Positions 1-64,000 of a DNA stretch of 64,000 nt are shown in pieces; position 1 is the stretch's first letter; each line of letters opens with the position of its first letter. This stretch comes from Olsenella porci (GTDB taxonomy: Bacteria > Actinomycetota > Coriobacteriia > Coriobacteriales > Atopobiaceae). The notes beneath the pieces were generated by a model. It made no database searches. It saw nothing but the letters and a program-made list of their open reading frames with translations, and had not been told where the DNA came from. The DNA is taken from contig NZ_VUNC01000002.1 in assembly GCF_009695875.1 (NCBI RefSeq), positions 186,001 to 250,000 of the forward strand. The letters run 5' to 3'. The translations under genes were made by a program, and so were the position numbers.

Positions 1-1
1 C

Positions 2-364
2 TACGCCGCCTACTTCGCCGAGATATACCGCTCCGGCATCCAGAGCATGCCGCGCGGGCAGTACGAGGCGGCCGAGGTCCTGGGCTACAGCGCGCCCCAG
101 ACCTTCTTCCACGTGATCCTCCCCCAGGTGGTGAAGCGCATCCTCCCCGCCATGGGCAACGAGGTCGTCACGCTCGTGAAGGACACGTCGCTGGCGTTCT
201 CCATCGGCCTGGCGGAGATGTTCACGCAGAGCAGGGCGCTCGTGGCGTCGCAGAGGAGCATGGTCCCCTTCGCCCTTGCCGCCCTCATCTACTGGGTCAC
301 CTGCCTGGTCATAGAGTTCCTGCTCAGGCGTGCCGAGAGGAGGCTCTCCTACTACCATGACTAA
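2..364 (+). CDS. Amino-acid ABC transporter permease, C-terminal part (start outside window)
   Basis: This is the 3' end of an inner-membrane permease of the HisM/GlnP type, which moves polar amino acids through the membrane for a binding-protein-dependent ABC importer. The reading frame is open from the window edge (first full codon at position 2), so the annotated part is only the last 120 residues. The cytoplasmic EAA loop that contacts the ATPase is visible as 'QYEAAEVLGYS', preceded by 'YFAEIYRSGIQS', a signature of this subfamily. A final membrane segment (FALAALIYWVTCLVIEFLL) precedes a short basic tail. The stop codon overlaps the start of the ATPase gene, as expected for translationally coupled transporter subunits. 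The substrate cannot be told from this fragment. Confidence 0.93.
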   Translation, partial: YAAYFAEIYRSGIQSMPRGQYEAAEVLGYSAPQTFFHVILPQVVKRILPAMGNEVVTLVKDTSLAFSIGLAEMFTQSRALVASQRSMVPFALAALIYWVTCLVIEFLLRRAERRLSYYHD

Positions 365-1181
365 CCGTTCGAGGATCTCGATACCGCGTCCCGACCAGAG
401 CTTCGCGTCGTTTGCCGGCCTTCCCGCCGTGTACGTGCACGGAGCCACCAAGTCGTTTGGCGACCGCCAGGTGCTCAGGGGCATCGACCTGATCATCAAC
501 AAGGGCGAGGTCGTCTCGATCATCGGCCCCTCGGGCGCGGGCAAGTCAACGCTCCTGCGCTGCCTCACTCTGCTTGACCGCTTTGACGGCGGCACGCTCG
601 CCTACGGCGACGTCGTGGTCGCCAAGCCCGCTAGCGACGGGTCGGGCATCGAGTACGACCGCGAGTCCATCCCCCAGGCGCGCATGCGCTTTGGCATCGT
701 GTTCCAGGACTACAACCTGTTCCCGCACCGGACGGTGCTCCAGAACGTCACCGACGCCCCCATCATCGTGCAGCACCGTGACCGCGCCAAGACAGAGGTC
801 GAGGGCCGCGAGCTGCTGGGGAGGCTAGGCCTGGCGGAACACGCCGACAAGGTCCCATGCCAGCTCTCGGGCGGCCAGCAGCAGCGCGTCGCCATCGCGC
901 GTGCCCTGGCAATGCACCCCAAGGTCATCTACTTCGACGAGGCCACGAGCGCGCTGGACCCTCGTCTGACAGCCCAGATGCACGACCTCGTGCGAGAGCT
1001 GGCGAGAGGGGGCATGGCCGTTGGCATCGTGACCCACGAGATGGGCTTTGCCCGAGACGTGAGCGACCGCGTGGCCTTCCTCTTCGACGGCGAGATCGCC
1101 GAGGAGGGCACCCCGGAGGAGGTGCTGGGCAACCCGTCCGATCCGCGCACCCGCGCCTTCCTCGCAAGGGCGGAGGACTGA
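357..1181 (+). CDS. Polar amino-acid ABC transporter ATP-binding protein (GlnQ/HisP type)
   Basis: This is the cytoplasmic ATPase that powers the importer whose permease lies just upstream. The 274-residue product has Walker A 'GPSGAGKST', the ABC signature '[15 protein letters not shown]', Walker B '[13 protein letters not shown]' and the switch histidine in '[12 protein letters not shown]', which is the typical GlnQ form. The chosen ATG at 357 overlaps the permease stop by 8 bases; a GTG at 330 would add nine residues inside the permease gene and is less likely. The N-terminus carries about 30 extra residues ([11 protein letters not shown]...) before the ABC core. Compared with GlnQ it has a small insertion (around '[16 protein letters not shown]') between Walker A and the Q-loop. 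A strong hairpin follows the stop. Confidence 0.95.
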
Positions 1182-1216
1182 GCCGCTGGCAGCCGGCGGG
1201 ATGGGTCGCGACAAGA

Positions 1217-1248
1217 GAAGGGGGTCCGGCGTCAGCCGGGCCCCCTTC
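1217..1248. terminator. Bidirectional terminator hairpin between the convergent ATPase gene and asd
   Basis: A 14-bp stem (GAAGGGGGTCCGGC / GCCGGGCCCCCTTC, one G-T pair) with loop GTCA lies between the two convergent stops. It can serve both strands. There is no clear U-tract on either side. Confidence 0.75.
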
Positions 1249-1270
1249 GCGTTTGCCTCGTGTCTCTCGC

Positions 1271-2284
1271 CTAGACCAGGTACTCGGCAATCTGCACGGC
1301 ATTGGTGGCGGCACCCTTGCGGATCTGGTCGCCGCAGCACCAGAACGTGAGGGAGCTGACTCCTTCCGGCGCCGAGAGGTCGCGACGGATGCGCCCGACG
1401 TAGACCAGGTCCTGGTCGCTGGTGTCGAGCGGCATGGGGTACGACAGCGTGGCCGGATCGTCCACGACCTTGACCCCGGGTGCCGCCGCAAGGATCTCGC
1501 GAGCCTGGTCGGGCGTGAGGGGGCGATCGAACTCGCAGGTAATGGACTCGGAGTGCGAGCGCATGACGGGGACGCGCACGCAGGTGCAGTTAACGCGGAC
1601 CTCGGGAAGGTGCATGATCTTGCGGCCCTCGTTCTGCATCTTCCACTCCTCCGAGGTGTAGCCCTCGTCCTTGAAGGAGCCGATCTGCGGGATGAGGTTC
1701 GCCGCAAGCTGGTAGGCGAAGGGCGAGGTGTCGCCCATCTCTCCCCCGTTTGCCAGGACCGAGGTCTCGCGCTGCAGCTCGCGCAGACCGGGCATGCCGG
1801 CGCCGGAGGCGGCCTGGTAGGTGGAGACGATCATCCTCCTAAGCCCGGCGGCCTTGTGGAGCGGGTAGGTGGGCACCAGGCCGATGATCGTGGCGCAGTT
1901 GGGGTTGGCGATGATGTTGCGGGGGTGGTTGGCGATGTCGCCCGCGTTGATCTCGGGCACCACCAGCGGCACGTCGGGATCGAGCCTGAAGGCGTGGCTG
2001 TTGTCCACGCACACGGCGCCGCGAGCGGCGGCCTCGGGGAGAAGCGCCTTTGCGATGTCGTCGCCGGCCGCGCCGAGGACGATGTCGACCCCCTCGAACG
2101 CCTCGGGGCGGGCCTCCTGAATGGCGACCTCCTCGCCCCTGAAGGTCAGGGTCTTGCCCGCGGAGCGGGCGCTTGCCAGCGGGACGAGGCGCGAGACGGG
2201 GAAGTCCCGCTCCTCCAGGCACTGGAGCATCTGCGTGCCGACGACACCGGTGGCTCCGAGGATTGCGACGACCTTCTCACTCAT
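1271..2284 (-). CDS. asd: Aspartate-semialdehyde dehydrogenase
   Basis: Asd converts L-aspartyl-4-phosphate to L-aspartate 4-semialdehyde with NADPH, the second step of the aspartate pathway to lysine, threonine and methionine. The 337-residue product has the N-terminal nucleotide-binding motif 'GATGVVGTQML' (about residues 10-20) and the catalytic cysteine in 'NPNCATI' (C130), followed by 'VSTYQAASGAG', a hallmark of bacterial Asd. Length is normal. The ATG has a good ribosome binding site (AGGAGG, 6-base gap). It is the last gene of a hom-lysC-asd operon, 23 bp after lysC, and ends at a strong hairpin. It acts directly on the product of LysC and supplies the substrate of Hom. Confidence 0.98.
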   Translation of the reverse strand: MSEKVVAILGATGVVGTQMLQCLEERDFPVSRLVPLASARSAGKTLTFRGEEVAIQEARPEAFEGVDIVLGAAGDDIAKALLPEAAARGAVCVDNSHAFRLDPDVPLVVPEINAGDIANHPRNIIANPNCATIIGLVPTYPLHKAAGLRRMIVSTYQAASGAGMPGLRELQRETSVLANGGEMGDTSPFAYQLAANLIPQIGSFKDEGYTSEEWKMQNEGRKIMHLPEVRVNCTCVRVPVMRSHSESITCEFDRPLTPDQAREILAAAPGVKVVDDPATLSYPMPLDTSDQDLVYVGRIRRDLSAPEGVSSLTFWCCGDQIRKGAATNAVQIAEYLV

Positions 2285-2307
2285 GAGAAACCTCCTGTTT
2301 CGTGTGC

Positions 2308-3654
2308 CTACGCGAGGGCCTTGGTCGGGATCTGGACCATCTCGCCGGCAACGAAGTTGTCGTAGATGACGTTGATGGCGCGGTCGAAGTCGGCGTTGTT
2401 GACACCGACGATGATGCTGATCTCCTGCGAGCTCTGGGTGATCATGCGGATGTTGATGCCCGCCTCGCCCAGGCAGCCGAAGATGCGGCCCGAGGTGCCG
2501 GCGCGCCGGCTCATGTTGCGGCCGACCACGCTGATCAGCGCCAGGCTGTCGATCACGTTGATGCTGTCGGGCTTGAGCTCCTGCTGCAGGTCGTTGACGA
2601 TGGAGTAGATGCTGTCCTTGACGTCGGACCCATTGACCACGACGCCAAACGAGTCGACGCCCGTGGGGATGTGCTCGATGCTCACGCCGTAGCGCTCGAA
2701 GACCGAGAGGGCGCGGCGCAGGAAGCCAACTTGGTTGGACATGTGGGCCTTCTGCACGTGCACGGCCATGAAGTCGCGCTTGCCAGCGATGCCGGTGATG
2801 AGGTGCTCCTGCTCGTGCTCCTCGGCCGTCTCGCGGATGATGGTCCCCTTGGCGTCGGGGTCGTTGGTGTTCTTGATCTGGATGGGGATGTTGGCCTCGC
2901 GGACGGGGAAGATGGCCTCCTCCTGCAGGACGGACGCGCCCATGTACGAGAGCTCGCGCATCTCGTCGAAGGTGATGCGGTGGATGGAGCGGGGGTTCTT
3001 GACCACGCGTGGGTCGGCCGCGAGAAAGCCCGAGACGTCCGTCCAGTTCTCGTACACGCCGGCGTCGATGCAGCGCGCGAGAATGGCGCCCGTGATGTCA
3101 CCGCCGCCGCGCTGGAACAGCTTGATGGTTCCGTCCACGGTGGCGCCGTAGAAGCCGGGAAGCACGAACGAGCCCAGGCGGGCGACCGCGTCGCGCACGC
3201 GGGTCTGGGTGCGCTCCATGTCCACGGTGCCGTCGTGGTGGAACACGATGGCGTCGGCGGCGTCGAGGAACGGCAGGCCTAGGTACTCGGCCATGAGCTG
3301 GCCCGTGAACCACTCGCCGCGCGAGACGATGTACTCGGGGCTCAGGCTCTGGATGACCGAGGAGAACTCCTCGAACTTCTCCGCAATGGGGTACTTGAGG
3401 CCCAGCTCCTGCGCGATCTGGACGTAGCGCTGCTCGATGGACTCGAGCAGCGAGCTGCAGTCGACGTGGTACTGGATGTGCGCGTTCACCAGCAGGAGCA
3501 GGTCGGTGATCTTGTTGTCACCCGAGAACCGCTTTCCAGAGGCGGAGACGACCACGAACCGACGGTCGGGGTCCGCCTTGACGATGGAGCGCACCTTCTT
3601 GAACTGGGCTGCGTCTGCGACGCTGGACCCACCAAACTTTGCAACCTTGATCAT
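2308..3654 (-). CDS. lysC: Aspartate kinase
   Basis: LysC phosphorylates L-aspartate, the committed and usually feedback-controlled step of the aspartate family. The 448-residue protein begins with 'KFGGSSVAD', the ATP/aspartate-binding signature of aspartokinases, and has 'SRGEWFTGQLMAEYL' later in the kinase domain. From about residue 290 there are two ACT-like regulatory modules ('VGFLRRALSVFERYGVSIEHI' split by the window 'TGVDSFGVVV', and 'AGTSGRIFGCLGEAGINIRMI'), so allosteric control by end products is expected. It is a monofunctional enzyme, not fused to homoserine dehydrogenase. The start lies 6 bases after the hom stop and asd follows 23 bp downstream, so the three genes are almost certainly co-transcribed. 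The start ATG is preceded by AGGG at a 5-base gap. Confidence 0.97.
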   Translation of the reverse strand: MIKVAKFGGSSVADAAQFKKVRSIVKADPDRRFVVVSASGKRFSGDNKITDLLLLVNAHIQYHVDCSSLLESIEQRYVQIAQELGLKYPIAEKFEEFSSVIQSLSPEYIVSRGEWFTGQLMAEYLGLPFLDAADAIVFHHDGTVDMERTQTRVRDAVARLGSFVLPGFYGATVDGTIKLFQRGGGDITGAILARCIDAGVYENWTDVSGFLAADPRVVKNPRSIHRITFDEMRELSYMGASVLQEEAIFPVREANIPIQIKNTNDPDAKGTIIRETAEEHEQEHLITGIAGKRDFMAVHVQKAHMSNQVGFLRRALSVFERYGVSIEHIPTGVDSFGVVVNGSDVKDSIYSIVNDLQQELKPDSINVIDSLALISVVGRNMSRRAGTSGRIFGCLGEAGINIRMITQSSQEISIIVGVNNADFDRAINVIYDNFVAGEMVQIPTKALA

Positions 3655-3660
3655 GCTGCC

Positions 3661-4815
3661 CTAGTCCTCCCGCGCGATCGCAGCCATGAAGCTGCTTGGA
3701 TCCTGGTCGAGGACGTTCACGAACGCCTCGTGCGCCTTCTCGGCCGTGATCCCGCGGAGCAGGAACGCCCTGTCGCCGCCAACGAACTCGAAGTCCTCGG
3801 CGTAGGGCTCGCTGTCCTCCACGTACGAGCTGGTGCGGATGACGTAGTCGCTCGTAAGGAGCGTGGGGTCGTACTGCTTGGGGGTGTCGATGTCGTAGTG
3901 CGGGACCCTGCCCTCGGAGAAGTCCAGGATGTCCTGCACGATGGCGTTGCCCGTGGGGAGCGAGCCGGCGCCCTGGCCGTAGAACTTGAGCTCGCCCACG
4001 GTGGTGCCCACGAGGGTGCAGAGGTTGAAGTTGGAGGGCACGTTGGCCTCGAGCGACCTCAGGGGGACCGCCACTGGCTCGACGGCGGCGGCGTAGCGCC
4101 CGTCGCCCTGCACGGCGCGGCCGAGCAGCTTGACGGAGAGCCCGCGCGACTCGAAGAGGTCCAGGTCCGCCTTGGTGAGCGTGCGGATGCCGGTCACGGG
4201 GATGGAGCCGGTGCACGTGGTGTCAAACGCCACGCTCGAGGCGATGATGGTCTTGTTGCGCACGTCGATGCCGTCGATGTCGGCGGACGGGTCGCGCTCT
4301 GCGTAGCCCAGGCGCTGCGCCTCGGCCAGGACCACGTCGAAGTCGGCGCCCTCGCGCACCATGGCGTCCACGATGTAGTTGGTGGTCCCGTTCATGATGC
4401 CCGAGATGGACGAGATGTCGTCGATCCTGCGCGCCTTGAGGATGCTCGCGATCCAAGGGATGCCGCCGCCGCACGTGGCCTCGATGTACAGCCCGGCGTG
4501 CGAGAAGTTGGCCTGGCTCACGAACTCGCCAAAGTGCTCCGCGACGACGGCCTTGTTGGAGGTGACCACGCTCTTGCCCGCCGAGAGGGCGTCCATGATG
4601 AAGGTGTGCGCGGGCTCGATGCCGCCCATGCACTCGACGACCAGCGAGATCTCCGGGTCGTCGACGATGTCCTGGAAGTTGGACGTCATGCGGGGGTCGG
4701 TGAGGCGGTCGGGCAGCTCGAGGATGCGCGACACCTCCACGCCCTCCACGCGCTCGGTCACGATACGGTCGACGCCGCGGCCCACGACGCCGTGGCCCAA
4801 GATCGCAATCTTCAT
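3661..4815 (-). CDS. hom: Homoserine dehydrogenase
   Basis: Hom reduces aspartate semialdehyde to L-homoserine, the branch point toward threonine and methionine. The product starts 'MKIAILGHGVVGRG', a Rossmann dinucleotide-binding turn, and contains 'GIMNGTTNYI' and 'GIDVRNKTIIASSVAF', both conserved in homoserine dehydrogenases. I place the start at 4815 (AGGGAG upstream) because the upstream in-frame extension lacks a ribosome site. At 384 residues it is about 45 shorter than the usual 430, and the C-terminal 70 residues (from about 'YVIRTSSYVEDSEP') are a poor match to an ACT domain. First gene of hom-lysC-asd and divergent from thrC, which starts 126 bp away. Feedback control by threonine may therefore be altered or reside in LysC (inference). 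Confidence 0.95.
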   Translation of the reverse strand: MKIAILGHGVVGRGVDRIVTERVEGVEVSRILELPDRLTDPRMTSNFQDIVDDPEISLVVECMGGIEPAHTFIMDALSAGKSVVTSNKAVVAEHFGEFVSQANFSHAGLYIEATCGGGIPWIASILKARRIDDISSISGIMNGTTNYIVDAMVREGADFDVVLAEAQRLGYAERDPSADIDGIDVRNKTIIASSVAFDTTCTGSIPVTGIRTLTKADLDLFESRGLSVKLLGRAVQGDGRYAAAVEPVAVPLRSLEANVPSNFNLCTLVGTTVGELKFYGQGAGSLPTGNAIVQDILDFSEGRVPHYDIDTPKQYDPTLLTSDYVIRTSSYVEDSEPYAEDFEFVGGDRAFLLRGITAEKAHEAFVNVLDQDPSSFMAAIARED

Positions 4816-4941
4816 GCTCTCCCTATCTTTCCACTGTGTGACGGGCCGGGGACCCGCCACGCCCAAAGGCTATGATACGAACCAAAGTGCAGGACCATAC
4901 TCGTCGGGCGCGACGGCCCCGAGGCAAGGAGCACCACTTTG
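4816..4941. promoter_or_regulatory. Divergent control region between hom and thrC
   Basis: The 126 bp between the two divergent starts must hold promoters for hom-lysC-asd and thrC-thrB. On the plus strand TATGAT at 4871-4876 is a plausible -10 for thrC, but no good -35 is seen at the right distance. AAGGAG at 4926-4931 is the thrC ribosome binding site, 10 bases before the ATG. No riboswitch or leader peptide rich in Thr/Ile codons was recognised. Confidence 0.45.
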
Positions 4942-6426
4942 ATGAACATGTTGTATCACAGCACGCGCGACTGCTCTAATCCCGTAACAAGCAAGCAAGC
5001 AATACTGCAGGGCATCGCCCCGGACGGCGGCCTCTACGTGTCGGACGGGCTGGGCCAGGCGAGGGTGGACCTCCCCTCCGTCTGCCAGGAGGGCTACCAG
5101 GCGACTGCGCGCAGGGTCCTCTCGACCCTCCTCACCGACTACACCGAGGACGAGATCGCGTCCTGCGTTGCGGGGGCCTACGGGGACAACTTCGACTCCC
5201 CGCTGGTAACGCCCCTCTCGCCCGTGGGCAAGGACTGGCTCCTTGAGCTCTACCACGGCCCCACCTGCGCGTTTAAGGACGTCGCGCTGCAGATGCTCCC
5301 CCGCCTGATGTCGGTCGCGCGCGGGTCTGACGGCCGCCACGTGATGATCGTGACCGCCACCTCGGGCGACACGGGCAAGGCGGCCCTCGCCGGCTTCGCG
5401 GGCGTCGACGGCTGCGGAGTCACGGTCTTCTACCCCGAGGGCAAGGTGTCCGACATCCAGCACCTGCAGATGGTGACGCAGGAGGGTGGCAACGTCGCCG
5501 TGTGCGCGATTCGCGGCACCTTCGACGACGCCCAGACCCAGGTCAAGCGCATCTTTGCCGACCGCGGGCTCGCCGGCCGCCTGGCCAAGGGCGGCGTGGT
5601 CCTCTCCAGCGCCAACTCAATCAATGTGGGCAGGCTTGCCCCGCAGGTCACCTACTACTTCAGCGCCTACGCGCAGCTGGTGGGCACCGGCGCCATTGTG
5701 GAGGGCGACGAGGTCGACTTCGTGGTCCCCACCGGCAACTTCGGCGACATCCTGGCGGGCTACTACGCCAAGCGCATGGGGCTCCCAGTGGGCAGGCTGG
5801 TCGTGGCGTCCAACGCCAACAACGTCCTCACCGACTTCATCACGACCGGCACCTACGACCGCAGGCGCGAGTTCCTCAAGACCATCTCGCCCTCCATGGA
5901 CATCCTGGTTTCGTCCAACCTGGAGCGAATGCTCTACTACCTCACCGACGGGGACTGCGAGCGCGTTGCCTCCCTCATGGCTGACCTGAGGGAGAAGGGC
6001 TCCTACTCCATCGGAGACGGGCTGCTGGGCAAGCTGCGCGAGACCTTTGACTGCGGCTTCGCGGACGACGACGAGACGCGCCAGACGATCCGCTCCACGT
6101 GGGAGGGCGACCACCGGCTGATCGACCCTCACACAGCCGTCGCCAAGACGGTGCTGGACAGGATCCCCCGCGAGGGACGCCAGCGCGTGTGCCTCTCGAC
6201 CGCCAACCCGTACAAGTTCTCCGCCGACGTCCTCGGCGCCCTTGGTGGCAACGTGGAGGGTCGCGACGGCTTCGCGTGCATGGACGCGCTCCAGGAGCTC
6301 ACGGGCATCGCCGCCCCCGCCCAGCTCTCCGAGCTGAGGGACAAGGCCGTGCTGCACCCCGACGTGTGCGACCGAGACCAGATGGCTGCGTTCGTCGAGG
6401 GCGCGTGCCAGCGGGTGTTCGCATGA
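4942..6426 (+). CDS. thrC: Threonine synthase
   Basis: ThrC converts O-phospho-L-homoserine to L-threonine with pyridoxal phosphate. The N-terminus 'YHSTRD' and 'GIAPDGGLYV' are typical of the long, E. coli-type threonine synthases, and 'GPTCAFKDVALQM' holds the PLP-binding lysine. 'VTATSGDTGKAAL' and 'VVPTGNFGDILAGYYAKRMG' are further family signatures. Length (494 residues) fits the class. The ATG at 4942 follows AAGGAG by 10 bases; a TTG one codon upstream and an ATG at 4948 are alternatives. The stop overlaps the thrB start (ATGA), giving translational coupling. The gene is divergent from hom, which makes the upstream substrate. Confidence 0.97.
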   Translation: MNMLYHSTRDCSNPVTSKQAILQGIAPDGGLYVSDGLGQARVDLPSVCQEGYQATARRVLSTLLTDYTEDEIASCVAGAYGDNFDSPLVTPLSPVGKDWLLELYHGPTCAFKDVALQMLPRLMSVARGSDGRHVMIVTATSGDTGKAALAGFAGVDGCGVTVFYPEGKVSDIQHLQMVTQEGGNVAVCAIRGTFDDAQTQVKRIFADRGLAGRLAKGGVVLSSANSINVGRLAPQVTYYFSAYAQLVGTGAIVEGDEVDFVVPTGNFGDILAGYYAKRMGLPVGRLVVASNANNVLTDFITTGTYDRRREFLKTISPSMDILVSSNLERMLYYLTDGDCERVASLMADLREKGSYSIGDGLLGKLRETFDCGFADDDETRQTIRSTWEGDHRLIDPHTAVAKTVLDRIPREGRQRVCLSTANPYKFSADVLGALGGNVEGRDGFACMDALQELTGIAAPAQLSELRDKAVLHPDVCDRDQMAAFVEGACQRVFA

Positions 6427-7325
6427 GCGGAGCGCGCAAGGCCGTCGTGAGCGTCCCCGCGACCTCCGCAAACGTGGGCGTGGGGTACGACTGCCTGGGC
6501 ATAGCGCTGGACCTCAGGGCAACCTTCACCTTTGAGGAGTCCGACGGGCTCGTGATTGACGGCTGCCTTGAGAAGTTCCGCGGCGAGGACAACCTTGCCT
6601 GGACAAGCTACCTCGAGGCCTGCCGCCGCATGTACCGCGAGCCCAGGCCAATGCACCTCACCATAGACTCGCCCATCCCGCTCTCGGGCGGGCTGGGGTC
6701 AAGCTCCACCTGTGTGGTCGCGGGCGTGGTGGCGGCACAGCTGCTCAACGGCGACGGCTTTGATCCCCAGGCGGCCCTCAACGTGGCGACCTTCCTGGAG
6801 GGTCACCCCGACAACGTCGCCCCCGCCATCATGGGCGGCCTGGTGAGCTCCTTCTCGGACGGCAGGGACACGCGCTCCCTGCGCTTTGACGTCGCGGACG
6901 GCATCTCGTTCGTCGCCATCGCCCCGCCCTACGAGGTGAGGACGGCGGACGCCCGCAAGGTCATGCCCGAGAGCGTGTCCACCGAGACCTGCGTGTGGCA
7001 GGTGGGCCATGCCGTGGCGACGGTACAGGCCCTCCAGTCGGGCGACTGCGACCTCCTCGCGGCGGCCTGCCAGGACCGTCTGCACGAGCCCTTTCGCGCG
7101 CGCCTGATCCCCGACTACGAGCCGCTCAGGCGCACCGCCCTCGCCGCGGGCGCCGCCGCATTCCTCATCAGCGGCTCCGGCTCCACGATGCTCGCAGTCT
7201 GCGACGGCGACGAGGGAGCGAGGCGCGTCGCCAACGCCGTCAACAACATGGTCGAGAACCATATCGACGGGCTGTGGGTCCGGGTCCTGGGATGCAGCCC
7301 CAAAGGCGTGACGTTCGAGGTCTAG
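6423..7325 (+). CDS. thrB: Homoserine kinase
   Basis: ThrB, a GHMP-family kinase, phosphorylates homoserine to give the substrate of ThrC. The 300-residue product begins 'VSVPATSANVGVGYDCLG', the conserved N-terminal GHMP strand-turn, and carries the ATP-binding loop 'PLSGGLGSSSTCVVAG' near residues 83-98, with the C-terminal 'FLISGSGSTMLAV' motif 3. The ATG overlaps the thrC TGA (ATGA), so both subunits of the last two steps are made together. A good terminator hairpin follows within 30 bp. With hom, lysC and asd next door, this window encodes all five steps from aspartate to threonine. Confidence 0.97.
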   Translation: MSGARKAVVSVPATSANVGVGYDCLGIALDLRATFTFEESDGLVIDGCLEKFRGEDNLAWTSYLEACRRMYREPRPMHLTIDSPIPLSGGLGSSSTCVVAGVVAAQLLNGDGFDPQAALNVATFLEGHPDNVAPAIMGGLVSSFSDGRDTRSLRFDVADGISFVAIAPPYEVRTADARKVMPESVSTETCVWQVGHAVATVQALQSGDCDLLAAACQDRLHEPFRARLIPDYEPLRRTALAAGAAAFLISGSGSTMLAVCDGDEGARRVANAVNNMVENHIDGLWVRVLGCSPKGVTFEV

Positions 7326-7351
7326 CCTTCTACATGACCCGCACATTGCAA

Positions 7352-7386
7352 CGGTCCCCGAATGGCTCGGGGGCCGCTTTCCTTTT
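7352..7386 (+). terminator. Intrinsic terminator after thrB
   Basis: Stem CGGTCCCCGA / TCGGGGGCCG with loop ATGGC, followed by CTTTCCTTTTC. It lies 26 bp after the thrB stop. Confidence 0.8.
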
Positions 7387-7533
7387 CGCTGGGGAGAGGT
7401 CACGCTTCCACGTCGCAGCACCACCGCACGGGTGTGGCGGAGAACCGCACCTGGTAGGTGACATGGGAGAGCCCGGTCTGTAAACTCCTCTCTCCCCCAT
7501 TCAACGTGAATGGAACGCACGTCTCGCCTGACA

Positions 7534-7572
7534 CTAATACGGGCCCCGCTCTGGCGAACGGGGCCCGATTAG
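7534..7572 (-). terminator. Terminator hairpin after livF
   Basis: Inverted repeat CTAAT(A)CGGGCCCCG / CGGGGCCCGATTAG with a 10-base loop, placed 20 bp beyond the livF stop. The A-T rich stem base gives a weak U-containing exit on the minus strand. Confidence 0.7.
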
Positions 7573-7591
7573 TAACCCTTTACCACAAGCG

Positions 7592-8302
7592 TTACCCGCC
7601 CAGGTAGGCCTTCCTCACGTCGTCGTCGTGCAGCAGCTCCTGGCCAGTGCCCGTCTTGGTGATGGTGCCGGTCTCGAGGACGTAGCCGCGGTCCGCGATG
7701 GAGAGCGCCATGGACGCGTTCTGCTCAACCAGCAGGATGGTCGTCCCCTGTTCGTTGAGCTCCTTGACGATGTCGAAGATCTCCTGTACCAGGATGGGCG
7801 CCAGGCCCATGGACGGCTCGTCCAGCATCAGCAGCTGAGGACGGCTCATGAGGGCGCGACCCATGGCGAGCATCTGCTGCTCGCCACCGGACATGGTGCC
7901 CGCGGACTGCCCCATGCGCTCCTTCAGGCGCGGGAAGCGCTCGTACACGCGCTCCATGGTCTCCTGGTTTTCGGCGTCGCTCCTGGTGTAGCCGCCCATC
8001 TCCAGGTTCTCCTCAACGCTCATCTGCGTGAAGACGCGCCTGCCCTCGGGGCACAGAGCGATGCCCATCGAGACGATCTTGTGGGGCTTGATGCCTATGA
8101 GGCTCTCGCCCTTGAACTTGACCTCGCCCGACTCGGGCTTGAGCAGGCCGGCGATGGTGTTGAGGGTCGTGGACTTGCCCGCGCCGTTGGCGCCGATGAG
8201 GGTGACGATCTCGCCCTCGGAGATGTCGAAGGAGATGCCCTTGACGGCCTTGATGGCGCCATACGAGACGCGAAGGTCCTTGACGGAGAGAATCGTCCCC
8301 AT
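7592..8302 (-). CDS. livF: Branched-chain amino-acid ABC transporter ATP-binding protein LivF
   Basis: LivF is one of two ATPases of the high-affinity leucine/isoleucine/valine importer, acting on the cytoplasmic face with LivG. The 236-residue product has Walker A 'GANGAGKSTTLNTIAG', the LivF-style signature 'MSGGEQQMLAMGRALM' and Walker B 'LLMLDEPSMGLAP'. The phrase 'PEGRRVFTQMSVEENLEMG' is characteristic of LivF rather than LivG. Start and the livG stop abut with no gap (TAG then ATG). It is the last gene of livKHMGF and is followed by a hairpin. Specificity for branched-chain residues is inferred from family; relatives also carry urea or short amides, but no urease or amidase genes are near. 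Confidence 0.96.
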   Translation of the reverse strand: MGTILSVKDLRVSYGAIKAVKGISFDISEGEIVTLIGANGAGKSTTLNTIAGLLKPESGEVKFKGESLIGIKPHKIVSMGIALCPEGRRVFTQMSVEENLEMGGYTRSDAENQETMERVYERFPRLKERMGQSAGTMSGGEQQMLAMGRALMSRPQLLMLDEPSMGLAPILVQEIFDIVKELNEQGTTILLVEQNASMALSIADRGYVLETGTITKTGTGQELLHDDDVRKAYLGG

Positions 8303-9148
8303 CTACTTCACCTCCTGCTTGCCGAGGTATGCCTCGATGACCCTCGGGTCGTTCTGGATCTCCTCGGGAGTGCCCTTTGCGATGATCTTGCCGTAGTCCA
8401 GCACGGCGACGACCTCGCACACGCCCATGACGAGCTTCATGTCGTGCTCGATCAGGAGCACCGCAAGGTGGAACTCGTCGCGGATCCTGAGGATGTTCTC
8501 CATCAGGTCCTCGGTCTCGTTGGGGTTCATGCCAGCAGCGGGCTCGTCGAGCAGCAGCACCTTGGGGTGCGTGCCGAGCGCTCGCAAAATCTCGAGGCGG
8601 CGCTGCTCGCCGTACGGGAGGTTGCCCGCCTTGGTGTTGGCGAACCTCTCCATGCCAAAGAAGCTCAGGAGCTCCATGGCCTGGTCGTGAAACTCCCGCT
8701 CCTGCTTCCAGTGCTTGGGAGTGCGGAAGATGTCGTCCACCAGGCGCGTGGACATGGAGTTGCCGAGACCCACCAAGACATTCTGCTCCACGGTCATCTG
8801 GCTGAAGAGGCGGATGTTCTGGAAGGTGCGTGCGATGCCCATCTTGTTGACCTGCACCATGCTCTTGCCCGCGGTGTCGATGCCGTCGAGCAGGATCGTG
8901 CCACGCGTGGGCTTGTACACGTTGGTGAGCAGGTTGAAGATCGTGGTCTTGCCCGCTCCGTTGGGGCCGATGATGCCGCTGATCTCGCTTCGGCCCATTG
9001 CGATGTTGAAGTCGTCGACGGCGGTGAGGCCACCGAAGTCGATACCCAGGTGCTCCGCCTGGAGGACGGGAATCGTACCCAGGTCCCTCTCGGGGATGAG
9101 GTTGGGGGACTCCATCTGAACCACGACGCCATGGCGGTTGTTAGGCAT
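8303..9148 (-). CDS. livG: Branched-chain amino-acid ABC transporter ATP-binding protein LivG
   Basis: LivG is the second ATPase of the Liv importer. The 281-residue protein has Walker A 'GPNGAGKTTIFNLLTN', the degenerate LivG signature 'LPYGEQRRLEILRALG' in place of LSGGQ, and Walker B 'VLLLDEPAAGMNPNE', all typical of LivG. An N-terminal extension of about 30 residues ('VVVQMESPNLIPERDLG') precedes the ABC core; an internal ATG in it could be the true start, but the ATG at 9148 overlaps the livM stop in the usual coupled way. It is flanked without gaps by livM and livF. Confidence 0.96.
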   Translation of the reverse strand: MPNNRHGVVVQMESPNLIPERDLGTIPVLQAEHLGIDFGGLTAVDDFNIAMGRSEISGIIGPNGAGKTTIFNLLTNVYKPTRGTILLDGIDTAGKSMVQVNKMGIARTFQNIRLFSQMTVEQNVLVGLGNSMSTRLVDDIFRTPKHWKQEREFHDQAMELLSFFGMERFANTKAGNLPYGEQRRLEILRALGTHPKVLLLDEPAAGMNPNETEDLMENILRIRDEFHLAVLLIEHDMKLVMGVCEVVAVLDYGKIIAKGTPEEIQNDPRVIEAYLGKQEVK

Positions 9149-10283
9149 TGGCCTCCACCTCCTCGCTCTTCTGCTTGGACTTCCCGCGGAACAGCTCGCC
9201 GTTGATGAGCTTCTCCAGGAAGTCGCCCATGGAGAAGTCGTAGGTGCCGAGCAGGCCCTGCGGGCGGAAGATCATGACCAGGATCAGGACCACGGCGTAG
9301 ACGACCATGCGGTAGTCCGCAAAGGCACGCAGCGCCTCGGGCAGAATGGTGAGGACCGTGGCGGAGAGGACCGAGCCCAGCATGGAGCCCATGCCGCCCA
9401 GGACGACCATGACCAGGATCTCGATGGACTTCATGAAACCGAACTTTGCGGGGGCCATGACGCCGATGCACCCGGCGTAGAGCGCTCCACCGACGCCGGC
9501 GAAGAAGGCGGACACCACGAAGGCGAGCGTCTTGTAGTAGGTGGTGTTGACGCCCGTGGCCTCGGCGGCGATCTCGTTGTCGCGGATGGCGAGGATGGCC
9601 CTGCCGTGGCGAGACTTCATCATGGTGTGAATCAGGAAGAGGACGATGCCCACCACGATGAAGGTGTTGAGGAAGTTGGTGTAGCTGGGGATGCCGGTGA
9701 GGCCCTTGGCACCGCCGGTGAGCTCGAAGCCCACCACGCCGTCGATGTTGAGCATCACCACGCGGATGATCTCGGCAAAGCCGAGTGTGATGATCGCCAG
9801 GTAGTCGCCCTTCAGGCGCAGTGCCGGGATGCCGATGATGAGGCCGCTCAGGCCCGCCATCAGGCCGCCGAACAGCACGCCCACGACGAAGAGCACCACC
9901 GCCATGGGTTCGCCCGTGACGAACGAGCGCATGTTGAGGTCGAAGACCGGCATCATGCGGATGATGAAGATAGCGCACGAGTAGCCACCCACCGACATGA
10001 AGCCGGCATGGCCAAGGGGCAGCTGCCCCAGGTAGCCCGTCGCCACGTTGAGCGAGACCGCCATGATGATGTAGATGCCGATCTGCTCGATGACCGTGGT
10101 CTGGTAGCGGCTGATAAAGTCGCCATCGATCAGCCCCTGCCCAATTGCGAGCATCGCCACAAAGAGGAGCGCGTTGATGATGTAGCGCTTCTTGGTGGAG
10201 AGGGTCTTTCGTCCACCGCCGTGCTTCGACGCCTTGGCGGTGACGTACGGCCGCTCCTGTCCCCCATTGAGTTCTTGGTCCAT
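9141..10283 (-). CDS. livM: Branched-chain amino-acid ABC transporter permease LivM
   Basis: LivM is one of the two membrane subunits of the Liv importer. The 380-residue protein begins with about 35 polar residues, then multiple hydrophobic segments, and shows the LivM signatures 'GYLGQLPLGHAGFMSVGGY' and 'AIRDNEIAAEATGVNTTYYK' (the coupling loop), and 'FRPQGLLG' near the end. The C-terminal tail is charged (GKSKQKSEEVEANA). The stop overlaps the livG start by 3 bases within an 8-bp shared span. livH is 10 bp upstream, so the operon order is livK-H-M-G-F. Confidence 0.96.
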   Translation of the reverse strand: MDQELNGGQERPYVTAKASKHGGGRKTLSTKKRYIINALLFVAMLAIGQGLIDGDFISRYQTTVIEQIGIYIIMAVSLNVATGYLGQLPLGHAGFMSVGGYSCAIFIIRMMPVFDLNMRSFVTGEPMAVVLFVVGVLFGGLMAGLSGLIIGIPALRLKGDYLAIITLGFAEIIRVVMLNIDGVVGFELTGGAKGLTGIPSYTNFLNTFIVVGIVLFLIHTMMKSRHGRAILAIRDNEIAAEATGVNTTYYKTLAFVVSAFFAGVGGALYAGCIGVMAPAKFGFMKSIEILVMVVLGGMGSMLGSVLSATVLTILPEALRAFADYRMVVYAVVLILVMIFRPQGLLGTYDFSMGDFLEKLINGELFRGKSKQKSEEVEANA

Positions 10284-10293
10284 CGTGCCTCCC

Positions 10294-11169
10294 CTAAACC
10301 TTCTCGTTCATGGTGCGCCCGAGGATGCCCGTGGGCTTCACGATCAGAACGATGATGAGCAGAAGGAACACCACGGCGTCGCGCCAGACGGAGAAGCCCA
10401 TGGCGGACACGAAGACCTCGGCGAAGCCAACCAGCAAGCCGCCGATCACGGCTCCGGGGATTGAGCCGATGCCACCAAGGACCGCGGCGACGAACGCCTT
10501 GGTGCCCAGCATGATGCCCATGGTGGGCGTGGCCTGGGTGTAGGCCATGCTGTAGAGCACGGCGCCGATGCCCGCGAGCGCGGAGCCCACCGCAAAGGTG
10601 AACGAGATGGTGTTGTTGACGTTGATGCCCATCAGACGGGCTGCGCCCATGTCCTCCGAGACGGCGCGCATGGCCTTGCCGAACTTGGTCTTCTGCACCA
10701 GGAGCGTGAGGATGATGGTCGAGACAGCCGTCACCACGACGGTGAGGATGGCGACACCGTTGAAGGTTGCCCCGCCAACCTGCGGGTTGGGCAGGTTAAA
10801 GTAGGTCGGGACGACCTTTGCGTCCGCGCCAAACACCAGCTGCGCGCCGTTCTCGAGGAAGTACGAAACGCCGATGGCCGTGATTAGGACCGAGAGGCGC
10901 GGTGCGTTCCTCAGCGGCGCGTAGGCGACCTTGTCAATGAGGACGCCCAGGACCGTGCACCCCACAACGGAGAGGATGATCGCAAGGACGGGCGACATGC
11001 CCAGCTGAGCCATCACGATCCAGGATATGTACGCGCCGACCATGATGATGTCGCCGTGTGCGAAGTTGAGCAGCAGGATGATGCCGTACACCATCGTGTA
11101 GCCCAGTGCGACGAGCGCGTAGATGCTGCCCAGCTGCAAGCCGTTGAGCACCTGCGTCAAGAACGTCAT
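10294..11169 (-). CDS. livH: Branched-chain amino-acid ABC transporter permease LivH
   Basis: LivH is the partner permease of LivM. The 291-residue protein has 'LQLGSIYALVALGYTMVYG' with 'LLNFAHGDIIMVGAY', the defining LivH N-terminal signature, and 'AVLGGIGSIPGAVIGG' toward the C-terminus, with about eight hydrophobic segments. I start it at the ATG at 11169, which has GGAAG 7-8 bases upstream; a GTG at 11178 would place the ribosome site inside the gene. It is separated from livK by 123 bp that hold a perfect 12-bp inverted repeat, which probably lets livK be made in excess over the membrane subunits (inference). Confidence 0.96.
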   Translation of the reverse strand: MTFLTQVLNGLQLGSIYALVALGYTMVYGIILLLNFAHGDIIMVGAYISWIVMAQLGMSPVLAIILSVVGCTVLGVLIDKVAYAPLRNAPRLSVLITAIGVSYFLENGAQLVFGADAKVVPTYFNLPNPQVGGATFNGVAILTVVVTAVSTIILTLLVQKTKFGKAMRAVSEDMGAARLMGINVNNTISFTFAVGSALAGIGAVLYSMAYTQATPTMGIMLGTKAFVAAVLGGIGSIPGAVIGGLLVGFAEVFVSAMGFSVWRDAVVFLLLIIVLIVKPTGILGRTMNEKV

Positions 11170-11227
11170 GGCACACACTTCCTTTCTTCGTCTTGCGGGG
11201 GCGCGTGCTAGATACCCCCTATGCGCA

Positions 11228-11263
11228 AGGGCGCCGGGGAGACTCTCGCGCCCCCGGCGCCCT
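11228..11263 (-). terminator. Perfect 12-bp hairpin between livK and livH
   Basis: AGGGCGCCGGGG / CCCCGGCGCCCT with a 12-base loop sits 29 bp after the livK stop and 58 bp before livH. No U-tract follows on the minus strand, so it may be a partial terminator or a 3'-end stabiliser of livK mRNA. Confidence 0.6.
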
Positions 11264-11292
11264 AGGGCATTCCTACTTTGAGAGTGCCACCA

Positions 11293-12498
11293 CTAGCTGG
11301 CCTCGATGGTGTCGAACACGCTCTCCTTGCCATCCTTGAAGGTGATGACCAGGGTCGGCTTCACGGGGTCGCCGGTGCCGTCGTACTTGATGGTGCCCGT
11401 GACGCCGTCGACGGAGCCGGACGAAATGGCGTCGATGATGGCCTGCTTGTAGTCGTCGTCGGAGGGCTTGTACTTGCCGTCCTTCTCGACCTGCTCGATG
11501 GCGGTCATAACGACCATGGCGGCGTCGTAGCCCAGCGCGCAGAAGTTGGAGGGGTCTGCGTTGTACTCGGCCTTGTAGTCCTTGATGAACTGCTGGACCT
11601 TCTCGTCGTCGTTGTTGACGGTGAAGGAGCAGTCATAGTAGCAACCCTCAAGGTCGGCGGCGCTGGCATAGTCCTGGTCTCCGCCCACGATGTTGGACCA
11701 GCCATCGGCACCAAGGAAGACGCCCTTGTAGCCCAGCTGACGGGCCTGGGTCACGATCTTGCCGTCGTCCTGGTAGTAGTTGGGGCAGAAGATGCAATCG
11801 GGGTTGCCGGAGATGATCGTGGTCAGCTGCGCCTTGAAGTCGGTGTCGCCGGCGGAGTAGCCCTGCGGGTCAGCGACGGACGAAAGGCCCTTGGACTTGG
11901 CCTCCTTGACGAAGGCATCCTTGACGCCGACCTCGTAGTCTCCGCCGGAGTTGAAGATGGCACCGTAGGTCTTGTAACCCTGCTTGGCCGCGAAGTCGGC
12001 CATGAGCTTGCCCTGGTAGGGGTCGGTGATACAGGCGCGGAAGGCATTCTTGCCGTACTTGATGAAGTCGGCTGCGGTCGCGGACGCCGAGACCAGCGGC
12101 ATGTTGTCGTTCACGGACGCCTGCGCCACAGCGATGGATGGGGTGGAGGTCACGTCGCCGATGATGGCGACGACGCCATCCTCGACCATCTTGTCGTAGA
12201 CGTTCTTGGCCTCGGTGGCGTCACCCTTCTCGTCCTGGGTGTCGAGGTCGATCTTCTTGTTGTTGATGCCGCCCTTGTCGTTGAGCTGCTTCACGTAGAG
12301 CTGAGCGCCGTTGCGGACCGCGAGGCCGTACTGAGCCACGTCACCGGAGTAGGGGCCCATCAGGCCGACCTTGATGCTGGAGTCGTCGCTAGAGGAGGAC
12401 CCACCACCGCAGGCGGTTAGAATGGATGCACCACCCAGACCCGCAGCAGCGATGCCACTCAGCTTGACGAAGTTACGCCTGCTCATAGCGTTTGCCAT
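11293..12498 (-). CDS. livK: Branched-chain amino-acid binding lipoprotein LivK
   Basis: LivK-type periplasmic-binding protein (Peripla_BP_6 family), the extracellular lipid-anchored receptor of the Liv importer. The N-terminus 'MSRRNFVKLSGIAAAG' has a twin-arginine pattern and is followed by lipobox 'LTAC', so it is probably exported folded and lipidated at C30, then a GGGSSSS linker. The mature part 'IKVGLMGPYSGDVAQYGLAV' and 'GKLMADFAAKQGYKTYGAIF' fits the family. The ATG at 12498 has GGAGGG 7 bases upstream; the ATG four codons in is the only alternative. It is the first gene of livKHMGF. The 219 bp upstream hold no promoter I can call with confidence. Confidence 0.95.
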   Translation of the reverse strand: MANAMSRRNFVKLSGIAAAGLGGASILTACGGGSSSSDDSSIKVGLMGPYSGDVAQYGLAVRNGAQLYVKQLNDKGGINNKKIDLDTQDEKGDATEAKNVYDKMVEDGVVAIIGDVTSTPSIAVAQASVNDNMPLVSASATAADFIKYGKNAFRACITDPYQGKLMADFAAKQGYKTYGAIFNSGGDYEVGVKDAFVKEAKSKGLSSVADPQGYSAGDTDFKAQLTTIISGNPDCIFCPNYYQDDGKIVTQARQLGYKGVFLGADGWSNIVGGDQDYASAADLEGCYYDCSFTVNNDDEKVQQFIKDYKAEYNADPSNFCALGYDAAMVVMTAIEQVEKDGKYKPSDDDYKQAIIDAISSGSVDGVTGTIKYDGTGDPVKPTLVITFKDGKESVFDTIEAS

Positions 12499-12717
12499 TG
12501 TTCACCCTCCCTGGGCTAGACTTCCTGGGCCGCCCCGTGGCGACCTCTCAACGGGTACTCTAGACGCAAGCTGAAGGGCGTGCCCTCAGAACGGGCATCG
12601 TTTTCAAGCTCGTAACACATTCGACAACTTTTTATGATGTTGCCTCATCTGGCGTTTTGACGTGCCATTTCTTCCACAATCAATACCAGGCCGCAAGCTT
12701 CCGGGCAATAAATGATT

Positions 12718-13194
12718 TCATCGCCTCGTAATCTTGGAGATGACGAGCGACAAGGCCGCTCCAAACGCCACGCCACTGAGGTCCAACAGGACGTCGGTGA
12801 CCCGTCCGCTCCTGCCAGGCACGAACAGCTGGATCGTCTCGTCCACCACGGGGACCAGGCACACGAGCAGGACTATGAGCCGGGTCGCGGCGCGCGACCT
12901 GGTCCTCATCGCATTGGAGAGACGCCACCCAAAGATTCCCAGGACGGCGTACTCAATGAAGTGCGCCATCTTGCGCACCAGGAAGGTGCGGTCGCTCCAG
13001 CTGGTAACGCCCATGGCACCCAGCAGGTCCATGATTGGTTTGAGGCGAGCGAAGAAGTCACTCTCGCCCGAGGAGGCGGTCCCGTCCCTCAGAGAGTGCC
13101 CCCAGATGAAGGCCATCCACAGGCACAGGACCAGGGCTCGGAGCGAAACTGATGGCTTTCCGCCCGCCTTGCCCCCGCGCCTCTCAAACGGCAT
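12718..13194 (-). CDS. VanZ-like family membrane protein
   Basis: This 158-residue integral membrane protein belongs to the VanZ-like family: 'WMAFIWGHSLRDGTASSGES', 'VRKMAHFIEYAVLG' and 'DETIQLFVPGRSGRVTDVLLDLSG' are the three conserved blocks, including the histidine and the DExxQ motif. Four hydrophobic segments are seen. Family members include teicoplanin-resistance VanZ, but most have no known role and there are no van genes here, so no resistance function should be assumed. It starts 3 bp after the stop of the 537-residue repeat protein upstream and is probably co-translated with it. The C-terminus is short and basic (ISKITRR). Confidence 0.88.
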   Translation of the reverse strand: MPFERRGGKAGGKPSVSLRALVLCLWMAFIWGHSLRDGTASSGESDFFARLKPIMDLLGAMGVTSWSDRTFLVRKMAHFIEYAVLGIFGWRLSNAMRTRSRAATRLIVLLVCLVPVVDETIQLFVPGRSGRVTDVLLDLSGVAFGAALSLVISKITRR

Positions 13195-13197
13195 GGG

Positions 13198-14811
13198 TTA
13201 GGCCTCCCTAACGGAGCCGGCCATGTGCTTGGGGCTGCCCTCGCGACCCTCGCGCCTGCGACGCGCGAGCCTCGCGAGCTTGTTGGTCCCCTCGGTCGAC
13301 TGACTGCCCCCCTCGATCACGCGGAGGTAGTCGCGCGACGACTTGCGCGCGGCCTGCGAACGGTTGTGCGAGAACTCGTCGTCGATCAGGTAATCCACGT
13401 ACGTCTCGGTGTCCACGACCTCGGGGTGCCCGGCGGGGGCACGGAAGGGAATGAAGCTCGTGGGGCCCTCCAGGCCCTCGGGGTCGTCGATGGTCTCGAT
13501 GCCGCCGATAGCGTCGCCGGCGAAGGGGGTCGCGGGCGTCATCTGCTCGAGCCTCTCCCCCATTGCGGAGAGCGCCTGCTCCCACATGTCATCGTGGTCG
13601 AGCTCGCTCGCCGAGCGCTTGGCGGGAAACATCCCCTGGTCGACCTCGGCGACGCTCTGGGCGATCACCGCGGCGCGCGCCTTTGCTGCGGGATTGGGAC
13701 GGGGCGAGGGAACGACCCCGCGATGCGTGGGCTTGGGAGAGACGTCGCCCATCCAGCGCGGAACGTGCAGGCTCTGAGTGTCGTCCAGCTCGTCGCTGGC
13801 GACCTGCGCGGCCGGCTTGCCGCCCACGTACACCACAGAGTCGCCCAGGCGGGCGTTCCACCAGCCGGTCCCCACGTCCCCCACGGTGCCGTCGGCGCGC
13901 TCGATCACGGGGAGGTCCTCAAACGGGTCGCGGTCAAAGCGCTCCGCGAGCACCTCGCGGACCCCCCGCGCCCGCTGCGCCATGCGCTCAAGGAAGTTCT
14001 CGCGCCTCACGTAGTTCTGAGCAACGTCCTCGTAGTCGCTCGAAGCGTGCGAGGGGTGGTCGGCGTCGAAGACCTGGGGAAGCTGTCGCAGGCGCAGCCG
14101 TGCCGTCGAGGCGGCGGAGTCGTCGGTGAGGTCCTCCTCGCTCGACACCCCCGCAGGGGCAGCCTGTGCCTCGGGCACCTCGGGTTCCTGGATTGCGTCC
14201 AGCGGCTCGAGCACGCCGGTGACCTGGGACTCGGATGCGTCCGCCAGCGGATGGAACGCCCCGGTGGCCTGGGGTTCGAGGGTCTCCCCCAGCTCCCTCT
14301 CGTCGTCTGACATTTGGGAGAAGAGCGCCTCTCCCCCGTCGCCCTCGGTCGCCTCGCCGTCGGCGGGTTCAAGCTGTCCGGAGAGGTCCGAGGCGTCGGC
14401 ATCGATGGCCGACCCCCAGGGGATTGAGGGAGCGGGCTCACCGGGCTTGCGGAAGTGCCTCCCCCGGTACTCGGGCTCGGCGCTCGCGATGGGCTCTAGG
14501 CGGTTGGTCACGTCCAGGGAGTCGTCGTCCAGGTCGCCAATCGCCGCGGACTCCTCGTTCGAGGCCACGGCCTCATCGGCGGCGATGGCACCCTCCCCCA
14601 CGCCTGCATTCCTGCGAGCGGAGGCAGCCTGATAGGCACGGGTGACCGCAATGCCGGTGACGACGCCGATTCCAAACGGGACAATCACGGAGAGGGGCGA
14701 TCCACCGTCCGCGCCATCAGCCGTGGCAGCAAAGGCGGTCGCCGGGCATGCGAAGGCAGCGGCACCGAGGAGCCCAGCCAGGATTGCCGGATTGCTCTTC
14801 TCAACTGCCAT
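13198..14811 (-). CDS. Acidic, repeat-bearing membrane protein of unknown function
   Basis: I do not recognise a family. The 537-residue product starts with a hydrophobic signal-like segment (AILAGLLGAAAFACPATAFAA) and a second one (SVIVPFGIGVVTGIAVTRAY), giving either a signal peptide plus one membrane anchor or a two-span hairpin. The rest is acidic and low in complexity, with four copies of a short motif ending in LEP: 'DVTNRLEP', 'DLSGQLEP', 'ELGETLEP', 'QVTGVLEP', and a variant 'QATGAFHP', all within residues ~95-215. The C-terminal third is more ordered-looking and ends in a basic stretch (LARLARRRREGREG). GGAGGAG precedes the ATG. The VanZ-like gene follows 3 bp later. Possible roles in envelope organisation are guesswork. 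Confidence 0.8.
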   Translation of the reverse strand: MAVEKSNPAILAGLLGAAAFACPATAFAATADGADGGSPLSVIVPFGIGVVTGIAVTRAYQAASARRNAGVGEGAIAADEAVASNEESAAIGDLDDDSLDVTNRLEPIASAEPEYRGRHFRKPGEPAPSIPWGSAIDADASDLSGQLEPADGEATEGDGGEALFSQMSDDERELGETLEPQATGAFHPLADASESQVTGVLEPLDAIQEPEVPEAQAAPAGVSSEEDLTDDSAASTARLRLRQLPQVFDADHPSHASSDYEDVAQNYVRRENFLERMAQRARGVREVLAERFDRDPFEDLPVIERADGTVGDVGTGWWNARLGDSVVYVGGKPAAQVASDELDDTQSLHVPRWMGDVSPKPTHRGVVPSPRPNPAAKARAAVIAQSVAEVDQGMFPAKRSASELDHDDMWEQALSAMGERLEQMTPATPFAGDAIGGIETIDDPEGLEGPTSFIPFRAPAGHPEVVDTETYVDYLIDDEFSHNRSQAARKSSRDYLRVIEGGSQSTEGTNKLARLARRRREGREGSPKHMAGSVREA

Positions 14812-15223
14812 GAAACTCTCCTCCGCTTAGACGCCGAGCGCAAGACGACCACTCTTGGAGAGGAGAAGACAGCACCGGGACCCAGGGGCTCCCGGTTGGC
14901 GACAACGGCTTGCTTCGTCTCTGCTTCGTGTACCGTCGTGATATGCGCTTGGGAGCAACCTCCCAGACGCTACCTATGATACCGAGCAATTTCATGGATT
15001 CAAGCCAGATGAGGGGTTTGACTCTCGCTGTGGGCGTCGCTTGCATGGCAGGAACACGTTCTTGCACATGTACCTCGTGGCGCCCGACATATCGAGGTTC
15101 GAGACGTCGATGCTCTTGAGAGGCACCTCAAAGACATCTCCGTAGAAGGTGTCCAGGATGAACAGAGAAGACGAATCCGCAGGTGCCACCCCACCGCGGG
15201 AAATCATCGTAAGGCGGGGAATG
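14812..15223. other. Gene-poor gap between the repeat protein and rho
   Basis: About 410 bp with no convincing gene. A minus-strand reading frame at 14992-15207 contains 'LKSIDVSNLDMSGATRYM', which loosely recalls a BspA-type (DUF285) leucine-rich repeat and could be a decayed fragment. The promoter of the 537-residue protein gene should lie in the lower part, but I cannot point to it. Confidence 0.4.
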
Positions 15224-15264
15224 TATGAAAACGGCGCCCGAGGGATAGCCCCCCGGGCGCCCGT
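15224..15264 (-). terminator. Intrinsic terminator of rho
   Basis: Read on the minus strand: ACGGGCGCCCG, loop, CGGGCGCCGT (one bulge) followed by TTTTCAT. It begins 25 bp after the rho stop. Confidence 0.85.
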
Positions 15265-15288
15265 TGCGAGCAGGACTTTGGGACGTTC

Positions 15289-17310
15289 CTACGACACGTA
15301 GTCGGACATCTGCGCCTTCTTGGCGGAGCGAATCAGGAACTCCGCGTTGTCGTTGGTCGCTCGCAGGCCCTTGACCAAGGCCGTCGCGGCGCGCTCGGTG
15401 TTGTTCATGTTTGCCAGAACGCGACGGATGCCCCACACGAAAGGCTGCAGCTCCGGGTCGAGGAGGAGCTCCTCGTTGCGCGTTCCGGAAGCGATCGGGT
15501 CGATGGCAGGGTAAATCCTGCGGTCGGCGAGGTCGCGGTCGAGCTTGAGCTCCATGTTGCCCGTGCCCTTGAACTCCTCGAAGATGACCTCGTCCATCTT
15601 GGACCCCGTGTCAACGAGCGCGGACGCCAGGATGGTGAGCGAGCCGCCGCCCTCGATGTTCCTCGCGGCACCCAGGAACTTCTTGGGCGGGTACAACGCC
15701 GCGGAGTCTACGCCGCCGGAGAGGATTCTGCCACTGGCGGGCATCGCAAGGTTGTACGCCCTCGCCAGTCGCGTGATGGAGTCCAGGACCACGACCACGT
15801 CCTCGCCCATCTCCACCAGACGCTTGGCGTGCTCGATCACGAGCTCGGAGACCGCGGTGTGGTTGCTCGCCGGCATGTCGAACGTGGAGGCCACCACGGT
15901 CCCGCGGATGGAGCGCTCCATGTCGGTGACCTCCTCGGGGCGCTCGTCCACGAGCAGGCAGAACAGATGCACCTCGGGGTTGTTGGCAGTGATGGACTGG
16001 CAGATCTTCTTGAGCACGGTCGTCTTGCCCGCCTTGGGGGGTGAAACGATCAGGCCACGCTGGCCCTTGCCGATGGGCGCGACCAGGTCGATGGCACGGC
16101 CGGTGATGGAGTCCCTGCCGTGCTCCATAATCAGGCGCTCGTTGGGGAAGATGGGCGTGAGGTCGCGGAAGCGCGGCCTGCCGCGCATCTCCTCGGGGGG
16201 ACGGCCGTTGATGCTGTCAATGTGGTGCAGCGGTGGGTACTTGCTGTTGTTGCGCGCGGGTGAGACGGAGCCCTTCACCTCGTCGCCCGGACGAAGGCCG
16301 TACTGCCTGATGAGCTGCTGGTGCACGAAGGCGTCGCCATCGCCCGCCATGTAGTTGCCCGTGCGGAGGAAGCCATAGCCCTCGTTCTGCATCTCGAGGA
16401 TGCCCTGCACCGGCCTAAAGCCCTCGGCGAGCGCCGCGGCCTCGTACACCGCCTCAGCCAGGTCCTTCTTGCGCACGCCCACGTAGGGGATGCCCAGGGA
16501 CTGGGCCTTCTCGCGCAGCTCGGCAACCTTCATGAGCGAGACCTCGTCGCGCGTCAGGCTGGGCTCCACCTGCTGTTCCTGGCGGCGGTCCCTGCGGTTG
16601 CGACGGCGATTGGAGTTGCGGCTGCCACCGTTGCCGTAGGTACCGTTGCCGCCGTTGCGTGCGGACTGCTGCCCCTCGTGGCTGCCCTGGCGGTCGTTGC
16701 CCTGCTGACGACCCCTGCGACGGCGCTGCTGGTGATCCTCGCCGTGCCGCTGCTGCTGGTCGCCCTCCTGCTCGCCCGCATCACTTTTGGCGGCATCCGC
16801 CTCGGCAAGCGTTGCCGCGGGGGCGCCCAGCACGCGCTGCCCAGCCTCGTCCTGCGCCTTCGCGGCATCCGTGGGACTGTCGCCCTCCTCGGTTGCCTGC
16901 GGGACGTCGGCAGGTACCTCCTCGGCGGGCTTAACTTTGCGGGGGCGACCACGGCGACGTTTGGGCCTCTCGGCCGCAGGCGCCTCCTCGGTGGAATTCG
17001 AGCCGCCCTCGTTGGCTGCGCGTTCAGCCTTGGGAGTCTCCTCCGAAACTTGGGGCTGAGGTGCCTCGCCCTGCTCGGGGGCATCCTCCGCCACCTTCAC
17101 CTTGCGGGGGCGACCGCGACGGCGCTTGGGCTTCTCCTCCACGGTGGCCTCGGATGCCGTCGCGGGCTGAAGCTGCAGCTCAGCCTGCTCCGGGGTGCCC
17201 TCCTCGCCCTTCTTGGCGGCCGACTTGCGCGTGGTGCGCCTACGACGCGGCTTGGGGGCCTCCTCAGACTGCGTGGGCTCCGAGCTCTCTTCCTGGTTGT
17301 CTTCTGCCAT
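15289..17310 (-). CDS. rho: Transcription termination factor Rho with long N-terminal extension
   Basis: Rho is a hexameric RNA-dependent ATPase that ends transcription. The C-terminal ~420 residues are canonical: an N-terminal SAP-like helical part ('[15 protein letters not shown]'), the cold-shock-like RNA site ('[18 protein letters not shown]'), Walker A '[13 protein letters not shown]' and '[13 protein letters not shown]'. Before this are about 245 extra residues rich in E, A, K and R, including two copies of '[12 protein letters not shown]' (AT-hook-like GRPRK) and a Q/N/G/R-rich stretch; such inserts are known in actinobacterial Rho and may add RNA or DNA contacts. Total 673 residues against about 420 in E. 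coli. ATG at 17310 has AAAGG upstream; a TTG one codon earlier is possible. Confidence 0.97.
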
Positions 17311-17484
17311 CAAGGCTACCTTTCTTGCGCCAGGCGGCTTCTATCCGCCGCCAGGTCCAAAGTTGTTCTCATATGGGGAGAGGTGCGACTTCCCGTGCCA
17401 CAAAACGGCATTTACAAGGGTGTGATGTCACGCTGGAATGGCAATGCCAGACTCACATGCGTCGCGGCCTCGCGCAACGAGCCG

Positions 17485-17513
17485 AATATAGCATAACCAC
17501 GTCGCAATGCCAG
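17485..17513 (-). promoter_or_regulatory. Probable rho promoter (extended -10)
   Basis: On the minus strand CTGGCA (-35-like, 17508-17513), a 17-bp spacer and TATATT (17485-17490) preceded by TGC, an extended -10. The leader would be about 170 nt, long enough for Rho autoregulation as known in other bacteria. Confidence 0.5.
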
Positions 17514-17523
17514 CATGCGACAT

Positions 17524-17570
17524 GAAAAATCGCCCGATCCCGCGGCCAAAGGCTGGATTTCGGACGATTT
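17524..17570 (-). terminator. Intrinsic terminator of the dual-MarR gene
   Basis: Minus strand: AAATCGTCCGA, loop, TCGGGCGATTTTTC, an 11-bp stem with one mismatch and a U-tract of five. It lies 28 bp after the stop. Confidence 0.8.
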
Positions 17571-17597
17571 GCATTCATTCCTTTGCGTTGGAAGTGG

Positions 17598-18299
17598 CTA
17601 CTCGGCATCGTCCTCGGACTGACGCTTCCTTGTGCGCGGGCCGCGCCTGACGACAACGTCAGAAATCTTGGCCCTTAGGTCCTCCACCTGTGCCCATCCG
17701 CTCTCGGTGAGCCTGATGTTCACAAAGCGAGAACCCGGAACCTCGGCGCTCTTGGTGACGACCCCCTCTTCAACCAGGGTCGAGACGGACATCGAAACCG
17801 TGGGCTGAAGCAGTCCAAGGGCATTGACCAGGTCGGAGATGGTCATGCCCTCCTCCCCGCCCATCGAAAGGCCCAGGAGCGTGAGCTCACCGGCCATGCA
17901 GGGGATGGCACCCATTGCGTCGATGTAGCGGCAGATGCGATCCGCCGTCGTGCGGCTGAGCGACTGGCCGGGTAGAATCTGCGCACGGGTGCGCTCGCAG
18001 AGGTCACGCACGCAGGCACGCCCATCGTCGGTGACGGTGCAGACCACGTTGCGACGGTCGACGCTCCCCTTGACACTGCTGATGAGCCCCAGGTTGGAGA
18101 GGTGCTTCGTCCTGTGTGTCATGGTCGGTCGCAGGGCGCCCTGGTACTCGGCAATCTCGGACGTCTTGAGACCGCGACCCGAGATCTTCAGCCTGCATAG
18201 GATGGCGAACTCGCTGAAGGTCAGGCGCCTCTTTGCCTCTATGTCCTGCCTCACGAGGTTGTATGCCCTGCGTATGGACATGTACTCACGAAGCTCCAT
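17598..18299 (-). CDS. Transcriptional regulator with two MarR-type winged helices
   Basis: The 233-residue product appears to hold two winged-helix units of the MarR type. The first (about residues 1-110) has 'RLTFSEFAILCRLKISGRGLK', 'TMTHRTKHLSNLGLI' and the wing 'SVDRRNVVCTVTDDGRA'. The second (about 140-225) has 'ELTLLGLSMGGEEG', 'MTISDLVNALGLLQ', 'VSMSVSTLVEEGVV' and 'RFVNIRLTESGWAQ'. A classical MarR is ~150 residues and dimerises; a tandem form could bind DNA as a monomeric pseudo-dimer. The start at 18299 is chosen because GGGGA lies 6-7 bases upstream. It follows argS after three hairpins and ends at a good terminator. Target genes are unknown. Confidence 0.8.
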   Translation of the reverse strand: MELREYMSIRRAYNLVRQDIEAKRRLTFSEFAILCRLKISGRGLKTSEIAEYQGALRPTMTHRTKHLSNLGLISSVKGSVDRRNVVCTVTDDGRACVRDLCERTRAQILPGQSLSRTTADRICRYIDAMGAIPCMAGELTLLGLSMGGEEGMTISDLVNALGLLQPTVSMSVSTLVEEGVVTKSAEVPGSRFVNIRLTESGWAQVEDLRAKISDVVVRRGPRTRKRQSEDDAE

Positions 18300-18331
18300 G
18301 CGGCATCCCCATCTCCCGTGACCAAAAGAGA

Positions 18332-18428
18332 GACGCCTCGTCACGATGGTGACGAGGCGTCCCGCACTCGGTTCCAACGTTTATCTGACCATACCCCTAG
18401 TTGCAGGGGGTCCATCCTTGCAGGATGG
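18332..18428 (-). terminator. Three hairpins between argS and the dual-MarR gene, one an intrinsic terminator
   Basis: 18332-18361: a perfect 13-bp stem (GACGCCTCGTCAC / GTGACGAGGCGTC, 4-base loop) followed on the minus strand by TCTCTTTTGG, a good argS terminator. 18393-18411: ACCCCT / AGGGGGT. 18412-18428: CCATCCT / AGGATGG. Only about 32 bp separate the terminator from the next start, so the regulator may depend on readthrough or on a promoter upstream of the hairpins. Confidence 0.7.
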
Positions 18429-18472
18429 CATAGTTCACTTCGCTGAAACTTAATTGTTTAACGAGCGCAGAA

Positions 18473-20317
18473 TTACATCACATCCGGTGCGGTGACGCCG
18501 ATGAGCCCGAGAGCGACCTCGAGGTTCACACGCACGGCGTCGATCGCGGCGAGGCGGGCACGGGAGAGGCCCTCGTCCACCGGACGCCCCTCGCTGGGGA
18601 GCACCTGGCATGCAGCATAGAAGCCGTGGAAGTCACCGGCGAGCTCCTCGCAGAAGTGCGTGAGGCGGAACGGAGCGCGGTCGCGCGCGGCACCGGCGAT
18701 GAGCTCGGGGAACTCGGAGAGCTTGCGCGCCAGGGCTGCCTCGGTGGGATCGGTCAGGAGCGAGAGGTCGTAGTCGGGGCCAATGGCCTTCTGGGCAACT
18801 GCCTCCATGCCCATCTCCTGCGCCTGCTCCTCGGTGACGCCCGCAGCCCTGCGGAGGATGGAGCAGATGCGAGCGTGCGCGTACTGCACGTAGTACACCG
18901 GGTTGGAGTTGTTCCTCTGCTTCACGGCCTCGATGTCGAAGTCGATGGTCTGGTTGGAGGACTTGGAGATGAGCGTGTAGCGCGTGGCGTCGACGCCGAC
19001 CTCGTCGATCAGCTCCTGGAAGGTGACCATGGTGCCCTTGCGCTTGGACATGCGGACGGGCTCGCCGTTGCGGAGCAGGTTGACGAACTGGCCCAGGTCG
19101 ACCTCGAACTTGCCGGGGTATCCCAGCGCGTCGCACACGTTGGTGACGCGAGCGATGTAGCCGTGGTGGTCGGCGCCCCACAGGTCGATGGAGTATTCGT
19201 CGCGCTGGAACTTGTTCCAGTGGTAGGCGACGTCGGAGGCGAAGTAGGTGTACTCACCGTTGGACTTGATGAGGACGCGGTCCTTGTCGTCGCCAAACGC
19301 GGTCGACTTAAACCACAGGGCGCCGTCGTCGGTCTTGTAGAGGTAGCCCATGTCGTCCAGACGCTTGAAGGCGCGGTCGACCTGCGAGGTGCCCGACTCG
19401 TCCTTAACATAGAGGGAGCGCTCAGAGAACCACAGGTCAAAGTGGCAACGGACCTCGTCGCAGGTGGCCTTGATGCGAGCGAGCATCTTCTGGTAGGCGC
19501 GCTCGCGGAACTCGGCGTCGCGGGTCTCCTGGTCGACGTCGACCCACTTGTCGCCGTCCTCCTGGAAGAACTCGCGGGCGATCTCGACGATGTAGTCGCC
19601 GCCGTAGGAGTTGCCGCCAAGGGCCTCGTTGAACTCGTCCATGTACGGGTGGTTCTCGGGGTGCTCGTCCGCCTCGTCGTCCACGTACGCCTCGCGGTCC
19701 TTGAGGAGCTTCTCGTACGCCTGGTCGACGTCGATGCCCTCCTCGCGCATGATCTGAACGAGCTGAAGGTAGCGCTTGGCGACCGAGCGGCCAAAGACGT
19801 CCATCTGAGAACCGTGGTCGTTGATGTAGTACTCGCGGTCAACGTGGAAATTGGCGTGCTCCAGCACGTTGCACATGGAGTCGCCCAGTGCGGCCCAGCG
19901 GCCGTGCCCAACGTGGAGCGGGCCGGTGGGGTTGGCCGAGATGAACTCGTAGTTGACCTTGAGGCCGTGGCCCTCGTCACACTTGCCCCAGTCGCCGCCG
20001 GCCTCGCGCACGGTGCGGAAGACCTCGTTGTTGGAGGCGGCGCTCAGGTAGAAGTTGATGAAGCCGGGACCTGCGACCTCGACCTTGGAGACCTGCGGGT
20101 CCTCGGGCATGTGACTCACGATGGCGGCGGCGATCTTTGCGGGGGCCATGTGCGCCAGGCGGGCGGAGCGCAGGGCGACCGTCGTGGACCAGTCGCCGTT
20201 GGAGCTGTCCGCCGGTCGCTCGACGCCGAGGTCCTCCACCTCGAACTCTGGCAGGTCGCCCGCTGCCTGCGCAGCGGAAATGGCTTGCTTCACAAGCCCC
20301 TCGATCGTCTCTGGCAT
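18473..20317 (-). CDS. argS: Arginyl-tRNA synthetase
   Basis: ArgS charges tRNA-Arg in the cytoplasm; a class I synthetase. The 614-residue protein has the N-terminal additional domain, the HIGH motif in 'PTGPLHVGHGRWAALGD', and the KMSKS-equivalent 'VRMSKRKGTMVTFQEL'. The C-terminal anticodon-binding helical domain ends 'ALGLIGVTAPDVM', as usual for ArgS. Length is normal for the longer bacterial class. The ATG has AAGGAG upstream. It is single, with about 130 bp of A+T-richer upstream DNA containing TATAAA on the minus strand but no clear -35. I saw no T-box leader. Confidence 0.98.
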   Translation of the reverse strand: MPETIEGLVKQAISAAQAAGDLPEFEVEDLGVERPADSSNGDWSTTVALRSARLAHMAPAKIAAAIVSHMPEDPQVSKVEVAGPGFINFYLSAASNNEVFRTVREAGGDWGKCDEGHGLKVNYEFISANPTGPLHVGHGRWAALGDSMCNVLEHANFHVDREYYINDHGSQMDVFGRSVAKRYLQLVQIMREEGIDVDQAYEKLLKDREAYVDDEADEHPENHPYMDEFNEALGGNSYGGDYIVEIAREFFQEDGDKWVDVDQETRDAEFRERAYQKMLARIKATCDEVRCHFDLWFSERSLYVKDESGTSQVDRAFKRLDDMGYLYKTDDGALWFKSTAFGDDKDRVLIKSNGEYTYFASDVAYHWNKFQRDEYSIDLWGADHHGYIARVTNVCDALGYPGKFEVDLGQFVNLLRNGEPVRMSKRKGTMVTFQELIDEVGVDATRYTLISKSSNQTIDFDIEAVKQRNNSNPVYYVQYAHARICSILRRAAGVTEEQAQEMGMEAVAQKAIGPDYDLSLLTDPTEAALARKLSEFPELIAGAARDRAPFRLTHFCEELAGDFHGFYAACQVLPSEGRPVDEGLSRARLAAIDAVRVNLEVALGLIGVTAPDVM

Positions 20318-20446
20318 GAAATCTCCTTAGGTCGTGCCAAAAATGCAAAAGAACGCATACTTAGTGATTGAGTTTATATCAGGCACAAGGCATGGTGGGT
20401 TCCCATTTGCAAATGAATCAGATTCGACTTGCCCGGACTCACCGTC

Positions 20447-21928
20447 CTAGCTGCGACCCGACGCGCGACGCTCCCGGCGCGCGAGCTCGGAGCGCGTGCG
20501 AGCGAGGCCAAGCTCGAGCCCCACCGGGTAGGTCTGCGGGTTGAGGAAGCGCTTGACGGCGGGGTCGAGCCTCATGAGCGCCTCGCGGCAGCGCGCCTTG
20601 GCGGCCTCGATCCCCTCCGGGACGCCGCTGGGCTCTCCGGCATCTACCAGCTGGGTCAGGAGCTCGCGGGGCTCGGCGTCGCCCATGTCGTAGCTCACGT
20701 ACTCGTCCAGGACGTCCACCATCGACGTGGAATCGTCACTCGCCACCGCGTCGTCCACGATCATGTCGCCCACGGGGCAGCCCGACGCGTCGTAGAACCT
20801 CCTCACGTGCTGGACGCCCGGGATGGTCCGTTTGTACGCGGTCTCGGAGAGCTTGATCACGGGCTCCCACGGGCTGTCGTGCGTGGCGCGCGTGGCGCTC
20901 AGCTTATAGACGCCACCGAGCGAGGGCTGGGGGTCACAGGTGGCGAGCTTGGTGCCCACGCCAAACGAGTCAATGGGCGCACCCTGGGCAAACAGCGACT
21001 GGATGGTGTACTCGTCAAGGTCGTTGGACGCCGAGATCTTGACATAGGGGAGACCCGCGGCGTCAAACTCGCGGCGTGCCTCCTTGGTGAGCTTGGCGAG
21101 GTCGCCCGAGTCGATGCGAATGGCGGCGAGGCGCTCTCCCCTCTCCTCCATCTCCTTGGCGACGGTGATGGCGTTCTTGATGCCCTGGTGGACGTCGTAG
21201 GTGTCGAGCAGCAGGACGCAGTTCTTGGGCATCGACTCAGCGAAGGCTCGAAACGCCTCGAGCTCGCTCGGAAACGCCATGACCCACGAGTGGGCGTGCG
21301 TGCCAAACACGGGGATGCCATAGATCTTGCCTGCCAGCACGTTGGAGGTGGAGCTGGCGCCGGCGATGTAGGAGGCGCGAGCGACCGCAAGGCCGCCGTC
21401 GGGGCCCTGCGCCCGCCTCAGGCCAAAGTCGGAGACCGGATGGCCCTCCGCCGCATGGACCACGCGGGCCGTCTTGGTGGCAACGAGCGTCTGGAAGTTG
21501 ACCAGGTTGAGAAGGGCGGTCTCAAGCAGCTGGCAGTCGATGATGGGACCCTCGACCCTCACCATGGGCTCGCGGGGAAACACCAGGTCGCCCTCGGGAA
21601 CGGCCCAGACAGACACACGCATGTGGAAGCCGCGGAGGTAGTCGAGGAAGCCCGCCTTGAACATGGGGCCGCCACCCGGCGCCTGGATGGAGGCGAGGTA
21701 GTCGATTACGTCGTCCTCGAATACGAAGTTGCTCACGAGGTCCGCGATCTGCCCCATGCCGCACGCCACGGCGTAGCCACCGCCAAACGGATTGTCGCGG
21801 AAGAAGACGTTGAAGCACGCCTCGGCGTCGACCATCCCCGACTCCCAGAAGCCTTGGGCCATGGTGAGCTCGTAGAGGTCGGTGTTGAGCGATACGTCAT
21901 GTGGGTTCGTTCGGTCTGTCAGTGCCAT
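20447..21928 (-). CDS. pncB: Nicotinate phosphoribosyltransferase
   Basis: PncB joins nicotinate with PRPP (ATP-assisted) to give nicotinate mononucleotide in the NAD salvage (Preiss-Handler) pathway. The 493-residue product starts 'LNTDLYELTMAQGFWESG', the family hallmark, and has 'FFRDNPFGGGYAV', 'DFGLRRAQGPDGG', 'GTHAHSWVMAFPSE' and 'AIRIDSGDLAKLTKEAR', the phosphoribosyl/nicotinate-binding segments of NAPRTase. It is the longer actinobacterial/Firmicutes-like form (type 2), longer than the ~400 residues of E. coli PncB. GGGAAGG lies just upstream of the ATG. A small coiled-coil protein gene upstream is separated by a strong hairpin, so pncB probably has its own promoter. Confidence 0.96.
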   Translation of the reverse strand: MALTDRTNPHDVSLNTDLYELTMAQGFWESGMVDAEACFNVFFRDNPFGGGYAVACGMGQIADLVSNFVFEDDVIDYLASIQAPGGGPMFKAGFLDYLRGFHMRVSVWAVPEGDLVFPREPMVRVEGPIIDCQLLETALLNLVNFQTLVATKTARVVHAAEGHPVSDFGLRRAQGPDGGLAVARASYIAGASSTSNVLAGKIYGIPVFGTHAHSWVMAFPSELEAFRAFAESMPKNCVLLLDTYDVHQGIKNAITVAKEMEERGERLAAIRIDSGDLAKLTKEARREFDAAGLPYVKISASNDLDEYTIQSLFAQGAPIDSFGVGTKLATCDPQPSLGGVYKLSATRATHDSPWEPVIKLSETAYKRTIPGVQHVRRFYDASGCPVGDMIVDDAVASDDSTSMVDVLDEYVSYDMGDAEPRELLTQLVDAGEPSGVPEGIEAAKARCREALMRLDPAVKRFLNPQTYPVGLELGLARTRSELARRERRASGRS

Positions 21929-21947
21929 GGTGCCTTCCCTTCGAGAG

Positions 21948-21980
21948 GCGCCCCGTCACGCACGAAGCACGACGGGGCGC
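21948..21980 (-). terminator. Hairpin after the small coiled-coil gene
   Basis: Perfect 10-bp stem GCGCCCCGTC / GACGGGGCGC with a 13-base loop, 8 bp after the stop of the 104-residue gene. No U-tract. Confidence 0.65.
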
Positions 21981-21987
21981 ACCTGGG

Positions 21988-22302
21988 CTACCTTCCCAAG
22001 TTCATGACCAGGATGATCGCGACTGCGACCACGATGATCCCGACGAGGACGATCTTCTGCCCCAGAGGCATCTTAAGGTCGTCGTCGGGCTCCATGATCT
22101 TCGCGTTGCGCTCGCGGACCTCGCGAATGCGCCTGTCCTCCTCGGCGTCGCGCTGTGCCCTCTCGCGCTCGCGCTTGAGCCGCTCTAGCTCGGCACGCTC
22201 CTGCGCGGCGCGGCTGGCCTCCTCGCGCTGGGCCTTCTCACGCCGCAGCGCCTCCAGCTCCTCGCGCTCCTCGTCGCTCAGCGGCTTGGTGTCGTCTGCC
22301 AT
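21988..22302 (-). CDS. Small coiled-coil protein with C-terminal membrane anchor
   Basis: No known family recognised. The 104-residue product is almost entirely E/R/K/A-rich helix (residues ~8-70, with heptad-like spacing, for example 'EELEALRREKAQREEASR' and 'ELERLKRERERAQRDAEE') followed by a single hydrophobic stretch at the very C-terminus (KIVLVGIIVVAVAIILVMNL). That is the layout of a tail-anchored membrane protein with a cytoplasmic coiled coil. The start at 22302 is supported by GAAGGG nine bases upstream; an ATG three codons earlier overlaps that site. A second tail-anchored coiled-coil protein is encoded at 38705-39964. Function unknown. Confidence 0.78.
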   Translation of the reverse strand: MADDTKPLSDEEREELEALRREKAQREEASRAAQERAELERLKRERERAQRDAEEDRRIREVRERNAKIMEPDDDLKMPLGQKIVLVGIIVVAVAIILVMNLGR

Positions 22303-22319
22303 CGCACGCATCCCTTCTC

Positions 22320-22339
22320 GGCCCGCGTCCGTGCGGGCC
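22320..22339 (-). terminator. Hairpin after the radical SAM gene
   Basis: Perfect 7-bp stem GGCCCGC / GCGGGCC with a 6-base loop, 18 bp beyond the stop codon. It lies just before the small coiled-coil gene start and has no U-tract. Confidence 0.45.
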
Positions 22340-22357
22340 ACATAAGCAAGCCTAAGG

Positions 22358-23302
22358 TTAGCCCTTGTCGCCCAGTTCGGGGCCGCGCACCCCGGTCGCG
22401 TCGAAGGCGGGCACAAAGCTCTCGGACACCGTGCCCCCCTGCTGCCACCACATGCGCTCGAACCCCAGGTCGTCCGCGTGGTCCAAGACCTCCTCGTACT
22501 CGTCGTCCGTGACGGTGCGCGCAAGCGCGCCCCCTGCCTCGCGGCACTGGCGGTTTGGGGTGTACTGGTTCATCACCGAGAGGTCGACCTCGTTGCCGCA
22601 AAGGTCCCACACGCGGTCGAGCACCGCCTTGGAGTCGTCCGCGTGCCCTGGAAGCACAAGATGCCTCACCACGATGCCCCTGAGCATGCTGCCGTCCTCC
22701 CCCAGCAGCCTGCCGCCCTTCGAACGAAGCGAGGCGAGCATGCGGCCAAGCGCCCTGTGTGCCACCTCGGGGTAGTCGGGAGCCTTCGAGAGCCTGCCTG
22801 CAAGCTCGCGCGAGGCGTATTTGTAGTCGGTGAGCCACACGTCGATCACGTCGCCCATCTCGTCCACGACCTCGGCGGTCTCGTAGCCGGAGGTGTTGCA
22901 CACGATGGGGAGCGTGAGCCCGGCATCGCGGGCGAGACGGACCGCCTCCCTCACGTGCGGGGCGTAGTGCAGGGGCGTCACCAGGTTGATGTTGAGTGCG
23001 CCCTGCCCCTGGAGCTCGAGCATCATCTGGGCGAGGCGGGAGGTCGAGACGGGGAGCCCAAAGCCCTCCTGCGAGATCTCGTGGTTCTGGCAGAACACGC
23101 AGCGCAGGGGGCATCCCGTGAAGAAGATGGCGCCGGAGCCCGCCTCCCCCGAGATCGGGGGCTCCTCCCAGTAGTGGAGCGCGCTGCGGGCGACCCTCAG
23201 CGTCGACGTGGCACCGCAGAACCCCGCCACGCCCTCGAGCCTCCGCGCCCCGCACGCACGTGGGCAGAGGCTGCATCGCCTGTACGATTCTGCCGAGACC
23301 AT
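22358..23302 (-). CDS. Radical SAM protein of the PflX (COG1313) type
   Basis: A radical SAM enzyme related to pyruvate formate-lyase activating enzymes but of the poorly understood PflX group. The 314-residue product has the [4Fe-4S] motif 'CPLRCVFCQNHEIS' (CxxxCxxC) and an earlier cysteine cluster 'CSLCPRACGARRLEGVAGFC', which is typical of PflX. 'GALNINLVTPLHYAPHV' and 'GIVVRHLVLPGHADDSK' match the group. The start at 23302 has GGAGG 8 bases upstream. No glycyl-radical enzyme gene lies nearby, so the substrate is unknown. Upstream lies tRNA-Ala on the same strand, ended by its own terminator. Confidence 0.88.
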   Translation of the reverse strand: MVSAESYRRCSLCPRACGARRLEGVAGFCGATSTLRVARSALHYWEEPPISGEAGSGAIFFTGCPLRCVFCQNHEISQEGFGLPVSTSRLAQMMLELQGQGALNINLVTPLHYAPHVREAVRLARDAGLTLPIVCNTSGYETAEVVDEMGDVIDVWLTDYKYASRELAGRLSKAPDYPEVAHRALGRMLASLRSKGGRLLGEDGSMLRGIVVRHLVLPGHADDSKAVLDRVWDLCGNEVDLSVMNQYTPNRQCREAGGALARTVTDDEYEEVLDHADDLGFERMWWQQGGTVSESFVPAFDATGVRGPELGDKG

Positions 23303-23430
23303 CCCGCTTCCTCCCTCGCGACGGGCGTCAGGGACATCCCGTCCCCGGAGACCCACAGGCCAACCGCCTCCGGCGGTGGGGCCGCGCGGTGCGCGCCTCT
23401 CGGACGGATCCTCAAACGTAATTCGTCGCC

Positions 23431-23466
23431 CTAAGGAAAGGGCACCCTGGCGAAGCCAAGGTGCCC
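23431..23466 (-). terminator. Intrinsic terminator of the tRNA-Ala transcript
   Basis: Minus strand: GGGCACC..GGC, loop, GCC..GGTGCCC followed by TTTCCTTAG, starting 10 bp after the tRNA 3' end. Confidence 0.85.
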
Positions 23467-23476
23467 TGCATTTACA

Positions 23477-23552
23477 TGGTGGAGATGAAGGGATTCGAAC
23501 CCTCGGCCTCTGCCTTGCGAAGGCAGCGCTCTCCCAGCTGAGCTACATCCCC
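23477..23552 (-). tRNA. tRNA-Ala (anticodon CGC)
   Basis: On the minus strand a full cloverleaf is seen: acceptor GGGGATG / CATCTCC, D stem GCTC/GAGC, anticodon stem CTGCC/GGCAG with loop TTCGCAA (anticodon CGC, reading GCG), T arm GAGGG-TTCGAAT-CCCTT, discriminator A and an encoded CCA end. Total 76 nt. GCG is likely a common alanine codon in this GC-rich genome. Confidence 0.96.
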
Positions 23553-23575
23553 AGGCGCGTTTTCGCGCAAGAGGT

Positions 23576-23604
23576 AGTATCCCGATTTCCACTGCGGGTG
23601 TCAA
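23576..23604 (-). promoter_or_regulatory. Strong promoter of tRNA-Ala
   Basis: Minus strand: perfect -35 TTGACA (23599-23604), 17-bp spacer, -10 GATACT (23576-23581). The expected start lies about 17-20 nt before the tRNA. Confidence 0.8.
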
Positions 23605-24061
23605 CCACTTTTCGCGACCAAATGAAATGTCGCCCCCTGCGGTCGCGTAATGAACCCACCTCTCAAAAAGGTGGGTGCCCTCGTCGTCTCTTCCAGCTTC
23701 CCCAACAACGGGGGATGCCTGTACTAAGAGCGATATATGGGCTCCCTCGAAACGCTTGTCGGTTCACCCTTTATTGCTCCGCAGGGGGACGACGTCTTCA
23801 ATATACGAGAACCTAGCCGCAATGCCAGTCTTGACTTGGGGAGCGGCATCGCAAAGACTAATGAAATGCAGGTGTTCGCGCGGCTTCAGCCAGCCAAGAC
23901 CTTTGTGGACGTCCCCTCTCCCCCATCTTCGGCCCAACCTGCGCGCATTCCACTGCGCGTGTGCTTTTCCAAGCCGGCGCGGCACTTTGTTCCCCCTGGA
24001 TGAACATCCTGTATCATGGACGGGTCTATGCGACGTCGATACGGGTGGGGGTGAGAAGCGC
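23605..24061. other. Gene-free stretch before the WecA-type gene
   Basis: No convincing gene. A hairpin ACCCACCT / AGGTGGGT lies at 23654-23676. Near the end, TTGTTC (23987-23992) and TATCAT (24012-24017), spaced 19 bp, may be the promoter of the downstream gene. The rest shows no recognisable features. Confidence 0.45.
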
Positions 24062-25267
24062 GTGATTCAGTCTTGGGTCTCGTACCTATGCGTGTTTGCC
24101 GCGGCACTTCTCACCTCGCTCGCCATAACCCCGGTGGCGGGCAAGGTCGCCTGGAAGCTCGGCGCGGTCGACTACCCCAGTGCAAGGAGGATCAACAAGA
24201 AGCCTATCCCACGCATGGGCGGCATCGCGGTGTTCTCCGGCATCATCGCCGCGTTCGTGATCCAGTACCTTGGCTCCCTCTACCTGGGCTGGCCGCCCGT
24301 CCTCATTCCTAGCCCCCACCTCGAGAGCCTGCGATACGAGGGGATTGCGTTGGGGTTCGCGATCATCTTCATCACGGGGATGCTGGACGACGTGTTTCAG
24401 CTCAAGCCGCTCCAGAAGCTTCTCGGTCAGGCCATTGCGGCATCCGTCGCCGCCTTCGCAGGCTGCGTCATTGGCGTGATCGTGAACCCATTAACAGGTG
24501 GTCCCCTCGAGCTCGGCTGGCTCGCCTATCCCATCACCATCGTCTACCTCGTGGCCTACGTGAACATCTTTAACCTCATCGACGGCCTCGACGGCCTTGC
24601 ATCCGGCATCGCCGCAATCGCAAGCCTCACGATGTTCGTGCTGTCGTATCTTGCCGGACGCGGCGACGCAGCATCGCTCTCAATCGCGATTCTTGGCTCC
24701 ACCCTCGGGTTCCTGCGCTACAACTTCCATCCCGCGAGCATCTTCCTCGGTGACTCCGGCTCGCTCCTCATCGGCTACGCCCTCGGGGCGGTGTCCCTGC
24801 TCTCCGTCACCCGTGTCGCCGGCCTCACCACGATCATCGTCCCCCTGGTCATCGCCGCCGTTCCCATCATCGACACGTTCTCTGCCATCGTCAGGCGCTG
24901 GAGGGCGCACGTGAGCATTGGCCAGGCAGACCGCGGGCACATCCACCACCGCCTCATCTCCGAGGGCTTTGACCAGAGGGAGGCGGTGCTCTTCATGTAC
25001 GCATGGACGGGTGTGCTCTGCCTGGGCAGCATCGTGATGACCCAGGTCTCGCTCTGGCCCCGCATGCTCATTTTTGCCCTGCTCCTGGTTGTCTCGGCGA
25101 TCATCGCACGCCACCTCCACCTGTTCCGTCCCGTCCTGCTGCACCACACCAACCCCAAGACGGGAGACGACGAGCTCATCTCACCCCAGGACCCGGACTT
25201 CGAGGTGGAGGAGGAGCGTCTGGAGGAGCGGGAGCACTTCCATCACCACCACCAGGACGAGAACTAG
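24062..25267 (+). CDS. WecA/MraY-family phosphoglycosyl transferase
   Basis: A polytopic membrane enzyme that moves a sugar-1-phosphate from a UDP-sugar to undecaprenyl phosphate, starting a cell-wall polymer or glycan. The 401-residue product has the family motifs 'DYPSARRINKKPIPRMGG', the metal-binding 'GMLDDVFQL', 'NIFNLIDGLDGLASG', 'SIFLGDSGSLLIGYALG' and 'ADRGHIHHRLI' (the HIHH loop of the WecA/TagO branch, which uses UDP-GlcNAc). About ten hydrophobic segments. The tail is acidic and ends in a histidine-rich stretch. I choose GTG 24062, preceded by a GGGGTGAG site; no in-frame ATG fits. It is alone, so the final polymer (teichoic-acid-like or other) is unclear. Confidence 0.93.
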   Translation: MIQSWVSYLCVFAAALLTSLAITPVAGKVAWKLGAVDYPSARRINKKPIPRMGGIAVFSGIIAAFVIQYLGSLYLGWPPVLIPSPHLESLRYEGIALGFAIIFITGMLDDVFQLKPLQKLLGQAIAASVAAFAGCVIGVIVNPLTGGPLELGWLAYPITIVYLVAYVNIFNLIDGLDGLASGIAAIASLTMFVLSYLAGRGDAASLSIAILGSTLGFLRYNFHPASIFLGDSGSLLIGYALGAVSLLSVTRVAGLTTIIVPLVIAAVPIIDTFSAIVRRWRAHVSIGQADRGHIHHRLISEGFDQREAVLFMYAWTGVLCLGSIVMTQVSLWPRMLIFALLLVVSAIIARHLHLFRPVLLHHTNPKTGDDELISPQDPDFEVEEERLEEREHFHHHHQDEN

Positions 25268-25935
25268 AGCGAGGGACGTGCGCGCATGCCTTTCCCCCAC
25301 TCGTCCCTGCAGCCTCCTCTGGCAGAAGGTCGCTCGCGCGAGAGCCTCCGCCCGCCCGGCGTCGCCTGTCGCGTGGCGCCTCCCCAGTTGACGGAACATC
25401 AGATCTGGAACCATGGCAGCCAAAGCCCGATGTGAGCGCTCATATCGGAATCCATTTGCCATAGTCGCACGTTTTATCTCAAACAACTGGGCATGGGTAA
25501 GGGTCAGCGCCCACAATGGGCCCCGGGAGCCTGATGGGTGCACTCACACCCGGAGCTTCCTGCCAATGCTTGTGGTTTGATGCTGGTCACCCATACGGGG
25601 GCCCACACTCGAGAAGGGGGGTTACCTCCCGAGCGTGCATCAATGGGCAGCCGTCCATGGAAGGGCAGGCCACCGTTTGAAAGAGGCCAGTCCGGAGTGA
25701 CCCCCTCCCCTTCTAAAACTCTCGACAACCCATCGCCTCCGGTAGCGCACGGACCCTCGCTTCCCCTGCGGATGCTCTTCCTTGGGGGAGAAGTGACGTT
25801 CCCCACAGTGTTTGCCCCGCAGGGCAAGAGGGGATGGCCACCCCATCCCCTCTTTGGCCCTTGTGGCTTCCCGCCGAACGCTGGAACCATCGGCACAATA
25901 GAACTCAAGATCACGGGAGAGACACTCAGGCATCC
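25268..25935. other. Long gene-free region with inverted repeats
   Basis: About 670 bp between convergent genes with no supported reading frame. It holds several inverted repeats: a perfect 12-bp stem AAGAGGGGATGG / CCATCCCCTCTT at 25826-25854 that extends imperfectly with flanking GGGC/GGCCC, and a looser pair near 25610 (CTCGAGAAGGGG) and 25706 (CCCCTTCTAAAACTCTCGA). It may be a decayed mobile or structured-RNA element; nothing identifies it. Confidence 0.4.
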
Positions 25936-25975
25936 ACATACAAGAAGGGCCCCCTCCCGTGGGAGAGGGTCCTTC
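25936..25975 (-). terminator. Terminator of infC-rpmI-rplT
   Basis: Minus strand: AAGGACCCTCTCCC, loop, GGGAGGGGGCCCTT followed by CTTGTATG. The stem is 14 bp with wobble pairs, 22 bp after the rplT stop. Confidence 0.75.
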
Positions 25976-25996
25976 CAACTGACTTGGGACCTTGTG

Positions 25997-26362
25997 CTAC
26001 TCGGCCTCGGCGAGCGCCTTCTTGGCCACGTTGGCCAGGTCGGCGAAGGTCGCCTCGTCCTCGTAGGCAATCTGGGAGAGGACCTTGCGGTCCAGCTCGA
26101 CGCCAGCGAGCTTGAGGCCGTGCATGAACTTGCTGTAGGAGAGGTCATTCATGCGGGCCGCGGCGTTGATGCGCTGAATCCAGAGGGCGCGAATGTCGCG
26201 CTTCTTGTTGCGGCGGTCACGGTACTGGTACTGGCCGGAGTGCTGGGCCTGCTCCTTCATGCCGCGGAAGGTACGCGAGCTGGTGCCGTAGTAGCCCTTG
26301 GTGAGCTTCTTGAGGGTCTGGCGCTTCTTGCGACCGGCGACTGCGCGCTTGACACGTGCCAT
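25997..26362 (-). CDS. rplT: 50S ribosomal protein L20
   Basis: L20 binds 23S rRNA early in 50S assembly and, in several bacteria, represses its own operon by binding the leader mRNA. The 121-residue product '[19 protein letters not shown]' with '[16 protein letters not shown]' and '[16 protein letters not shown]' is a full-length, canonical L20. It lies 49 bp after rpmI in the universal infC-rpmI-rplT order. The ATG has GGAG upstream. A hairpin terminator closes the operon. Confidence 0.99.
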
Positions 26363-26411
26363 ATCTAATCAACTCCTAGAAAACGAAATTATGCTGACGC
26401 GTGTGCGCCTG

Positions 26412-26606
26412 TTACTTGCCCATGCGCTGCGACACGGTCTTGGCGTCGCTGGGGCACAGTGCGGTCTCCTTGCGGAAGCCACGGATGCGCTTCTGGGACT
26501 TCTTGGTGAGGATGTGGCTCTTGAAGGCCTTGGCGCGCATGATCTTGCCAGTGCCGGTGCGGCGGAAGCGCTTTGCCGAACCCTTGTGCGTCTTCATCTT
26601 GGGCAT
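26412..26606 (-). CDS. rpmI: 50S ribosomal protein L35
   Basis: L35 is a small basic protein of the large subunit. The 64-residue product '[21 protein letters not shown]' followed by '[16 protein letters not shown]' is canonical. The start lies one base after the infC stop, so translation is probably coupled. Nearby upstream in-frame codons that would lengthen it lie inside infC and are not used. Confidence 0.99.
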
Positions 26607-26607
26607 G

Positions 26608-27180
26608 CTAGTTCTCCTTCTCGGTCTCCACGTCGTCCTTGTCGGCCTTCTTCTCGTCGAAGGCACCCTTGATCGGGGCGACGACCATGTGCATGTTGCG
26701 GCCCTCCATCTTGGGGGCGGACTCCACGGTGGCGTAGGGCTTGAGGTCCTCCGCCAGGCGGTCGAGCACCATCCTCCCCTGCTCGGGGTGGGCCATCTCA
26801 CGACCACGGAACATGATCGTGATCTTGACGCGCGCGCCCTTCTTCAGGAAGCGCATGACGTGGTTCTTCTTGGTGGTGTAGTCGCCCACGTCGATCTTGG
26901 GGCGAAACTTCATCTCCTTGACCTCGACCTTGACCTGCTTCTTGCGGGCGGCCTTGGCCTTGCGGTCCTGCTCATACTTGAACTTGCGATAGTCCATGAC
27001 CTTGCAGACCGGAGGCTCCGCGTTGGGAGCGATCTCCACGAGGTCGAGGTTCTGCTCGTCGGCGATGCGCTGGGCGTCGCGAATGCCGAACAGACCAAGC
27101 TGGGAACCATCGACGCCGATCAGGCGGCAGGTACGCGCGTTGATCTCGTCGTTGATGCGAGGACCCTCGTTCTTGGCTAT
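26608..27180 (-). CDS. infC: Translation initiation factor IF-3, apparently with an AUA start codon
   Basis: IF-3 binds the 30S subunit and rejects wrong start codons. The conserved N-domain ('[20 protein letters not shown]', then '[19 protein letters not shown]') continues upstream of the first GTG (27039) and is closed by an in-frame TAA at 27184-27186. The only codons between that stop and conserved sequence are AAG ATA GCC AAG AAC GAG. ATA at 27178-27180 stands 8 bases after a strong GGAAGG site, so AUA is the likely start, giving 190 residues, the normal IF-3 length. Other infC genes use AUU or similar so that IF-3 represses its own synthesis; AUA would fit that scheme. The C-domain ('[19 protein letters not shown]') is canonical with a charged tail. 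Confidence 0.95.
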
Positions 27181-27347
27181 CTTTTACACCTTCCTTCGTC
27201 TGTGCCTCACGGCATTAAAAAACTCCCGCAGCCATGCCAGCCCAGGAGACAGACCCCACCCGTGGTGGGAAACTCTTCTCTTGACCAGACAGCTGCCTTG
27301 GGCGCCGTGTAGGTGGGGGTCTCTCGACCCCGCTTCTCATAACACAC
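27181..27347 (-). promoter_or_regulatory. Structured 5' leader of the infC operon (L20-leader-like)
   Basis: The roughly 165-nt leader between the promoter and infC contains hairpins GGGGTC / GACCCC (27326-27341 region) and CCCACC / GGTGGG (27256-27270 region), then a terminator-like hairpin with six U's. This layout matches infC-rpmI-rplT leaders controlled by L20 in Firmicutes. Whether the L20-binding pseudoknot is present cannot be judged by eye. Confidence 0.6.
27217..27248 (-). terminator. Attenuator hairpin upstream of infC
   Basis: Minus strand: CTCCTG, an inner GC/GC pair and loop, CGGGAG then TTTTTT (27217-27222). It ends about 36 nt before the infC start, inside the leader, so it is an attenuator rather than a gene-end terminator. 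Confidence 0.7.
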
Positions 27348-27354
27348 TCGGATT

Positions 27355-27383
27355 ATGATAGGAGCAAACCGTCGCCCCTGCAA
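27355..27383 (-). promoter_or_regulatory. Promoter of infC-rpmI-rplT
   Basis: Minus strand: -35 TTGCAG (27378-27383), 17-bp spacer, -10 TATCAT (27355-27360). Spacing is ideal and position fits the leader. Confidence 0.7.
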
Positions 27384-27527
27384 GTGGAAATCCAGCCCCA
27401 CCATATCTGCATGGACAGGCGAGACAAACCGTCCACTATTGCCGTCACGTGCGACCAGGGGGATCGACGGCAACATACCTCGGGGGATGGACACCCCGCA
27501 CGACGTGCCACCAGGCATATCAATAAG

Positions 27528-27614
27528 TGGTGCCCCGGGTGGGACTCGAACCCACACTCCGTTGCCGGAAGCGGATTTTGAGTCCGCCGCGTCTGCCAAT
27601 TCCGCCACCAGGGC
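27528..27614 (-). tRNA. tRNA-Leu (anticodon CAA)
   Basis: Class II tRNA on the minus strand: acceptor GCCCTGG / CCGGGGC, anticodon stem GCGGA/TCCGC with loop CTCAAAA (anticodon CAA, reading UUG), a long variable arm (TTCCGGCAACGGAG), T arm GTGGG-TTCGAGT-CCCAC, and encoded CCA. Total 87 nt. TATCAT at 27640-27645 (minus strand) may be its -10. Confidence 0.96.
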
Positions 27615-27681
27615 CTGCCGATTCCATCGACGCCTTCGCATGATACCAGAACGCGCCGCACCCATGGCCTGAGCCCGCGAG

Positions 27682-28326
27682 CTACGCCAGGAAGGGATTC
27701 TCCCTCAACTCGCGCGCCATGGTCGTGGACTCCCCGTGCCCCACCAAGAGCGTGGTGTCGGGGTCGATCTGGCTCGCCATTCGATGCAGCGACGAGAGAA
27801 TCGCGCCCTCGTCGCCGCCCTTCAGGTCCGTCCGGCCGTGCGAGCCCGGGAACAGGGTGTCACCCACAAAGCAGACGCCCCGCGCGGACCCTCCGCCCAC
27901 AAGGCACACCCCACCTGGCGTGTGACCGGGCGTCTCCATCACCCTAAACGTGGCGGAACCCACCCTGAGGACGTCGCCCTCGCCCAGGAAGCGATCGGCG
28001 AGAGGGGCGTTCTCGTCGTAGCGCAGGCCCATCTCGTTGACCTCGCCGGCATGGGTCGCCAGCTCCTCGTCCGCGCGGCTGATGGCGTAGGGGGCACCCG
28101 TCGCACGCCTGAGCGCGGCGACGCCGCCCACGTGGTCCCCGTGGCCGTGCGTGGCGGCGATGAGGACCACCTTGACATCCCCCAGGCGCGAGGCGATCTG
28201 GTCGCCCCAGTCGCCCGGGTCGACGACCATGGCCTCACCGTCGCTCACGTACGCGTAGCAGTTGGTCTGGATGGGGCCAACCACGAACTGGCGTATCTGG
28301 TCCGCCGAACCGTCCCTCTCGCTCAC
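27682..28326 (-). CDS. Metallo-beta-lactamase-fold hydrolase (glyoxalase II-like)
   Basis: A dinuclear-metal hydrolase of the YcbL/GloB-like group, probably acting on small thioesters. The 214-residue product has 'ATHGHGDHVGG' (HxHxDH), a following 'HAGEVNEMGLRYDENAPLAD', 'TPGHTPGGVCLV' (metal His) and 'GDTLFPGSHGRTDLKGG' (bridging Asp), with final 'VGHGEST' His. The start is GTG at 28326, overlapping the relA stop (GTGA), so it is translationally coupled to relA. A short MBL-fold gene in this place is common after relA in Gram-positive bacteria. The true substrate is not known. Confidence 0.9.
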   Translation of the reverse strand: MSERDGSADQIRQFVVGPIQTNCYAYVSDGEAMVVDPGDWGDQIASRLGDVKVVLIAATHGHGDHVGGVAALRRATGAPYAISRADEELATHAGEVNEMGLRYDENAPLADRFLGEGDVLRVGSATFRVMETPGHTPGGVCLVGGGSARGVCFVGDTLFPGSHGRTDLKGGDEGAILSSLHRMASQIDPDTTLLVGHGESTTMARELRENPFLA

Positions 28327-30674
28327 TTGACGCGCCTCTTCATCTGGTTGGAGCCCTCGCCCGGCATGATGCGACGGGCGTCATACACACTGGGGACGCG
28401 CCCCACGGTGGCGAGCATGGGCGCGAGGCGGCTGGCGTCGCTGATGGCGACGAGGAACCTCAGGCGCGCCACGCCGGAGCTCGAGGTCTGGGTCGCCGCC
28501 GAGAGGATGTTGCCGCCCGAGTCGCCTATGGCGATGGTCACGTCCTTGAGGAGCCCCATGCGGTCGGTGGCCTCCACCACGATCTCGACCTGGAACTCCG
28601 TGGCTCCCGTGGTGTCCCACTCGACCTCGATCATTCGCTCGGGGTGCGCCATCAGGCCCTTGACGTTAGGACAGTTGGCGCGGTGTACCGACACGCCGCG
28701 GCCGCGGGTGATGAAGCCCACGATGCTGTCGCCTGCGACGGGGTTGCAGCAGTGCGCCAGGTGCACCAGCAGGTCGGGGTCGCCCTTCACCACCACGCCG
28801 CAGTTGCGCTGGCGCCTCTTGTCCGAGGCCGCACGGACCTCCGGGCTCGCGAGCGGCATGTCCTCCGCGAGCGCCTGCTCCTTGGCGGTGCGCTTGGCGG
28901 CAACGCGCTCGGCCTCGGCGACCTTCTCGGGGGAGTTCTCCTCCAGCACCCCGATGACCTTGTTGGCAACCTGCTTCACGCTGAGCTTGCCGGCCCCAAC
29001 TGCCGCGAACAGGTCGTCGGCCTTCACGAAGTCGAGCTGGCCCACCACCTTGTCGATCGCCTTGGTCGTGCGCTGGGCCGAGATGCCATAGCCGTGCTTG
29101 CGCAGCTCGTGGCCCAGGTCGCTTCTCCCCTGCTCCGCGTCGTCCACCTTGCTGAGCGAGGTGAAGTACTTGCGGATCTTGGCCTTGGCGGAGGGGGTCG
29201 CAACGATGTTGAGCCAGTCATGGCCGGGCTTGGAGTTCTTGTTGGTAAGGATCTCGACCCTGTCGCCGTTTTGCAGGCGATAGGTCAGGGGGACCACCGA
29301 GCCGTTGACCTTGGCACCAACGCAGTGGTTGCCCACCTCGGTGTGGACCGCGTACGCGAAGTCGAGGGGCGTGGAGTCCCTCCTCAGGCTCATGACCTCC
29401 CCCTTGGGAGTGAACACGAAGATCTCGTCCTCAAAGAGGTCCACGCGCAGGTTGTTGAGGAACTCGTGGGGGTCACCCATCTCGTCGTCCACGGTCCAGT
29501 CAAGGCTGCGGCGGATCCAGTTGATCTGGCTGTCGATGTCGCGGTCGTCCTGGCTCATCTTGCCGCGCGAGTTGCCCGAGCGCTTGTACAGCCAGTGGGC
29601 GGCGATGCCGTACTCGGCCTGCTCGTGCATCTCGTAGGTTCTGATCTGGATCTCGATGGGGCGAGCGTCCGAGGCGATCACCGTGGTGTGCAGGGAGCGG
29701 TACCCGTTGGGCTTGGGCATGGCGATGTAGTCCTTGAAACGCCCCGGGAGCGGGTGCCAGAGGGTGTGGACGGCGCCGAGCGTGCTGTAGCAGTCACCCA
29801 CCGTCTTGGTGAGGACGCGCAGGGCGATGAGGTCGTAGATGTCGTCGAACTCCTTGCGCTTGCGCGTCATCTTCTGGTAGATGGACCACAGGTGCTTGGG
29901 GCGGCCCTTGATCTGGTAGCCCTTGAGGCCCACGCGCGACAGCTCGTCGTCGAGCGTCTTGATGGCCTCCGAGGTCTTCTGCTCGCGCTGGGCGCGGGAC
30001 TCCTGCACCATGCGGGCGATTCGCTCGTACTCCTCGGGCTGCAGGTAGAAGAAGGCCAGGTCCTCGAGCTCCCACTTGATGGACGAGATGCCCAGGCGGT
30101 CGGCCAGGGGCGCGTACACGTCCATGGTCTCGCGCGCCTTGAACGTCCTTCGGTCGGGCGGGAGGGCCGCCAGCGTTCGCATGTTGTGCAGGCGGTCGGC
30201 GAGCTTGATGATCACCACGCGGATGTCCTTGCTCATGGCCAGGAACATCTTACGCAGGTTGAGGGCCTGCTTCTCGTCCATCGAAGCAACCTCGATGGAG
30301 GTGAGCTTGGTCACGCCGTCCACGAGCTCCGCGACGATGTCGCCAAAGCGCTCCCTCAGGTCGTCGAGGGTCGCAGGGGTGTCCTCCACGGTGTCGTGGA
30401 GCAGGGCGGCGCAGATGGTGTCCTCGTCCATGTGGAGGTCCTTGGCCAGGATCAGCGCCACCTCGACGGGGTGGTTGATGTAGGGTTCCCCCGAGCGCCT
30501 CTTCTGGTTGCGGTGGAAGTCTGCCGCAAACTCGTACGCGGACGTGACCTTGGCCAGCTCCTCGGGCGAGAGGTACGTGGCGCACGTGTCCGACAGGACG
30601 CGCCAGTTGTCCGCCTGGGGTGCGTTGCTTCGTCGCGCGACGCTCGGCGCGCCGCCAGTGGTCTCCACGCTCAT
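28323..30674 (-). CDS. relA: Bifunctional (p)ppGpp synthetase/hydrolase (RSH family)
   Basis: RSH enzymes make and degrade (p)ppGpp in the stringent response. The 783-residue product has the HD hydrolase domain ('YINHPVEVALILAKD', 'ICAALLHDTVEDT'), the synthetase domain with 'PKPNGYRSLHTTVIA' and 'QIRTYEMHEQAEYGIAAHW', a TGS domain ('VFTPKGEVMSLRRDSTPLDFA' region), a zinc-finger/helical part and a C-terminal ACT domain ('DRMGLLKDVTIAIGDSGGNI'). HD residues are intact, so both activities are expected. The ATG overlaps the recJ stop (ATGA). Order recJ-relA-hydrolase is conserved in many Gram-positives; named rel or relA. Confidence 0.97.
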   Translation of the reverse strand: MSVETTGGAPSVARRSNAPQADNWRVLSDTCATYLSPEELAKVTSAYEFAADFHRNQKRRSGEPYINHPVEVALILAKDLHMDEDTICAALLHDTVEDTPATLDDLRERFGDIVAELVDGVTKLTSIEVASMDEKQALNLRKMFLAMSKDIRVVIIKLADRLHNMRTLAALPPDRRTFKARETMDVYAPLADRLGISSIKWELEDLAFFYLQPEEYERIARMVQESRAQREQKTSEAIKTLDDELSRVGLKGYQIKGRPKHLWSIYQKMTRKRKEFDDIYDLIALRVLTKTVGDCYSTLGAVHTLWHPLPGRFKDYIAMPKPNGYRSLHTTVIASDARPIEIQIRTYEMHEQAEYGIAAHWLYKRSGNSRGKMSQDDRDIDSQINWIRRSLDWTVDDEMGDPHEFLNNLRVDLFEDEIFVFTPKGEVMSLRRDSTPLDFAYAVHTEVGNHCVGAKVNGSVVPLTYRLQNGDRVEILTNKNSKPGHDWLNIVATPSAKAKIRKYFTSLSKVDDAEQGRSDLGHELRKHGYGISAQRTTKAIDKVVGQLDFVKADDLFAAVGAGKLSVKQVANKVIGVLEENSPEKVAEAERVAAKRTAKEQALAEDMPLASPEVRAASDKRRQRNCGVVVKGDPDLLVHLAHCCNPVAGDSIVGFITRGRGVSVHRANCPNVKGLMAHPERMIEVEWDTTGATEFQVEIVVEATDRMGLLKDVTIAIGDSGGNILSAATQTSSSGVARLRFLVAISDASRLAPMLATVGRVPSVYDARRIMPGEGSNQMKRRVK

Positions 30675-33600
30675 GATTCCTCCAATGGGCTCACCCTCGT
30701 GCCAAATCCCGGCGTGATGGGGCTGTTGATGCGGGCGAGCAACTCGTCGGGACTGCTAGAGAGTACCCAATCCCTGAAACTGAGAAACGCGTCACGGGAC
30801 CTCAATCCCTCGAGGTAGCGAATGGAGCGGCCAAGCTCGACGCGCTCCGGCGACTCGCTCATGGCGATGCTCCTGCCCGAGCCGTAGCCGCTCGTCTCGA
30901 GGAACCCAAGCTCCCGGAAGATCCCGATGCCGCACGAGACGGACCGCTCGTCCAGCCGCGTGGCGGGATTGGACTCCACCGCCACCTGCGCGATGTCGGC
31001 GTTGGTCATGCGAATGGGCTCGGGGCCGGCGGAGCCATCACCCCTCGAGAGGCCCCTCAGCACGCGGTAGAGCGTGACAAGGTCGCCGCGCTCGGGAGCG
31101 GCGGAGGCCAGGATGCGCTCGTTGATGCGGGCGTCACGCGCACCAAACATGAGGTGCACCCGCGCGTCGGCGCCGTCACGGCCGGCGCGCCCGCTCATCT
31201 GGTTAAACTCGATGGCGCCGAAGGGCATGTGGTACAGCATCACGTTGCGGATGTCCGGCAGGTTGACTCCCTCGCCAAACGCGCTGGTCGAGACGATGCA
31301 GCATAGCGTGCCGCTGCGGAAGGCGTCCTCCACGCGCGTGCGGTCCGACCTCGTGAGCCCAGCGTTGTAGAACGCGATCCGCTGCCCCAGGTCGGGTATG
31401 CACTTGCGCAGCATGCGCGCGAGTGCCACCGACTGCTCCCGGGAGTTCACGTACACCACGGTCTTCTCGCCCGTGGCGACGACCGACACAAGCGCCGCCT
31501 CGCGGTCGCGCAGCTCGCGGTTGTCGACCAGATGGAGGTTCTCCCTCACGCTGGGATCCACCACCACGTCCTCCTGGTCGATGGAGAGGAGCCGGCAGAT
31601 CTCGCGCGCCACCTCGTCCTGCGCCGTTGCGGTCACGGCAAGCGCCGTGGGGTCGCCGAGCTGGCCCAGGACCTGCGGGAGCGACGAGTACGCGCCGCGG
31701 TTGCCGCCGCGCGAGGTCCCCGCGTGGTGCGCCTCGTCCACGACCACGAAGCCGATCCGCCCCGAGGCTGCGAAGCGCGCGGCGTGGATGGCCAGGAACT
31801 CCGGCGTGGTGAGCACCACGTCGGCCTTGCCCTCGGCCAGGGCGGCGAAGGCGTCGTCCCTTTCGTCCATGCCCGTCTCGCCCGTGAGGACGCGGACGCG
31901 CAGCCCAAGCGGAGCAAGGGCGGTCTCCAGGTGGAAGGCCTGGTCGGAGACGAGCGCCCGTAGCGGGTACACGAACACGCTCGCGCGTCCCCGGGCGATT
32001 GCCTCCCTGGCCGCGTGGATGTGGAAGATGAGCGACTTGCCCCGGCCCGTTGCCATGACGCAGAGGGTGGAGTGGCCCCTGGCCAGGCGGTCCAGCGCGG
32101 CGGCCTGGGCGGGAAGCAGCTCATGCCCGCCGATCATGCGGCGCCGGAGCTCGTCGGTGAGCTCGTCGTAGCCCAGCGAGGCGAGCCTCTGCCGCTCCCC
32201 CGCCGGTGCCGTGGGGTCGCCCCCGCGCGAGGGCAGCACGTCGTGACGCACGACCTGGATGCTCACGCCCAGCGTGGGCTTCTCTGCCGTCCCGCCGGAG
32301 ACGCACAGCACCTCGGCGGAGTAGGCAGCGCCGGCGTCCATGGCGGGGGCGAGGGCGGCAGCGATCTGCCGACGGAGGAACCCGAGCGAGGATCCCTCTG
32401 TCGTCTCGACCGCTATGGCATTGGGGTCCTCGGGGTTGTCAGGCTGGCGCACGACCAGGAGCGCCTGCCCCGCCCGGAGCGACCTGGCGCAGTCCTGCCT
32501 TCCGCCAAAGCTCACTCCCACGACCTTGGTCACGAACGACGATGCCTCGACGATGCCCGAGTACTCGTCGCGCGAGAGGATCTGGGAGGCACGGGAGAAC
32601 AGCTCATCCGAGATGGACTCCGACTCCTCCGAGGGGACGCTGCGGCGGTCGAGGTCGCGGTACAGGATGTCGCGAACCATGAGCTTGGGCTTGGTGCGGC
32701 CCTGCCAGGTCTCGGCGACGGGCTCGAACACCAGGTCCACAGCCTGCTCGCAGTCCACCGCGCGGTCGATCTGTGGCGCGCGGAACATGATGGCGGCGAC
32801 GCTGCTCGTTCCGTCCGTTGCGGAGAAGCGCAGGTGGTTGCCGCCGGCACCGACCTTTGCGCGGTTGCGCATGGTGACGCCCCGCACACCAAAGAGCGGC
32901 TTCTTGTTGCCCTGGCCAAACGGCTGGAGCATCTCGAGCGCACGGATGTTGGGGACGCTCATCTCCTCCAGCCCCACCAGGGCAGTGACCTCTCCCCTGT
33001 CCTCGAACTGCTCGGTGGGCAGGGCCGCCATGACCTCGCCCAGGCGATCGCGGAATGCGTCCAGGTTGGCGGCGTCGCAGGTGACGCCCACGGCGCCGGC
33101 GTGCCCGCCAAAGCGCACCAGCACGTCCGAGCACTGCTCCACCGCGTGGAACAGGTCGACGCTGCCTACGGAGCGCCCCGAGCCGCGCGCGATGCCGTCC
33201 GAGATTGAGAAGAGGATCGTAGGCACGTGGTAGCGGTTGGCAATCCTGCTCGCCACGATGCCCTTCACGCCCTCGTGCCATCCCTCGCCGCCCACGACAA
33301 TCACGCGACCGCCGTCGTAGGTGGCCTCGACCATGGCAAGGGCCTCCTCGGTCAGCTGGGCCTCGATCTCGCGCCTCTCGTTGTTGACCTGCTCCAGGCG
33401 CGCCGCGAGGGTGGCCGCCTCGGTGGGGTCGTCTGTCACGAGCAGCTCGAAGGCGACGTCGGTGGTACCCATGCGCCCGGCGGCGTTGAGCCGGGGGATG
33501 AGCGAGAACGGCAGCTGGTCCGCCGTGACCGTGGTGATATCCAGGTGGGCGGTCGCGGAGAGCGCGACGATGCCGGGACGATGGGTGTCCCTCATGTGCT

Positions 33601-34360
33601 CGATGCCATCTGCCACCAGGGCCCTGTTCTCCTCGTCGAGCAGCATCATGTCCGAGATGGTGCCCAGGGTCGCGACCTCCGTGTAGTCGCGCCACAGGTC
33701 CGGCTGGCCCATGCGCCTGCCAAGCTCGCACACCAGCTTGAGGGCGACCCCGGCGCCGGCGAGCTCCCGGCTTGGACCGTCCGCCCTGAGCTTGGGGTCG
33801 GTGACGGGAACCCCCTCCGGCACGCTCTCCGAGGGCTCGTGGTGGTCGGTCACCACCACGTCGATGCCCTGCGAGACCAGCCAGCCCACCTCGTCCCTGG
33901 ACGAGATGCCGTTGTCCACGGTCACCACCAGGTCGGGGTGGCAGCCGTCGATGACCCTCTCCAAGGCCTCGCGCGAGAGCCCATACCCCTCGCCAAAGCG
34001 ATGGGGGATGAACGGGCTTACCGTGCCCCCCAGCCTCCGCAGGGCAAGGGTCAGGAGGCAGGTGGCGCTCATGCCATCCACGTCAAAGTCACCAAAGACG
34101 GCGATCGACTCTCCCCCGCGCAGCGCCTGCTCGACCCTGTCCGCCGCCTGGGCCATCCCCGGGATGCCCAGGGGATCTGCCCAGGAGGCCTCGAGGGAGG
34201 GCGAGAGAAACGCACGCGCCTCGTCTGGCGAGGTCACCCCACGGGCAGCGAGCGTCCTGGCGACGATACCGGGAAGCCCCAGCGACTCGCGGAGGAGCCG
34301 CTCGACGTCCGGGCGTGCGGGCAGGACGTCCCAGCGCCTGCTGTCGGGGAGGCCAGACAC
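30671..34360 (-). CDS. recJ: RecJ single-strand exonuclease fused to a HIRAN domain and a superfamily-2 helicase
   Basis: The 1229-residue product is more than twice a normal RecJ (~560). Residues ~84-565 are RecJ: DHH motif I 'FGDFDVDGMSATC', 'TVDNGISSRDE', 'VVTDHHEPSE', DHHA1 'RFGGHAGAVGVTCD' and the OB domain. Residues ~608-700 are a HIRAN domain ('VVGVSFGGRQDC', 'VRQPDNPEDPNAIAV', 'SLGFLRRQIA'), found with DNA-repair helicases. Residues ~745-1105 are a RecQ-like SF2 helicase: 'MATGRGKSLIF' (Walker A), 'VVVDEAHHAG' (DEAH), 'VTATAQ', 'QMSGRAGRDG' (motif VI), then a ~120-residue C-terminal domain. Start is GTG 34360, two bases after the secF stop with GGAG upstream; longer readings lie inside secF. 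It overlaps relA by 4 bases. 5'-3' resection of single strands coupled to unwinding is the likely job. Confidence 0.94.
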   Translation of the reverse strand: MSGLPDSRRWDVLPARPDVERLLRESLGLPGIVARTLAARGVTSPDEARAFLSPSLEASWADPLGIPGMAQAADRVEQALRGGESIAVFGDFDVDGMSATCLLTLALRRLGGTVSPFIPHRFGEGYGLSREALERVIDGCHPDLVVTVDNGISSRDEVGWLVSQGIDVVVTDHHEPSESVPEGVPVTDPKLRADGPSRELAGAGVALKLVCELGRRMGQPDLWRDYTEVATLGTISDMMLLDEENRALVADGIEHMRDTHRPGIVALSATAHLDITTVTADQLPFSLIPRLNAAGRMGTTDVAFELLVTDDPTEAATLAARLEQVNNERREIEAQLTEEALAMVEATYDGGRVIVVGGEGWHEGVKGIVASRIANRYHVPTILFSISDGIARGSGRSVGSVDLFHAVEQCSDVLVRFGGHAGAVGVTCDAANLDAFRDRLGEVMAALPTEQFEDRGEVTALVGLEEMSVPNIRALEMLQPFGQGNKKPLFGVRGVTMRNRAKVGAGGNHLRFSATDGTSSVAAIMFRAPQIDRAVDCEQAVDLVFEPVAETWQGRTKPKLMVRDILYRDLDRRSVPSEESESISDELFSRASQILSRDEYSGIVEASSFVTKVVGVSFGGRQDCARSLRAGQALLVVRQPDNPEDPNAIAVETTEGSSLGFLRRQIAAALAPAMDAGAAYSAEVLCVSGGTAEKPTLGVSIQVVRHDVLPSRGGDPTAPAGERQRLASLGYDELTDELRRRMIGGHELLPAQAAALDRLARGHSTLCVMATGRGKSLIFHIHAAREAIARGRASVFVYPLRALVSDQAFHLETALAPLGLRVRVLTGETGMDERDDAFAALAEGKADVVLTTPEFLAIHAARFAASGRIGFVVVDEAHHAGTSRGGNRGAYSSLPQVLGQLGDPTALAVTATAQDEVAREICRLLSIDQEDVVVDPSVRENLHLVDNRELRDREAALVSVVATGEKTVVYVNSREQSVALARMLRKCIPDLGQRIAFYNAGLTRSDRTRVEDAFRSGTLCCIVSTSAFGEGVNLPDIRNVMLYHMPFGAIEFNQMSGRAGRDGADARVHLMFGARDARINERILASAAPERGDLVTLYRVLRGLSRGDGSAGPEPIRMTNADIAQVAVESNPATRLDERSVSCGIGIFRELGFLETSGYGSGRSIAMSESPERVELGRSIRYLEGLRSRDAFLSFRDWVLSSSPDELLARINSPITPGFGTRVSPLEES

Positions 34361-34361
34361 G

Positions 34362-35324
34362 CTACTCCGCTTCCCCTGCGGCGGGCTTGACCTTGGTAGA
34401 GCCGTCACCATACCTGGCCTCGAGCTTGGCCCACTTGGGCTCACGCGTCTTCCAGATGGCCAGGAGCGGCGACGCCACGGCAAAGCTGGAGTAGGTTCCC
34501 AGCACCTCTCCCACGAGCATGGCGAAGGCGAAGTCCTTGAGGGTCGCCCCGCCCAGCGCGAGCATGCAGGCAACGGGGACCAGCGAGGTGATCGAGGTGT
34601 TGATGGTGCGCACGATGACCTCGTTGATCGAGAAGTTGGCAATCTGGTAGTAGGTGCGGTGCACGCCGTCGTGCAGCTCCTTGGCGTTCTCGTTCACGCG
34701 GTTGAACTCGACCACCGTGTCATAGAGCGAGTAGCCCATGATGGTGAGGAGCGCCGCAACGACGTTGGGGGTGATTGCCGTCTGGGTCCACGCGTACACG
34801 CCCAGGGTGATGACCAGGTCGTGCAGGAGCGCCACGACGGCAGTGATGGACATCTTGAACTCGTAGCGAATGCTCACGAACGCGATAATGAGCAGGATGG
34901 CAACGCCAAACGCGAGCGCGGACGACCGGGTGACGTTGGCACCCCAGTCGGGGCCTATCGTGGTGACGGTGTAGCTGTCCGAGGCGAGCGAGAGGGCCTT
35001 TGCCGCCGCAGAGGCGTGCTGGTTGGCGGTGTTGGGGTCGGTGGTGTCGGAGCGGACGAGGAAGCCCGCCTTGCCATCGGTGACGCTCGTCTGGACGGTG
35101 GGGTCCTTCTCGCCCGCGTCCACCAGGGCATCCCTCATCTGCTCGATGGTGACCGAGCCGGTGTCGCGGAAGTCGATCTCGGTGCCGCCCTGGAACTCGA
35201 TGCCAAAGACCAGGCCGCGCACCACGAGGCCGATCACGGCGAGGACCACCAGAACCGCGGAGACACTCAGGAGCTGCCGGCGGTGCGGCATGAACGGGAT
35301 CTCCCTTGAGAAGTGGCTACGCAT
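34362..35324 (-). CDS. secF: Protein translocase subunit SecF
   Basis: SecF with SecD uses the proton motive force to help pull preproteins through SecYEG. The 320-residue product has the start 'MPHRRQLLSVSAVLVVLAV' with first membrane helix, 'GIEFQGGTEIDFR' (the SecD/F extracytoplasmic signature), a long external loop, and five more hydrophobic segments including 'IIAFVSIRYEFKMSITAVVALLHDLVITLG' region and 'GYSLYDTVVEFNRVNEN'. The start at 35324 overlaps the secD stop; GGGGGG lies upstream. The tail is short and hydrophilic. recJ begins two bases after the stop. Confidence 0.96.
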   Translation of the reverse strand: MRSHFSREIPFMPHRRQLLSVSAVLVVLAVIGLVVRGLVFGIEFQGGTEIDFRDTGSVTIEQMRDALVDAGEKDPTVQTSVTDGKAGFLVRSDTTDPNTANQHASAAAKALSLASDSYTVTTIGPDWGANVTRSSALAFGVAILLIIAFVSIRYEFKMSITAVVALLHDLVITLGVYAWTQTAITPNVVAALLTIMGYSLYDTVVEFNRVNENAKELHDGVHRTYYQIANFSINEVIVRTINTSITSLVPVACMLALGGATLKDFAFAMLVGEVLGTYSSFAVASPLLAIWKTREPKWAKLEARYGDGSTKVKPAAGEAE

Positions 35325-36813
35325 TTGCCACACCCCCCTTCCCGAGCTTCTCTTCCTTCCGGCGTGCTGCCTCAGCCAGGTCCTGATCGACGCCCCAGAA
35401 CTTGGGATGCCTCTCGATGGCGCCAAGGGCGAGGAGCCTCAGGGCAGGTGCCTTGAAGCAGAACATGGTCACCACGTCGCAGGCGATGCCCAGGGCGAGC
35501 GTGAGGCCAAAGCCCTTGACCGGGCCGACGGCGAAGGCGAAGAGCGCGATGGCGGTCACGAGCGTGACGGCGTCGGCGTCAAGGGAGGTCATGATGCCGT
35601 GCTTGGCGCCGCTCACGGAGGAGTTCTTGACGCTGCGGCCCATGCGGATCTCTTCCCTGAACCTCTCGAGGACGAGGATCGAGGAGTCGGCGGCAGATCC
35701 TGTCGTCAGCACCATGCCGGCGAGTCCGGGGAGCGTGAGCGCGAACGCGCCAAAGTGCGAGAGCAGCGCGAGAAGGCCCAGGTACAGCACAGCGAACACG
35801 CCCAGGGAGCCCAGCGTGAGCAGGCCCAGGCCACGGTAGAATACGAAGAGGTAGACCACGACGATCGCGACGCCCACGACGATGGCGGTGACGCCCTGGG
35901 TGAGGGAGTCCTGGCCAAGGGTGGGGCCGACCACGCGGCTCTCGGAGTAGGTGAGCGTGACGGGGAGCGACCCGGAGTCCAGGACCGTCTTGAGCGAGTT
36001 GGCGTCGTCGAGCGAGAAGTTGCCCGTGATGGACACCTCGCCGGTCGAGATCTCGGACTGCACCGCGGGGGCCGACTTTACCACGCCGTCCAGCACGATG
36101 GCGATCCTGCCGTTGGTGGGCGCGAGCTCCTTGGTGACCTCGGCAAAGTCCTTGGTGCCCTCGTCGTCGAGCTTGATGTTGACGGCGTACGTGCCGGTCG
36201 CGGAGTTGGACGCCTGCGCCACGGTCACCTGCGTGATGTGCGAGCCGTCCATGAACGCCTCGTAGGTGCCGTCCTTCAGCTTCACGCCCTCGGTGCCGGC
36301 GTCGAGCTTGGCGAGAGCGTCGGCGTCGCCGATGTCGTCGAGCCGCACGAATTCCAGGTGTCCCGTCTGCCCGATGGTCTTGATTGCGTCGTCCGCGTTG
36401 GTGGCGCCAGGGATCTGAATCAGGATGGAGTCCGCCCCCTGCTGCTGCACGGTCGTCTCGGACGAGCCGAGCGAGTTCACGCGCTGCTGCACGATGGAGG
36501 TCGCCTCCTGCATCTGCTCGGCGCTGGGCGTGCCACCGTCGGAGGTCTTGGCGGTCATGATGACCGAGACGCCGCCCCTGATGTCGAGGCCCTGCGTGAT
36601 GCGCTCGGAGAGCGGTGTGAATCCGAACACGCACACCCCCAGCGCCACGACGAGCACTACCAGGGTCGATACGTAGCGGCGAACGTGGGCGCCCATCCTA
36701 TGCCCGCGCTTGCGGCGGGGGCGAGACTTGGGGCGCCTCTCCCCCCTTCCCTCGGACTTGCGCCAGCGGTCGATCCCCGTGGCGCCGTCCTGGGGCTCCT
36801 TGTCATCCTTCAT
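35317..36813 (-). CDS. secD: Protein translocase subunit SecD
   Basis: SecD partners SecF. The 498-residue product has an unusually long basic N-terminus (~40 residues, 'RKSEGRGERRPKSRPRRKRG') before the first membrane helix, then the hallmark 'GLDIRGGVSVIM', the P1 domain with 'QEATSIVQQRVNSLG', 'LDDANSLKTVLDSGSLPV' and the C-terminal membrane part 'GLAGMVLTTGSAADSSILVLERFREEIRMG'. The usual 'GMAVDANILI' reads 'GSAADSSILV' here, so the key Asp is kept. GGGAG precedes the ATG. No yajC lies between tgt and secD. It is in the tgt-secD-secF-recJ-relA string. Confidence 0.95.
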   Translation of the reverse strand: MKDDKEPQDGATGIDRWRKSEGRGERRPKSRPRRKRGHRMGAHVRRYVSTLVVLVVALGVCVFGFTPLSERITQGLDIRGGVSVIMTAKTSDGGTPSAEQMQEATSIVQQRVNSLGSSETTVQQQGADSILIQIPGATNADDAIKTIGQTGHLEFVRLDDIGDADALAKLDAGTEGVKLKDGTYEAFMDGSHITQVTVAQASNSATGTYAVNIKLDDEGTKDFAEVTKELAPTNGRIAIVLDGVVKSAPAVQSEISTGEVSITGNFSLDDANSLKTVLDSGSLPVTLTYSESRVVGPTLGQDSLTQGVTAIVVGVAIVVVYLFVFYRGLGLLTLGSLGVFAVLYLGLLALLSHFGAFALTLPGLAGMVLTTGSAADSSILVLERFREEIRMGRSVKNSSVSGAKHGIMTSLDADAVTLVTAIALFAFAVGPVKGFGLTLALGIACDVVTMFCFKAPALRLLALGAIERHPKFWGVDQDLAEAARRKEEKLGKGGVANA

Positions 36814-36885
36814 GAGAAGCTCCCGTCCTCGGGCGAGACGTGCCCACCCAACCTATTGCAACCGTCCCATTCTAGCCCGTGGGCA

Positions 36886-36905
36886 CCCCTCGCGCCCGCG
36901 AGGGG
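36886..36905 (-). terminator. Hairpin between tgt and secD
   Basis: CCCCTCGCG / CGCGAGGGG palindrome, 27 bp beyond the tgt stop. A second pair GTGCCCAC / GTGGGCAC (36839-36886) flanks it. No U-tract; readthrough into secD is likely. Confidence 0.5.
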
Positions 36906-36931
36906 CCTGACGCCTCCCCGCCCGGACGCGG

Positions 36932-38483
<1,552 letters not shown>

Positions 38484-38538
38484 TGCCAATCTCCTTTGCT
38501 TGAAGGGTCGCGAGCCCTCGTATGGCTTGCCTTCCGAC

Positions 38539-38547
38539 ATAGTAACA
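38539..38547 (-). promoter_or_regulatory. Possible extended -10 promoter of ptsH
   Basis: Minus strand TGT-TACTAT (-10 at 38539-38544, TGn at 38545-38547), about 55 bp before the ptsH start. No good -35, as usual for extended -10 promoters. Confidence 0.4.
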
Positions 38548-38704
38548 AACAAATGACAAAACCATGCATAACTGGGGGCTGTTTTTCAGGAGACGGCGGC
38601 AAACCGTGTCGGAGAGGGACATGCGGGTCCCGGATTGGTGCAAAATGGTCCTTGGGCGGGTGGCAGGTCGCCGCACGCCCGCGTCATGACGTGAGGAGCA
38701 TCGC

Positions 38705-39964
38705 ATGGACAACGACCAACAGACCGACGAGGGCAACCAGGGGCAGGCCGCGAGCGGCACGCCCGACAAGCCCGCCGGCACCGCACGGTCGAAGCGGCAT
38801 CGGTCCGGGGGCAGGCCCAAGGGCTCCAAGGGGCCGGGCGCCATCCGGGGAGGCATTGACGCCATACGGAGCGTGAGGAGCGCCTCGAAGGAGCACGCCG
38901 ACGCGCGCGAGCGTGCCGAGGCGCTCAAGAAGCAGGTTGCGGCGGACAGCGCGGAGCTCGCGCACCGCGACAAGATAGAGGGCGACTACCCCCAGATCGT
39001 CGAGCGCCAGCGCGCCGAGATGGCAGAGGCAAGCACCCTTCTCGCAAAGGCCGGGGAGGAGTCCCAGCGGCTCTCCGTCGAGGTCGAGGGGCTGACCCAG
39101 CGCCTCGACGCCATGAAGGCTGCCAACGAGGAGCAGCTGCGCCCCTATCGCGAGCTCATGAACTCCACCAAAGGCCGCTCGGACGACGCCGCGAAGTCCC
39201 TCTCGGACGTGCGCCGTGCCGTCAAGGCCGCCGACCAGCAGGTGAGCGACACCGCAAAGAGGCGCGAGCAGCGCATTGACGCCAGCAACCGCTCGGTGGA
39301 CAACGCCCAGGACAGGCTCCGCAAGGTCCAGGCGGAGCTCACCTCCCTTCAGGCAGACCCAAGCGCCTCCCCCGCCGCCGTGAGCAAGATGCAGAGCGAG
39401 GTCGTTGCCGAGCAGGCCCACCTCGACGCCGCCCGCGAGGAGGTCAAGCGCGTTACCGCCGAGTGCCAGCAGCTCATGGACAACGCGCAGACGCACCTGT
39501 GGACCCAGAAGCAGTCGCTCGAGACCCTGGAGCGCCAGGCAGGCGAGGCCCGCAAGGAGGCCGACGCCCGACGCGAGGAGTACGAGCGCCTGCACAACGA
39601 GGCCACGTGCAGGGAGAAGGAGCTCTCCGACCAGATTGCGGCGCGCAAGGGCGACCTCGAGGCGGCCAACAAGGATGCTGCCGCCGCCCAGGGCAGGATC
39701 GACGCCGCCCAGGAGGCGCTCGACGAGGCGAACTCCATCCACGCCACCCCCGAGGCCACGGCGCAGCTCAGGGGCAAGATCGCCCAGGACAAGGCGAGCC
39801 TCCATCTTCAGCAGGCTGAGGTCGACCGCCTTGCCGCAGCCGAGAGGGGCCTGCGCTCCAAGACGCGCGGCCAACGCTATGGCTTCGTGGCGATCGTCGT
39901 GGTTGCCTGCGTGGTCGTGCTCGCGCTGGTCGTGGTCATGCTCGTGCTGCCTAACCTGCACTAG
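38705..39964 (+). CDS. Long coiled-coil protein with C-terminal membrane anchor
   Basis: No family recognised. The 419-residue product starts with ~50 polar, basic residues ('RSKRHRSGGRPKGSKGPG'), continues as nearly unbroken heptad-rich alpha-helix from about residue 55 to 385 (A/E/R/K/Q-rich, for example 'LSVEVEGLTQRLDAMKAANE' and 'LHLQQAEVDRLAAAERGL'), and ends in one hydrophobic helix 'FVAIVVVACVVVLALVVVML'. This predicts a long cytoplasmic rod tethered to the membrane by its C-terminus. GAGGAG lies 7 bases before the ATG. It is divergent from ptsH and followed by a strong hairpin. Similar in layout to the small protein at 21988-22302. A scaffold or cell-division role is only a guess. Confidence 0.82.
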   Translation: MDNDQQTDEGNQGQAASGTPDKPAGTARSKRHRSGGRPKGSKGPGAIRGGIDAIRSVRSASKEHADARERAEALKKQVAADSAELAHRDKIEGDYPQIVERQRAEMAEASTLLAKAGEESQRLSVEVEGLTQRLDAMKAANEEQLRPYRELMNSTKGRSDDAAKSLSDVRRAVKAADQQVSDTAKRREQRIDASNRSVDNAQDRLRKVQAELTSLQADPSASPAAVSKMQSEVVAEQAHLDAAREEVKRVTAECQQLMDNAQTHLWTQKQSLETLERQAGEARKEADARREEYERLHNEATCREKELSDQIAARKGDLEAANKDAAAAQGRIDAAQEALDEANSIHATPEATAQLRGKIAQDKASLHLQQAEVDRLAAAERGLRSKTRGQRYGFVAIVVVACVVVLALVVVMLVLPNLH

Positions 39965-40010
39965 CAGTAGCGCTCCGCGCGCCGTTCCTGTCGAAGGTTA
40001 TCGGCATCTG

Positions 40011-40041
40011 GAGGGGTCCCGCAGCCGTTGCGGGGCCCCTC
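40011..40041 (+). terminator. Terminator after the coiled-coil gene
   Basis: 13-bp stem GAGGGGTCCCGCA / TGCGGGGCCCCTC (one G-T pair) with a 5-base loop, 46 bp after the stop. No U-tract. Confidence 0.7.
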
Positions 40042-40213
40042 ACGTCTCATGTGCCCGAAGAAGGGGATGCAAGGTCTCCCCGCCTGCGAAGTTCACGGCA
40101 CCGCGTGATCGCTCCCACCCCAGCGTCTCGCCCACCTCTCCCTGGCAGCCCTCTCACGTGCGAGCGTAAGGCGCGTCTCCCTGCCCCCGAACCTGCACGA
40201 ACTACGGGAGCGG

Positions 40214-40406
40214 CGTTTAATCTCACTAGGCCTCGTGCGGATTCCAGGATGGAATGCTTAACCTCACTAGGCCTCTTGGATGCAAAGCGGCTGAAACCCA
40301 CATTAGGGCTAGGGGCGTTAAGCAATCTCGGGCAGAATCCACATGAGGCCTAGGATCACTAAGCGCGACGGCACCGAATCCGCATGAGGCTGGGAAAAGT
40401 TAAGCG
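40214..40406 (+). repeat. Cluster of five ~30-bp repeat units with ~41-bp period and mixed orientation
   Basis: Each unit has the form GAATCC-CATGAGGCCTAG-TTAAGC. Units 3, 4 and 5 (about 40294-40325, 40336-40364, 40376-40406) read forward; units 1 and 2 (about 40214-40244 and 40257-40283) are the reverse complement. The central AGGCCT-like hexamers stand at 40228, 40269, 40305, 40346 and 40387, spaced 41, 36, 41 and 41 bp. The cluster lies between convergent genes and has no reading frame. It could be a set of protein-binding sites or an RNA with repeated stems; see findings. Confidence 0.75.
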
Positions 40407-40717
40407 TCGCGGTCGCACGCACCGCATCAGTGCGGACATAGAAAGGCACTCCACCAAGGCATCCCGCAAGGACGCCTTGTCATCCAAGCGTTCTTTCCAC
40501 CAGGTCGTTATCGCCGTCGAAACCGTGCGAGCCCGGGCGCGAATACCCGTCTCTGGCGCCCATTCTCTGGCCCATCCCGTCAGCCTTGCCCCAACCGGCA
40601 ACGCCTCGACCCCAGGACGCCTGGCGTCGCGACCCCTTCCTTACCCTCGCCTTTCTCCGATTAGCCCACTCGCCCGAACGACGGCCAGCGCGACCGGCCG
40701 CAACGACGTCCCAACAT
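40407..40717. other. Gene-free stretch between the repeat cluster and queA
   Basis: About 310 bp with no supported gene, RNA or further clear repeat unit. Confidence 0.5.
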
Positions 40718-40758
40718 GCGGCGGGCCTCGGGTGGGTCAACCCCCCGAGGCCCGCCGC
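40718..40758 (-). terminator. Terminator of queA
   Basis: Perfect 15-bp stem GCGGCGGGCCTCGGG / CCCGAGGCCCGCCGC with an 11-base loop, 20 bp after the queA stop. No U-tract. Confidence 0.75.
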
Positions 40759-40778
40759 GTCCCTCTCGCCTGGATGCG

Positions 40779-41942
40779 CTACCTAATGAGCATGGCGTCG
40801 CCAAAGCTCAGGAAGCGGTACCTCTGGTCTATTGCCTGCTGGTAGGCGGACATGATCTGGTCGCGGGTCGCGAGCGCCGAGACCAGCATCATGAGCGTGG
40901 AGCGGGGTACGTGGAAGTTGGTGATCAGCGCATCGACCACGTGGTAGGTGGACCCGGGCATGAGGTAGAGGTTGGTGGTGGCGTTGCGCCTCTCCACTAT
41001 GTCGCCCCTGCCGAGGACCTTGGCGGAGTCGGGGACGTCCTCGAAGCGCCTCGCGACGACGGGGACCCTCCATGCCGGCGCCTCGGGGTCGTAGGCGCTC
41101 TCGAGCGAGCGCACGGAGGTGGTGCCCACGGCAACAACGCGGTGCCCGGCCTCCTTGGTCTGGTGCACGAGGTCCACGACCTCCTGGCTCACGTGATAGC
41201 GCTCGGTGTGCATGACGTGCTGGGTGGGGTCGTCCTCGGTCACCAGGCGAAAGGTGTCGATGCCAACCTCAAGCTCCACGGTTGCCCAGCCCACGCCCTT
41301 CTCCTCGATGCGCTGGATCAGCTCGGGCGTGAAGTGCAGGCCCGCGGTCGGAGCGGCGGCGGAGTGCTCCTCGCGCATGGCATAGACGGTCTGGTACTTC
41401 TCAGGGTCGCCCTCGTACTTGGTGATGTAGGGAGGCAGGGGCACGTGGCCCGCCCTGTGCATGGCCTCGTCGAGCGTGAGGCCCTCCGCCGGCGTGAAGC
41501 GCACCAGGCGGCCGCCGCGGTTGTCGTCCACGAAGTCCAGGACCTCACCCGTGAGCACCACGGGGGCGGACATGGGCGCGTGCAGCCCGCCGGGGCGGTA
41601 CTCCACCACGGCTCCGGGCTTGAGCCGCTTGCCGGGGTTCACGAGGCACTCCCACACGTGCCCCAGGGCGTCAACGTCCTCCCTCCGGCGCAGCAGGAGC
41701 GTCTCGGCGACGCCGCCCGTGGCGCGCTTGTGGCCCACGAGCCTGGCGGGCATCACGCGCGTCTTGTTGGCAACCAGGAGGTCGCCGGGCTCCAGGTAGT
41801 CGATCACATCGCGGAACCTGCGGTGCTCGACCCCGCCGTCCTCGCGGTTGAGCACGAGCAGCCTGCACGAGTCGCGCGGCTCCGCGGGCTCCTGGGCAAT
41901 GAGCTCGTCTGGCAGCGGGTAGTCAAAGTCATCGGTTCGCAT
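40779..41942 (-). CDS. queA: S-adenosylmethionine:tRNA ribosyltransferase-isomerase
   Basis: QueA transfers and rearranges the ribosyl part of SAM onto preQ1 in tRNA, making epoxyqueuosine. The 387-residue product starts 'DFDYPLPDELIAQEPAEPRD' and has 'LLVANKTRVMPARL', 'HFTPELIQRIEEKGV', 'VELEVGIDTFRLVTEDD' and 'LITNFHVPRSTLMMLVSAL', all typical of QueA. Start at 41942 has AAGGAG 12 bases upstream, a longish gap. queH lies 87 bp upstream on the same strand, so the two consecutive steps may share a transcript. A strong hairpin follows. Confidence 0.96.
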   Translation of the reverse strand: MRTDDFDYPLPDELIAQEPAEPRDSCRLLVLNREDGGVEHRRFRDVIDYLEPGDLLVANKTRVMPARLVGHKRATGGVAETLLLRRREDVDALGHVWECLVNPGKRLKPGAVVEYRPGGLHAPMSAPVVLTGEVLDFVDDNRGGRLVRFTPAEGLTLDEAMHRAGHVPLPPYITKYEGDPEKYQTVYAMREEHSAAAPTAGLHFTPELIQRIEEKGVGWATVELEVGIDTFRLVTEDDPTQHVMHTERYHVSQEVVDLVHQTKEAGHRVVAVGTTSVRSLESAYDPEAPAWRVPVVARRFEDVPDSAKVLGRGDIVERRNATTNLYLMPGSTYHVVDALITNFHVPRSTLMMLVSALATRDQIMSAYQQAIDQRYRFLSFGDAMLIR

Positions 41943-42029
41943 GGTATGCGGAATCTCCTTGGTGGGCGAGAGGATCGCCCCGTCTTGCCTGTGGCGCCGC
42001 AGCGACGGCACCCCTCCAAGCCCTCTACT

Positions 42030-42707
42030 CTATCCCCTGGCGACGATCCGTGCTCTGATCGATGCCGCCAACACCGTATCCCCAGCACGTTCGGCGGCAT
42101 GGGCAGCCTTCCTCAGGTCGCGCGCCTCCTGCCGCTCGACCGCGGCCTCCGCGGCGGAAAACCGGCAGCCGCAGTAGTTCTGCCGGTACATGTGGAGCGC
42201 ACGGGAGTCCTCCACGGACTCCGGGTAGTGCGGCCTGAAGTCGCGCCACACGGGGGTGAGGCCGCTCGCGCGCGCGGTCGCCAGGAGGACCTCGTGGCAC
42301 GTGTCGAACAGCTGGTACGGGGAGACGGCCAGGGTCGTGCTCACAAACTCGAAGCCATGCTCGCGGGCGACCCGGCACGCCTCCGACAGCCGCAGGGCAT
42401 AGCACGCACGGCAGCGCCTCTCGCGGTCGAACGCGGCGGGGGCGACCGAGCGCTCCCAGCCGTCGCGGTCGTCCCCCGCGACGATGACGTCCACGCCGGC
42501 GACGTCGCGAGCCCACGAGAGTAGCACGCCCAGGCGCCTGTCGTGCTCCTCCCTCGGCTGTATGTTGGGGTTGGTCCAGCAGATCGTGGGCTCAAAGCCC
42601 TCCAGCCGCAGGTACTTCACGGGCTCCAGGGAGCAGGGCCCGCAGCAGGCGTGGAGCAGGATTGGCGTGCGGCCGGTGGGAGTGGCCGGGGCGAGAGGGG
42701 CGCTCAC
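42030..42707 (-). CDS. queH: Epoxyqueuosine reductase QueH
   Basis: QueH reduces epoxyqueuosine to queuosine in tRNA and replaces the unrelated QueG. The 225-residue product has the family's cysteine motifs: 'LLHACCGPCSLEPVKYL' near the N-terminus, 'NPNIQPREEHDRR', 'RCRACYALRLSEA' and 'YRQNYCGCRFS', which bind an Fe-S cluster and a second metal. Length fits. The start is GTG at 42707, overlapping the stop of the upstream nitroreductase relic (GTGA). It is followed by queA. The extra C-terminal helix (RQEARDLRKAAHAAERAG) is A/R/E-rich. Confidence 0.95.
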   Translation of the reverse strand: MSAPLAPATPTGRTPILLHACCGPCSLEPVKYLRLEGFEPTICWTNPNIQPREEHDRRLGVLLSWARDVAGVDVIVAGDDRDGWERSVAPAAFDRERRCRACYALRLSEACRVAREHGFEFVSTTLAVSPYQLFDTCHEVLLATARASGLTPVWRDFRPHYPESVEDSRALHMYRQNYCGCRFSAAEAAVERQEARDLRKAAHAAERAGDTVLAASIRARIVARG

Positions 42708-42961
42708 CTCTCCCCCGCCTCGTCAGGCTGGCTAAAGCCCGTCGCCAGCGGTGAGAGCATCTGCGCCACGGACCGGGTCATCTCGCGCGAGAAGCCCGAG
42801 TTCCACTTGCGCTCGCAGAACGCCTTGAGCCGCTGGTTGCCCGCGGTCGGCGCCTGGCAGGCTGCCTCGAGGATGAGCCTCTCGTCCTCGGAGGAGACGG
42901 GCTCGTTCGAGAAGGCGCGCGCGGACGCGCGCTCAAATAGCTGTCGGATGGCCTCGTTCAT
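42704..42961 (-). pseudogene. Internally deleted nitroreductase-family relic (in frame)
   Basis: The 85-residue reading frame joins the N-terminus of an FMN nitroreductase ('IRQLFERASARAFSNEPVS' with 'ILEAACQAPTAGNQ') directly to its C-terminus ('KAFCERKWNSGFSREMTRSV', the last helix of the family). The ~150 or more residues between, including most of the FMN site and dimer core, are missing. The frame is intact and has GGGGGA before the ATG at 42961, so a peptide may still be made, and its stop overlaps the queH GTG. It may now serve only to lead ribosomes into queH. A working enzyme is not expected. Confidence 0.75.
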
Positions 42962-43034
42962 CGGTTTCCCCCGTATGCCCCAGGTTGTCTGGGTACAGAA
43001 TTCTAGCAGCCATCCATACGCGGAAGGGAGCGCC

Positions 43035-43565
43035 ATGAGGATACGGGTCGAGCTGGACGAGAGGGGCATGGTCCCCGACAGGTACGCAAAGCACGCGGAC
43101 GCGGCGCACCTCTACCATGGCACGCCGACCACGTCGTTCCCCTTCGCGGTGGAGGAGGTGCCAGACGCGGCGCGGACGGTCGCCCTCGCGTTCGTGGACT
43201 TTGACTCCATCCCGGTATGCGGCTTCCCATGGATCCACTGGTGCGCCGCCAACATCCCTGCGAGCGAAGCGGAGAACGGGACCATCCGATTTGCCGAGAA
43301 TGCCTCCAACCTCGGCGAGCACGGCATGGTGCAGGGCAGAAACTCGAGCGCCGCAAGATGGGCGGGCGGCAGCACCGACCCGCTCCTGGCGTGCCGCTAC
43401 AACGGGCCCCAGCCTCCCGACCGCACCCACGTGTACACGCTTGCCGCCTTCGCGCTCGACACGGAGCTGCCCCTGCGCGAGGGCTTCTGGATGAGCGAGA
43501 TGGTCGACGGCATGCGCGGCCACGTGATCGGCCACGCGGTGGCAGATCTCCCCGCGAGGGCATAG
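43035..43565 (+). CDS. YbhB/YbcL-type PEBP-like protein
   Basis: A member of the phosphatidylethanolamine-binding-protein (Raf kinase inhibitor-like) family, cytoplasmic in bacteria and without a firm function. The 176-residue product has the family blocks 'HLYHGTPTTSFPFAVEEVPD', 'ALAFVDFDSIPVCGFPWIHW' (variant of the DPDAP/HW region) and 'YNGPQPPDRTHVYTLAAFALD' (GP..H.Y.f..yal). GGAAGGGAG lies 4 bases before the ATG. It is divergent from the nitroreductase relic and convergent with the DUF3267 gene 15 bp away. Confidence 0.88.
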   Translation: MRIRVELDERGMVPDRYAKHADAAHLYHGTPTTSFPFAVEEVPDAARTVALAFVDFDSIPVCGFPWIHWCAANIPASEAENGTIRFAENASNLGEHGMVQGRNSSAARWAGGSTDPLLACRYNGPQPPDRTHVYTLAAFALDTELPLREGFWMSEMVDGMRGHVIGHAVADLPARA

Positions 43566-43580
43566 CGGACCCGCCGCCCC

Positions 43581-44108
43581 CTACCCCAGGAGCTGGATGC
43601 CGGAGCTGGTGTCCCGCACGTGGGTGCACCCCCGTGTGCGGACGACCTCCCACGCCATCGCCAGGTCTCCCACGCAGCCCGCCAGGTGGGTGGAGAGGCA
43701 CGTCCACGCCAGCAGCGGCAGCCCCAGCGTGGCGCCCAGCGCCACGAAGCCGCAGGTGAGGACCACGGTGGGGGCGAGGAGGACGCAGGTGAACCACCCG
43801 CGCGGAAGCACGGCCCCGCCGGCGCCCGTGTACAGCATCCCCTCTCGGTACCCAAAGCGAATCCGAACGTCTCGCCCGCCCAAAAGGCGGAAGGCACCCG
43901 CATGCACGAGCTCGTGGACGGGGAGCGCGACAACCGAGAGGGCGAGATAGGCCACGATGCCGGCGAGCGACGGTGCCTCCGTGGCGCCGGCGCCCCACGC
44001 AATGAGCCCCACGGCAAACCCACCCGCGAGGATGCCCAACCCGAGCCACGACAGCAGCCGCTGGAGCAGCAGGTCTCCCATGATGTCGATGTCCCTTATG
44101 ACCCTCAT
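43581..44108 (-). CDS. DUF3267-type membrane protein with HExxH motif
   Basis: The 175-residue product has four hydrophobic segments and 'LPVHELVHAGAFRLLGGRDVRIRFGY', containing HELVH, a zinc-metallopeptidase-like motif on a membrane helix as in the DUF3267/putative zincin group. Whether it cleaves anything is unknown; some relatives are thought to be regulators or pseudopeptidases. I place the start at 44108, where GGGAG is 10 bases upstream; an ATG at 44117 is too close to that site. It is divergent from metG and convergent with the PEBP gene. Confidence 0.78.
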   Translation of the reverse strand: MRVIRDIDIMGDLLLQRLLSWLGLGILAGGFAVGLIAWGAGATEAPSLAGIVAYLALSVVALPVHELVHAGAFRLLGGRDVRIRFGYREGMLYTGAGGAVLPRGWFTCVLLAPTVVLTCGFVALGATLGLPLLAWTCLSTHLAGCVGDLAMAWEVVRTRGCTHVRDTSSGIQLLG

Positions 44109-44200
44109 GGCGGCCATGCTCCCACCGCACTTCCCGCCCGTCAAGGAGTCGGGCCGCCTTCCGCCACCGCCCGCACGGGGACGCAGCGACCCCCGTGTTG

Positions 44201-44209
44201 TGGGATAAT
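44201..44209 (+). promoter_or_regulatory. Probable extended -10 promoter of metG
   Basis: TGG-GATAAT, with GATAAT at 44204-44209 and TGn directly before it. It predicts a 5' leader of about 45 nt. Confidence 0.5.
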
Positions 44210-44262
44210 CTCCCCCGTTACTGCACTTGCCGCTCCCTGCGGCGCCAAAACTAAGGACGCAC

Positions 44263-46299
44263 ATGCCTTCGAACGTCTCCTCGGCCGAGAGGCCAACCTT
44301 CCCCAAGCGGGCGGTCATCACGGGCGGCATGCCCTATGGCAACAAGAACCTCCACTTTGGCCACATCGGCGGCGTCTTCGTGCCCGCCGACTTCTTCGCT
44401 CGCTTCCTCCGCGACAGGATCGGCAGCCAGAACGTGGTCTTTGTCTCGGGCACCGACTGCTACGGCTCCCCCATCATGGAGGGGTACCGCAAGAAGGTCG
44501 AGGGCGAGGGGTACGACGGGACCATCGTGGACTACGTCTCGGCAAACCACGAGGCGCAGCTCCAGGCGCTCGAGGCGTACGGGATCTCGCTCGACCTCTT
44601 TGCCGGCTCGGGCCTGGAGCCCGCAAAGGGCTTTCACGAGCAGCTCACCGCACAGGTGCTGAGGCGCCTGTGGGAGCGCGGGTACCTGCACAAGATGTCG
44701 ACCAAGCAGTTCTATGACGTGGAGGCGGGCCAGTTCCTCAACGGCAGGCAGGTCATCGGCCGCTGCCCCGTCAAGGGGTGCAAGAGCGAGAAGGCCTATG
44801 CCGACGAGTGCGACCTGGGCCACCAGTTTGACCCCGAGGAGCTCATCGACCCCGTCTCGCAGCTCACGGGCACGCGCCCCGAGCTCAGGCCGGTCGACAA
44901 CTGGTACTTTGACCTCCCGGGCTTCAAGGACACCCTGGAGTCGCTGATGGACGAGTGGGACGTGGACCCGCAAGTTCGCCCCATCGTCACCAAGACGGTG
45001 CGGGAGTCCCTGGCTGCGCCCATCATCTACGTGCAGAACAAGTTCCGCGAGGCGTTTGACGCCGTGGAGGAGAGCCTCCCCGCCCACACCCTGCGCGAGG
45101 CAACGGGCAACCAGCAGTCCTTCTCCGTGGAGTTCGAGGACTGGGAGGCACGCGACCGCGCACGCGACCAGCTGGAGGGCGCCGGCGTGCGCTTCCGCAC
45201 GGGCAAGACGCTGCTGCCCTTCCGCATCACGGGCAACATCTCGTGGGGGGTCCCCGCTCCCGAGCTCGAGGGCACGAGCGGGCTCACGGTGTGGTGCTGG
45301 CCTGAGAGCCTGTGGGCACCCATCAGCTTTGTCCAGACCGCGCTCGCGCTGGACGAGCAGGGCAGCGGCACGCGCTTCTCGTCCCACGACTGGCGCGACT
45401 GGTGGTGCTCCGACGACGCCAAGGTGTACCAGTTCATAGGCCAGGACAACATCTACTTCTACTGCGTGGCGCAGCCCGCGCTGTGGGAGGCGCTCGACTG
45501 GGGCCTGTTCCAGGACACCCCCATCGCCAACTACCACATCCTCTTCATGAACAAGAAGGCCTCGAGCTCGGGCAAGATCAAGCCGCCCATGGCCGCCGAG
45601 CTGCTGGAGCACTACACGCCCGAGCAGCTGCGCTGCCACTGGCTGAGCCTTGGCCTTGACCAGAAGGCCGTGTCCTTCTCGCCCAAGCCCTACGACACCA
45701 GCGTGAGCCACCGCGACAAGAAGACCGGCGAGGAGGTGTTGGTGAAGGACGACCCGCGTGTGGTGGACCCCGCGCTCAAGGAGTCCGCGTTCCTCTCCAA
45801 CATCTTCAATCGCCTGGCGCGCAGCTGCTTCTATGGCGCCCAGAACGCCTGCGGAGGTCACCTTCCCACCTGCGACGCCGCCGACGACGTGATGGAGGCG
45901 TGCGAGAGGGCGACCCTGAAGTACGAGCGCTTTGCCCACGACTTCGACGCCCACGGCGCCCTCGCCGTTGCGGAGGCGTTCGCGCGCGACGCCAACAAGC
46001 GCTGGGGCGACGAGTCCAAGGCAGCCAAGGGTGACGACGACGTCTACGAGGCGGCGCTGGCCAACGCGTTCGCGGCGCTGAGGACCACTACGCTCCTCAT
46101 GCACCCCGCCGCCCCCTTTGGCTGCGAGGCCATCTGCGAGCACCTGGCCTTCTCCAAGGACGACTTCTTCAGCTGGGACCACGCGTTCCAGAACCCCACG
46201 CAGCTCTCCCGCGCCCTCGGCGAGGATCCCGCGGAGCACGCGCTGGTGGAGCTGCCGCCGCGCTTTGACTTCTTCCCCAAGCATCCCGAGGGAAGGTAG
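44263..46299 (+). CDS. metG: Methionyl-tRNA synthetase-like protein, divergent KMSKS loop
   Basis: A class I synthetase charging tRNA-Met. The 678-residue product has the opening 'RAVITGGMPYGNKNLHFGHIGG' pattern (HIGH motif HFGHIGG), 'FVSGTDCYGSPI', a cysteine-bearing knuckle 'CPVKGCKSEKAYADECDLGHQ', the Met-pocket region 'FRITGNISWGVPAPE' and 'FIGQDNIYFYCV'. The usual KMSKS reads 'KKASSSGKIK'. The final 200 residues are helical anticodon-binding type; no C-terminal tRNA-binding OB domain is evident. Start at 44263 has AAGGAC 6 bases upstream. It is ended by an intrinsic terminator. Whether a second, canonical metG exists elsewhere cannot be told from this window. Confidence 0.85.
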   Translation: MPSNVSSAERPTFPKRAVITGGMPYGNKNLHFGHIGGVFVPADFFARFLRDRIGSQNVVFVSGTDCYGSPIMEGYRKKVEGEGYDGTIVDYVSANHEAQLQALEAYGISLDLFAGSGLEPAKGFHEQLTAQVLRRLWERGYLHKMSTKQFYDVEAGQFLNGRQVIGRCPVKGCKSEKAYADECDLGHQFDPEELIDPVSQLTGTRPELRPVDNWYFDLPGFKDTLESLMDEWDVDPQVRPIVTKTVRESLAAPIIYVQNKFREAFDAVEESLPAHTLREATGNQQSFSVEFEDWEARDRARDQLEGAGVRFRTGKTLLPFRITGNISWGVPAPELEGTSGLTVWCWPESLWAPISFVQTALALDEQGSGTRFSSHDWRDWWCSDDAKVYQFIGQDNIYFYCVAQPALWEALDWGLFQDTPIANYHILFMNKKASSSGKIKPPMAAELLEHYTPEQLRCHWLSLGLDQKAVSFSPKPYDTSVSHRDKKTGEEVLVKDDPRVVDPALKESAFLSNIFNRLARSCFYGAQNACGGHLPTCDAADDVMEACERATLKYERFAHDFDAHGALAVAEAFARDANKRWGDESKAAKGDDDVYEAALANAFAALRTTTLLMHPAAPFGCEAICEHLAFSKDDFFSWDHAFQNPTQLSRALGEDPAEHALVELPPRFDFFPKHPEGR

Positions 46300-46317
46300 C
46301 GCCAAGGAGCATCTGAC

Positions 46318-46360
46318 GGAGGGGGACGGGCGAGTGAGCCCCGTCCCCCTCCTGCGATTT
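46318..46360 (+). terminator. Intrinsic terminator of metG
   Basis: Perfect 13-bp stem GGAGGGGGACGGG / CCCGTCCCCCTCC with a 9-base loop, followed by TGCGATTTT, 19 bp after the stop. Confidence 0.85.
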
Positions 46361-46410
46361 TCAGGCGAGACGTGCCGCGCCTCTCGCCTGCCATCCCGAA
46401 AGGAGCGGCC

Positions 46411-47901
46411 ATGGCACCCGTGCCCCCAAGCCTCCACTTTCCCAGCCCCTACGAACGGCCCCACGCCGCGCCCGCCGCGGCTCTGCGCGTGCCCGCGTCT
46501 GACGGGGCGCAGATCGCCGCCTTCGTCTACGCCCCCGACGGCGTGCGGGACGAGCCCGGCACGCCCTTTGCGATCGACCGCAGCGTGCCACCCGTGGTCC
46601 TGCTCCACGGCAACGGAGAGGAGCACGGCATCTTTGGCCCCACTATTGACGCCGTGGTCGCGACAGGCCGCTCCGTCGTCGCCATCGACTCGCGCGCCCA
46701 GGGCCGGTCGACCCGCGGGACGGCACCACTGACCTACGAGCTCATGGCGTCGGATGCCCTCGCGGTTCTCGCCCGCCTGGGGGTCACGCTCTTCCACGTG
46801 CTGGGCTTCTCGGACGGTGGCATCGAGGCGCTCATCCTGGCTCGCGACTGCCCGGAGCGCGTGCTGAGCCTCGTGGCCATGGGGGCCAACCTGTGCCCCG
46901 AGGGCGTGGACGACGGCGACTGGGACGTTGCGGGGACGGCACGGTCGCTCCGCACGTGGGCGGACTGGCTCGACTCGCTCGAGGAAGGCGGGCCCGTGGA
47001 CCCGACGCTCCTCGTGCCGGACGCCACCGCCGCGCGCGCGAACGCCGAGCTGCTGCAGCTGATGGTGGACGAGCCGCACATCGACCCCGCGTCCCTCTCG
47101 TTGGTGCGCTGTCCCGCGACCATCGTGGTGGGCGAGTTCGACTGCATCAGGCCATGGCAGACGCGCCAGATCGTCGCGGGGCTGCGCTCGGGCGGCAACG
47201 ACCGCGTGCGCCAGGTGACCGTCCCCGGCTGCGACCACACCATCCCCAAGCACGAGCCGCTCTGGTGCACTAACGTCCTGCTGCAGACCGTGGCGCAGAA
47301 CGACCTGCGCTTCCCCGTCGCGGGCCCCGCGCGACCGTCAATGGGAGTCCGAATGGCGCGCGTCGACGGGAGCTGGGTCCCTGCCCTCGAGGCGCTGTAC
47401 GGCCGCGTGGACGACGCGGAGGAGCGAACGGGGACGTCGGGATGGGTCCGCGGCGTCTGGCCGCCCGAGGGGCTCGCCGCGCGCTACGCCCGGGAGGGCC
47501 TGACCTGGTGCGCCTTTGACGAGGGTGACGTGGAGAGGGACGGGACGCCTCGCCCGGGGGCACGTCCGCTTGGCGCGGTGTCGCTCGACCTCGACGACGC
47601 CCTGGACGGGACGGGGGCGGACTGGCCCGCGCTGCCCTCTGGGGCCTCCCTCACCATGCACCTATTGGCGGTGGACCCTGCCGCCAGGGGCAGGCACGTG
47701 GGCGAGACGCTCGTGTCGGTCGCAGTTGACGAGGCGCGCCTCCGCGGCTGCAAGGTGATCCGCATCAACACGGCACCGGAGAACGTTCCCGCCAACGTTC
47801 TCTACCACCGCTGCGGCTTTAGCCTGCATCGCCCCATCTGGAACCCCTATCCCGGGCTCCCGCTGTGCGGGTGGACCAACCTCTGGGAACTCGAGCTGTA
47901 G
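46411..47901 (+). CDS. Alpha/beta-hydrolase fused to a GNAT acetyltransferase
   Basis: Two enzymes in one 496-residue chain. Residues ~1-300 form an alpha/beta hydrolase: oxyanion 'VVLLHGNGEEHGIF', nucleophile elbow 'GFSDGGIEAL' (Ser near residue 133), acid region 'IVVGEFDCIRP' and catalytic His in 'PGCDHTIPKHEPLW'. Residues ~310-496 form a GNAT N-acetyltransferase with 'LHLLAVDPAARGRHVGETL' (acetyl-CoA loop) and 'NTAPENVPANVLYHRCGF'. AAAGGAG lies 5 bases before the ATG. It has no operon partners, sitting between metG and a convergent gene. Joint action on one substrate (hydrolyse, then acetylate an amine) is a possibility only. Confidence 0.88.
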   Translation: MAPVPPSLHFPSPYERPHAAPAAALRVPASDGAQIAAFVYAPDGVRDEPGTPFAIDRSVPPVVLLHGNGEEHGIFGPTIDAVVATGRSVVAIDSRAQGRSTRGTAPLTYELMASDALAVLARLGVTLFHVLGFSDGGIEALILARDCPERVLSLVAMGANLCPEGVDDGDWDVAGTARSLRTWADWLDSLEEGGPVDPTLLVPDATAARANAELLQLMVDEPHIDPASLSLVRCPATIVVGEFDCIRPWQTRQIVAGLRSGGNDRVRQVTVPGCDHTIPKHEPLWCTNVLLQTVAQNDLRFPVAGPARPSMGVRMARVDGSWVPALEALYGRVDDAEERTGTSGWVRGVWPPEGLAARYAREGLTWCAFDEGDVERDGTPRPGARPLGAVSLDLDDALDGTGADWPALPSGASLTMHLLAVDPAARGRHVGETLVSVAVDEARLRGCKVIRINTAPENVPANVLYHRCGFSLHRPIWNPYPGLPLCGWTNLWELEL

Positions 47902-48044
47902 GGGCGTTGCCCGGGCGAGAGGACCTGTCGAGTGGGCCAGGTGAGTCTCGTAAGGGGGGTGCCAGGGGCTCGTCGTCCTGAACGATGGGGCGCATCGCCG
48001 GCAGCTATGCCCCAGACGCACTGGCTACCAACGAGATCGTTGGC

Positions 48045-48098
48045 GACAAAGGCGCCAGGGGGCGAGGCCACCACTGGCCACGCCCCCTGGCGTTTGTC
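48045..48098. terminator. Bidirectional terminator between convergent genes
   Basis: Long stem GACAAAGGCGCCAGGGGGCG / CGCCCCCTGGCGTTTGTC (2-base bulge) with an inner GGCCA/TGGCC pair; plus-strand exit TTTGTCCTTCTCC. Confidence 0.8.
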
Positions 48099-48118
48099 CT
48101 TCTCCCCTGCCTTGCGCC

Positions 48119-49405
48119 CTATTGCGTCTGGGCGATGTTGACCATCCCGGAGAGCGGGCGGTTCTTGGAACCCGTGGTGGGCTCAACGAGCTGGAAGCAG
48201 GTGTCCCAGTCGTAACGCGGGTCGAGACGCGCCGTCCCGGTCACGGTCATCGACGCGTCGAACGCGTTGGAGCGCGTGGGGCCGTCCACGTTCACGGCAT
48301 AGCCCGGGTTCGTCAGCTTAGCCTGGAGACCGAAGAAGTCGTTGCTGTCGTTCCAATACCCAATCGTGCCAAAGTCATCCGTCTGATACCCATAGGCTTG
48401 CTTTCCGTCTCCCGCCTTCACCTTAACGTGGTCAAAGCTGGCGGAGATGGAATCCCCGTTCCTCTCGACGCTCCCCTCGACGGCAAACGTAAACGGGGAC
48501 TGGAAGGTCGTCTTCTGCGAGAAGACCTCCTCATTGTTAACGTAGCAGTGGAGCGTGTTGGTGTCCTTGTGCCACGAGAGCCTGATGAGGTAGGACTGCC
48601 CAAGCTGGGCGTTCTGGATGAAGGTGTAGCTCTTGCCCTCCAGCCCCGCCTCCGCGGCGTGGTCCATCACGTTCTCGAGCAGGAAGGCCGTGCTGTTGGT
48701 GCCGCCAGGGCCCTTGTGGGCGTAGCGCATGTTGTGCTCGTACTGGATGCCAAAGGAGGCGACGCCCGGGTGCCCGTTACAGGCGATGTCGACCTTGGCG
48801 TGGTAGCCGGTGCCACTGCCCCTGAGCGTCATGCGAGCCTCGATGACCGCGTAGCCGGTGTCGTGGTCAAAGTCGTCAACGGGCGCCAGCGACGGGTCGA
48901 CGCCGTACCAGCCGATGCCCTCGTCGCGCCAGCCGACCTTCACCAGGTAGTTGCGCTCGCCGCCACTCGTGGTGTAGTTGTGCGTCCCCGTCTTTGCGTT
49001 GGGGTTGTACTGGCGGTACAGGGAAACGGTCTGCGCCTCGCTTGAGTACCAGCCGATGCCCTCGTATTTCCAGCCAACCCCAACCAGCATGTCCCTCTCG
49101 CCGGCGTTCATCGTGTAGTGGTGATCACCGGCATTGGGGTTGTACAGCCGGTAGACGGGAATCCCCGACTTGCTGGGGGCGACCCAGCCCACGCCCTCGT
49201 AGCTCCAGCCAAGGTTAACCAGGTGGTCGCGCTCGTTGGTGTTTGCGGTGTAGAAGTGCTCCCCGCTGTTGGGGTTGTACAGCCTCTGCATGCGAACGGC
49301 GCCGGAGTCCTTTGCCATCGCGGGAGTCGCAAGCAGGAGCAGGCTTGCTGCCGACGCGAGGAGCGCCTTTGCGAGCAGCTTGTGCACGGGTCTCTCTCCA
49401 TGCAT
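48119..49405 (-). CDS. Secreted protein with three DUF5648-type repeats and a beta-rich C-terminal domain
   Basis: The 428-residue product has a signal peptide (KLLAKALLASAASLLLLATPAMA) and three tandem ~45-residue units: 'RLYNPNSGEHFYTANTNERD..GWSYEGVGW', 'RLYNPNAGDHHYTMNAGERD..GWKYEGIGW' and 'RQYNPNAKTGTHNYTTSGGERN..GWRDEGIGW' (DUF5648 pattern, seen in secreted proteins of Coriobacteria and Firmicutes, perhaps in wall or glycan binding). The C-terminal ~230 residues ('YAVIEARMTLRGSGTGYH', 'SFGIQYEHNMRYAHKGP', 'SYLIRLSWHKDTNTLHCYVN') look like a concanavalin-type beta sandwich, though I cannot name the family. There is no sortase or membrane anchor. GGGAAG precedes the ATG. Confidence 0.82.
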   Translation of the reverse strand: MHGERPVHKLLAKALLASAASLLLLATPAMAKDSGAVRMQRLYNPNSGEHFYTANTNERDHLVNLGWSYEGVGWVAPSKSGIPVYRLYNPNAGDHHYTMNAGERDMLVGVGWKYEGIGWYSSEAQTVSLYRQYNPNAKTGTHNYTTSGGERNYLVKVGWRDEGIGWYGVDPSLAPVDDFDHDTGYAVIEARMTLRGSGTGYHAKVDIACNGHPGVASFGIQYEHNMRYAHKGPGGTNSTAFLLENVMDHAAEAGLEGKSYTFIQNAQLGQSYLIRLSWHKDTNTLHCYVNNEEVFSQKTTFQSPFTFAVEGSVERNGDSISASFDHVKVKAGDGKQAYGYQTDDFGTIGYWNDSNDFFGLQAKLTNPGYAVNVDGPTRSNAFDASMTVTGTARLDPRYDWDTCFQLVEPTTGSKNRPLSGMVNIAQTQ

Positions 49406-50192
49406 GGTGGGTCACTTCCCTTGGTCTTGGGATGCCTTCAGGTAGGAGGCTAGCCCTTGGTCGTGAGGTTGGGTGCTAACTTTCGGCGATTGGGGCGCCC
49501 CGGGAGCCTTGCAGCGCGATCGCCTGCGTTCTGGGCGGGAGCCCGCAAGCAGCCGCAGAAGAGGGAGGCAGAAGCGCGAGAATCGGATGGGTTCGCGTTG
49601 TCAACACGGGGGTTTCTTCCGTCGAGTTGCCCCCAACGTGCGGGAACTTCGGGCTACCAAGCCGCTCCACCCACGACGGGGGAATCAATAGTCTGAGAAA
49701 GGGACGCTCGTTCACCATCCTGCCCCGTCTGTCCCTCCAAACGCGGAAAGCCGCCGTTGATCATTGATGCTCAAATGGCCCTCTCTCCCCTGGACGCTCC
49801 TCCGCTCGTGCAAAGTTGGGGCGTTGACGTACCTTCAACGGGGGGAACGCGCCGAGGCGCGAGGGCCATGCCGGAAATCACGCGGCAGGCGCGCACATGG
49901 GGACGTTGGCTCCCCTTCTTTGCCTTCGACGCCTTATCTCCACTGAATCCCTTGGGGCTTCGTTTCCTCGAGGGGTGGAATACCGGCTCACGTCGCTGGG
50001 AAAGCTTCCCAGCCCGAGAGAAAAACCGGCCACCCATTCTTTGCCCGTCTGGCCGGGGCGCAAGGGGATAGAAGCCAGGGGTCACGTCTCACTAACAAGC
50101 ACGTTGGTAGCAACGTTCCTCTCGCCTGCCACGGGAGCCCCGGCACACGCCACGGTCGGCTTCCAAACGTCGCCGAAGCCCTTGGCCCCCGC
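49406..50192. other. Gene-free region of about 790 bp
   Basis: No supported gene, tRNA or repeat array. Short reading frames on both strands look random. The promoter for the DUF5648 protein should lie near the left end. It may hold decayed sequence or an unrecognised RNA. Confidence 0.45.
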
Positions 50193-50669
50193 CTACCTGC
50201 CGTCGGCGAAGACCCACACGCGCTGCAGGGCGTAGTTGAGGAAGAACAGCGCAAGGTCGCAGCAGATCTTGGCGATGCCCTCGTGCACGCCGAACTCGGT
50301 GTGAAGGAAGAACACGCCCAGGCTTGAGAGGAACAGTACCAGCGCCGCAGTCGCGATGAACCTGGGCAGGCTCCTCTTGGTGGGGATGCCGCCCTCGCTC
50401 TCCTCCTGCTCGATCTCGCCCTCGGAGGCACCCGCCTGCCGGTCCTGGAACACCAGACGCGAGTTGATGGCATAGTTCAGCGCCACGGAGCAAACGCGGG
50501 CGACGATCGACGAGACGAGGATGCGCGCGTAGTCGCTGTTCGCGAACGGCTTGCGCAGCACGTCGAACAACGTCCAGGCGATGGCCTGGTCGAGCAGGGT
50601 GCTCACCAGCGAAGAACAGGTGAACAGTATGAACCGCCTGCTGATCTTCCCTTTGATGCCCCTCGCCAA
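50193..50669 (-). CDS. GtrA-family membrane protein
   Basis: GtrA-like proteins are small four-helix membrane proteins, often thought to flip lipid-linked sugars for cell-surface glycosylation. The 158-residue product has 'RFILFTCSSLVSTLLDQAIAW', 'VARVCSVALNYAINSRLVF', 'ATAALVLFLSSLGVFFL' and 'IAKICCDLALFFLNYALQRVWVF', matching the family's N..R and final 'Y..QR.WVF' patterns. A charged insert (ASEGEIEQEESEGGIPTKR) separates helices 2 and 3. The start is TTG at 50669 with GAGG 5 bases upstream. No glycosyltransferase lies next to it. Confidence 0.85.
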   Translation of the reverse strand: MARGIKGKISRRFILFTCSSLVSTLLDQAIAWTLFDVLRKPFANSDYARILVSSIVARVCSVALNYAINSRLVFQDRQAGASEGEIEQEESEGGIPTKRSLPRFIATAALVLFLSSLGVFFLHTEFGVHEGIAKICCDLALFFLNYALQRVWVFADGR

Positions 50670-50743
50670 CGCAACCTCTTCCCCAGTTTCTACCTTCCGT
50701 CAAAAATATAGCCTACGGAGGGCGCTGCCATGGGAGAGGCACG

Positions 50744-50790
50744 AAAAACGACGCAGCAAGGGGCGTGACGTCGGGGTCACGACTTGCGTC
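50744..50790 (-). terminator. Intrinsic terminator of the pst-pho operon
   Basis: Minus strand: GACGCA..GTGAC, loop, GTCAC..TGCGTC followed by GTTTTTCG (U5 at 50744-50748), about 14 bp after the histidine kinase stop. Confidence 0.75.
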
Positions 50791-50803
50791 ACCGAAGCAG
50801 CCC

Positions 50804-52213
50804 CTACTGGGCGGGAAACGTCACCTCGAAGGTGGTCCCCTCCCCCACCTGGCTGTTGAGGGAGATGGTCGCATGGTGGAGCAGCGCGGCGTGCTTCACG
50901 ATAGCGAGACCGAGGCCCGTGCCGCCGCCGGCGCGGGAGCGCGACTTGTCCACGCGATAGAAGCGCTCGAACACCTTGGACTGTGCCTCCTCGGGAATCC
51001 CCACGCCAGTATCGGCGACCCGCACGGAGGGCTTTCCGTCGCGCGGGTACACGAAGACCATGACCTTTCCGCCAGGCTTGTTGTAGCGGATGGCGTTCTC
51101 GCAGAGGTTGCCGACCAGCTCGTCGAGGAGCCGAGGGTAGCCCCGGACGAGTGAGGACGCCCCGTCCAGCCGGATCTTGACCCCGGCATCCTTCGCGCGC
51201 GGCTCCATGCGCGCGACGACGGAGCGCGCCACGTCGTAGAGGTCGACCATCTCTGCTGCGCCAAACAGCGCGTCGTCGGCGGAGCGCTCCGACTCGTCCA
51301 GCTTGCTCAGGGTGAGGATGTCGCTCACGAGGTTGGAGAGGCGCTGTGCGTCCGAGTAGATCCTCCCCGCAAAGTCTGGGATGTCCTCCGGTCGCGCGAT
51401 CCCGTCGCGGATAAGCTCCGCCGCACCGCTGATCGAGGCGATGGGCGTCTTGAGCTCGTGCGTCACGTTCGCCGTGAACTCCGTGCGCATGTCAGCGGTG
51501 TCGCGGATTTTCTCCATCTGGTCCCTGAGCTCGCCCTGCTGTTCGCGCAGCCTCTTGGTGAGAGGCTCAAGCTCGCGATAGGGGGCGTCCCCCGCGGCGT
51601 CGGCGCTGGATGGATCGATGGCGACGATGGGCCGCACGATGATGCGGGAGAGGTACGTGGACACGAACCAGCTGGCGACGACCAGAACCGCGATGACCGC
51701 GACGAGGGGGACGAGGTCCCGTGCGAGGATGCTCGTGACGCTCGCGCGGTCCTCCGAGAGCCTGAGCACGCTGCCGTTGTCGAGCAGCTTTGCGCAGTAG
51801 ATGCTCACGTACCCCGAGGTCGTGCTCCTGCGCTCCGACTCAGCCTCGCCCCTGCTGCGCGCCTCCACGACCTCCTCCCTGTCGCCGTGGTTCGGAAGGC
51901 TCGCCGCGGAGTACTGGTTGTCGTACAGCACGGAGCCGTCCTTGGCGATCAGCGTGGCACGCATGCCATTGAAGTCGATGGTCGAGAGGGTGCTCACCTC
52001 GTCGCTGCCATCCGAGAGGCGACTGGCGACGGAATCGCACATGCTCCTGAGCTCGGTATGGGCCTCGGAGAGGAGCGACTGTTGGAAGATGATCGCCGAG
52101 GCAAGCGTCGCAACGACGGCCGCCCCCACCGCGGTGGCGACGAGGGCGACGAAGACGCTCCTGCGGAGCGAGCGCGGCTCCTCCTTCCTGCGGGCTCTGG
52201 ACCTCACGCACAC
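50804..52213 (-). CDS. phoR: Sensor histidine kinase (PhoR-like)
   Basis: The 469-residue membrane kinase has two membrane helices ('VFVALVATAVGAAVVATLASA' region and 'LVPLVAVIAVLVVASWFVS') flanking an ~130-residue outside sensor, then 'FTANVTHELKTPIASIS' (phospho-His), N box 'LVGNLCENAIRYNKPGG', G1 'VADTGVGIP' and G2 'GGTGLGLAIVK'. The GTG start lies 3 bases after the response-regulator stop with AAGGG upstream. Lying at the end of the pst operon, it most likely senses phosphate state through PstSCAB-PhoU and phosphorylates the neighbouring regulator. Phosphate specificity is inference from context. Confidence 0.9.
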   Translation of the reverse strand: MCVRSRARRKEEPRSLRRSVFVALVATAVGAAVVATLASAIIFQQSLLSEAHTELRSMCDSVASRLSDGSDEVSTLSTIDFNGMRATLIAKDGSVLYDNQYSAASLPNHGDREEVVEARSRGEAESERRSTTSGYVSIYCAKLLDNGSVLRLSEDRASVTSILARDLVPLVAVIAVLVVASWFVSTYLSRIIVRPIVAIDPSSADAAGDAPYRELEPLTKRLREQQGELRDQMEKIRDTADMRTEFTANVTHELKTPIASISGAAELIRDGIARPEDIPDFAGRIYSDAQRLSNLVSDILTLSKLDESERSADDALFGAAEMVDLYDVARSVVARMEPRAKDAGVKIRLDGASSLVRGYPRLLDELVGNLCENAIRYNKPGGKVMVFVYPRDGKPSVRVADTGVGIPEEAQSKVFERFYRVDKSRSRAGGGTGLGLAIVKHAALLHHATISLNSQVGEGTTFEVTFPAQ

Positions 52214-52216
52214 CGC

Positions 52217-52894
52217 CTAGCCCTTAAGCCGGTAGCCGACGCCCCTCACCGTCTCGATGAGGTCTGCGTGCTCCCCGAGCTTGGAGCGGATCTGCTGAAC
52301 GTGGACGTCCACGGTGCGCGAGCCGCCATCGAAGTCCCATCCCCACACGCGCTGGAGGAGCACCTCTCGCGAGAAGACGTCTCCGGGAGAGCGCATGAGG
52401 AACTGAAGCAGGTCGAACTCGCGCATGGTCAGCTTGAGCTCGCGCCCGTCCAGGGTGACCTCGCGACGCGACGGCCAAAGCTTGAGCGGCCCCACGCTCA
52501 GGAGGTCCTGCTCGACGTCCTCGGACTGTCGGGCGGTCCTCCTGAGGAGGGCGCGCACGCGGCTCACCATCTCCATCATGCCGAAGGGCTTGGAGAGGTA
52601 GTCGTCAGCCCCCGCATCGAGGGCGCGAACGGTGTCAAGCTCCCCGTCCTTCGCGGTGAGCATCATCACCGGGACCCGGGAAAGGCCGGGCGTGCGGCGG
52701 ATGCGGCGGAGAATGGCGATGCCATCGGTGTCGGGAAGCATGATGTCGAGGAGCACGGCGTCGGGGACCCTATCCGCGCACGCCGCCCTGAACTCAACGT
52801 CGTTCGCAAAGCCAACGGCATCGATTCCCGCCTGCGAGAGCGCATAGACCGTGAGCTCTCGAATGTTCGTGTCGTCCTCGACGTAGTAGACCAA
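52217..52894 (-). CDS. phoB: OmpR/PhoB-family response regulator
   Basis: The 225-residue product has a receiver domain with acidic pocket 'YYVEDDTNIREL', the phospho-acceptor Asp in 'AVLLDIMLPDTDG' and the conserved Lys in 'MLTAKDGE', then a winged-helix DNA-binding domain ('LTMREFDLLQFLMRSPGDVF' region, 'GGSRTVDVHVQQIRSKLG', 'IETVRGVGYRLKG'). The start is TTG at 52894 with AAGGAG 5 bases upstream, two bases after the phoU stop. It pairs with the kinase downstream and is expected to drive pst genes under phosphate limitation (PhoB/PhoP role, inferred). Confidence 0.92.
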   Translation of the reverse strand: MVYYVEDDTNIRELTVYALSQAGIDAVGFANDVEFRAACADRVPDAVLLDIMLPDTDGIAILRRIRRTPGLSRVPVMMLTAKDGELDTVRALDAGADDYLSKPFGMMEMVSRVRALLRRTARQSEDVEQDLLSVGPLKLWPSRREVTLDGRELKLTMREFDLLQFLMRSPGDVFSREVLLQRVWGWDFDGGSRTVDVHVQQIRSKLGEHADLIETVRGVGYRLKG

Positions 52895-52896
52895 GG

Positions 52897-53568
52897 CTAC
52901 TCCTTGTCCCCCATGGCATGGCCGCGATAGGTGCCGGTAGCCCTAAAGATAGCCCAATCCGCCAGGCTCTGCGCATGGTCTCCCATGCGTTCGTAGTACT
53001 TGGCGATGGTGAGGACCTCGGGCGCCTCGGACGCTGCGTCGGAGTCGCTTTTCAGCACGTCCACGACCTCCCCGCGAACGCGCTCGTACAGGTCGTCGAG
53101 CGAGTCGTCCATGGGGAAGACGTCCTCCGCCTTCGCCACGTCGCCCGTCTCGAACGAGTCCATGGCTGCCTCCACCATGGCTGCGGCACGGTTGGACATC
53201 AGGAGCAGGTCGTTGGCGAGGGGATGGGCCTTGTGGATGTCCATCTCGCGCGCAAGCAACGCGGTCTCGTAGGCCATCTGCTCGATGCGAGAGAGGTCGG
53301 TGATGGCGCGGAACGCGGCGGTGACCAGGCGCAGGTCGCGAGCGAGGGGCTGCTGCAGGAGCATCAGGCCCATGCAGGAGTCCTCCACCGAGCGCTCCAG
53401 ACGGATGGCGACGTCGTGTCCGTCGATGACCTCGCTTGCCGCCTCCTCGTCCTCCTCGGCAAGCGCCCTGCCCGTGGCGCGAACGTCCTCCACGACGGCC
53501 CGCGAGATCGCCTTGACGTGACCGTCCAGCTGCTCGAGCTGCTTTGTGTAAGAGCTTCTGGTAATCAT
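52897..53568 (-). CDS. phoU: Phosphate transport regulator PhoU
   Basis: PhoU links PstSCAB to the kinase PhoR and dampens phosphate uptake. The 223-residue product has the two three-helix PhoU repeats: 'SVEDSCMGLMLLQQPLARDL' with 'VTAAFRAITDLSRIEQMA', and 'DVLKSDSDAASEAPEVLTIA' with 'KYYERMGDHAQSLADWAIF', carrying the E/D-rich metal sites. Length is normal. The ATG overlaps the first pstB stop (TAATG). It is followed at once by the two-component genes, so transport and sensing are made from one message. Confidence 0.97.
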   Translation of the reverse strand: MITRSSYTKQLEQLDGHVKAISRAVVEDVRATGRALAEEDEEAASEVIDGHDVAIRLERSVEDSCMGLMLLQQPLARDLRLVTAAFRAITDLSRIEQMAYETALLAREMDIHKAHPLANDLLLMSNRAAAMVEAAMDSFETGDVAKAEDVFPMDDSLDDLYERVRGEVVDVLKSDSDAASEAPEVLTIAKYYERMGDHAQSLADWAIFRATGTYRGHAMGDKE

Positions 53569-54320
53569 TATCCAAACCTTCCCGTGAGGTAGTCCTCGGT
53601 GCGCTTGTCCTTGGGGTCGGAGAAGAGCTGCGCCGTAGGGGCAACCTCCACCAGCTCGCCCAGGTAAAAGAAGGCGCAGGTGTTCGAGATGCGCGTTGCC
53701 TGCTGCATGTTGTGCGTGACGATGACCACGGTGTGTCGCTCGGCGATCTTGGTGGCAAGCTCCTCCACAAGGCCGGTAGAGATGGGGTCCAGGGCACTCG
53801 TGGGCTCGTCCATGAGGAGCACGTCGGGGTCGACGGCGAGTGCTCGGGCGATGCAGAGACGCTGCGCCTGGCCACCGGAGAGGGACAGGCCTGAGTGGTC
53901 GAGCTTGTCCTTCACCTCGTTCCAGAGGCCGACCTCGGTGAGCGTCCTCTCCACGATCTCCTCGAGCTCGGAGCGCTTGGGATGCCCCGCCATCCGCAGA
54001 CCGTACGTCACATTGTCAAAAATCGAGATGGGGAACGGGTTGGGCTTCTGGAACACCATCCCCACGTGGCGCCTGAGGGTGTAGACGTCCACGTCGCGGT
54101 ATACGTCCGTGTCGCCCAGCAGGACCTTGCCGTCGACCTTGCAGTCGGCGATGCGGTCGTTCATGCGGTTGAGGCAGCGCAGGAGCGTAGACTTGCCACA
54201 GCCGGACGGCCCGATGAAGGCCGTCACCTGCCCTGCGGGCATCTGGAGCGAGACGTCCTTGAGCGCGTGGAAGCTTCCGTAGTGAAGGTTCAGGTGCTCC
54301 ACGCTCATGGGTAGTGCCAT
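53568..54320 (-). CDS. pstB: Phosphate ABC transporter ATP-binding protein PstB (second copy)
   Basis: PstB is the ATPase of the high-affinity phosphate importer. The 250-residue product has Walker A '[19 protein letters not shown]', signature '[20 protein letters not shown]' and Walker B '[13 protein letters not shown]'. It is the second of two tandem pstB genes; both end with the same residues '[18 protein letters not shown]', and the two stop-start junctions are near copies, pointing to a duplication. Start ATG at 54320 overlaps the stop of the other copy (TAATG); an ATG four codons in is an alternative. The role of a second ATPase is unknown but two pstB genes are also seen in some Gram-positive bacteria. 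Confidence 0.96.
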
Positions 54321-55087
54321 TATCCAAACCTCCCCGTGAGGTAGTCGTCCAGACGCTTGTCCTTGGGGCGGGAGAAGAGCTCGGGGGTGGGCCCAAACTC
54401 GACCATGTCGCCCAGGAGGAAGAAGGCGGTCTTGTCGCTCACGCGCGCCGCCTGCTCCATGTTGTGCGTCACGATGACCACGCAGATGCCCCTCTTTGCC
54501 ATGTCGCGAATCGTCTCCTCGATGGAGTAGGTCGCGATGGGGTCAAGGGCGGAGCAGGGCTCGTCCATAAGCACCACGTCGGGATGCATGGCGAGCGTCC
54601 TGGCAATGCAGAGGCGCTGCTGCTGTCCACCCGAGAGCGCATAGGCGGACTGGTCCAGCTTGTCCTTGACCTCGTCCCACAGGGCTGCGGCGCGAAGGCT
54701 CTCCTCCACCAGGGCGTCGATGTTCGCCTTGCCGGAGAGGCCGTGCCTCTTGGGCGCGAACGCGATGTTCTCGCGAATCGACTTCCTGAAGGGGTTTGGC
54801 TGCTGAAAGACCATGCCAATCTGCTTGCGCAGCTGGTAGGTGTCCACGCCGCGCGTGTTCACGTCCTTGCCGTGGTACAGGATCGACCCGCCGATGCGGC
54901 ACCCAGGGATCTCGCGGTTCATGAGGTTGAGGGAACGCAGGAAGGTGGACTTGCCACAGCCAGATGGACCGATGAGCGCGGTGACGCTTCCCCTCTCAAA
55001 AGAGAGGGACGTCGCGTGGAGCGCCTCCTTGCCGGAGTACGAGACGGTCACGTCCTCGGTTGCGAGGAGCGGAGTCGTGCTGGTCAT
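54320..55087 (-). CDS. pstB: Phosphate ABC transporter ATP-binding protein PstB (first copy)
   Basis: The 255-residue product has Walker A '[19 protein letters not shown]', signature '[20 protein letters not shown]' and Walker B '[13 protein letters not shown]'. '[20 protein letters not shown]' is typical of PstB. It is clearly a paralogue of the next gene but has diverged across most of its length (for example at the signature and the Q-loop), so the duplication is not recent, though the C-terminal ~25 residues stay alike. The ATG overlaps the pstA stop (ATGA). Confidence 0.96.
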
Positions 55088-56016
55088 TCTGCGGTCAGCC
55101 TCCTCTCGATGGCACGCCCGGCGATGCGGGCGAGGACGTTGAACAGCAGGATGCAGATCATGAGGACGGCGGCGGTGCCCGCCGATACCGCGGCGAGGTC
55201 GGGGACGACGCCCTCGGAGTTGATCTTCCAGATGTGGACCGCAAGGGTCTCTGCGGGGCGGAAAATGTTCCAGGGGCAGCTCGGGCTCGCCAGGTTGAGG
55301 TTGGTGAAGTCGAGCGCGGGAGCACTCTGACCGGCGGTGTAGATCAGCGCTGCTGCCTCGCCAAAGACACGTCCCGCGGAGAGGATCACGCCGGTCACGA
55401 TCGCGGGCATTGCCGCTGGCACCAAGACGTGGACGGTTGCCTCCCAGCGGGTGAGGCCGAGCGCAAGCGCGGCGTCACGCTGGTCGCGGGGAACGGCTTC
55501 GAGCGCCTGTTGGATCACGCGAACGAGGATGGGGATGTTGAACATCGTGAGTGCGAGCGCCCCCGATATGATGCTGAACCCCCAGCCAGCGCCAAGCACG
55601 AAGATGAGCATGCCAAACAGGCCTACAACGATGGATGGGAGGCTCGAGAGGGTCTCGATTGCCGTCTTCGCGATGTTGGTGACGGGTCCCTCCGGCGCGT
55701 ACTGCGTGAGGAAGATCGCCGCGCCAAGCGAGATGGGCAGGGAGATGAGCAGCGTCAGCACGAGCAGGTAGAAGGAGTTGAACAGCTCGGGCCCAATGCC
55801 GCCGCCCGCCTTGAACGACTCGGGCTTTGAGGTGAGGAAGTGCAGGTCAAAGGCCTTACCTGCCCCGGACACGAGAATATAGCCGATGACGGCAACCAAC
55901 GCCACGAGGATGGCGACGACGATTGCGGTGAGCACGCCCGTCGCAACATGGTCCTCCGCGCGGAGGCGCTTCGTGACGTCGGAGATGCCGCCGTCCCTGG
56001 ACTCTTCGCTAGCCAT
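55084..56016 (-). CDS. pstA: Phosphate ABC transporter permease PstA
   Basis: PstA with PstC forms the membrane channel of the phosphate importer. The 310-residue product has six hydrophobic segments, the typical 'LPISLGAAIFLTQYAPEG' stretch, 'LSSLPSIVVGLFGMLIFV' and the EAA-type loop 'VPRDQRDAALALGLTRWEA'. 'SAGRVFGEAAALIYTAGQS' is a PstA signature. The stop overlaps pstB and the start overlaps the pstC stop region (pstC ends at 56009). A polar N-terminus of ~30 residues precedes the first helix. Confidence 0.96.
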   Translation of the reverse strand: MASEESRDGGISDVTKRLRAEDHVATGVLTAIVVAILVALVAVIGYILVSGAGKAFDLHFLTSKPESFKAGGGIGPELFNSFYLLVLTLLISLPISLGAAIFLTQYAPEGPVTNIAKTAIETLSSLPSIVVGLFGMLIFVLGAGWGFSIISGALALTMFNIPILVRVIQQALEAVPRDQRDAALALGLTRWEATVHVLVPAAMPAIVTGVILSAGRVFGEAAALIYTAGQSAPALDFTNLNLASPSCPWNIFRPAETLAVHIWKINSEGVVPDLAAVSAGTAAVLMICILLFNVLARIAGRAIERRLTAE

Positions 56017-56983
56017 TCTTCGCCGCCCCCTTCCTTCCGATGAGATGCACGATGAGGATGAACACGAGCGACATCAGCAGCAGGACCATGGCAAGCGACC
56101 AAAGGACGTCGTTGAACACAGTCCCCATCGCCTCGTTGCCCATACCCATGGTCAGGACCGAGGTGAGGGTCGAGGCGGGCGTGAATAGCCCGGTAGGCAT
56201 CTTCGCCGCGTTTCCGATGACCATCTGGACCGCGAGTGCCTCTCCAAAGGCACGCGTCATGCCCATGATCACCGCGGTCACGATGCCGGGCATAGCGGAG
56301 GGAAGCACCACGTGCAGGATAGTCTGCCAGCGGGTGCACCCAAGGCCGTACGAGCCGTCGCGATAGCTGTCGGGCACGGCTGCGATGGCATCGGTCGCGA
56401 GCGATGTCACGGTAGGCAGAATCATCAGCGCGAGCACGATCGACCCCGAGAAGATGCCGTATCCCGTGCCACCCGCCCAGCCGCTGGTCCACTTGACCAC
56501 GATGGACAGGCCCACCAGTCCGTAGACGACCGAGGGGATGCCCGTGAGGAGCTCCACCATGGGGCGGAACACCTTCTGTCCAAAGGTCGGCTGGACCTCA
56601 ACCACAAAGATCGAGGCGCCAAGGGCGAAGGGCAGCGAGATGACGCAGGAGAGGAGCGTCACCGCGAACGAGCCGCAAATCATGGGCAGCGCCCCCATGA
56701 GGGGCTGGCCGTCCGGACCGTTGGTGTGGGGATTCCAGGTGGTGCCGGAGAGGAACGCCCCCAGCGAGATGCCGTCGTGCACGAAGGTGGCAATGCCCCT
56801 CGAGCAGACCATGAAGATGAGCATCACGACGAGGATGACGACCAGTCCCACGCAGACGCCTGTGAAGACGAGGCCGCCGCGCTCGATGGAGTGCTTTGAC
56901 CTCACCCTGGGCTGCCGTCCCCCGCCATGGGCGGAGGAAGCCGCCTGGGCGACTTCCTCCCTTTCGTCGAGTTCTTTGTTCAT
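56009..56983 (-). CDS. pstC: Phosphate ABC transporter permease PstC
   Basis: PstC is the second permease of the Pst system. The 324-residue product has six hydrophobic segments, 'LLTGIPSVVYGLVGLSIVV' (a PstC hallmark), the EAA loop 'VPDSYRDGSYGLGCTRWQTI' and 'MGMTRAFGEALAVQMVIGN'. I start at the ATG at 56983, which has GGGAAG 4-5 bases upstream, rather than a GTG at 57016 without a ribosome site. About 40 polar residues precede the first helix. The stop overlaps the pstA start. pstS is 46 bp upstream. Confidence 0.95.
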   Translation of the reverse strand: MNKELDEREEVAQAASSAHGGGRQPRVRSKHSIERGGLVFTGVCVGLVVILVVMLIFMVCSRGIATFVHDGISLGAFLSGTTWNPHTNGPDGQPLMGALPMICGSFAVTLLSCVISLPFALGASIFVVEVQPTFGQKVFRPMVELLTGIPSVVYGLVGLSIVVKWTSGWAGGTGYGIFSGSIVLALMILPTVTSLATDAIAAVPDSYRDGSYGLGCTRWQTILHVVLPSAMPGIVTAVIMGMTRAFGEALAVQMVIGNAAKMPTGLFTPASTLTSVLTMGMGNEAMGTVFNDVLWSLAMVLLLMSLVFILIVHLIGRKGAAKNG

Positions 56984-57029
56984 TCGACTTCCCGTTACGT
57001 TGGCTTCCAGTTTCACTACCGGCGGAACG

Positions 57030-57986
57030 CTACTTGTTGGTTACGTTGCCGTCGGCGTCGCGGGTGACCTTCATGCCGGTGATGGGGATGTAGCCCGTCT
57101 GCTCGACAAGGGATCCCTGGACGTCGTCGGAGAGCATGTAGTCGATGAACGCCTTGGTCGCGTCATCGGGGCTGGTGGAGGTGTACATGTGCTCATAGGC
57201 CCAGATGGTCCAGTCGTTGGTCTCGACGTTCTCCTCCTTGGGCTCGACGCCGCCCACCTTGAGGGCCTTGGTGGTTTCGTCGTAATAGGAGAAGGCAACG
57301 TAGGAGATTGCGCCCTTCGTGGAGGCGACCATCTTGACGACGGTACCCGAGGAGTCCTGCTCCTGGGGCTTGAAGGAGTCGGGAACCTTGGTGTCGCCGA
57401 GGACGGCATCCTCGAAGGTCGCCCTGGTGCCGGAGCCGGAGGCGCGGTTGATCACCGTGATGTCCTCGTCGCTGCCGCCAAGGTCCTTCCAGTTGGTGAC
57501 CTCGCCGGTGAAGATGCTCTTGAGCTGGTCGAGGGTGAGGTCGTCAACCGTGACGTCGGGGTTGACGATGGGGCCCATTCCCACGACGCACACCTGGTTG
57601 TCCTTGAGCTTCTTGGCGTCGTCCGGGTTGTCGAGCTTGGACTCGGCGAACACGTCGGAGTCGCCGATCTGGACGGAGCCCGCAGCGATCTGCGTGATGC
57701 CCTGGCCGGAACCGCCGCCCTGGACGGTCACCTGGACGCCGGGGTTCTTCTCCATGAACTGCTCGGCGGCAGCCTCGACGAGCGGCTGAAGTGCGGTGGA
57801 GCCAACGGCGGTCACGCTGCCGGAGAGGTTTGCGCTTGAGGCGGAGGAGTCAGAGGACGCGCTGGAATCGGTGGATGTAGAGGTGGAGCCGCTCCCGCCG
57901 CATCCAACGAGGCCAAGACCAAGCGTCGAGGCAAGGGTTGCGCCAACCAGGACGAAGCTACGACGTGACATGCTGTGACCAGACAT
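57030..57986 (-). CDS. pstS: Phosphate-binding lipoprotein PstS
   Basis: PstS captures phosphate outside the cell for PstCAB. The 318-residue precursor starts 'MSGHSMSRRSFVLVGATLAS' with a twin-arginine pattern, then lipobox 'LVGC', and a Ser/Thr-rich linker. The mature part 'SGSVTAVGSTALQPLVEAAA', 'VTVQGGGSGQGITQIAAGSV' and 'INRASGSGTRATFEDAVL' holds the phosphate-contact residues. Start at 57986 has AAAGGAG 5 bases upstream; a far longer reading frame exists but lacks support. It is the first gene of the operon and is divergent from a MarR-type regulator. Confidence 0.97.
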   Translation of the reverse strand: MSGHSMSRRSFVLVGATLASTLGLGLVGCGGSGSTSTSTDSSASSDSSASSANLSGSVTAVGSTALQPLVEAAAEQFMEKNPGVQVTVQGGGSGQGITQIAAGSVQIGDSDVFAESKLDNPDDAKKLKDNQVCVVGMGPIVNPDVTVDDLTLDQLKSIFTGEVTNWKDLGGSDEDITVINRASGSGTRATFEDAVLGDTKVPDSFKPQEQDSSGTVVKMVASTKGAISYVAFSYYDETTKALKVGGVEPKEENVETNDWTIWAYEHMYTSTSPDDATKAFIDYMLSDDVQGSLVEQTGYIPITGMKVTRDADGNVTNK

Positions 57987-58180
57987 TGTTCTCCTTTCAG
58001 AGGGTGAAGGGACGCGATTCGTCTTAATTGCACGGCTTATGAGCCACGCCCCTGTGTCAGCATGCAATGTATCCTGCCGTCGCAGGCACATCTGCCCCTT
58101 TGGCCGTCCTTTACCGATGCATGACTGCACCTTACGTTCCCGTGACATTTCTTGGGCAACTCCATGAGGTTTCGACTCCG

Positions 58181-58198
58181 TTGCAAGGGAAGCGTCAA
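58181..58198 (-). promoter_or_regulatory. Candidate direct-repeat site upstream of pstS
   Basis: Minus strand TTGACG (58193-58198) and TTGCAA (58181-58186), 12 bp apart, about 195-210 bp before the pstS start. They resemble repeated hexamers of PhoP-type boxes, or TTGACG may be a -35. Evidence is weak. Confidence 0.25.
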
Positions 58199-58225
58199 CC
58201 CACGCGCATCCAACTATCAATTTCG

Positions 58226-58263
58226 CAAGGTACCTTGACATCTAATTGCTAGGTACCTAATGT
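58226..58263 (+). promoter_or_regulatory. Promoter of the marR-ABC operon with two palindromic operators
   Basis: Perfect -35 TTGACA (58235-58240), 17-bp spacer, -10 TAATGT (58258-58263). Palindrome CAAGGTACCTTG (58226-58237) overlaps the -35 and palindrome TAGGTACCTA (58250-58259) fills the spacer edge and -10. They share the core AGGTACCT, with centres exactly 23 bp apart, as for two dimers of a MarR protein on one face of DNA. Autorepression is inferred. Confidence 0.75.
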
Positions 58264-58301
58264 TTTCCGCGCTATATACGATTGGAAGGGAGGAGGACGA
58301 C

Positions 58302-58793
58302 TTGGACAACGACTCGTCACGCGGGCATCTGCTCGAACGCGAGGCATCCAAGACTGTAGATCAGCGCATTCTCAGCGACCTTGGCTACTTTGGCCACTAC
58401 CTGCACGTAAACGTGGGTGGCAGGGCAGGCAAGCAGAACATTCTCGTGAAGCTCTACCGCGCCGGGGGCACCATATCCCAGCGCTACCTTCAGGAGACGG
58501 TGCCAATAAGCTCGGCGTCGCTGTCGGAGGTGCTCTCTAAGCTCGAGGGCCAAGGCCTGATCAGCAGGGCGAGGTCCGATCAGGATCGGCGACAGCTCAA
58601 CGTCACGCTCACCCCCGAGGGGAAGCAGACGGCAATCGAATGCGCGCGCAGGAAAGAAGCCTTCGAGAGCCGCATGCTCTCGGTCCTCGGCGAGGACGAG
58701 AAGAGGGACCTTGCCCACACCCTCGACCGACTGGTCGAGCACTGGGTGCACATCGAACAGGAGGAGACGGGAGGCAAGAGGTGCAGGAACTGA
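58302..58793 (+). CDS. MarR-family transcriptional regulator
   Basis: A dimeric winged-helix repressor probably controlling its own operon. The 163-residue product has the MarR core: 'KQNILVKLYRAGGTISQRYL', the recognition helix region 'SSASLSEVLSKLEGQGLISR' and the wing 'ARSDQDRRQLNVTLTPEGKQ', with helical ends for dimer formation. The start is TTG at 58302 with GGAGG 5-6 bases upstream; an ATG at 58260 lies inside the -10 box and cannot be used. Its 3' end overlaps the start of the ABC exporter gene by 13 bases. Such regulators next to ABC exporters commonly respond to the drugs or metabolites exported. Confidence 0.9.
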   Translation: MDNDSSRGHLLEREASKTVDQRILSDLGYFGHYLHVNVGGRAGKQNILVKLYRAGGTISQRYLQETVPISSASLSEVLSKLEGQGLISRARSDQDRRQLNVTLTPEGKQTAIECARRKEAFESRMLSVLGEDEKRDLAHTLDRLVEHWVHIEQEETGGKRCRN

Positions 58794-60595
58794 CCTACAG
58801 GCAGATTGTCTCGACCCTGGGCAAGAGCCTCAGGGAGTTCAAGCGGACGTCGCTGCTCACGCCCGTGCTGGTCATTGGCGAGGTGGCGATCGAGTGCATC
58901 ATCCCGTTCATCACCGCGCAGTTCATCGACCAGCTGCAGATGGGCGCGGGGATGGACGTCATCATCCACTACAGCATCATCCTCGTACTGCTTGCGATCG
59001 CCTCGCTCGTCTGCGGGACGCTCGCCGGCATCACCTGCTCGGTGGCGGCGACGGGCTTCGCGCGCAACCTGAGGCACGACCTGTTCGAGACGATCCAGCG
59101 CTTCTCGTTTTCCAACATCGACCGCTTCAGCGTGAGCTCGCTCGTCACCCGCCTCACGACCGACACCAACAACGTTCAGCAGTCGTACATGACCATCATT
59201 CGAACGGCCATCCGCGCCCCGCTGATGATCATCTTCGCCATCGTCATGGCGTTCATAACCGGCGGCTCCATGGGCTTCGTCTATCTCGTCACGTCACTGG
59301 TGCTGGGTTCCGCGCTGTTCTACATCAGCATCAAGGTCATGCCCATGTTCCGTGCGGTCTTCAAGAAGTACGACCGCCTCAACGACACGGTCGAGGAAAA
59401 CGTGGGCGGCATCCGCGTGGTCAAGTCCTTCGTGCGCGAGGACTACGAGAAGGACAAGTTCGACAAGGCCTCGGGGACGCTCTACCACGACTTCGTGCAC
59501 ATCGAGCGCATCCTCGGCCTCAACCTGCCGCTCATGTCCTTCGCCATCGACGTGGTGTACGTGTTCATCGTCTACTTTGGCTCCCAGATGATCGTCACCT
59601 CGCGCGGTGCCCTCATGAACGTCGGTCAGATGTCCGCCCTCATCACCTACAGCTTCGCCATGCTCATGAGCCTCATGATGTTCTCGATGGTGTTCGTGAT
59701 GATCACCATGTCTGAGGAGAGCGCGCGACGCATCTGCGAGGTGCTGGTCGAGACGCCCGACCTCCACAACCCCCAGAACCCCCTCACCACCGTCCCCGAC
59801 GGCTCGGTCGACTTCGACCACGTGAGCTTTGAGTACTCCTCGCACGCAGAGCGCATGGCGCTCAAGGACGTGGACCTGCACATCAAGAGCGGCGAGGTCA
59901 TCGGCATCATCGGTGGCACCGGCTCCTCCAAGTCCACGCTCGTTCAGCTCATCGACCGCCTGTACGACGTCACCGAGGGAAGCGTGAGCGTGGGTGGCCA
60001 CGACGTGCGCGAGTACGACCTCGACACGCTCCGCAACCAGGTGGCGATGGTCCTCCAGCGCAACGTCCTCTTCTCGGGAACCATCAAGGAGAACCTCCGC
60101 TGGGGTAACGAGAACGCGACGGACGAGGAACTCGTGGAGGCGTGCAAGCTGGCGCAGGCGGACGAGTTCATCCAGCTGATGCCCGACAAGTACGACACCT
60201 ATATTGAGCAGGGCGGCACCAACGTCTCGGGTGGCCAGAAGCAGAGGCTCTGCATCGCCCGCGCACTCCTGAAGCGCCCCAAGGTCCTCATCCTGGACGA
60301 CTCCACGAGCGCCGTCGACACCAAGACTGACAAGCTCATCAGGGCGGGCTTCCGCAGCTACATCCCCGAGACCACCAAGATCATCATCGCCCAGCGTACC
60401 AGCTCCATCGAGGACGCGGACCGCATCGTGGTCATGGACGGCGGCGAGATCAGCGCAATCGGGACGCACGACGAGCTCCTTCGCACGAGCGCAATCTACC
60501 GGGAGACCTACATCACCCAGAACAAGCAGTCCCACGACGTCAAGATGGTCCAGATGTCCGGAAACGAAGCAAACAACGGAAGGGAGGGCGAATAG
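58781..60595 (+). CDS. Multidrug-type ABC exporter, half-transporter 1 (degenerate ATP site)
   Basis: A 604-residue half-transporter with six membrane helices (residues ~20-310) and a nucleotide-binding domain (~340-590). Walker A is 'GGTGSSKSTLVQL' (Ser for the usual Gly), signature '[16 protein letters not shown]', and Walker B 'VLILDDSTSAVD' has Asp where the catalytic Glu should be. This is the pattern of the partner with the non-hydrolysing site in heterodimers such as BmrCD/LmrCD. Start is GTG at 58781 with GGGAGG 6 bases upstream, overlapping marR. The second half-transporter follows directly. Confidence 0.93.
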   Translation: MQELTYRQIVSTLGKSLREFKRTSLLTPVLVIGEVAIECIIPFITAQFIDQLQMGAGMDVIIHYSIILVLLAIASLVCGTLAGITCSVAATGFARNLRHDLFETIQRFSFSNIDRFSVSSLVTRLTTDTNNVQQSYMTIIRTAIRAPLMIIFAIVMAFITGGSMGFVYLVTSLVLGSALFYISIKVMPMFRAVFKKYDRLNDTVEENVGGIRVVKSFVREDYEKDKFDKASGTLYHDFVHIERILGLNLPLMSFAIDVVYVFIVYFGSQMIVTSRGALMNVGQMSALITYSFAMLMSLMMFSMVFVMITMSEESARRICEVLVETPDLHNPQNPLTTVPDGSVDFDHVSFEYSSHAERMALKDVDLHIKSGEVIGIIGGTGSSKSTLVQLIDRLYDVTEGSVSVGGHDVREYDLDTLRNQVAMVLQRNVLFSGTIKENLRWGNENATDEELVEACKLAQADEFIQLMPDKYDTYIEQGGTNVSGGQKQRLCIARALLKRPKVLILDDSTSAVDTKTDKLIRAGFRSYIPETTKIIIAQRTSSIEDADRIVVMDGGEISAIGTHDELLRTSAIYRETYITQNKQSHDVKMVQMSGNEANNGREGE

Positions 60596-62533
60596 ATGAG
60601 TAAGGAGACAGAGGAGAGGCGCCCCGGTAGGGACACCCGCGGCAAGGGCCCGGCACACCCCATGGCGGTTCTCAAGAGGACGATCGGCCTCACCTTCGAG
60701 TTCTATCCCGTCATGACCACGGTGATCATCGTCTGCATCGTCGCGGCGGCCATTCTCACGTCGCTGCCCGCGATCTTCATGCAGCAGGCACTCGCCGTCG
60801 TGGCGCGCTACTGGCAATCGGGCAACTGGTCCACGGCGCTGACGGAGATTGCCCCCATCGTGCAGGGGCTGGTCGTCGTGTGCGTGATCGCCGTCGCCGC
60901 CAACGTAGTGCAAGGCCAGCTCACGGCAGTCGTGACCCAGGGCACCCTCATGAAGACCCGCAACAAGATGTTCGGTCACATGGAGGACCTGCCCATCAGG
61001 TACTTTGACACCAACAAGCACGGCGACATCATGTCGTACTACACCAACGACGTCGACTCGCTGAGGCAGCTCATCGGGCAGGCGCTTCCCAACCTGCTCG
61101 CCATGGCAATCCAGATGGCCTCCACCTTCGTGGTCATGCTGTGGTATTCCGTGCCCCTGTCGGCGGTCGTCATGCTCATCGTCTTCTTCATGGCATGGCT
61201 GGTCAGGGTCATCGGCGGCAAGTCCGCCCGCTACTTCCTCGCGCAGCAGGTCGCCCTGGCGCACACCGAGGGCTTTGCGGAGGAGTCCATGTCTGGCCAG
61301 AAGGTCGTCAAGGTCTTCACGCACGAGCGCCAGATGCAGGAGGAGTTCGACCGCGTCAACGAGGAGCTCTTCGAGGCATCCCGCAACGCCAACACGTACG
61401 GCAACATCCTCGGCCCGATCCTCATGAACCTGGGCAACCTCGCCTACGTGGTCATCGCCCTCTGCTGCGGCATCTTCATGCTCTACTCGGTCCCCAACCC
61501 TTCTCTGGGCGGGCTCGCGCTCACCATCGACATCGTGGTGCCGTTCCTGAGCCTCACCAAGCGCTTCGCCGGCTCCATCGGCCAGGTCTCGCAGCAGATC
61601 AACTTCGTGGTCATGGGCCTCGCCGGCGCCGAGCGCATCTTCACGCTGCTTGGCGAGGACGTTGAGCACGACGAGGGGTACGTCACCCTGGTCAACGTGA
61701 GGAAGGGCGCTGACGGCAACATCGAGGAGTGCCCCGAGCGCACCGAGAGCTGGGCGTGGAAGCACCCCCACCACGACGGCACCGTCACCTACACCCCGCT
61801 CGCCGGGGACGTGCGCCTGGTGGACGTCGACTTCTCCTACAACCCCGGCCACACCATCCTGCACGACATCTCGCTGTTCGCGAAGCCTGGCCAGAAGGTG
61901 GCGTTCGTCGGCGCGACGGGCGCGGGCAAGACGACCATCACCAACCTCCTCAACCGCTTCTACGACATCGAGGACGGCAAGATCCGCTACGACGGCATCA
62001 ACATCGAGAAGATCCGCAAGCCAGACCTTCGTCGCTCCCTCGGCATCGTGCTGCAGGACACCAACCTCTTCACCGGCACGGTCATGGACAACATTCGCTA
62101 CGGCCGACTCGACGCGACCGACGAGGAGTGCATCGGCGCCGCGAAGCTCGCGGGCGCGGACAGCTTCATCAGGCGCCTGCCCGACGGCTACCAGACGATG
62201 CTCACCGACAACGCGGCGCAGCTCTCGCAAGGGCAGAGGCAGCTCATCTCCATCGCCCGCGCCGCCGTTGCCGACCCGCCCGTCATGATCCTGGACGAGG
62301 CGACCTCGAGCATCGACACGCGCACCGAGCAGATCGTGCAGAAGGGCATGGACGCCCTCATGTATGGCAGGACCACGTTCGTGATCGCGCACAGGCTCTC
62401 GACCGTGCGCAACGCCAACGTGATCATCGTCCTGGACCACGGCCGCATCATCGAGCGCGGCACGCACGACGAGCTCATCGCCCAGAGGGGCACGTACTAC
62501 CAGCTCTACACGGGAGCGTTCGAGCTCGAGTAG
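60596..62533 (+). CDS. Multidrug-type ABC exporter, half-transporter 2 (catalytic ATP site)
   Basis: The 645-residue partner of the exporter. A polar N-terminus of ~25 residues precedes six membrane helices, and the NBD has Walker A 'GATGAGKTTITNLLNRFYD', signature 'LSQGQRQLISIARAA' and Walker B 'VMILDEATSSIDTRTE' with the catalytic Glu. A ~50-residue insert ('VRKGADGNIEECPERTESW') lies between the membrane domain and the NBD, as known for the BmrD type. The ATG directly follows the stop of half-transporter 1. Together they should form an asymmetric heterodimer exporting hydrophobic compounds. A hairpin follows. Confidence 0.93.
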   Translation: MSKETEERRPGRDTRGKGPAHPMAVLKRTIGLTFEFYPVMTTVIIVCIVAAAILTSLPAIFMQQALAVVARYWQSGNWSTALTEIAPIVQGLVVVCVIAVAANVVQGQLTAVVTQGTLMKTRNKMFGHMEDLPIRYFDTNKHGDIMSYYTNDVDSLRQLIGQALPNLLAMAIQMASTFVVMLWYSVPLSAVVMLIVFFMAWLVRVIGGKSARYFLAQQVALAHTEGFAEESMSGQKVVKVFTHERQMQEEFDRVNEELFEASRNANTYGNILGPILMNLGNLAYVVIALCCGIFMLYSVPNPSLGGLALTIDIVVPFLSLTKRFAGSIGQVSQQINFVVMGLAGAERIFTLLGEDVEHDEGYVTLVNVRKGADGNIEECPERTESWAWKHPHHDGTVTYTPLAGDVRLVDVDFSYNPGHTILHDISLFAKPGQKVAFVGATGAGKTTITNLLNRFYDIEDGKIRYDGINIEKIRKPDLRRSLGIVLQDTNLFTGTVMDNIRYGRLDATDEECIGAAKLAGADSFIRRLPDGYQTMLTDNAAQLSQGQRQLISIARAAVADPPVMILDEATSSIDTRTEQIVQKGMDALMYGRTTFVIAHRLSTVRNANVIIVLDHGRIIERGTHDELIAQRGTYYQLYTGAFELE

Positions 62534-62562
62534 GAAAGTCTAGCGGAGAGACCCGTGGCGAC

Positions 62563-62599
62563 GGAGCCCCCATCCCCACACCGCGGGGGTGGGGGCTCC
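62563..62599 (+). terminator. Terminator of the marR-ABC operon
   Basis: 15-bp stem GGAGCCCCCATCCCC / GGGGGTGGGGGCTCC (one G-T) with a 7-base loop, 29 bp after the stop; no U-tract. Confidence 0.7.
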
Positions 62600-62881
62600 A
62601 GCTTGTAGCGCGTCTCTCCCCTGCCCCTCGGCCATCGCCCGTTTGGGGAAGCGCCTCATGCGATGGGTCGAGACCAGCCCTCCCCGTGCAGACGGGCGCG
62701 GCTTCACCAGGCACCCAAACGGGAGCCCCAAACAACCTATTGGATAGAAAGCCTCCGTCTATTCGACAGAAGGCATCAAAGCATCAGCGAGCGGCCCTTG
62801 GATCAGCCAAGACGCATAAGTCCACGAGAGCTTCACGAGGTTAGTTTATTCTCTTACGGTCCCCGACGTTAGGAATGATGC

Positions 62882-63562
62882 ATGGAGCAGGGCCCAGCGA
62901 TCACACGACGCGCCTTCCTGGCGGCCATGGCGGCCACCTCGACCCTGGCGCTCGCCGCGTGCGAGCCCGCATTCCCAGACACCATCGACAGCGCGAGCGA
63001 GGACTCCACCTCGGACCCCTCATCCGGCGAGGTGCTCTCGCAGGCGCTCGACAACGGGTTCTCGTCCGGAACGCACCACGTCACCATCGAGGTCAGCGGC
63101 TATGGCTCCATGGACGTTGAGCTCTACGCCGACTCCGCGCCCATCACGGTGAGCAACTTCTGCGACCTCGTGCAGCGCGGATTCTACGACGGGCTCACCT
63201 TCCACCGGGTCGTGAGCGGCTTCATGATCCAGGGCGGTGACCCCAACGGGGACGGCACGGGAGGGTCTGGACGCAGGATCAAGGGCGAGTTCACCGCAAA
63301 CGGGATCGCCAACTCCATCCTCCACAAGCGTGGCGTCGTCAGCATGGCGCGCGCGACTGACTACGACTCCGCCAGCTCGCAGTTCTTCATCATGCAGCAG
63401 CAGGACACCGACCTCGACGGAACCTACGCCGCCTTTGGTCGCGTCACCAGCGGCATGGAGGTCGTCGACTCCATCTGCTCAAAGGTGAAGCCGCAGGACT
63501 CGAGCGGCCTCGTGGCAAAGGCGGACCAGCCCGTCATCACAAAAATTGCCCTCGTGGACTAG
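62882..63562 (+). CDS. Lipoprotein peptidyl-prolyl isomerase (cyclophilin type)
   Basis: An extracytoplasmic prolyl isomerase that helps exported proteins fold. The 226-residue precursor has 'ITRRAFLAAMAATSTLALAAC', a twin-arginine pattern with lipobox LAAC, then an acidic Ser-rich linker. From about residue 65 it is a cyclophilin: 'SMDVELYADSAPITVSNF', 'FYDGLTFHRVVSGFMIQGGD' and 'GVVSMARATDYDSASSQFFI', with catalytic R (FHRV) and the Q/F residues conserved. AGGA lies 8 bases before the ATG at 62882. A secreted coiled-coil protein gene follows 20 bp downstream. Confidence 0.94.
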   Translation: MEQGPAITRRAFLAAMAATSTLALAACEPAFPDTIDSASEDSTSDPSSGEVLSQALDNGFSSGTHHVTIEVSGYGSMDVELYADSAPITVSNFCDLVQRGFYDGLTFHRVVSGFMIQGGDPNGDGTGGSGRRIKGEFTANGIANSILHKRGVVSMARATDYDSASSQFFIMQQQDTDLDGTYAAFGRVTSGMEVVDSICSKVKPQDSSGLVAKADQPVITKIALVD

Positions 63563-63582
63563 GGCGGAAGGCAAGGAGAGCC

Positions 63583-64000
63583 ATGACAGCGAACAAGGGT
63601 GCAAGAAGGGGCATGCGAGCCGCAGGAGCAATCGGAGCGGCGACGGCGCTCGCCCTCTCGCTCTGGTCCGTCCCGGCGACCGCCCACGCGGCAGACCTGG
63701 AGAGCCTGCAGAACGCCGCCATCAAGGCAGGCGAGGACTACCAGGCGGCGGTCGACAAGTCGAATGAGCTCCAGGGCAAGATCGACGAGAACGACCAGCG
63801 CATCAGCGAGCTCGAGGCCCAGCTCCCCGAGCAGAAGCAGAAGGCGGCGGCGGCGATTCGCAGCCACTACAAGTTCCAGCAGGACCAGGCCAACCTCATC
63901 TCGCTGCTGCTCACGTCCGACTCGTTCAGCGAGTTCCTCTCCACCGCACAGTACTTCACCACCATCACCTCCTCAAACCTGGACGAGATCGAGCAGCTCG
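63583..64000 (+). CDS. Secreted coiled-coil protein, PcsB-like N-terminal part (runs off the window)
   Basis: The reading frame starts at ATG 63583 (AAGGAG 5-6 bases upstream) and is still open at the window end, giving 139 residues so far. It has a signal peptide ('GAIGAATALALSLWSVPATAHA') followed by an A/E/Q/K-rich coiled coil ('ELQGKIDENDQRISELEAQL') and 'IRSHYKFQQDQANLISLLLT' then 'SDSFSEFLSTAQYFTTI'. This matches the coiled-coil half of PcsB-like peptidoglycan hydrolases, whose C-terminus usually carries a CHAP or NlpC/P60 domain, here outside the window. It lies 20 bp after the cyclophilin gene and is likely co-transcribed. Confidence 0.85.
   Translation, partial: MTANKGARRGMRAAGAIGAATALALSLWSVPATAHAADLESLQNAAIKAGEDYQAAVDKSNELQGKIDENDQRISELEAQLPEQKQKAAAAIRSHYKFQQDQANLISLLLTSDSFSEFLSTAQYFTTITSSNLDEIEQL

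Follow-up and report, generated by a model that had tools for sequence, protein, structure and literature searches.

The window—the whole stretch of 64,000 nucleotides analysed here—features a non-coding island of 814 bp (39965..40778, assigned to neither strand). The island is flanked on its left by a coiled-coil gene (38705-39964, plus strand) and on its right by queA (40779-41942, minus strand), both of which converge on it. It holds an array (40215-40405) of five 31-nt units, two on the minus strand followed by three on the plus strand, with unit starts 41, 37, 41, and 41 bp apart—the 37 bp being the distance across the flip. The unit consensus of the window genome, rAAATCCnCAyGAGGSCTAGnnnnnYTAAGC, was derived from a position weight matrix (PWM) refined on fetched loci of this genome. 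The left arm consists of the outer unit 1 (40215..40245, minus strand; GGAATCCGCACGAGGCCTAGTGAGATTAAAC; 35.5 bits against the PWM) and of unit 2 at the centre (40256..40286, minus strand; TTTGCATCCAAGAGGCCTAGTGAGGTTAAGC; 20.5 bits), which carries TTTGCATC in place of the AAATCC box. The facing units are separated by a 6-bp centre, or dyad, without strand (40287..40292). The right arm consists of unit 3 at the centre (40293..40323, plus strand; GAAACCCACATTAGGGCTAGGGGCGTTAAGC; 37.0 bits), unit 4 (40334..40364, plus strand; AGAATCCACATGAGGCCTAGGATCACTAAGC; 42.0 bits), and the outermost unit 5 (40375..40405, plus strand; CGAATCCGCATGAGGCTGGGAAAAGTTAAGC; 29.9 bits), the core of which is the variant CTGGGAAAA. 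Five units with one change of orientation, in a convergent non-coding gap away from a promoter, had already been recognized in a first-pass annotation, and these claims are confirmed. Its description of the single units needs correction: AGGCCT centres do not hold for the third unit (AGGGCT) and the fifth unit (AGGCTG), and a GAATCC-like end is lacking in the second unit.

The family has a conserved gene order around queA. The syntenic queA gap of 25 relatives, in which no array was detected, measures 8-397 bp (median 51 bp) as opposed to 814 bp in the window genome. Given the short gap in relatives, the island and its array were either gained in the window lineage or lost in the others. The coiled-coil gene adjoins queA in most relatives examined; its product features a C-terminal hydrophobic stretch and a weak similarity to SMC, and has no Pfam match.

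The window genome belongs to the Atopobiaceae and has a size of 2.36 Mb. It contains approximately 150 units of this type (class 1) in 32 intergenic clusters, the clusters being our own grouping of matches to a sequence-only covariance model (148 unit matches at E <= 5 and 133 at E <= 0.1). With 1 mismatch allowed, CATGAGGCCTAG has 51 matches genome-wide versus 7 for the reversed control, and TAAGC-N35..37-TAAGC—boxes 40-42 bp apart—occurs 88 times genome-wide versus 3 times in the control; as judged by eye, these pairs belong to arrays. In the window itself, TTAANCTCACTAGGCCTCNTG with up to 3 mismatches is found 2 times versus 0 in 100 shuffles. Shuffles, reversed control, and TAAGC-pair counts rule out a chance similarity of the units, and the whole-genome search returned clustered arrays and not the random scatter of single units that the first-pass annotation had set against its own reading. 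A second class of approximately seven arrays in the same genome shares the outer boxes and the geometry of class 1 and carries the core RTGCRNGCACCGG (L034, L035, L047:1376-1486, L064:2638-2831, L138, L139, and L140). The one at L064 directly adjoins a class-1 array.

The arrays share a common layout. Exactly one flip occurs in 25/28 class-1 arrays with at least three units, in 5/6 class-2 arrays, and, among relatives, in 7/7 arrays of Olsenella intestinalis and 5/6 of genome G159. In the window genome, the minus arm stands first, the units of an arm are 40-43 bp apart, and the facing units are 36-38 bp apart across the flip. Arrays comprise 2 to 11 units, of which the outermost are the weakest, and at the array centres the facing AAATCC boxes are often reduced from two to one. 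Pooled over five genomes, 183/183 same-orientation spacings lie at 30-32 or 40-43 bp and none at 33-39 bp. All 183 are near three or four helical turns, with a period fit that does not single out 10.5 bp, values from 9.5 to 10.5 being about equally good. Many outermost units bear, as judged by eye, a distinct core CNGGGRAA replacing SCTAGnnnn, for example at 40375-40405 of the window, L042:2991, and L055:2933.

Identity over 78 internal units of the window genome is 84% in motif columns and 36% in spacer columns, the latter at background level, and both identities (0.84 and 0.36) have the same values within and between arrays. Whole-unit identity amounts to 0.672 within arrays versus 0.670 between arrays. 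Because the two are equal, the arrays of the window genome did not arise by recent tandem duplication or by copying from each other. As judged by these column identities, the sites are probably constrained one by one and not homogenized, and the motif boxes appear to be kept by selection. The flanks of different arrays have no shared element; only short G/A-rich, low-complexity, and ribosome-site-like words recur.

The gaps that hold arrays are long (median 803 bp); the remaining gaps in the fetched loci have a median of 94 bp. Genes in these loci were called by a simple codon-usage script, and single boundaries may be off. Array gaps comprise 21 co-directional, 10 convergent, and 1 divergent gap, versus 46, 6, and 19, respectively, among the remaining gaps with a length of 100 bp or more (Fisher p 0.006 for each of the divergent and convergent contrasts). 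Most flanking genes are of the housekeeping type and share no function; the flanking set includes enolase, phosphoketolase, S-adenosylmethionine synthetase, ffh, der, gltX, and queA, in addition to a transcription-repair-type (mfd-like) helicase, mraZ beside a tyrosine recombinase, and a sortase.

The class-1 unit has no match in any other genome among 140 species of the family, and its exact form is absent from a genome collection, which may leave out the window's own genome. A motif-free period detector was run on 109 loci of relatives and revealed non-coding arrays with a 41-42 bp period and different units in five other family members: O. intestinalis, the genomes behind L152, L153, and L206, and Thermophilibacter provencensis (at its der locus). 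All checked arrays of relatives and of class 2 are intergenic. Several arrays of relatives sit in divergent gaps, so the orientation bias seen in the window genome does not hold throughout. The unit of L152 has ATGAG and TTTAAGC in common with the unit of the window genome, as seen by eye, which hints at a stepwise change of the word. The units of L153 and L156 look palindromic, and because of this the flip has little meaning there. For T. provencensis, the weight matrix drifted into coding sequence and was discarded; with a strict pattern, the array at der is the only one in approximately 200 kb sampled. Six species (L041, L148, L152, L153, L156, and L206) have an array, each with a differing unit, in the gap upstream of der; these loci were fetched because of der, and 5 of 80 could arise from random placement. 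Four units of relatives have no match in IMG/VR. A phage origin was rejected, the four single-unit IMG/VR matches obtained being without arrays and, by estimate, near chance level.

In O. intestinalis, the unit reads TCRCGCCCTCRAnnnnnTTYTGCGCTGCA and occurs in 57 copies in that genome, and searches of four other species and of the control gave no match. The arrays of this species flip once, with units spaced at 31-32 and 41-42 bp. Some of them share stretches of approximately 95% identity that end at or near the array ends. Judged from these stretches, arrays there can be copied as blocks, and the regular spacing is partly a matter of descent; tandem duplication or copying is accepted in part for this species.

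The reading that we prefer, and to which we give about an even chance, is that the arrays are multi-site docking platforms for a putative sequence-specific DNA-binding protein. Protein binding, the use of one helix face, and a symmetric complex are inferred. A protein-binding array, which the first-pass annotation had listed among its readings, is still the simplest account of the layout. A single binding site would correspond to one 31-bp unit with its three boxes, AAATCC, CAYGAGGSCTAG, and CTAAGC. At intervals of 41 bp, the sites would be close to a common helix face, and the one flip in the middle would give rise to a two-fold symmetric nucleoprotein complex extending outwards from the centre. 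Approximately 40 such platforms would occupy long gaps between transcription units of the window genome. With the same geometry and other words in other Atopobiaceae, either the specificity of the protein or the array family may turn over between lineages. As to the role, it is a guess that the platforms mark or insulate the ends of transcription units or organize the chromosome; almost as likely, they could form a selfish array element and attract a binding protein of their own.

The main competing reading, a selfish and REP-like family of arrays, is compatible with binding platforms. In its specific form—REP/BIME-type non-autonomous repeats that a REP-associated tyrosine transposase disperses and that sit at operon 3′ ends—we consider it unlikely. 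The arrays resemble REPs, BIMEs, and REPINs (RAYT/TnpA-REP) in being dispersed, intergenic, species-specific, regularly spaced, and present in both orientations; they avoid divergent gaps in the window genome and, like REPs and BIMEs, lengthen the gap between operons. IS110-type elements insert into REPs (PMC1525189, PMC8450116), and two O. intestinalis arrays carry an IS110-family element at the identical point inside the unit. These near-identical copies (L268:5804-7477 and L275:6219-7892) encode a 383-aa transposase over the NCBIfam cut-off, and the array unit of this species looks like a guided target of such elements. REP-transposase-like Y1 matches occur in all five array-bearing relatives, and three Y1 proteins match the NCBIfam REP model below its cut-off. 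However, the window genome has no Y1 transposase (PF01797) match, and in relatives the six Y1 loci examined all lack the unit of their own species, so a REP transposase was rejected as the partner. The unit of the window genome is not the palindrome of 20-40 bp expected of a REP: it has no internal inverted repeat and no covariation, in contrast to the palindromic look of the units of L153 and L156. The GTAG or CGTC tag at one end, a feature of REPs (PMC3733652), is absent from its column composition. Regular spacing with alternating orientation is a feature of REPs and BIMEs (PMC2817692); here, the spacing is regular at three or four turns, and a single central flip takes the place of alternation. 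Motif boxes are conserved while spacers are at background, which also counts against this origin. In the window genome, the defining features of REPs are lacking, and the likeness in dispersal and position remains. The Y1 proteins at L286, L287, L288, and L291 are approximately 250-260 aa long, have no repeat units adjoining, and possess a C-terminal segment with the look of a helix-turn-helix.

A doubtful alternative to the docking platforms is that the arrays are miniature transposable elements or joined transposon ends, in which a transposase would bind the units at both ends. The ends of Tn7-like and Mu-like transposons carry several asymmetric protein sites per arm, with the arms mutually inverted. 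Symmetric arms of several sites each, the array-only duplications in O. intestinalis, and the absence of the island from the syntenic gap of relatives would all suit such an origin. Unlike those ends, the arrays are without cargo and without conserved outer ends—the outermost units being the weakest and not the best conserved—and vary in unit number from 2 to 11. In addition, the array flanks have only short low-complexity words in common, and no target-site duplication was seen by eye.

Operators of an ordinary regulon are improbable. The sites are long, specific, and multi-boxed, and some lie upstream of genes, yet one third of the arrays stand between convergent genes and only 1/32 in a divergent gap, and the flanking genes, from enolase, ffh, and der to gltX and queA, are functionally unrelated. 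A structured RNA, terminator, or hairpin formed by the inverted arms, and with it the repeat-rich RNA proposed in the first-pass annotation, is very improbable. The arrays do fold more stably than their shuffles (z about -5), which is expected of inverted arms in general. The columns show no base-pair covariation, and mirror-image units (0.638) resemble each other no more than other pairs taken from opposite arms do (0.636). There is no Rfam match, only two tRNAs were found in the window, and a consensus scan of the gap gave no promoter-like or terminator-like site.

Plasmid centromeres such as sopC of F are likewise comparable: sopC consists of protein-bound tandem repeats of approximately 43 bp, near four helical turns. 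It is a single array with palindromic boxes in one direction, whereas the present arrays are chromosomal, number approximately 40, and combine asymmetric units with a flip at the centre. CRISPR arrays differ as well, their repeats being near-identical, in one orientation, and interspersed with unique spacers; the present units are approximately 67% identical, flip at the centre, and are separated by spacers of approximately 10 bp.

Species-specific arrays of a common layout point to an undescribed, fast-evolving DNA-protein system, and the literature searches made on Coriobacteriia or Olsenella found no such repeats. More tentatively, and with less confidence than the docking platforms themselves, the Atopobiaceae may possess a chromosomal nucleoprotein-array system with a fixed geometry of dyad arrays at three- and four-turn spacing, in which the word is replaced by lineage while selection maintains the sites within a genome. 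This would be a bacterial counterpart of eukaryotic centromere or satellite sequences, which turn over along with their binding proteins. If so, one bacterial family keeps chromosome-wide symmetric binding arrays and rewrites the recognized sequence between species. Such a family would allow the joint change of a DNA-binding protein and tens of its sites to be followed in a clean natural experiment, and would also inform what the arrays are doing where transcription units end. Even if REP-like, the arrays would be of an unusual kind—non-palindromic, with one flip and lineage-specific units—and easily tested. In genome G159, arrays are located at contig ends (L260:27, L263:12403, and L264:23), which suggests that near-identical arrays break the assembly there.

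Follow-up and report, generated by a model that had tools for sequence, protein, structure and literature searches.

Tandem palindromes fused to the promoter of a marR–ABC exporter operon of Olsenella porci as probable operators of the adjacent MarR regulator

The promoter region of a marR–ABC exporter operon in Olsenella porci contains two matching palindromes, which raises the question of which regulator they serve and how they act on the promoter. The window, meaning the whole stretch of DNA that was analysed, consisted of 64,000 nucleotides. The palindromes are most probably (probability of approximately 0.9) tandem operators of the MarR protein encoded immediately downstream, on which two dimers would occlude the promoter and repress their own operon until released by a ligand. 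The sites are conserved together with the operon and overlap conserved promoter elements.

The palindromes CAAGGTACCTTG (58226–58237) and TAGGTACCTA (58250–58259) share the core AGGTACCT, located at 58228–58235 and 58251–58258, with a centre-to-centre distance of exactly 23 bp. This arrangement had been described in an earlier note made from the sequence alone, and it was borne out by the coordinates. The same note had placed the palindromes across a consensus promoter, TTGACA-17-TAATGT. The -35 element is a perfect consensus and the 17 bp spacer could be confirmed, but the term does not suit the -10 element, which agrees with TATAAT at only three of six bases (T1, A2, and T6). A generic sigma-70 scan, which needs four of six bases, reported no promoter at the palindromes. 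When extended to the full 22 bp operator units O1 and O2, the right arm of O1 includes the -35 element and the right arm of O2 includes the -10 element. The two units are separated by a single base, and the distance between their centres corresponds to about 2.2 turns.

The product of marR matched the Pfam MarR family (PF01047; 5.4e-10, 39.4 bits against a curated cut-off of 24.6) as well as PF12802 (33.9 against a cut-off of 27). Although its AF2 model was built on a shallow alignment of 7 (pLDDT 77.6, pTM 0.61), the best PDB matches of the model were MarR proteins, with the DNA complexes 8ylg (E 8e-8) and 8yli (1e-6) among them. Comparison with named NCBIfam MarR equivalogs (HpaR, BilQ, SlyA, MprA, OhrR, FabT, and MarR) at their curated cut-offs revealed that none of the 14 families listed for the protein reaches its cut-off, the best being HpaR with 44.2 against 121.2. 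The two genes that follow are adjacent and each encode an ABC_membrane and an ABC_tran domain, the composition of a type I ABC exporter pair; the two half-transporters presumably work as a heterodimer. The Pfam run for the first of them began at 58778, one codon ahead of the GTG at 58781 that is the likely start inside the end of marR. The resulting overlap of 58781–58793 with a GTG start suggests translational coupling. Elsewhere in the window, two tRNA genes occur on the minus strand (23480–23552 and 27531–27614), and these were the only Rfam matches at the gathering threshold.

Table 1. Features of the marR–ABC exporter locus, in window coordinates.
Feature	Position	Strand	Basis
pstS (phosphate-binding protein), divergent, outside the system	57030..57986	-	TIGR02136, 6.8e-83
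Operator O1, 22 bp, TTTCGCAAGGTACCTTGACATC	58221..58242	+	Profile score 24.9 bits (training set included this locus)
-35 element TTGACA, common to O1	58235..58240	+	Read from sequence
Operator O2, 22 bp, AATTGCTAGGTACCTAATGTTT	58244..58265	+	Profile score 26.3 bits (training set included this locus)
-10 element TAATGT (TAnnnT), common to O2	58258..58263	+	22/22 loci of the 23-bp layout
Putative Shine-Dalgarno-like AGGGAGGAGG before marR	58287..58296	+	Predicted from sequence
marR, TTG start, 163 aa, winged-helix MarR regulator (P0001)	58302..58793	+	
ABC exporter half-transporter 1 (TM + ATPase)	58781..60595	+	PF00664 + PF00005
ABC exporter half-transporter 2	60596..62533	+	PF00664 + PF00005

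The core AGGTACCT occurs three times in the window, a number that no shuffle out of 100 attained (shuffle mean 0.16). The third copy (16912–16919) scores below the operator threshold, and a scan of the window with the operator profile at 9 bits returned only O1 and O2. Throughout the organism's own genome (2,362,135 bases), the core was counted 37 times and its reversed control word 57 times. The genome scan proposed in the earlier note, for pairs of cores 23 bp apart, revealed exactly one pair in these 2.36 Mb, while simple arithmetic from 37 sites predicts approximately 0.0006 pairs for that exact spacing and approximately 0.03 at any spacing of up to 50 bp. With one mismatch or fewer to TNNYWAGGTACCTWRNNA, only O1 and O2 could be located, and two mismatches added six further places. 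One of these, C1:323378 (L126/L147), was considered as a further target in the same genome; it contains no 14-bit site and was judged a chance occurrence. It lies ahead of a gene that was taken by eye to be rpoB.

The conservation of the sites was evaluated across the family. Relatives of P0001 (E ≤ 1e-8) were present in 124 of 140 family genomes, and the 120 genomes with clearly higher-scoring matches, including that of the window, provided the locus set (L002–L121), the four with weak matches only being excluded. An ABC1 homologue follows marR in 118 of the 120 loci, and in the other two (L013 and L116) the contig ends. Loci at contig ends were retained in the counts, for example L013 and L116 (downstream), L066 (192 bp upstream), and L210. 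Exact copies of AGGTACCT were found in 65 of the 120 upstream regions (300 bp ending near codon 23), compared with five for the next best of the 256 possible 8-bp palindromes and none in the next 300 bp. Refinement into a symmetric profile yielded the 22-bp operator AATYGYTAGGTACCTARCRATT, with a GGTACC core, inner arms of Y-T-A and T-A-R, and AT-rich outer ends. The information per column was 1.23 bits within the site against 0.05 and 0.12 bits in the flanks, as calculated from 104 loci that remained of 115 distinct ones after filtering at 80% identity.

At 9 bits or more, the profile detected a site upstream of marR in 119 of the 120 loci, compared with 0/120 within genes and 0–2 of 120 in five shuffles. 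In each of the 119 the top site reached at least 16 bits; 32 loci had one site at 9 bits, 72 had two, and 15 had three, and at 14 bits at least two sites could be counted in 75. These counts overstate the evidence, since related sequences are not independent, and the loci counted are also those that trained the profile, so that the out-of-sample test described below weighs more. The 120th locus (L032, genome G103) could be resolved. Its marR has no site of its own, but the cluster has the order ABC-ABC-marR-ABC-ABC, and a 24.8-bit site lies ahead of the first ABC gene (L149, position 394). A further genome, G088, contains sites both before marR (L045) and before an extra ABC pair that precedes this gene (L140). 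Judged from these sequences, the operator travels with the marR–ABC cassette when the cluster is rearranged. The assignment of the palindromes to the adjacent MarR, as proposed in the earlier note, was thus supported at the level of the family, with two corrections: the sites were confirmed, but the unit is about 22 bp rather than 8–12 bp; and pairs spaced 23 bp, the key applied to the organism's own genome, are too narrow a key for the family, where only 22 of the 119 loci have this layout.

Alignment of the 119 main sites revealed how closely the operator is fused to the promoter. All six bases of TTGACA are present in 80 of them, five in 13, four in 20, and three in six. Beyond the operator, the only columns with at least 0.4 bits are +28 A and +32 T, which correspond to bases two and six of the -10 element. 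Among the 22 loci of the 23-bp layout, TAnnnT lies exactly 17 bp past the -35 element in every case, and position +9 in the right arm of O2 is T, the T6 of the -10 element, again in 22/22. The left arm of the same 22 sites carries the symmetric A (complemented) in 22/22, and A at +9 is also the usual base in the right arms of the main sites (105/119) and in the arms of all other sites (119/160). The weak -10 element of the earlier note is rescued by this pattern, because the O2 arm loses its symmetry exactly where the -10 element needs T. Thus, the claim that both palindromes overlap the core promoter could be upheld, and the break in symmetry at a -10 base provides good evidence, at the level of sequence, that the operator and promoter functions are both real here. 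In the other layouts the -10 element is harder to make out, and TAnnnT at 17 bp was found in 9 of 41 ‘up’ loci, 5 of 19 ‘down’ loci, and 10 of the remaining 37.

Loci outside the family were scanned with the same profile as an out-of-sample set. In a second family (f10), which is apparently that of Collinsella (Coriobacteriaceae), matches were present in 60 genomes, of which 40 supplied loci (L162–L201; L155 and L156 duplicate L165 and L167 and were counted once). A site of at least 9 bits was present in 39 of the 40 and one of at least 14 bits in 37, compared with 0–1 of 40 in ten shuffles, and CCTTGAC lies within the site in 34 loci. By comparison, only one of 22 paralogous MarR genes (L227) reaches 9 bits upstream; both results lend further support to the operator assignment. 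Four loci of a third family of the order (f2) weigh on the other side, with sites in L204 and L205 and none in L202 and L203. Despite their operator-like sites, no exporter homologue could be found within the fetched stretch of L204 and L205, and the MarR proteins of these two loci contain His-rich stretches. At the class and phylum level, none of the palindromes reported from the seven loci scanned (L252–L258) resembles the operator.

The paralogues have palindromes of their own. Upstream of L221 and L227, paired AACAGGTACCTGTT-like palindromes were observed that differ from the operator, and the palindrome of L207 is CAGGTACCTG; the AACAGGTACCTGTT-like sites of these three loci retain the AGGTACCT core but differ in the bases next to it. 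A sister subfamily of MarR may use them as its operator. A paralogous MarR–ABC locus in the organism's own genome (L122, approximately 724–846, G000:C1) contains three TTGCTAACGACGTTAGCAA-type palindromes, 47 and 49 bp apart. In these the outer arms are the same as in the studied operator and the inner core is different; the paralogous MarR may recognise them as its operator.

The position of the second operator varies among the 119 loci. The 23-bp layout, to which the locus of the window belongs, is spread over eight genus codes. The gaps between successive sites were 15 bp (n = 15), 20–23 bp (68), 39–40 bp (14), 43 bp (3), 55 bp (1), and 58 bp (1). Relative to the copy on the -35 element, the second site lies on the -10 element, mostly 15–36 bp upstream, or 39–43 bp downstream, the last class being past the start. 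When five layout classes were mapped on a tree of ABC1, at least 24 changes were required against a shuffled mean of 63.7; the count is approximate, since the tree was a quick one that took in 116 of the 119 loci and left 44 of its 112 inner branches open. A single operator may be sufficient, since 32 of the 119 loci show only one at 9 bits. A wider reading, to which we would give slightly less than an even chance, is that of a system extending through the order Coriobacteriales, in which one operator is locked in the -35 element, a second has been repeatedly relocated, and arms and core together form a specificity code. The arms and core may be such a code because related MarR genes recombine the same arms or the same core. 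If true, this code would keep paralogous exporter switches apart.

Several other explanations of the palindromes were considered. The comparison is correlative, and a second, more global regulator could be tied to the operon and bind the palindromes in place of the adjacent MarR. Such a regulator would have other targets, yet the organism's own genome has no other place within one mismatch. In a family-wide search the word GGTACCTTGACA was found in 69 of 140 genomes, a count that includes words not scoring as operators; among those away from marR that were fetched from relatives, L132–L139 and L141–L146 contain no 14-bit site, and the exception, L140, belongs to an ABC pair beside the same marR. 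The site is also kept in the rearranged cluster (L149), and a global regulator appears improbable. Service to the divergent pstS is more improbable still. The palindromes do lie within the intergenic region shared with that gene, but only 20 of the 120 fetched stretches (about 1–1.5 kb upstream, less at contig ends) yielded a pstS homologue against 119 of 120 for the operator, and the conserved -35 and -10 elements face marR. Palindromes are common in intergenic DNA, and a chance occurrence or an RNA hairpin or terminator might be suspected on that ground. This is hardly credible for a pair that is single in its genome and conserved across the family; moreover, the palindromes lie upstream of the predicted start, which would place them outside the transcript, and no terminator-like site was found when 57980–58330 was scanned.

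A different possibility accepts binding by MarR and assigns the second palindrome, or the layout, to activation or DNA bending instead of simple occlusion. MarR-family proteins can also activate, so that position alone is no proof of repression; the -10 element of the 23-bp layout is weak, and the wide variation in the position of the second site, with its 24 or more changes on the 116-row tree, could be read in the same direction. Against this, the near-invariant site overlaps the -35 element, a position at which competition between a bound dimer and the polymerase would be expected, and in the window O2 overlaps the -10 element. Activation or bending was consequently regarded as unlikely, if less so than the preceding alternatives.

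Repression by occlusion at tandem operators remains the preferred reading. Each 22-bp site would take one MarR dimer, and adjacent dimers on O1 at the -35 element and O2 at the -10 element would keep RNA polymerase from the core promoter by covering it, because O1 is fused to the one element and O2 to the other with one base between them. Exclusion of the polymerase would silence marR together with both half-transporter genes as a form of negative autoregulation. The operators would be freed of MarR, and the operon turned on, by a ligand that is probably a toxic substrate of the ABC pair, and fresh MarR would reset the switch. Binding by MarR, repression, release by a ligand, and the exported substrate are suggested here by what is known of the family. 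That a genetic switch is real at this locus is well supported by the sequence comparison; its kind would be ordinary, while its conservation is unusual and cleanly legible.

With these sites, a conserved exporter switch of Atopobiaceae, and apparently of Collinsella, has a concrete operator that can be tested. The 119 promoters, with their several layouts and the paralogues with altered sites, can also serve as material on how bases are shared between a repressor site and a promoter, and the same comparative set as material on the gain, loss, or relocation of a second operator. No description of the operator was found in the literature searched, which covered titles and the beginnings of abstracts and lay mostly outside subscription journals, and none of the matches listed there described a MarR operator for Atopobiaceae or Collinsella. 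In a paper on MarR-type regulation, AGGTACCT occurs within a cloning primer for KpnI (PMC12016517); the other titles listed for this word appear unrelated.

Of the known systems compared with the locus, BmrR of Bifidobacterium comes closest. The AF2 model had the DNA complex 4lln of MepR, a MarR regulator of Staphylococcus aureus, among its fold matches. MepR represses itself and controls an exporter, which is a MATE pump, unlike the ABC pair here. MarR operators of the SlyA and AdcR/ZitR types, TTAGCNNGCTAA and TTAACYRGTTAA, are short palindromes with conserved positions about 2–6 from the dyad. Their core differs from the present one and contains no GGTACC. The bmrR gene shares its operon with two half-transporter genes, and LmrR is a member of the PadR family, unlike the MarR protein here. 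In the LmrR–LmrCD system of Lactococcus lactis, the autorepressor of the heterodimeric ABC exporter binds drugs (PMC4534193). BmrR of Bifidobacterium longum BBMN68 is described, in a paper citing Xu et al. 2019, as a MarR regulator connected with an ABC transporter and bile tolerance, with a binding site printed as ATTGTTG-N6-CAACAAT (PMC13118786). Both proteins are MarR regulators tied to an ABC transporter, and the printed site agrees with ATTGYTA-GGTACC-TARCAAT of the present loci in its arm-N6-arm geometry and in most bases of the arms. Unlike in the printed site, the inner six bases are fixed as GGTACC, the arm position adjoining N6 is mostly A (0.75) and never G, and the operator is fused to the -35 element. 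Judged from the printed site, the system may be described as BmrR-like in its working and layout, rather than as a BmrR.
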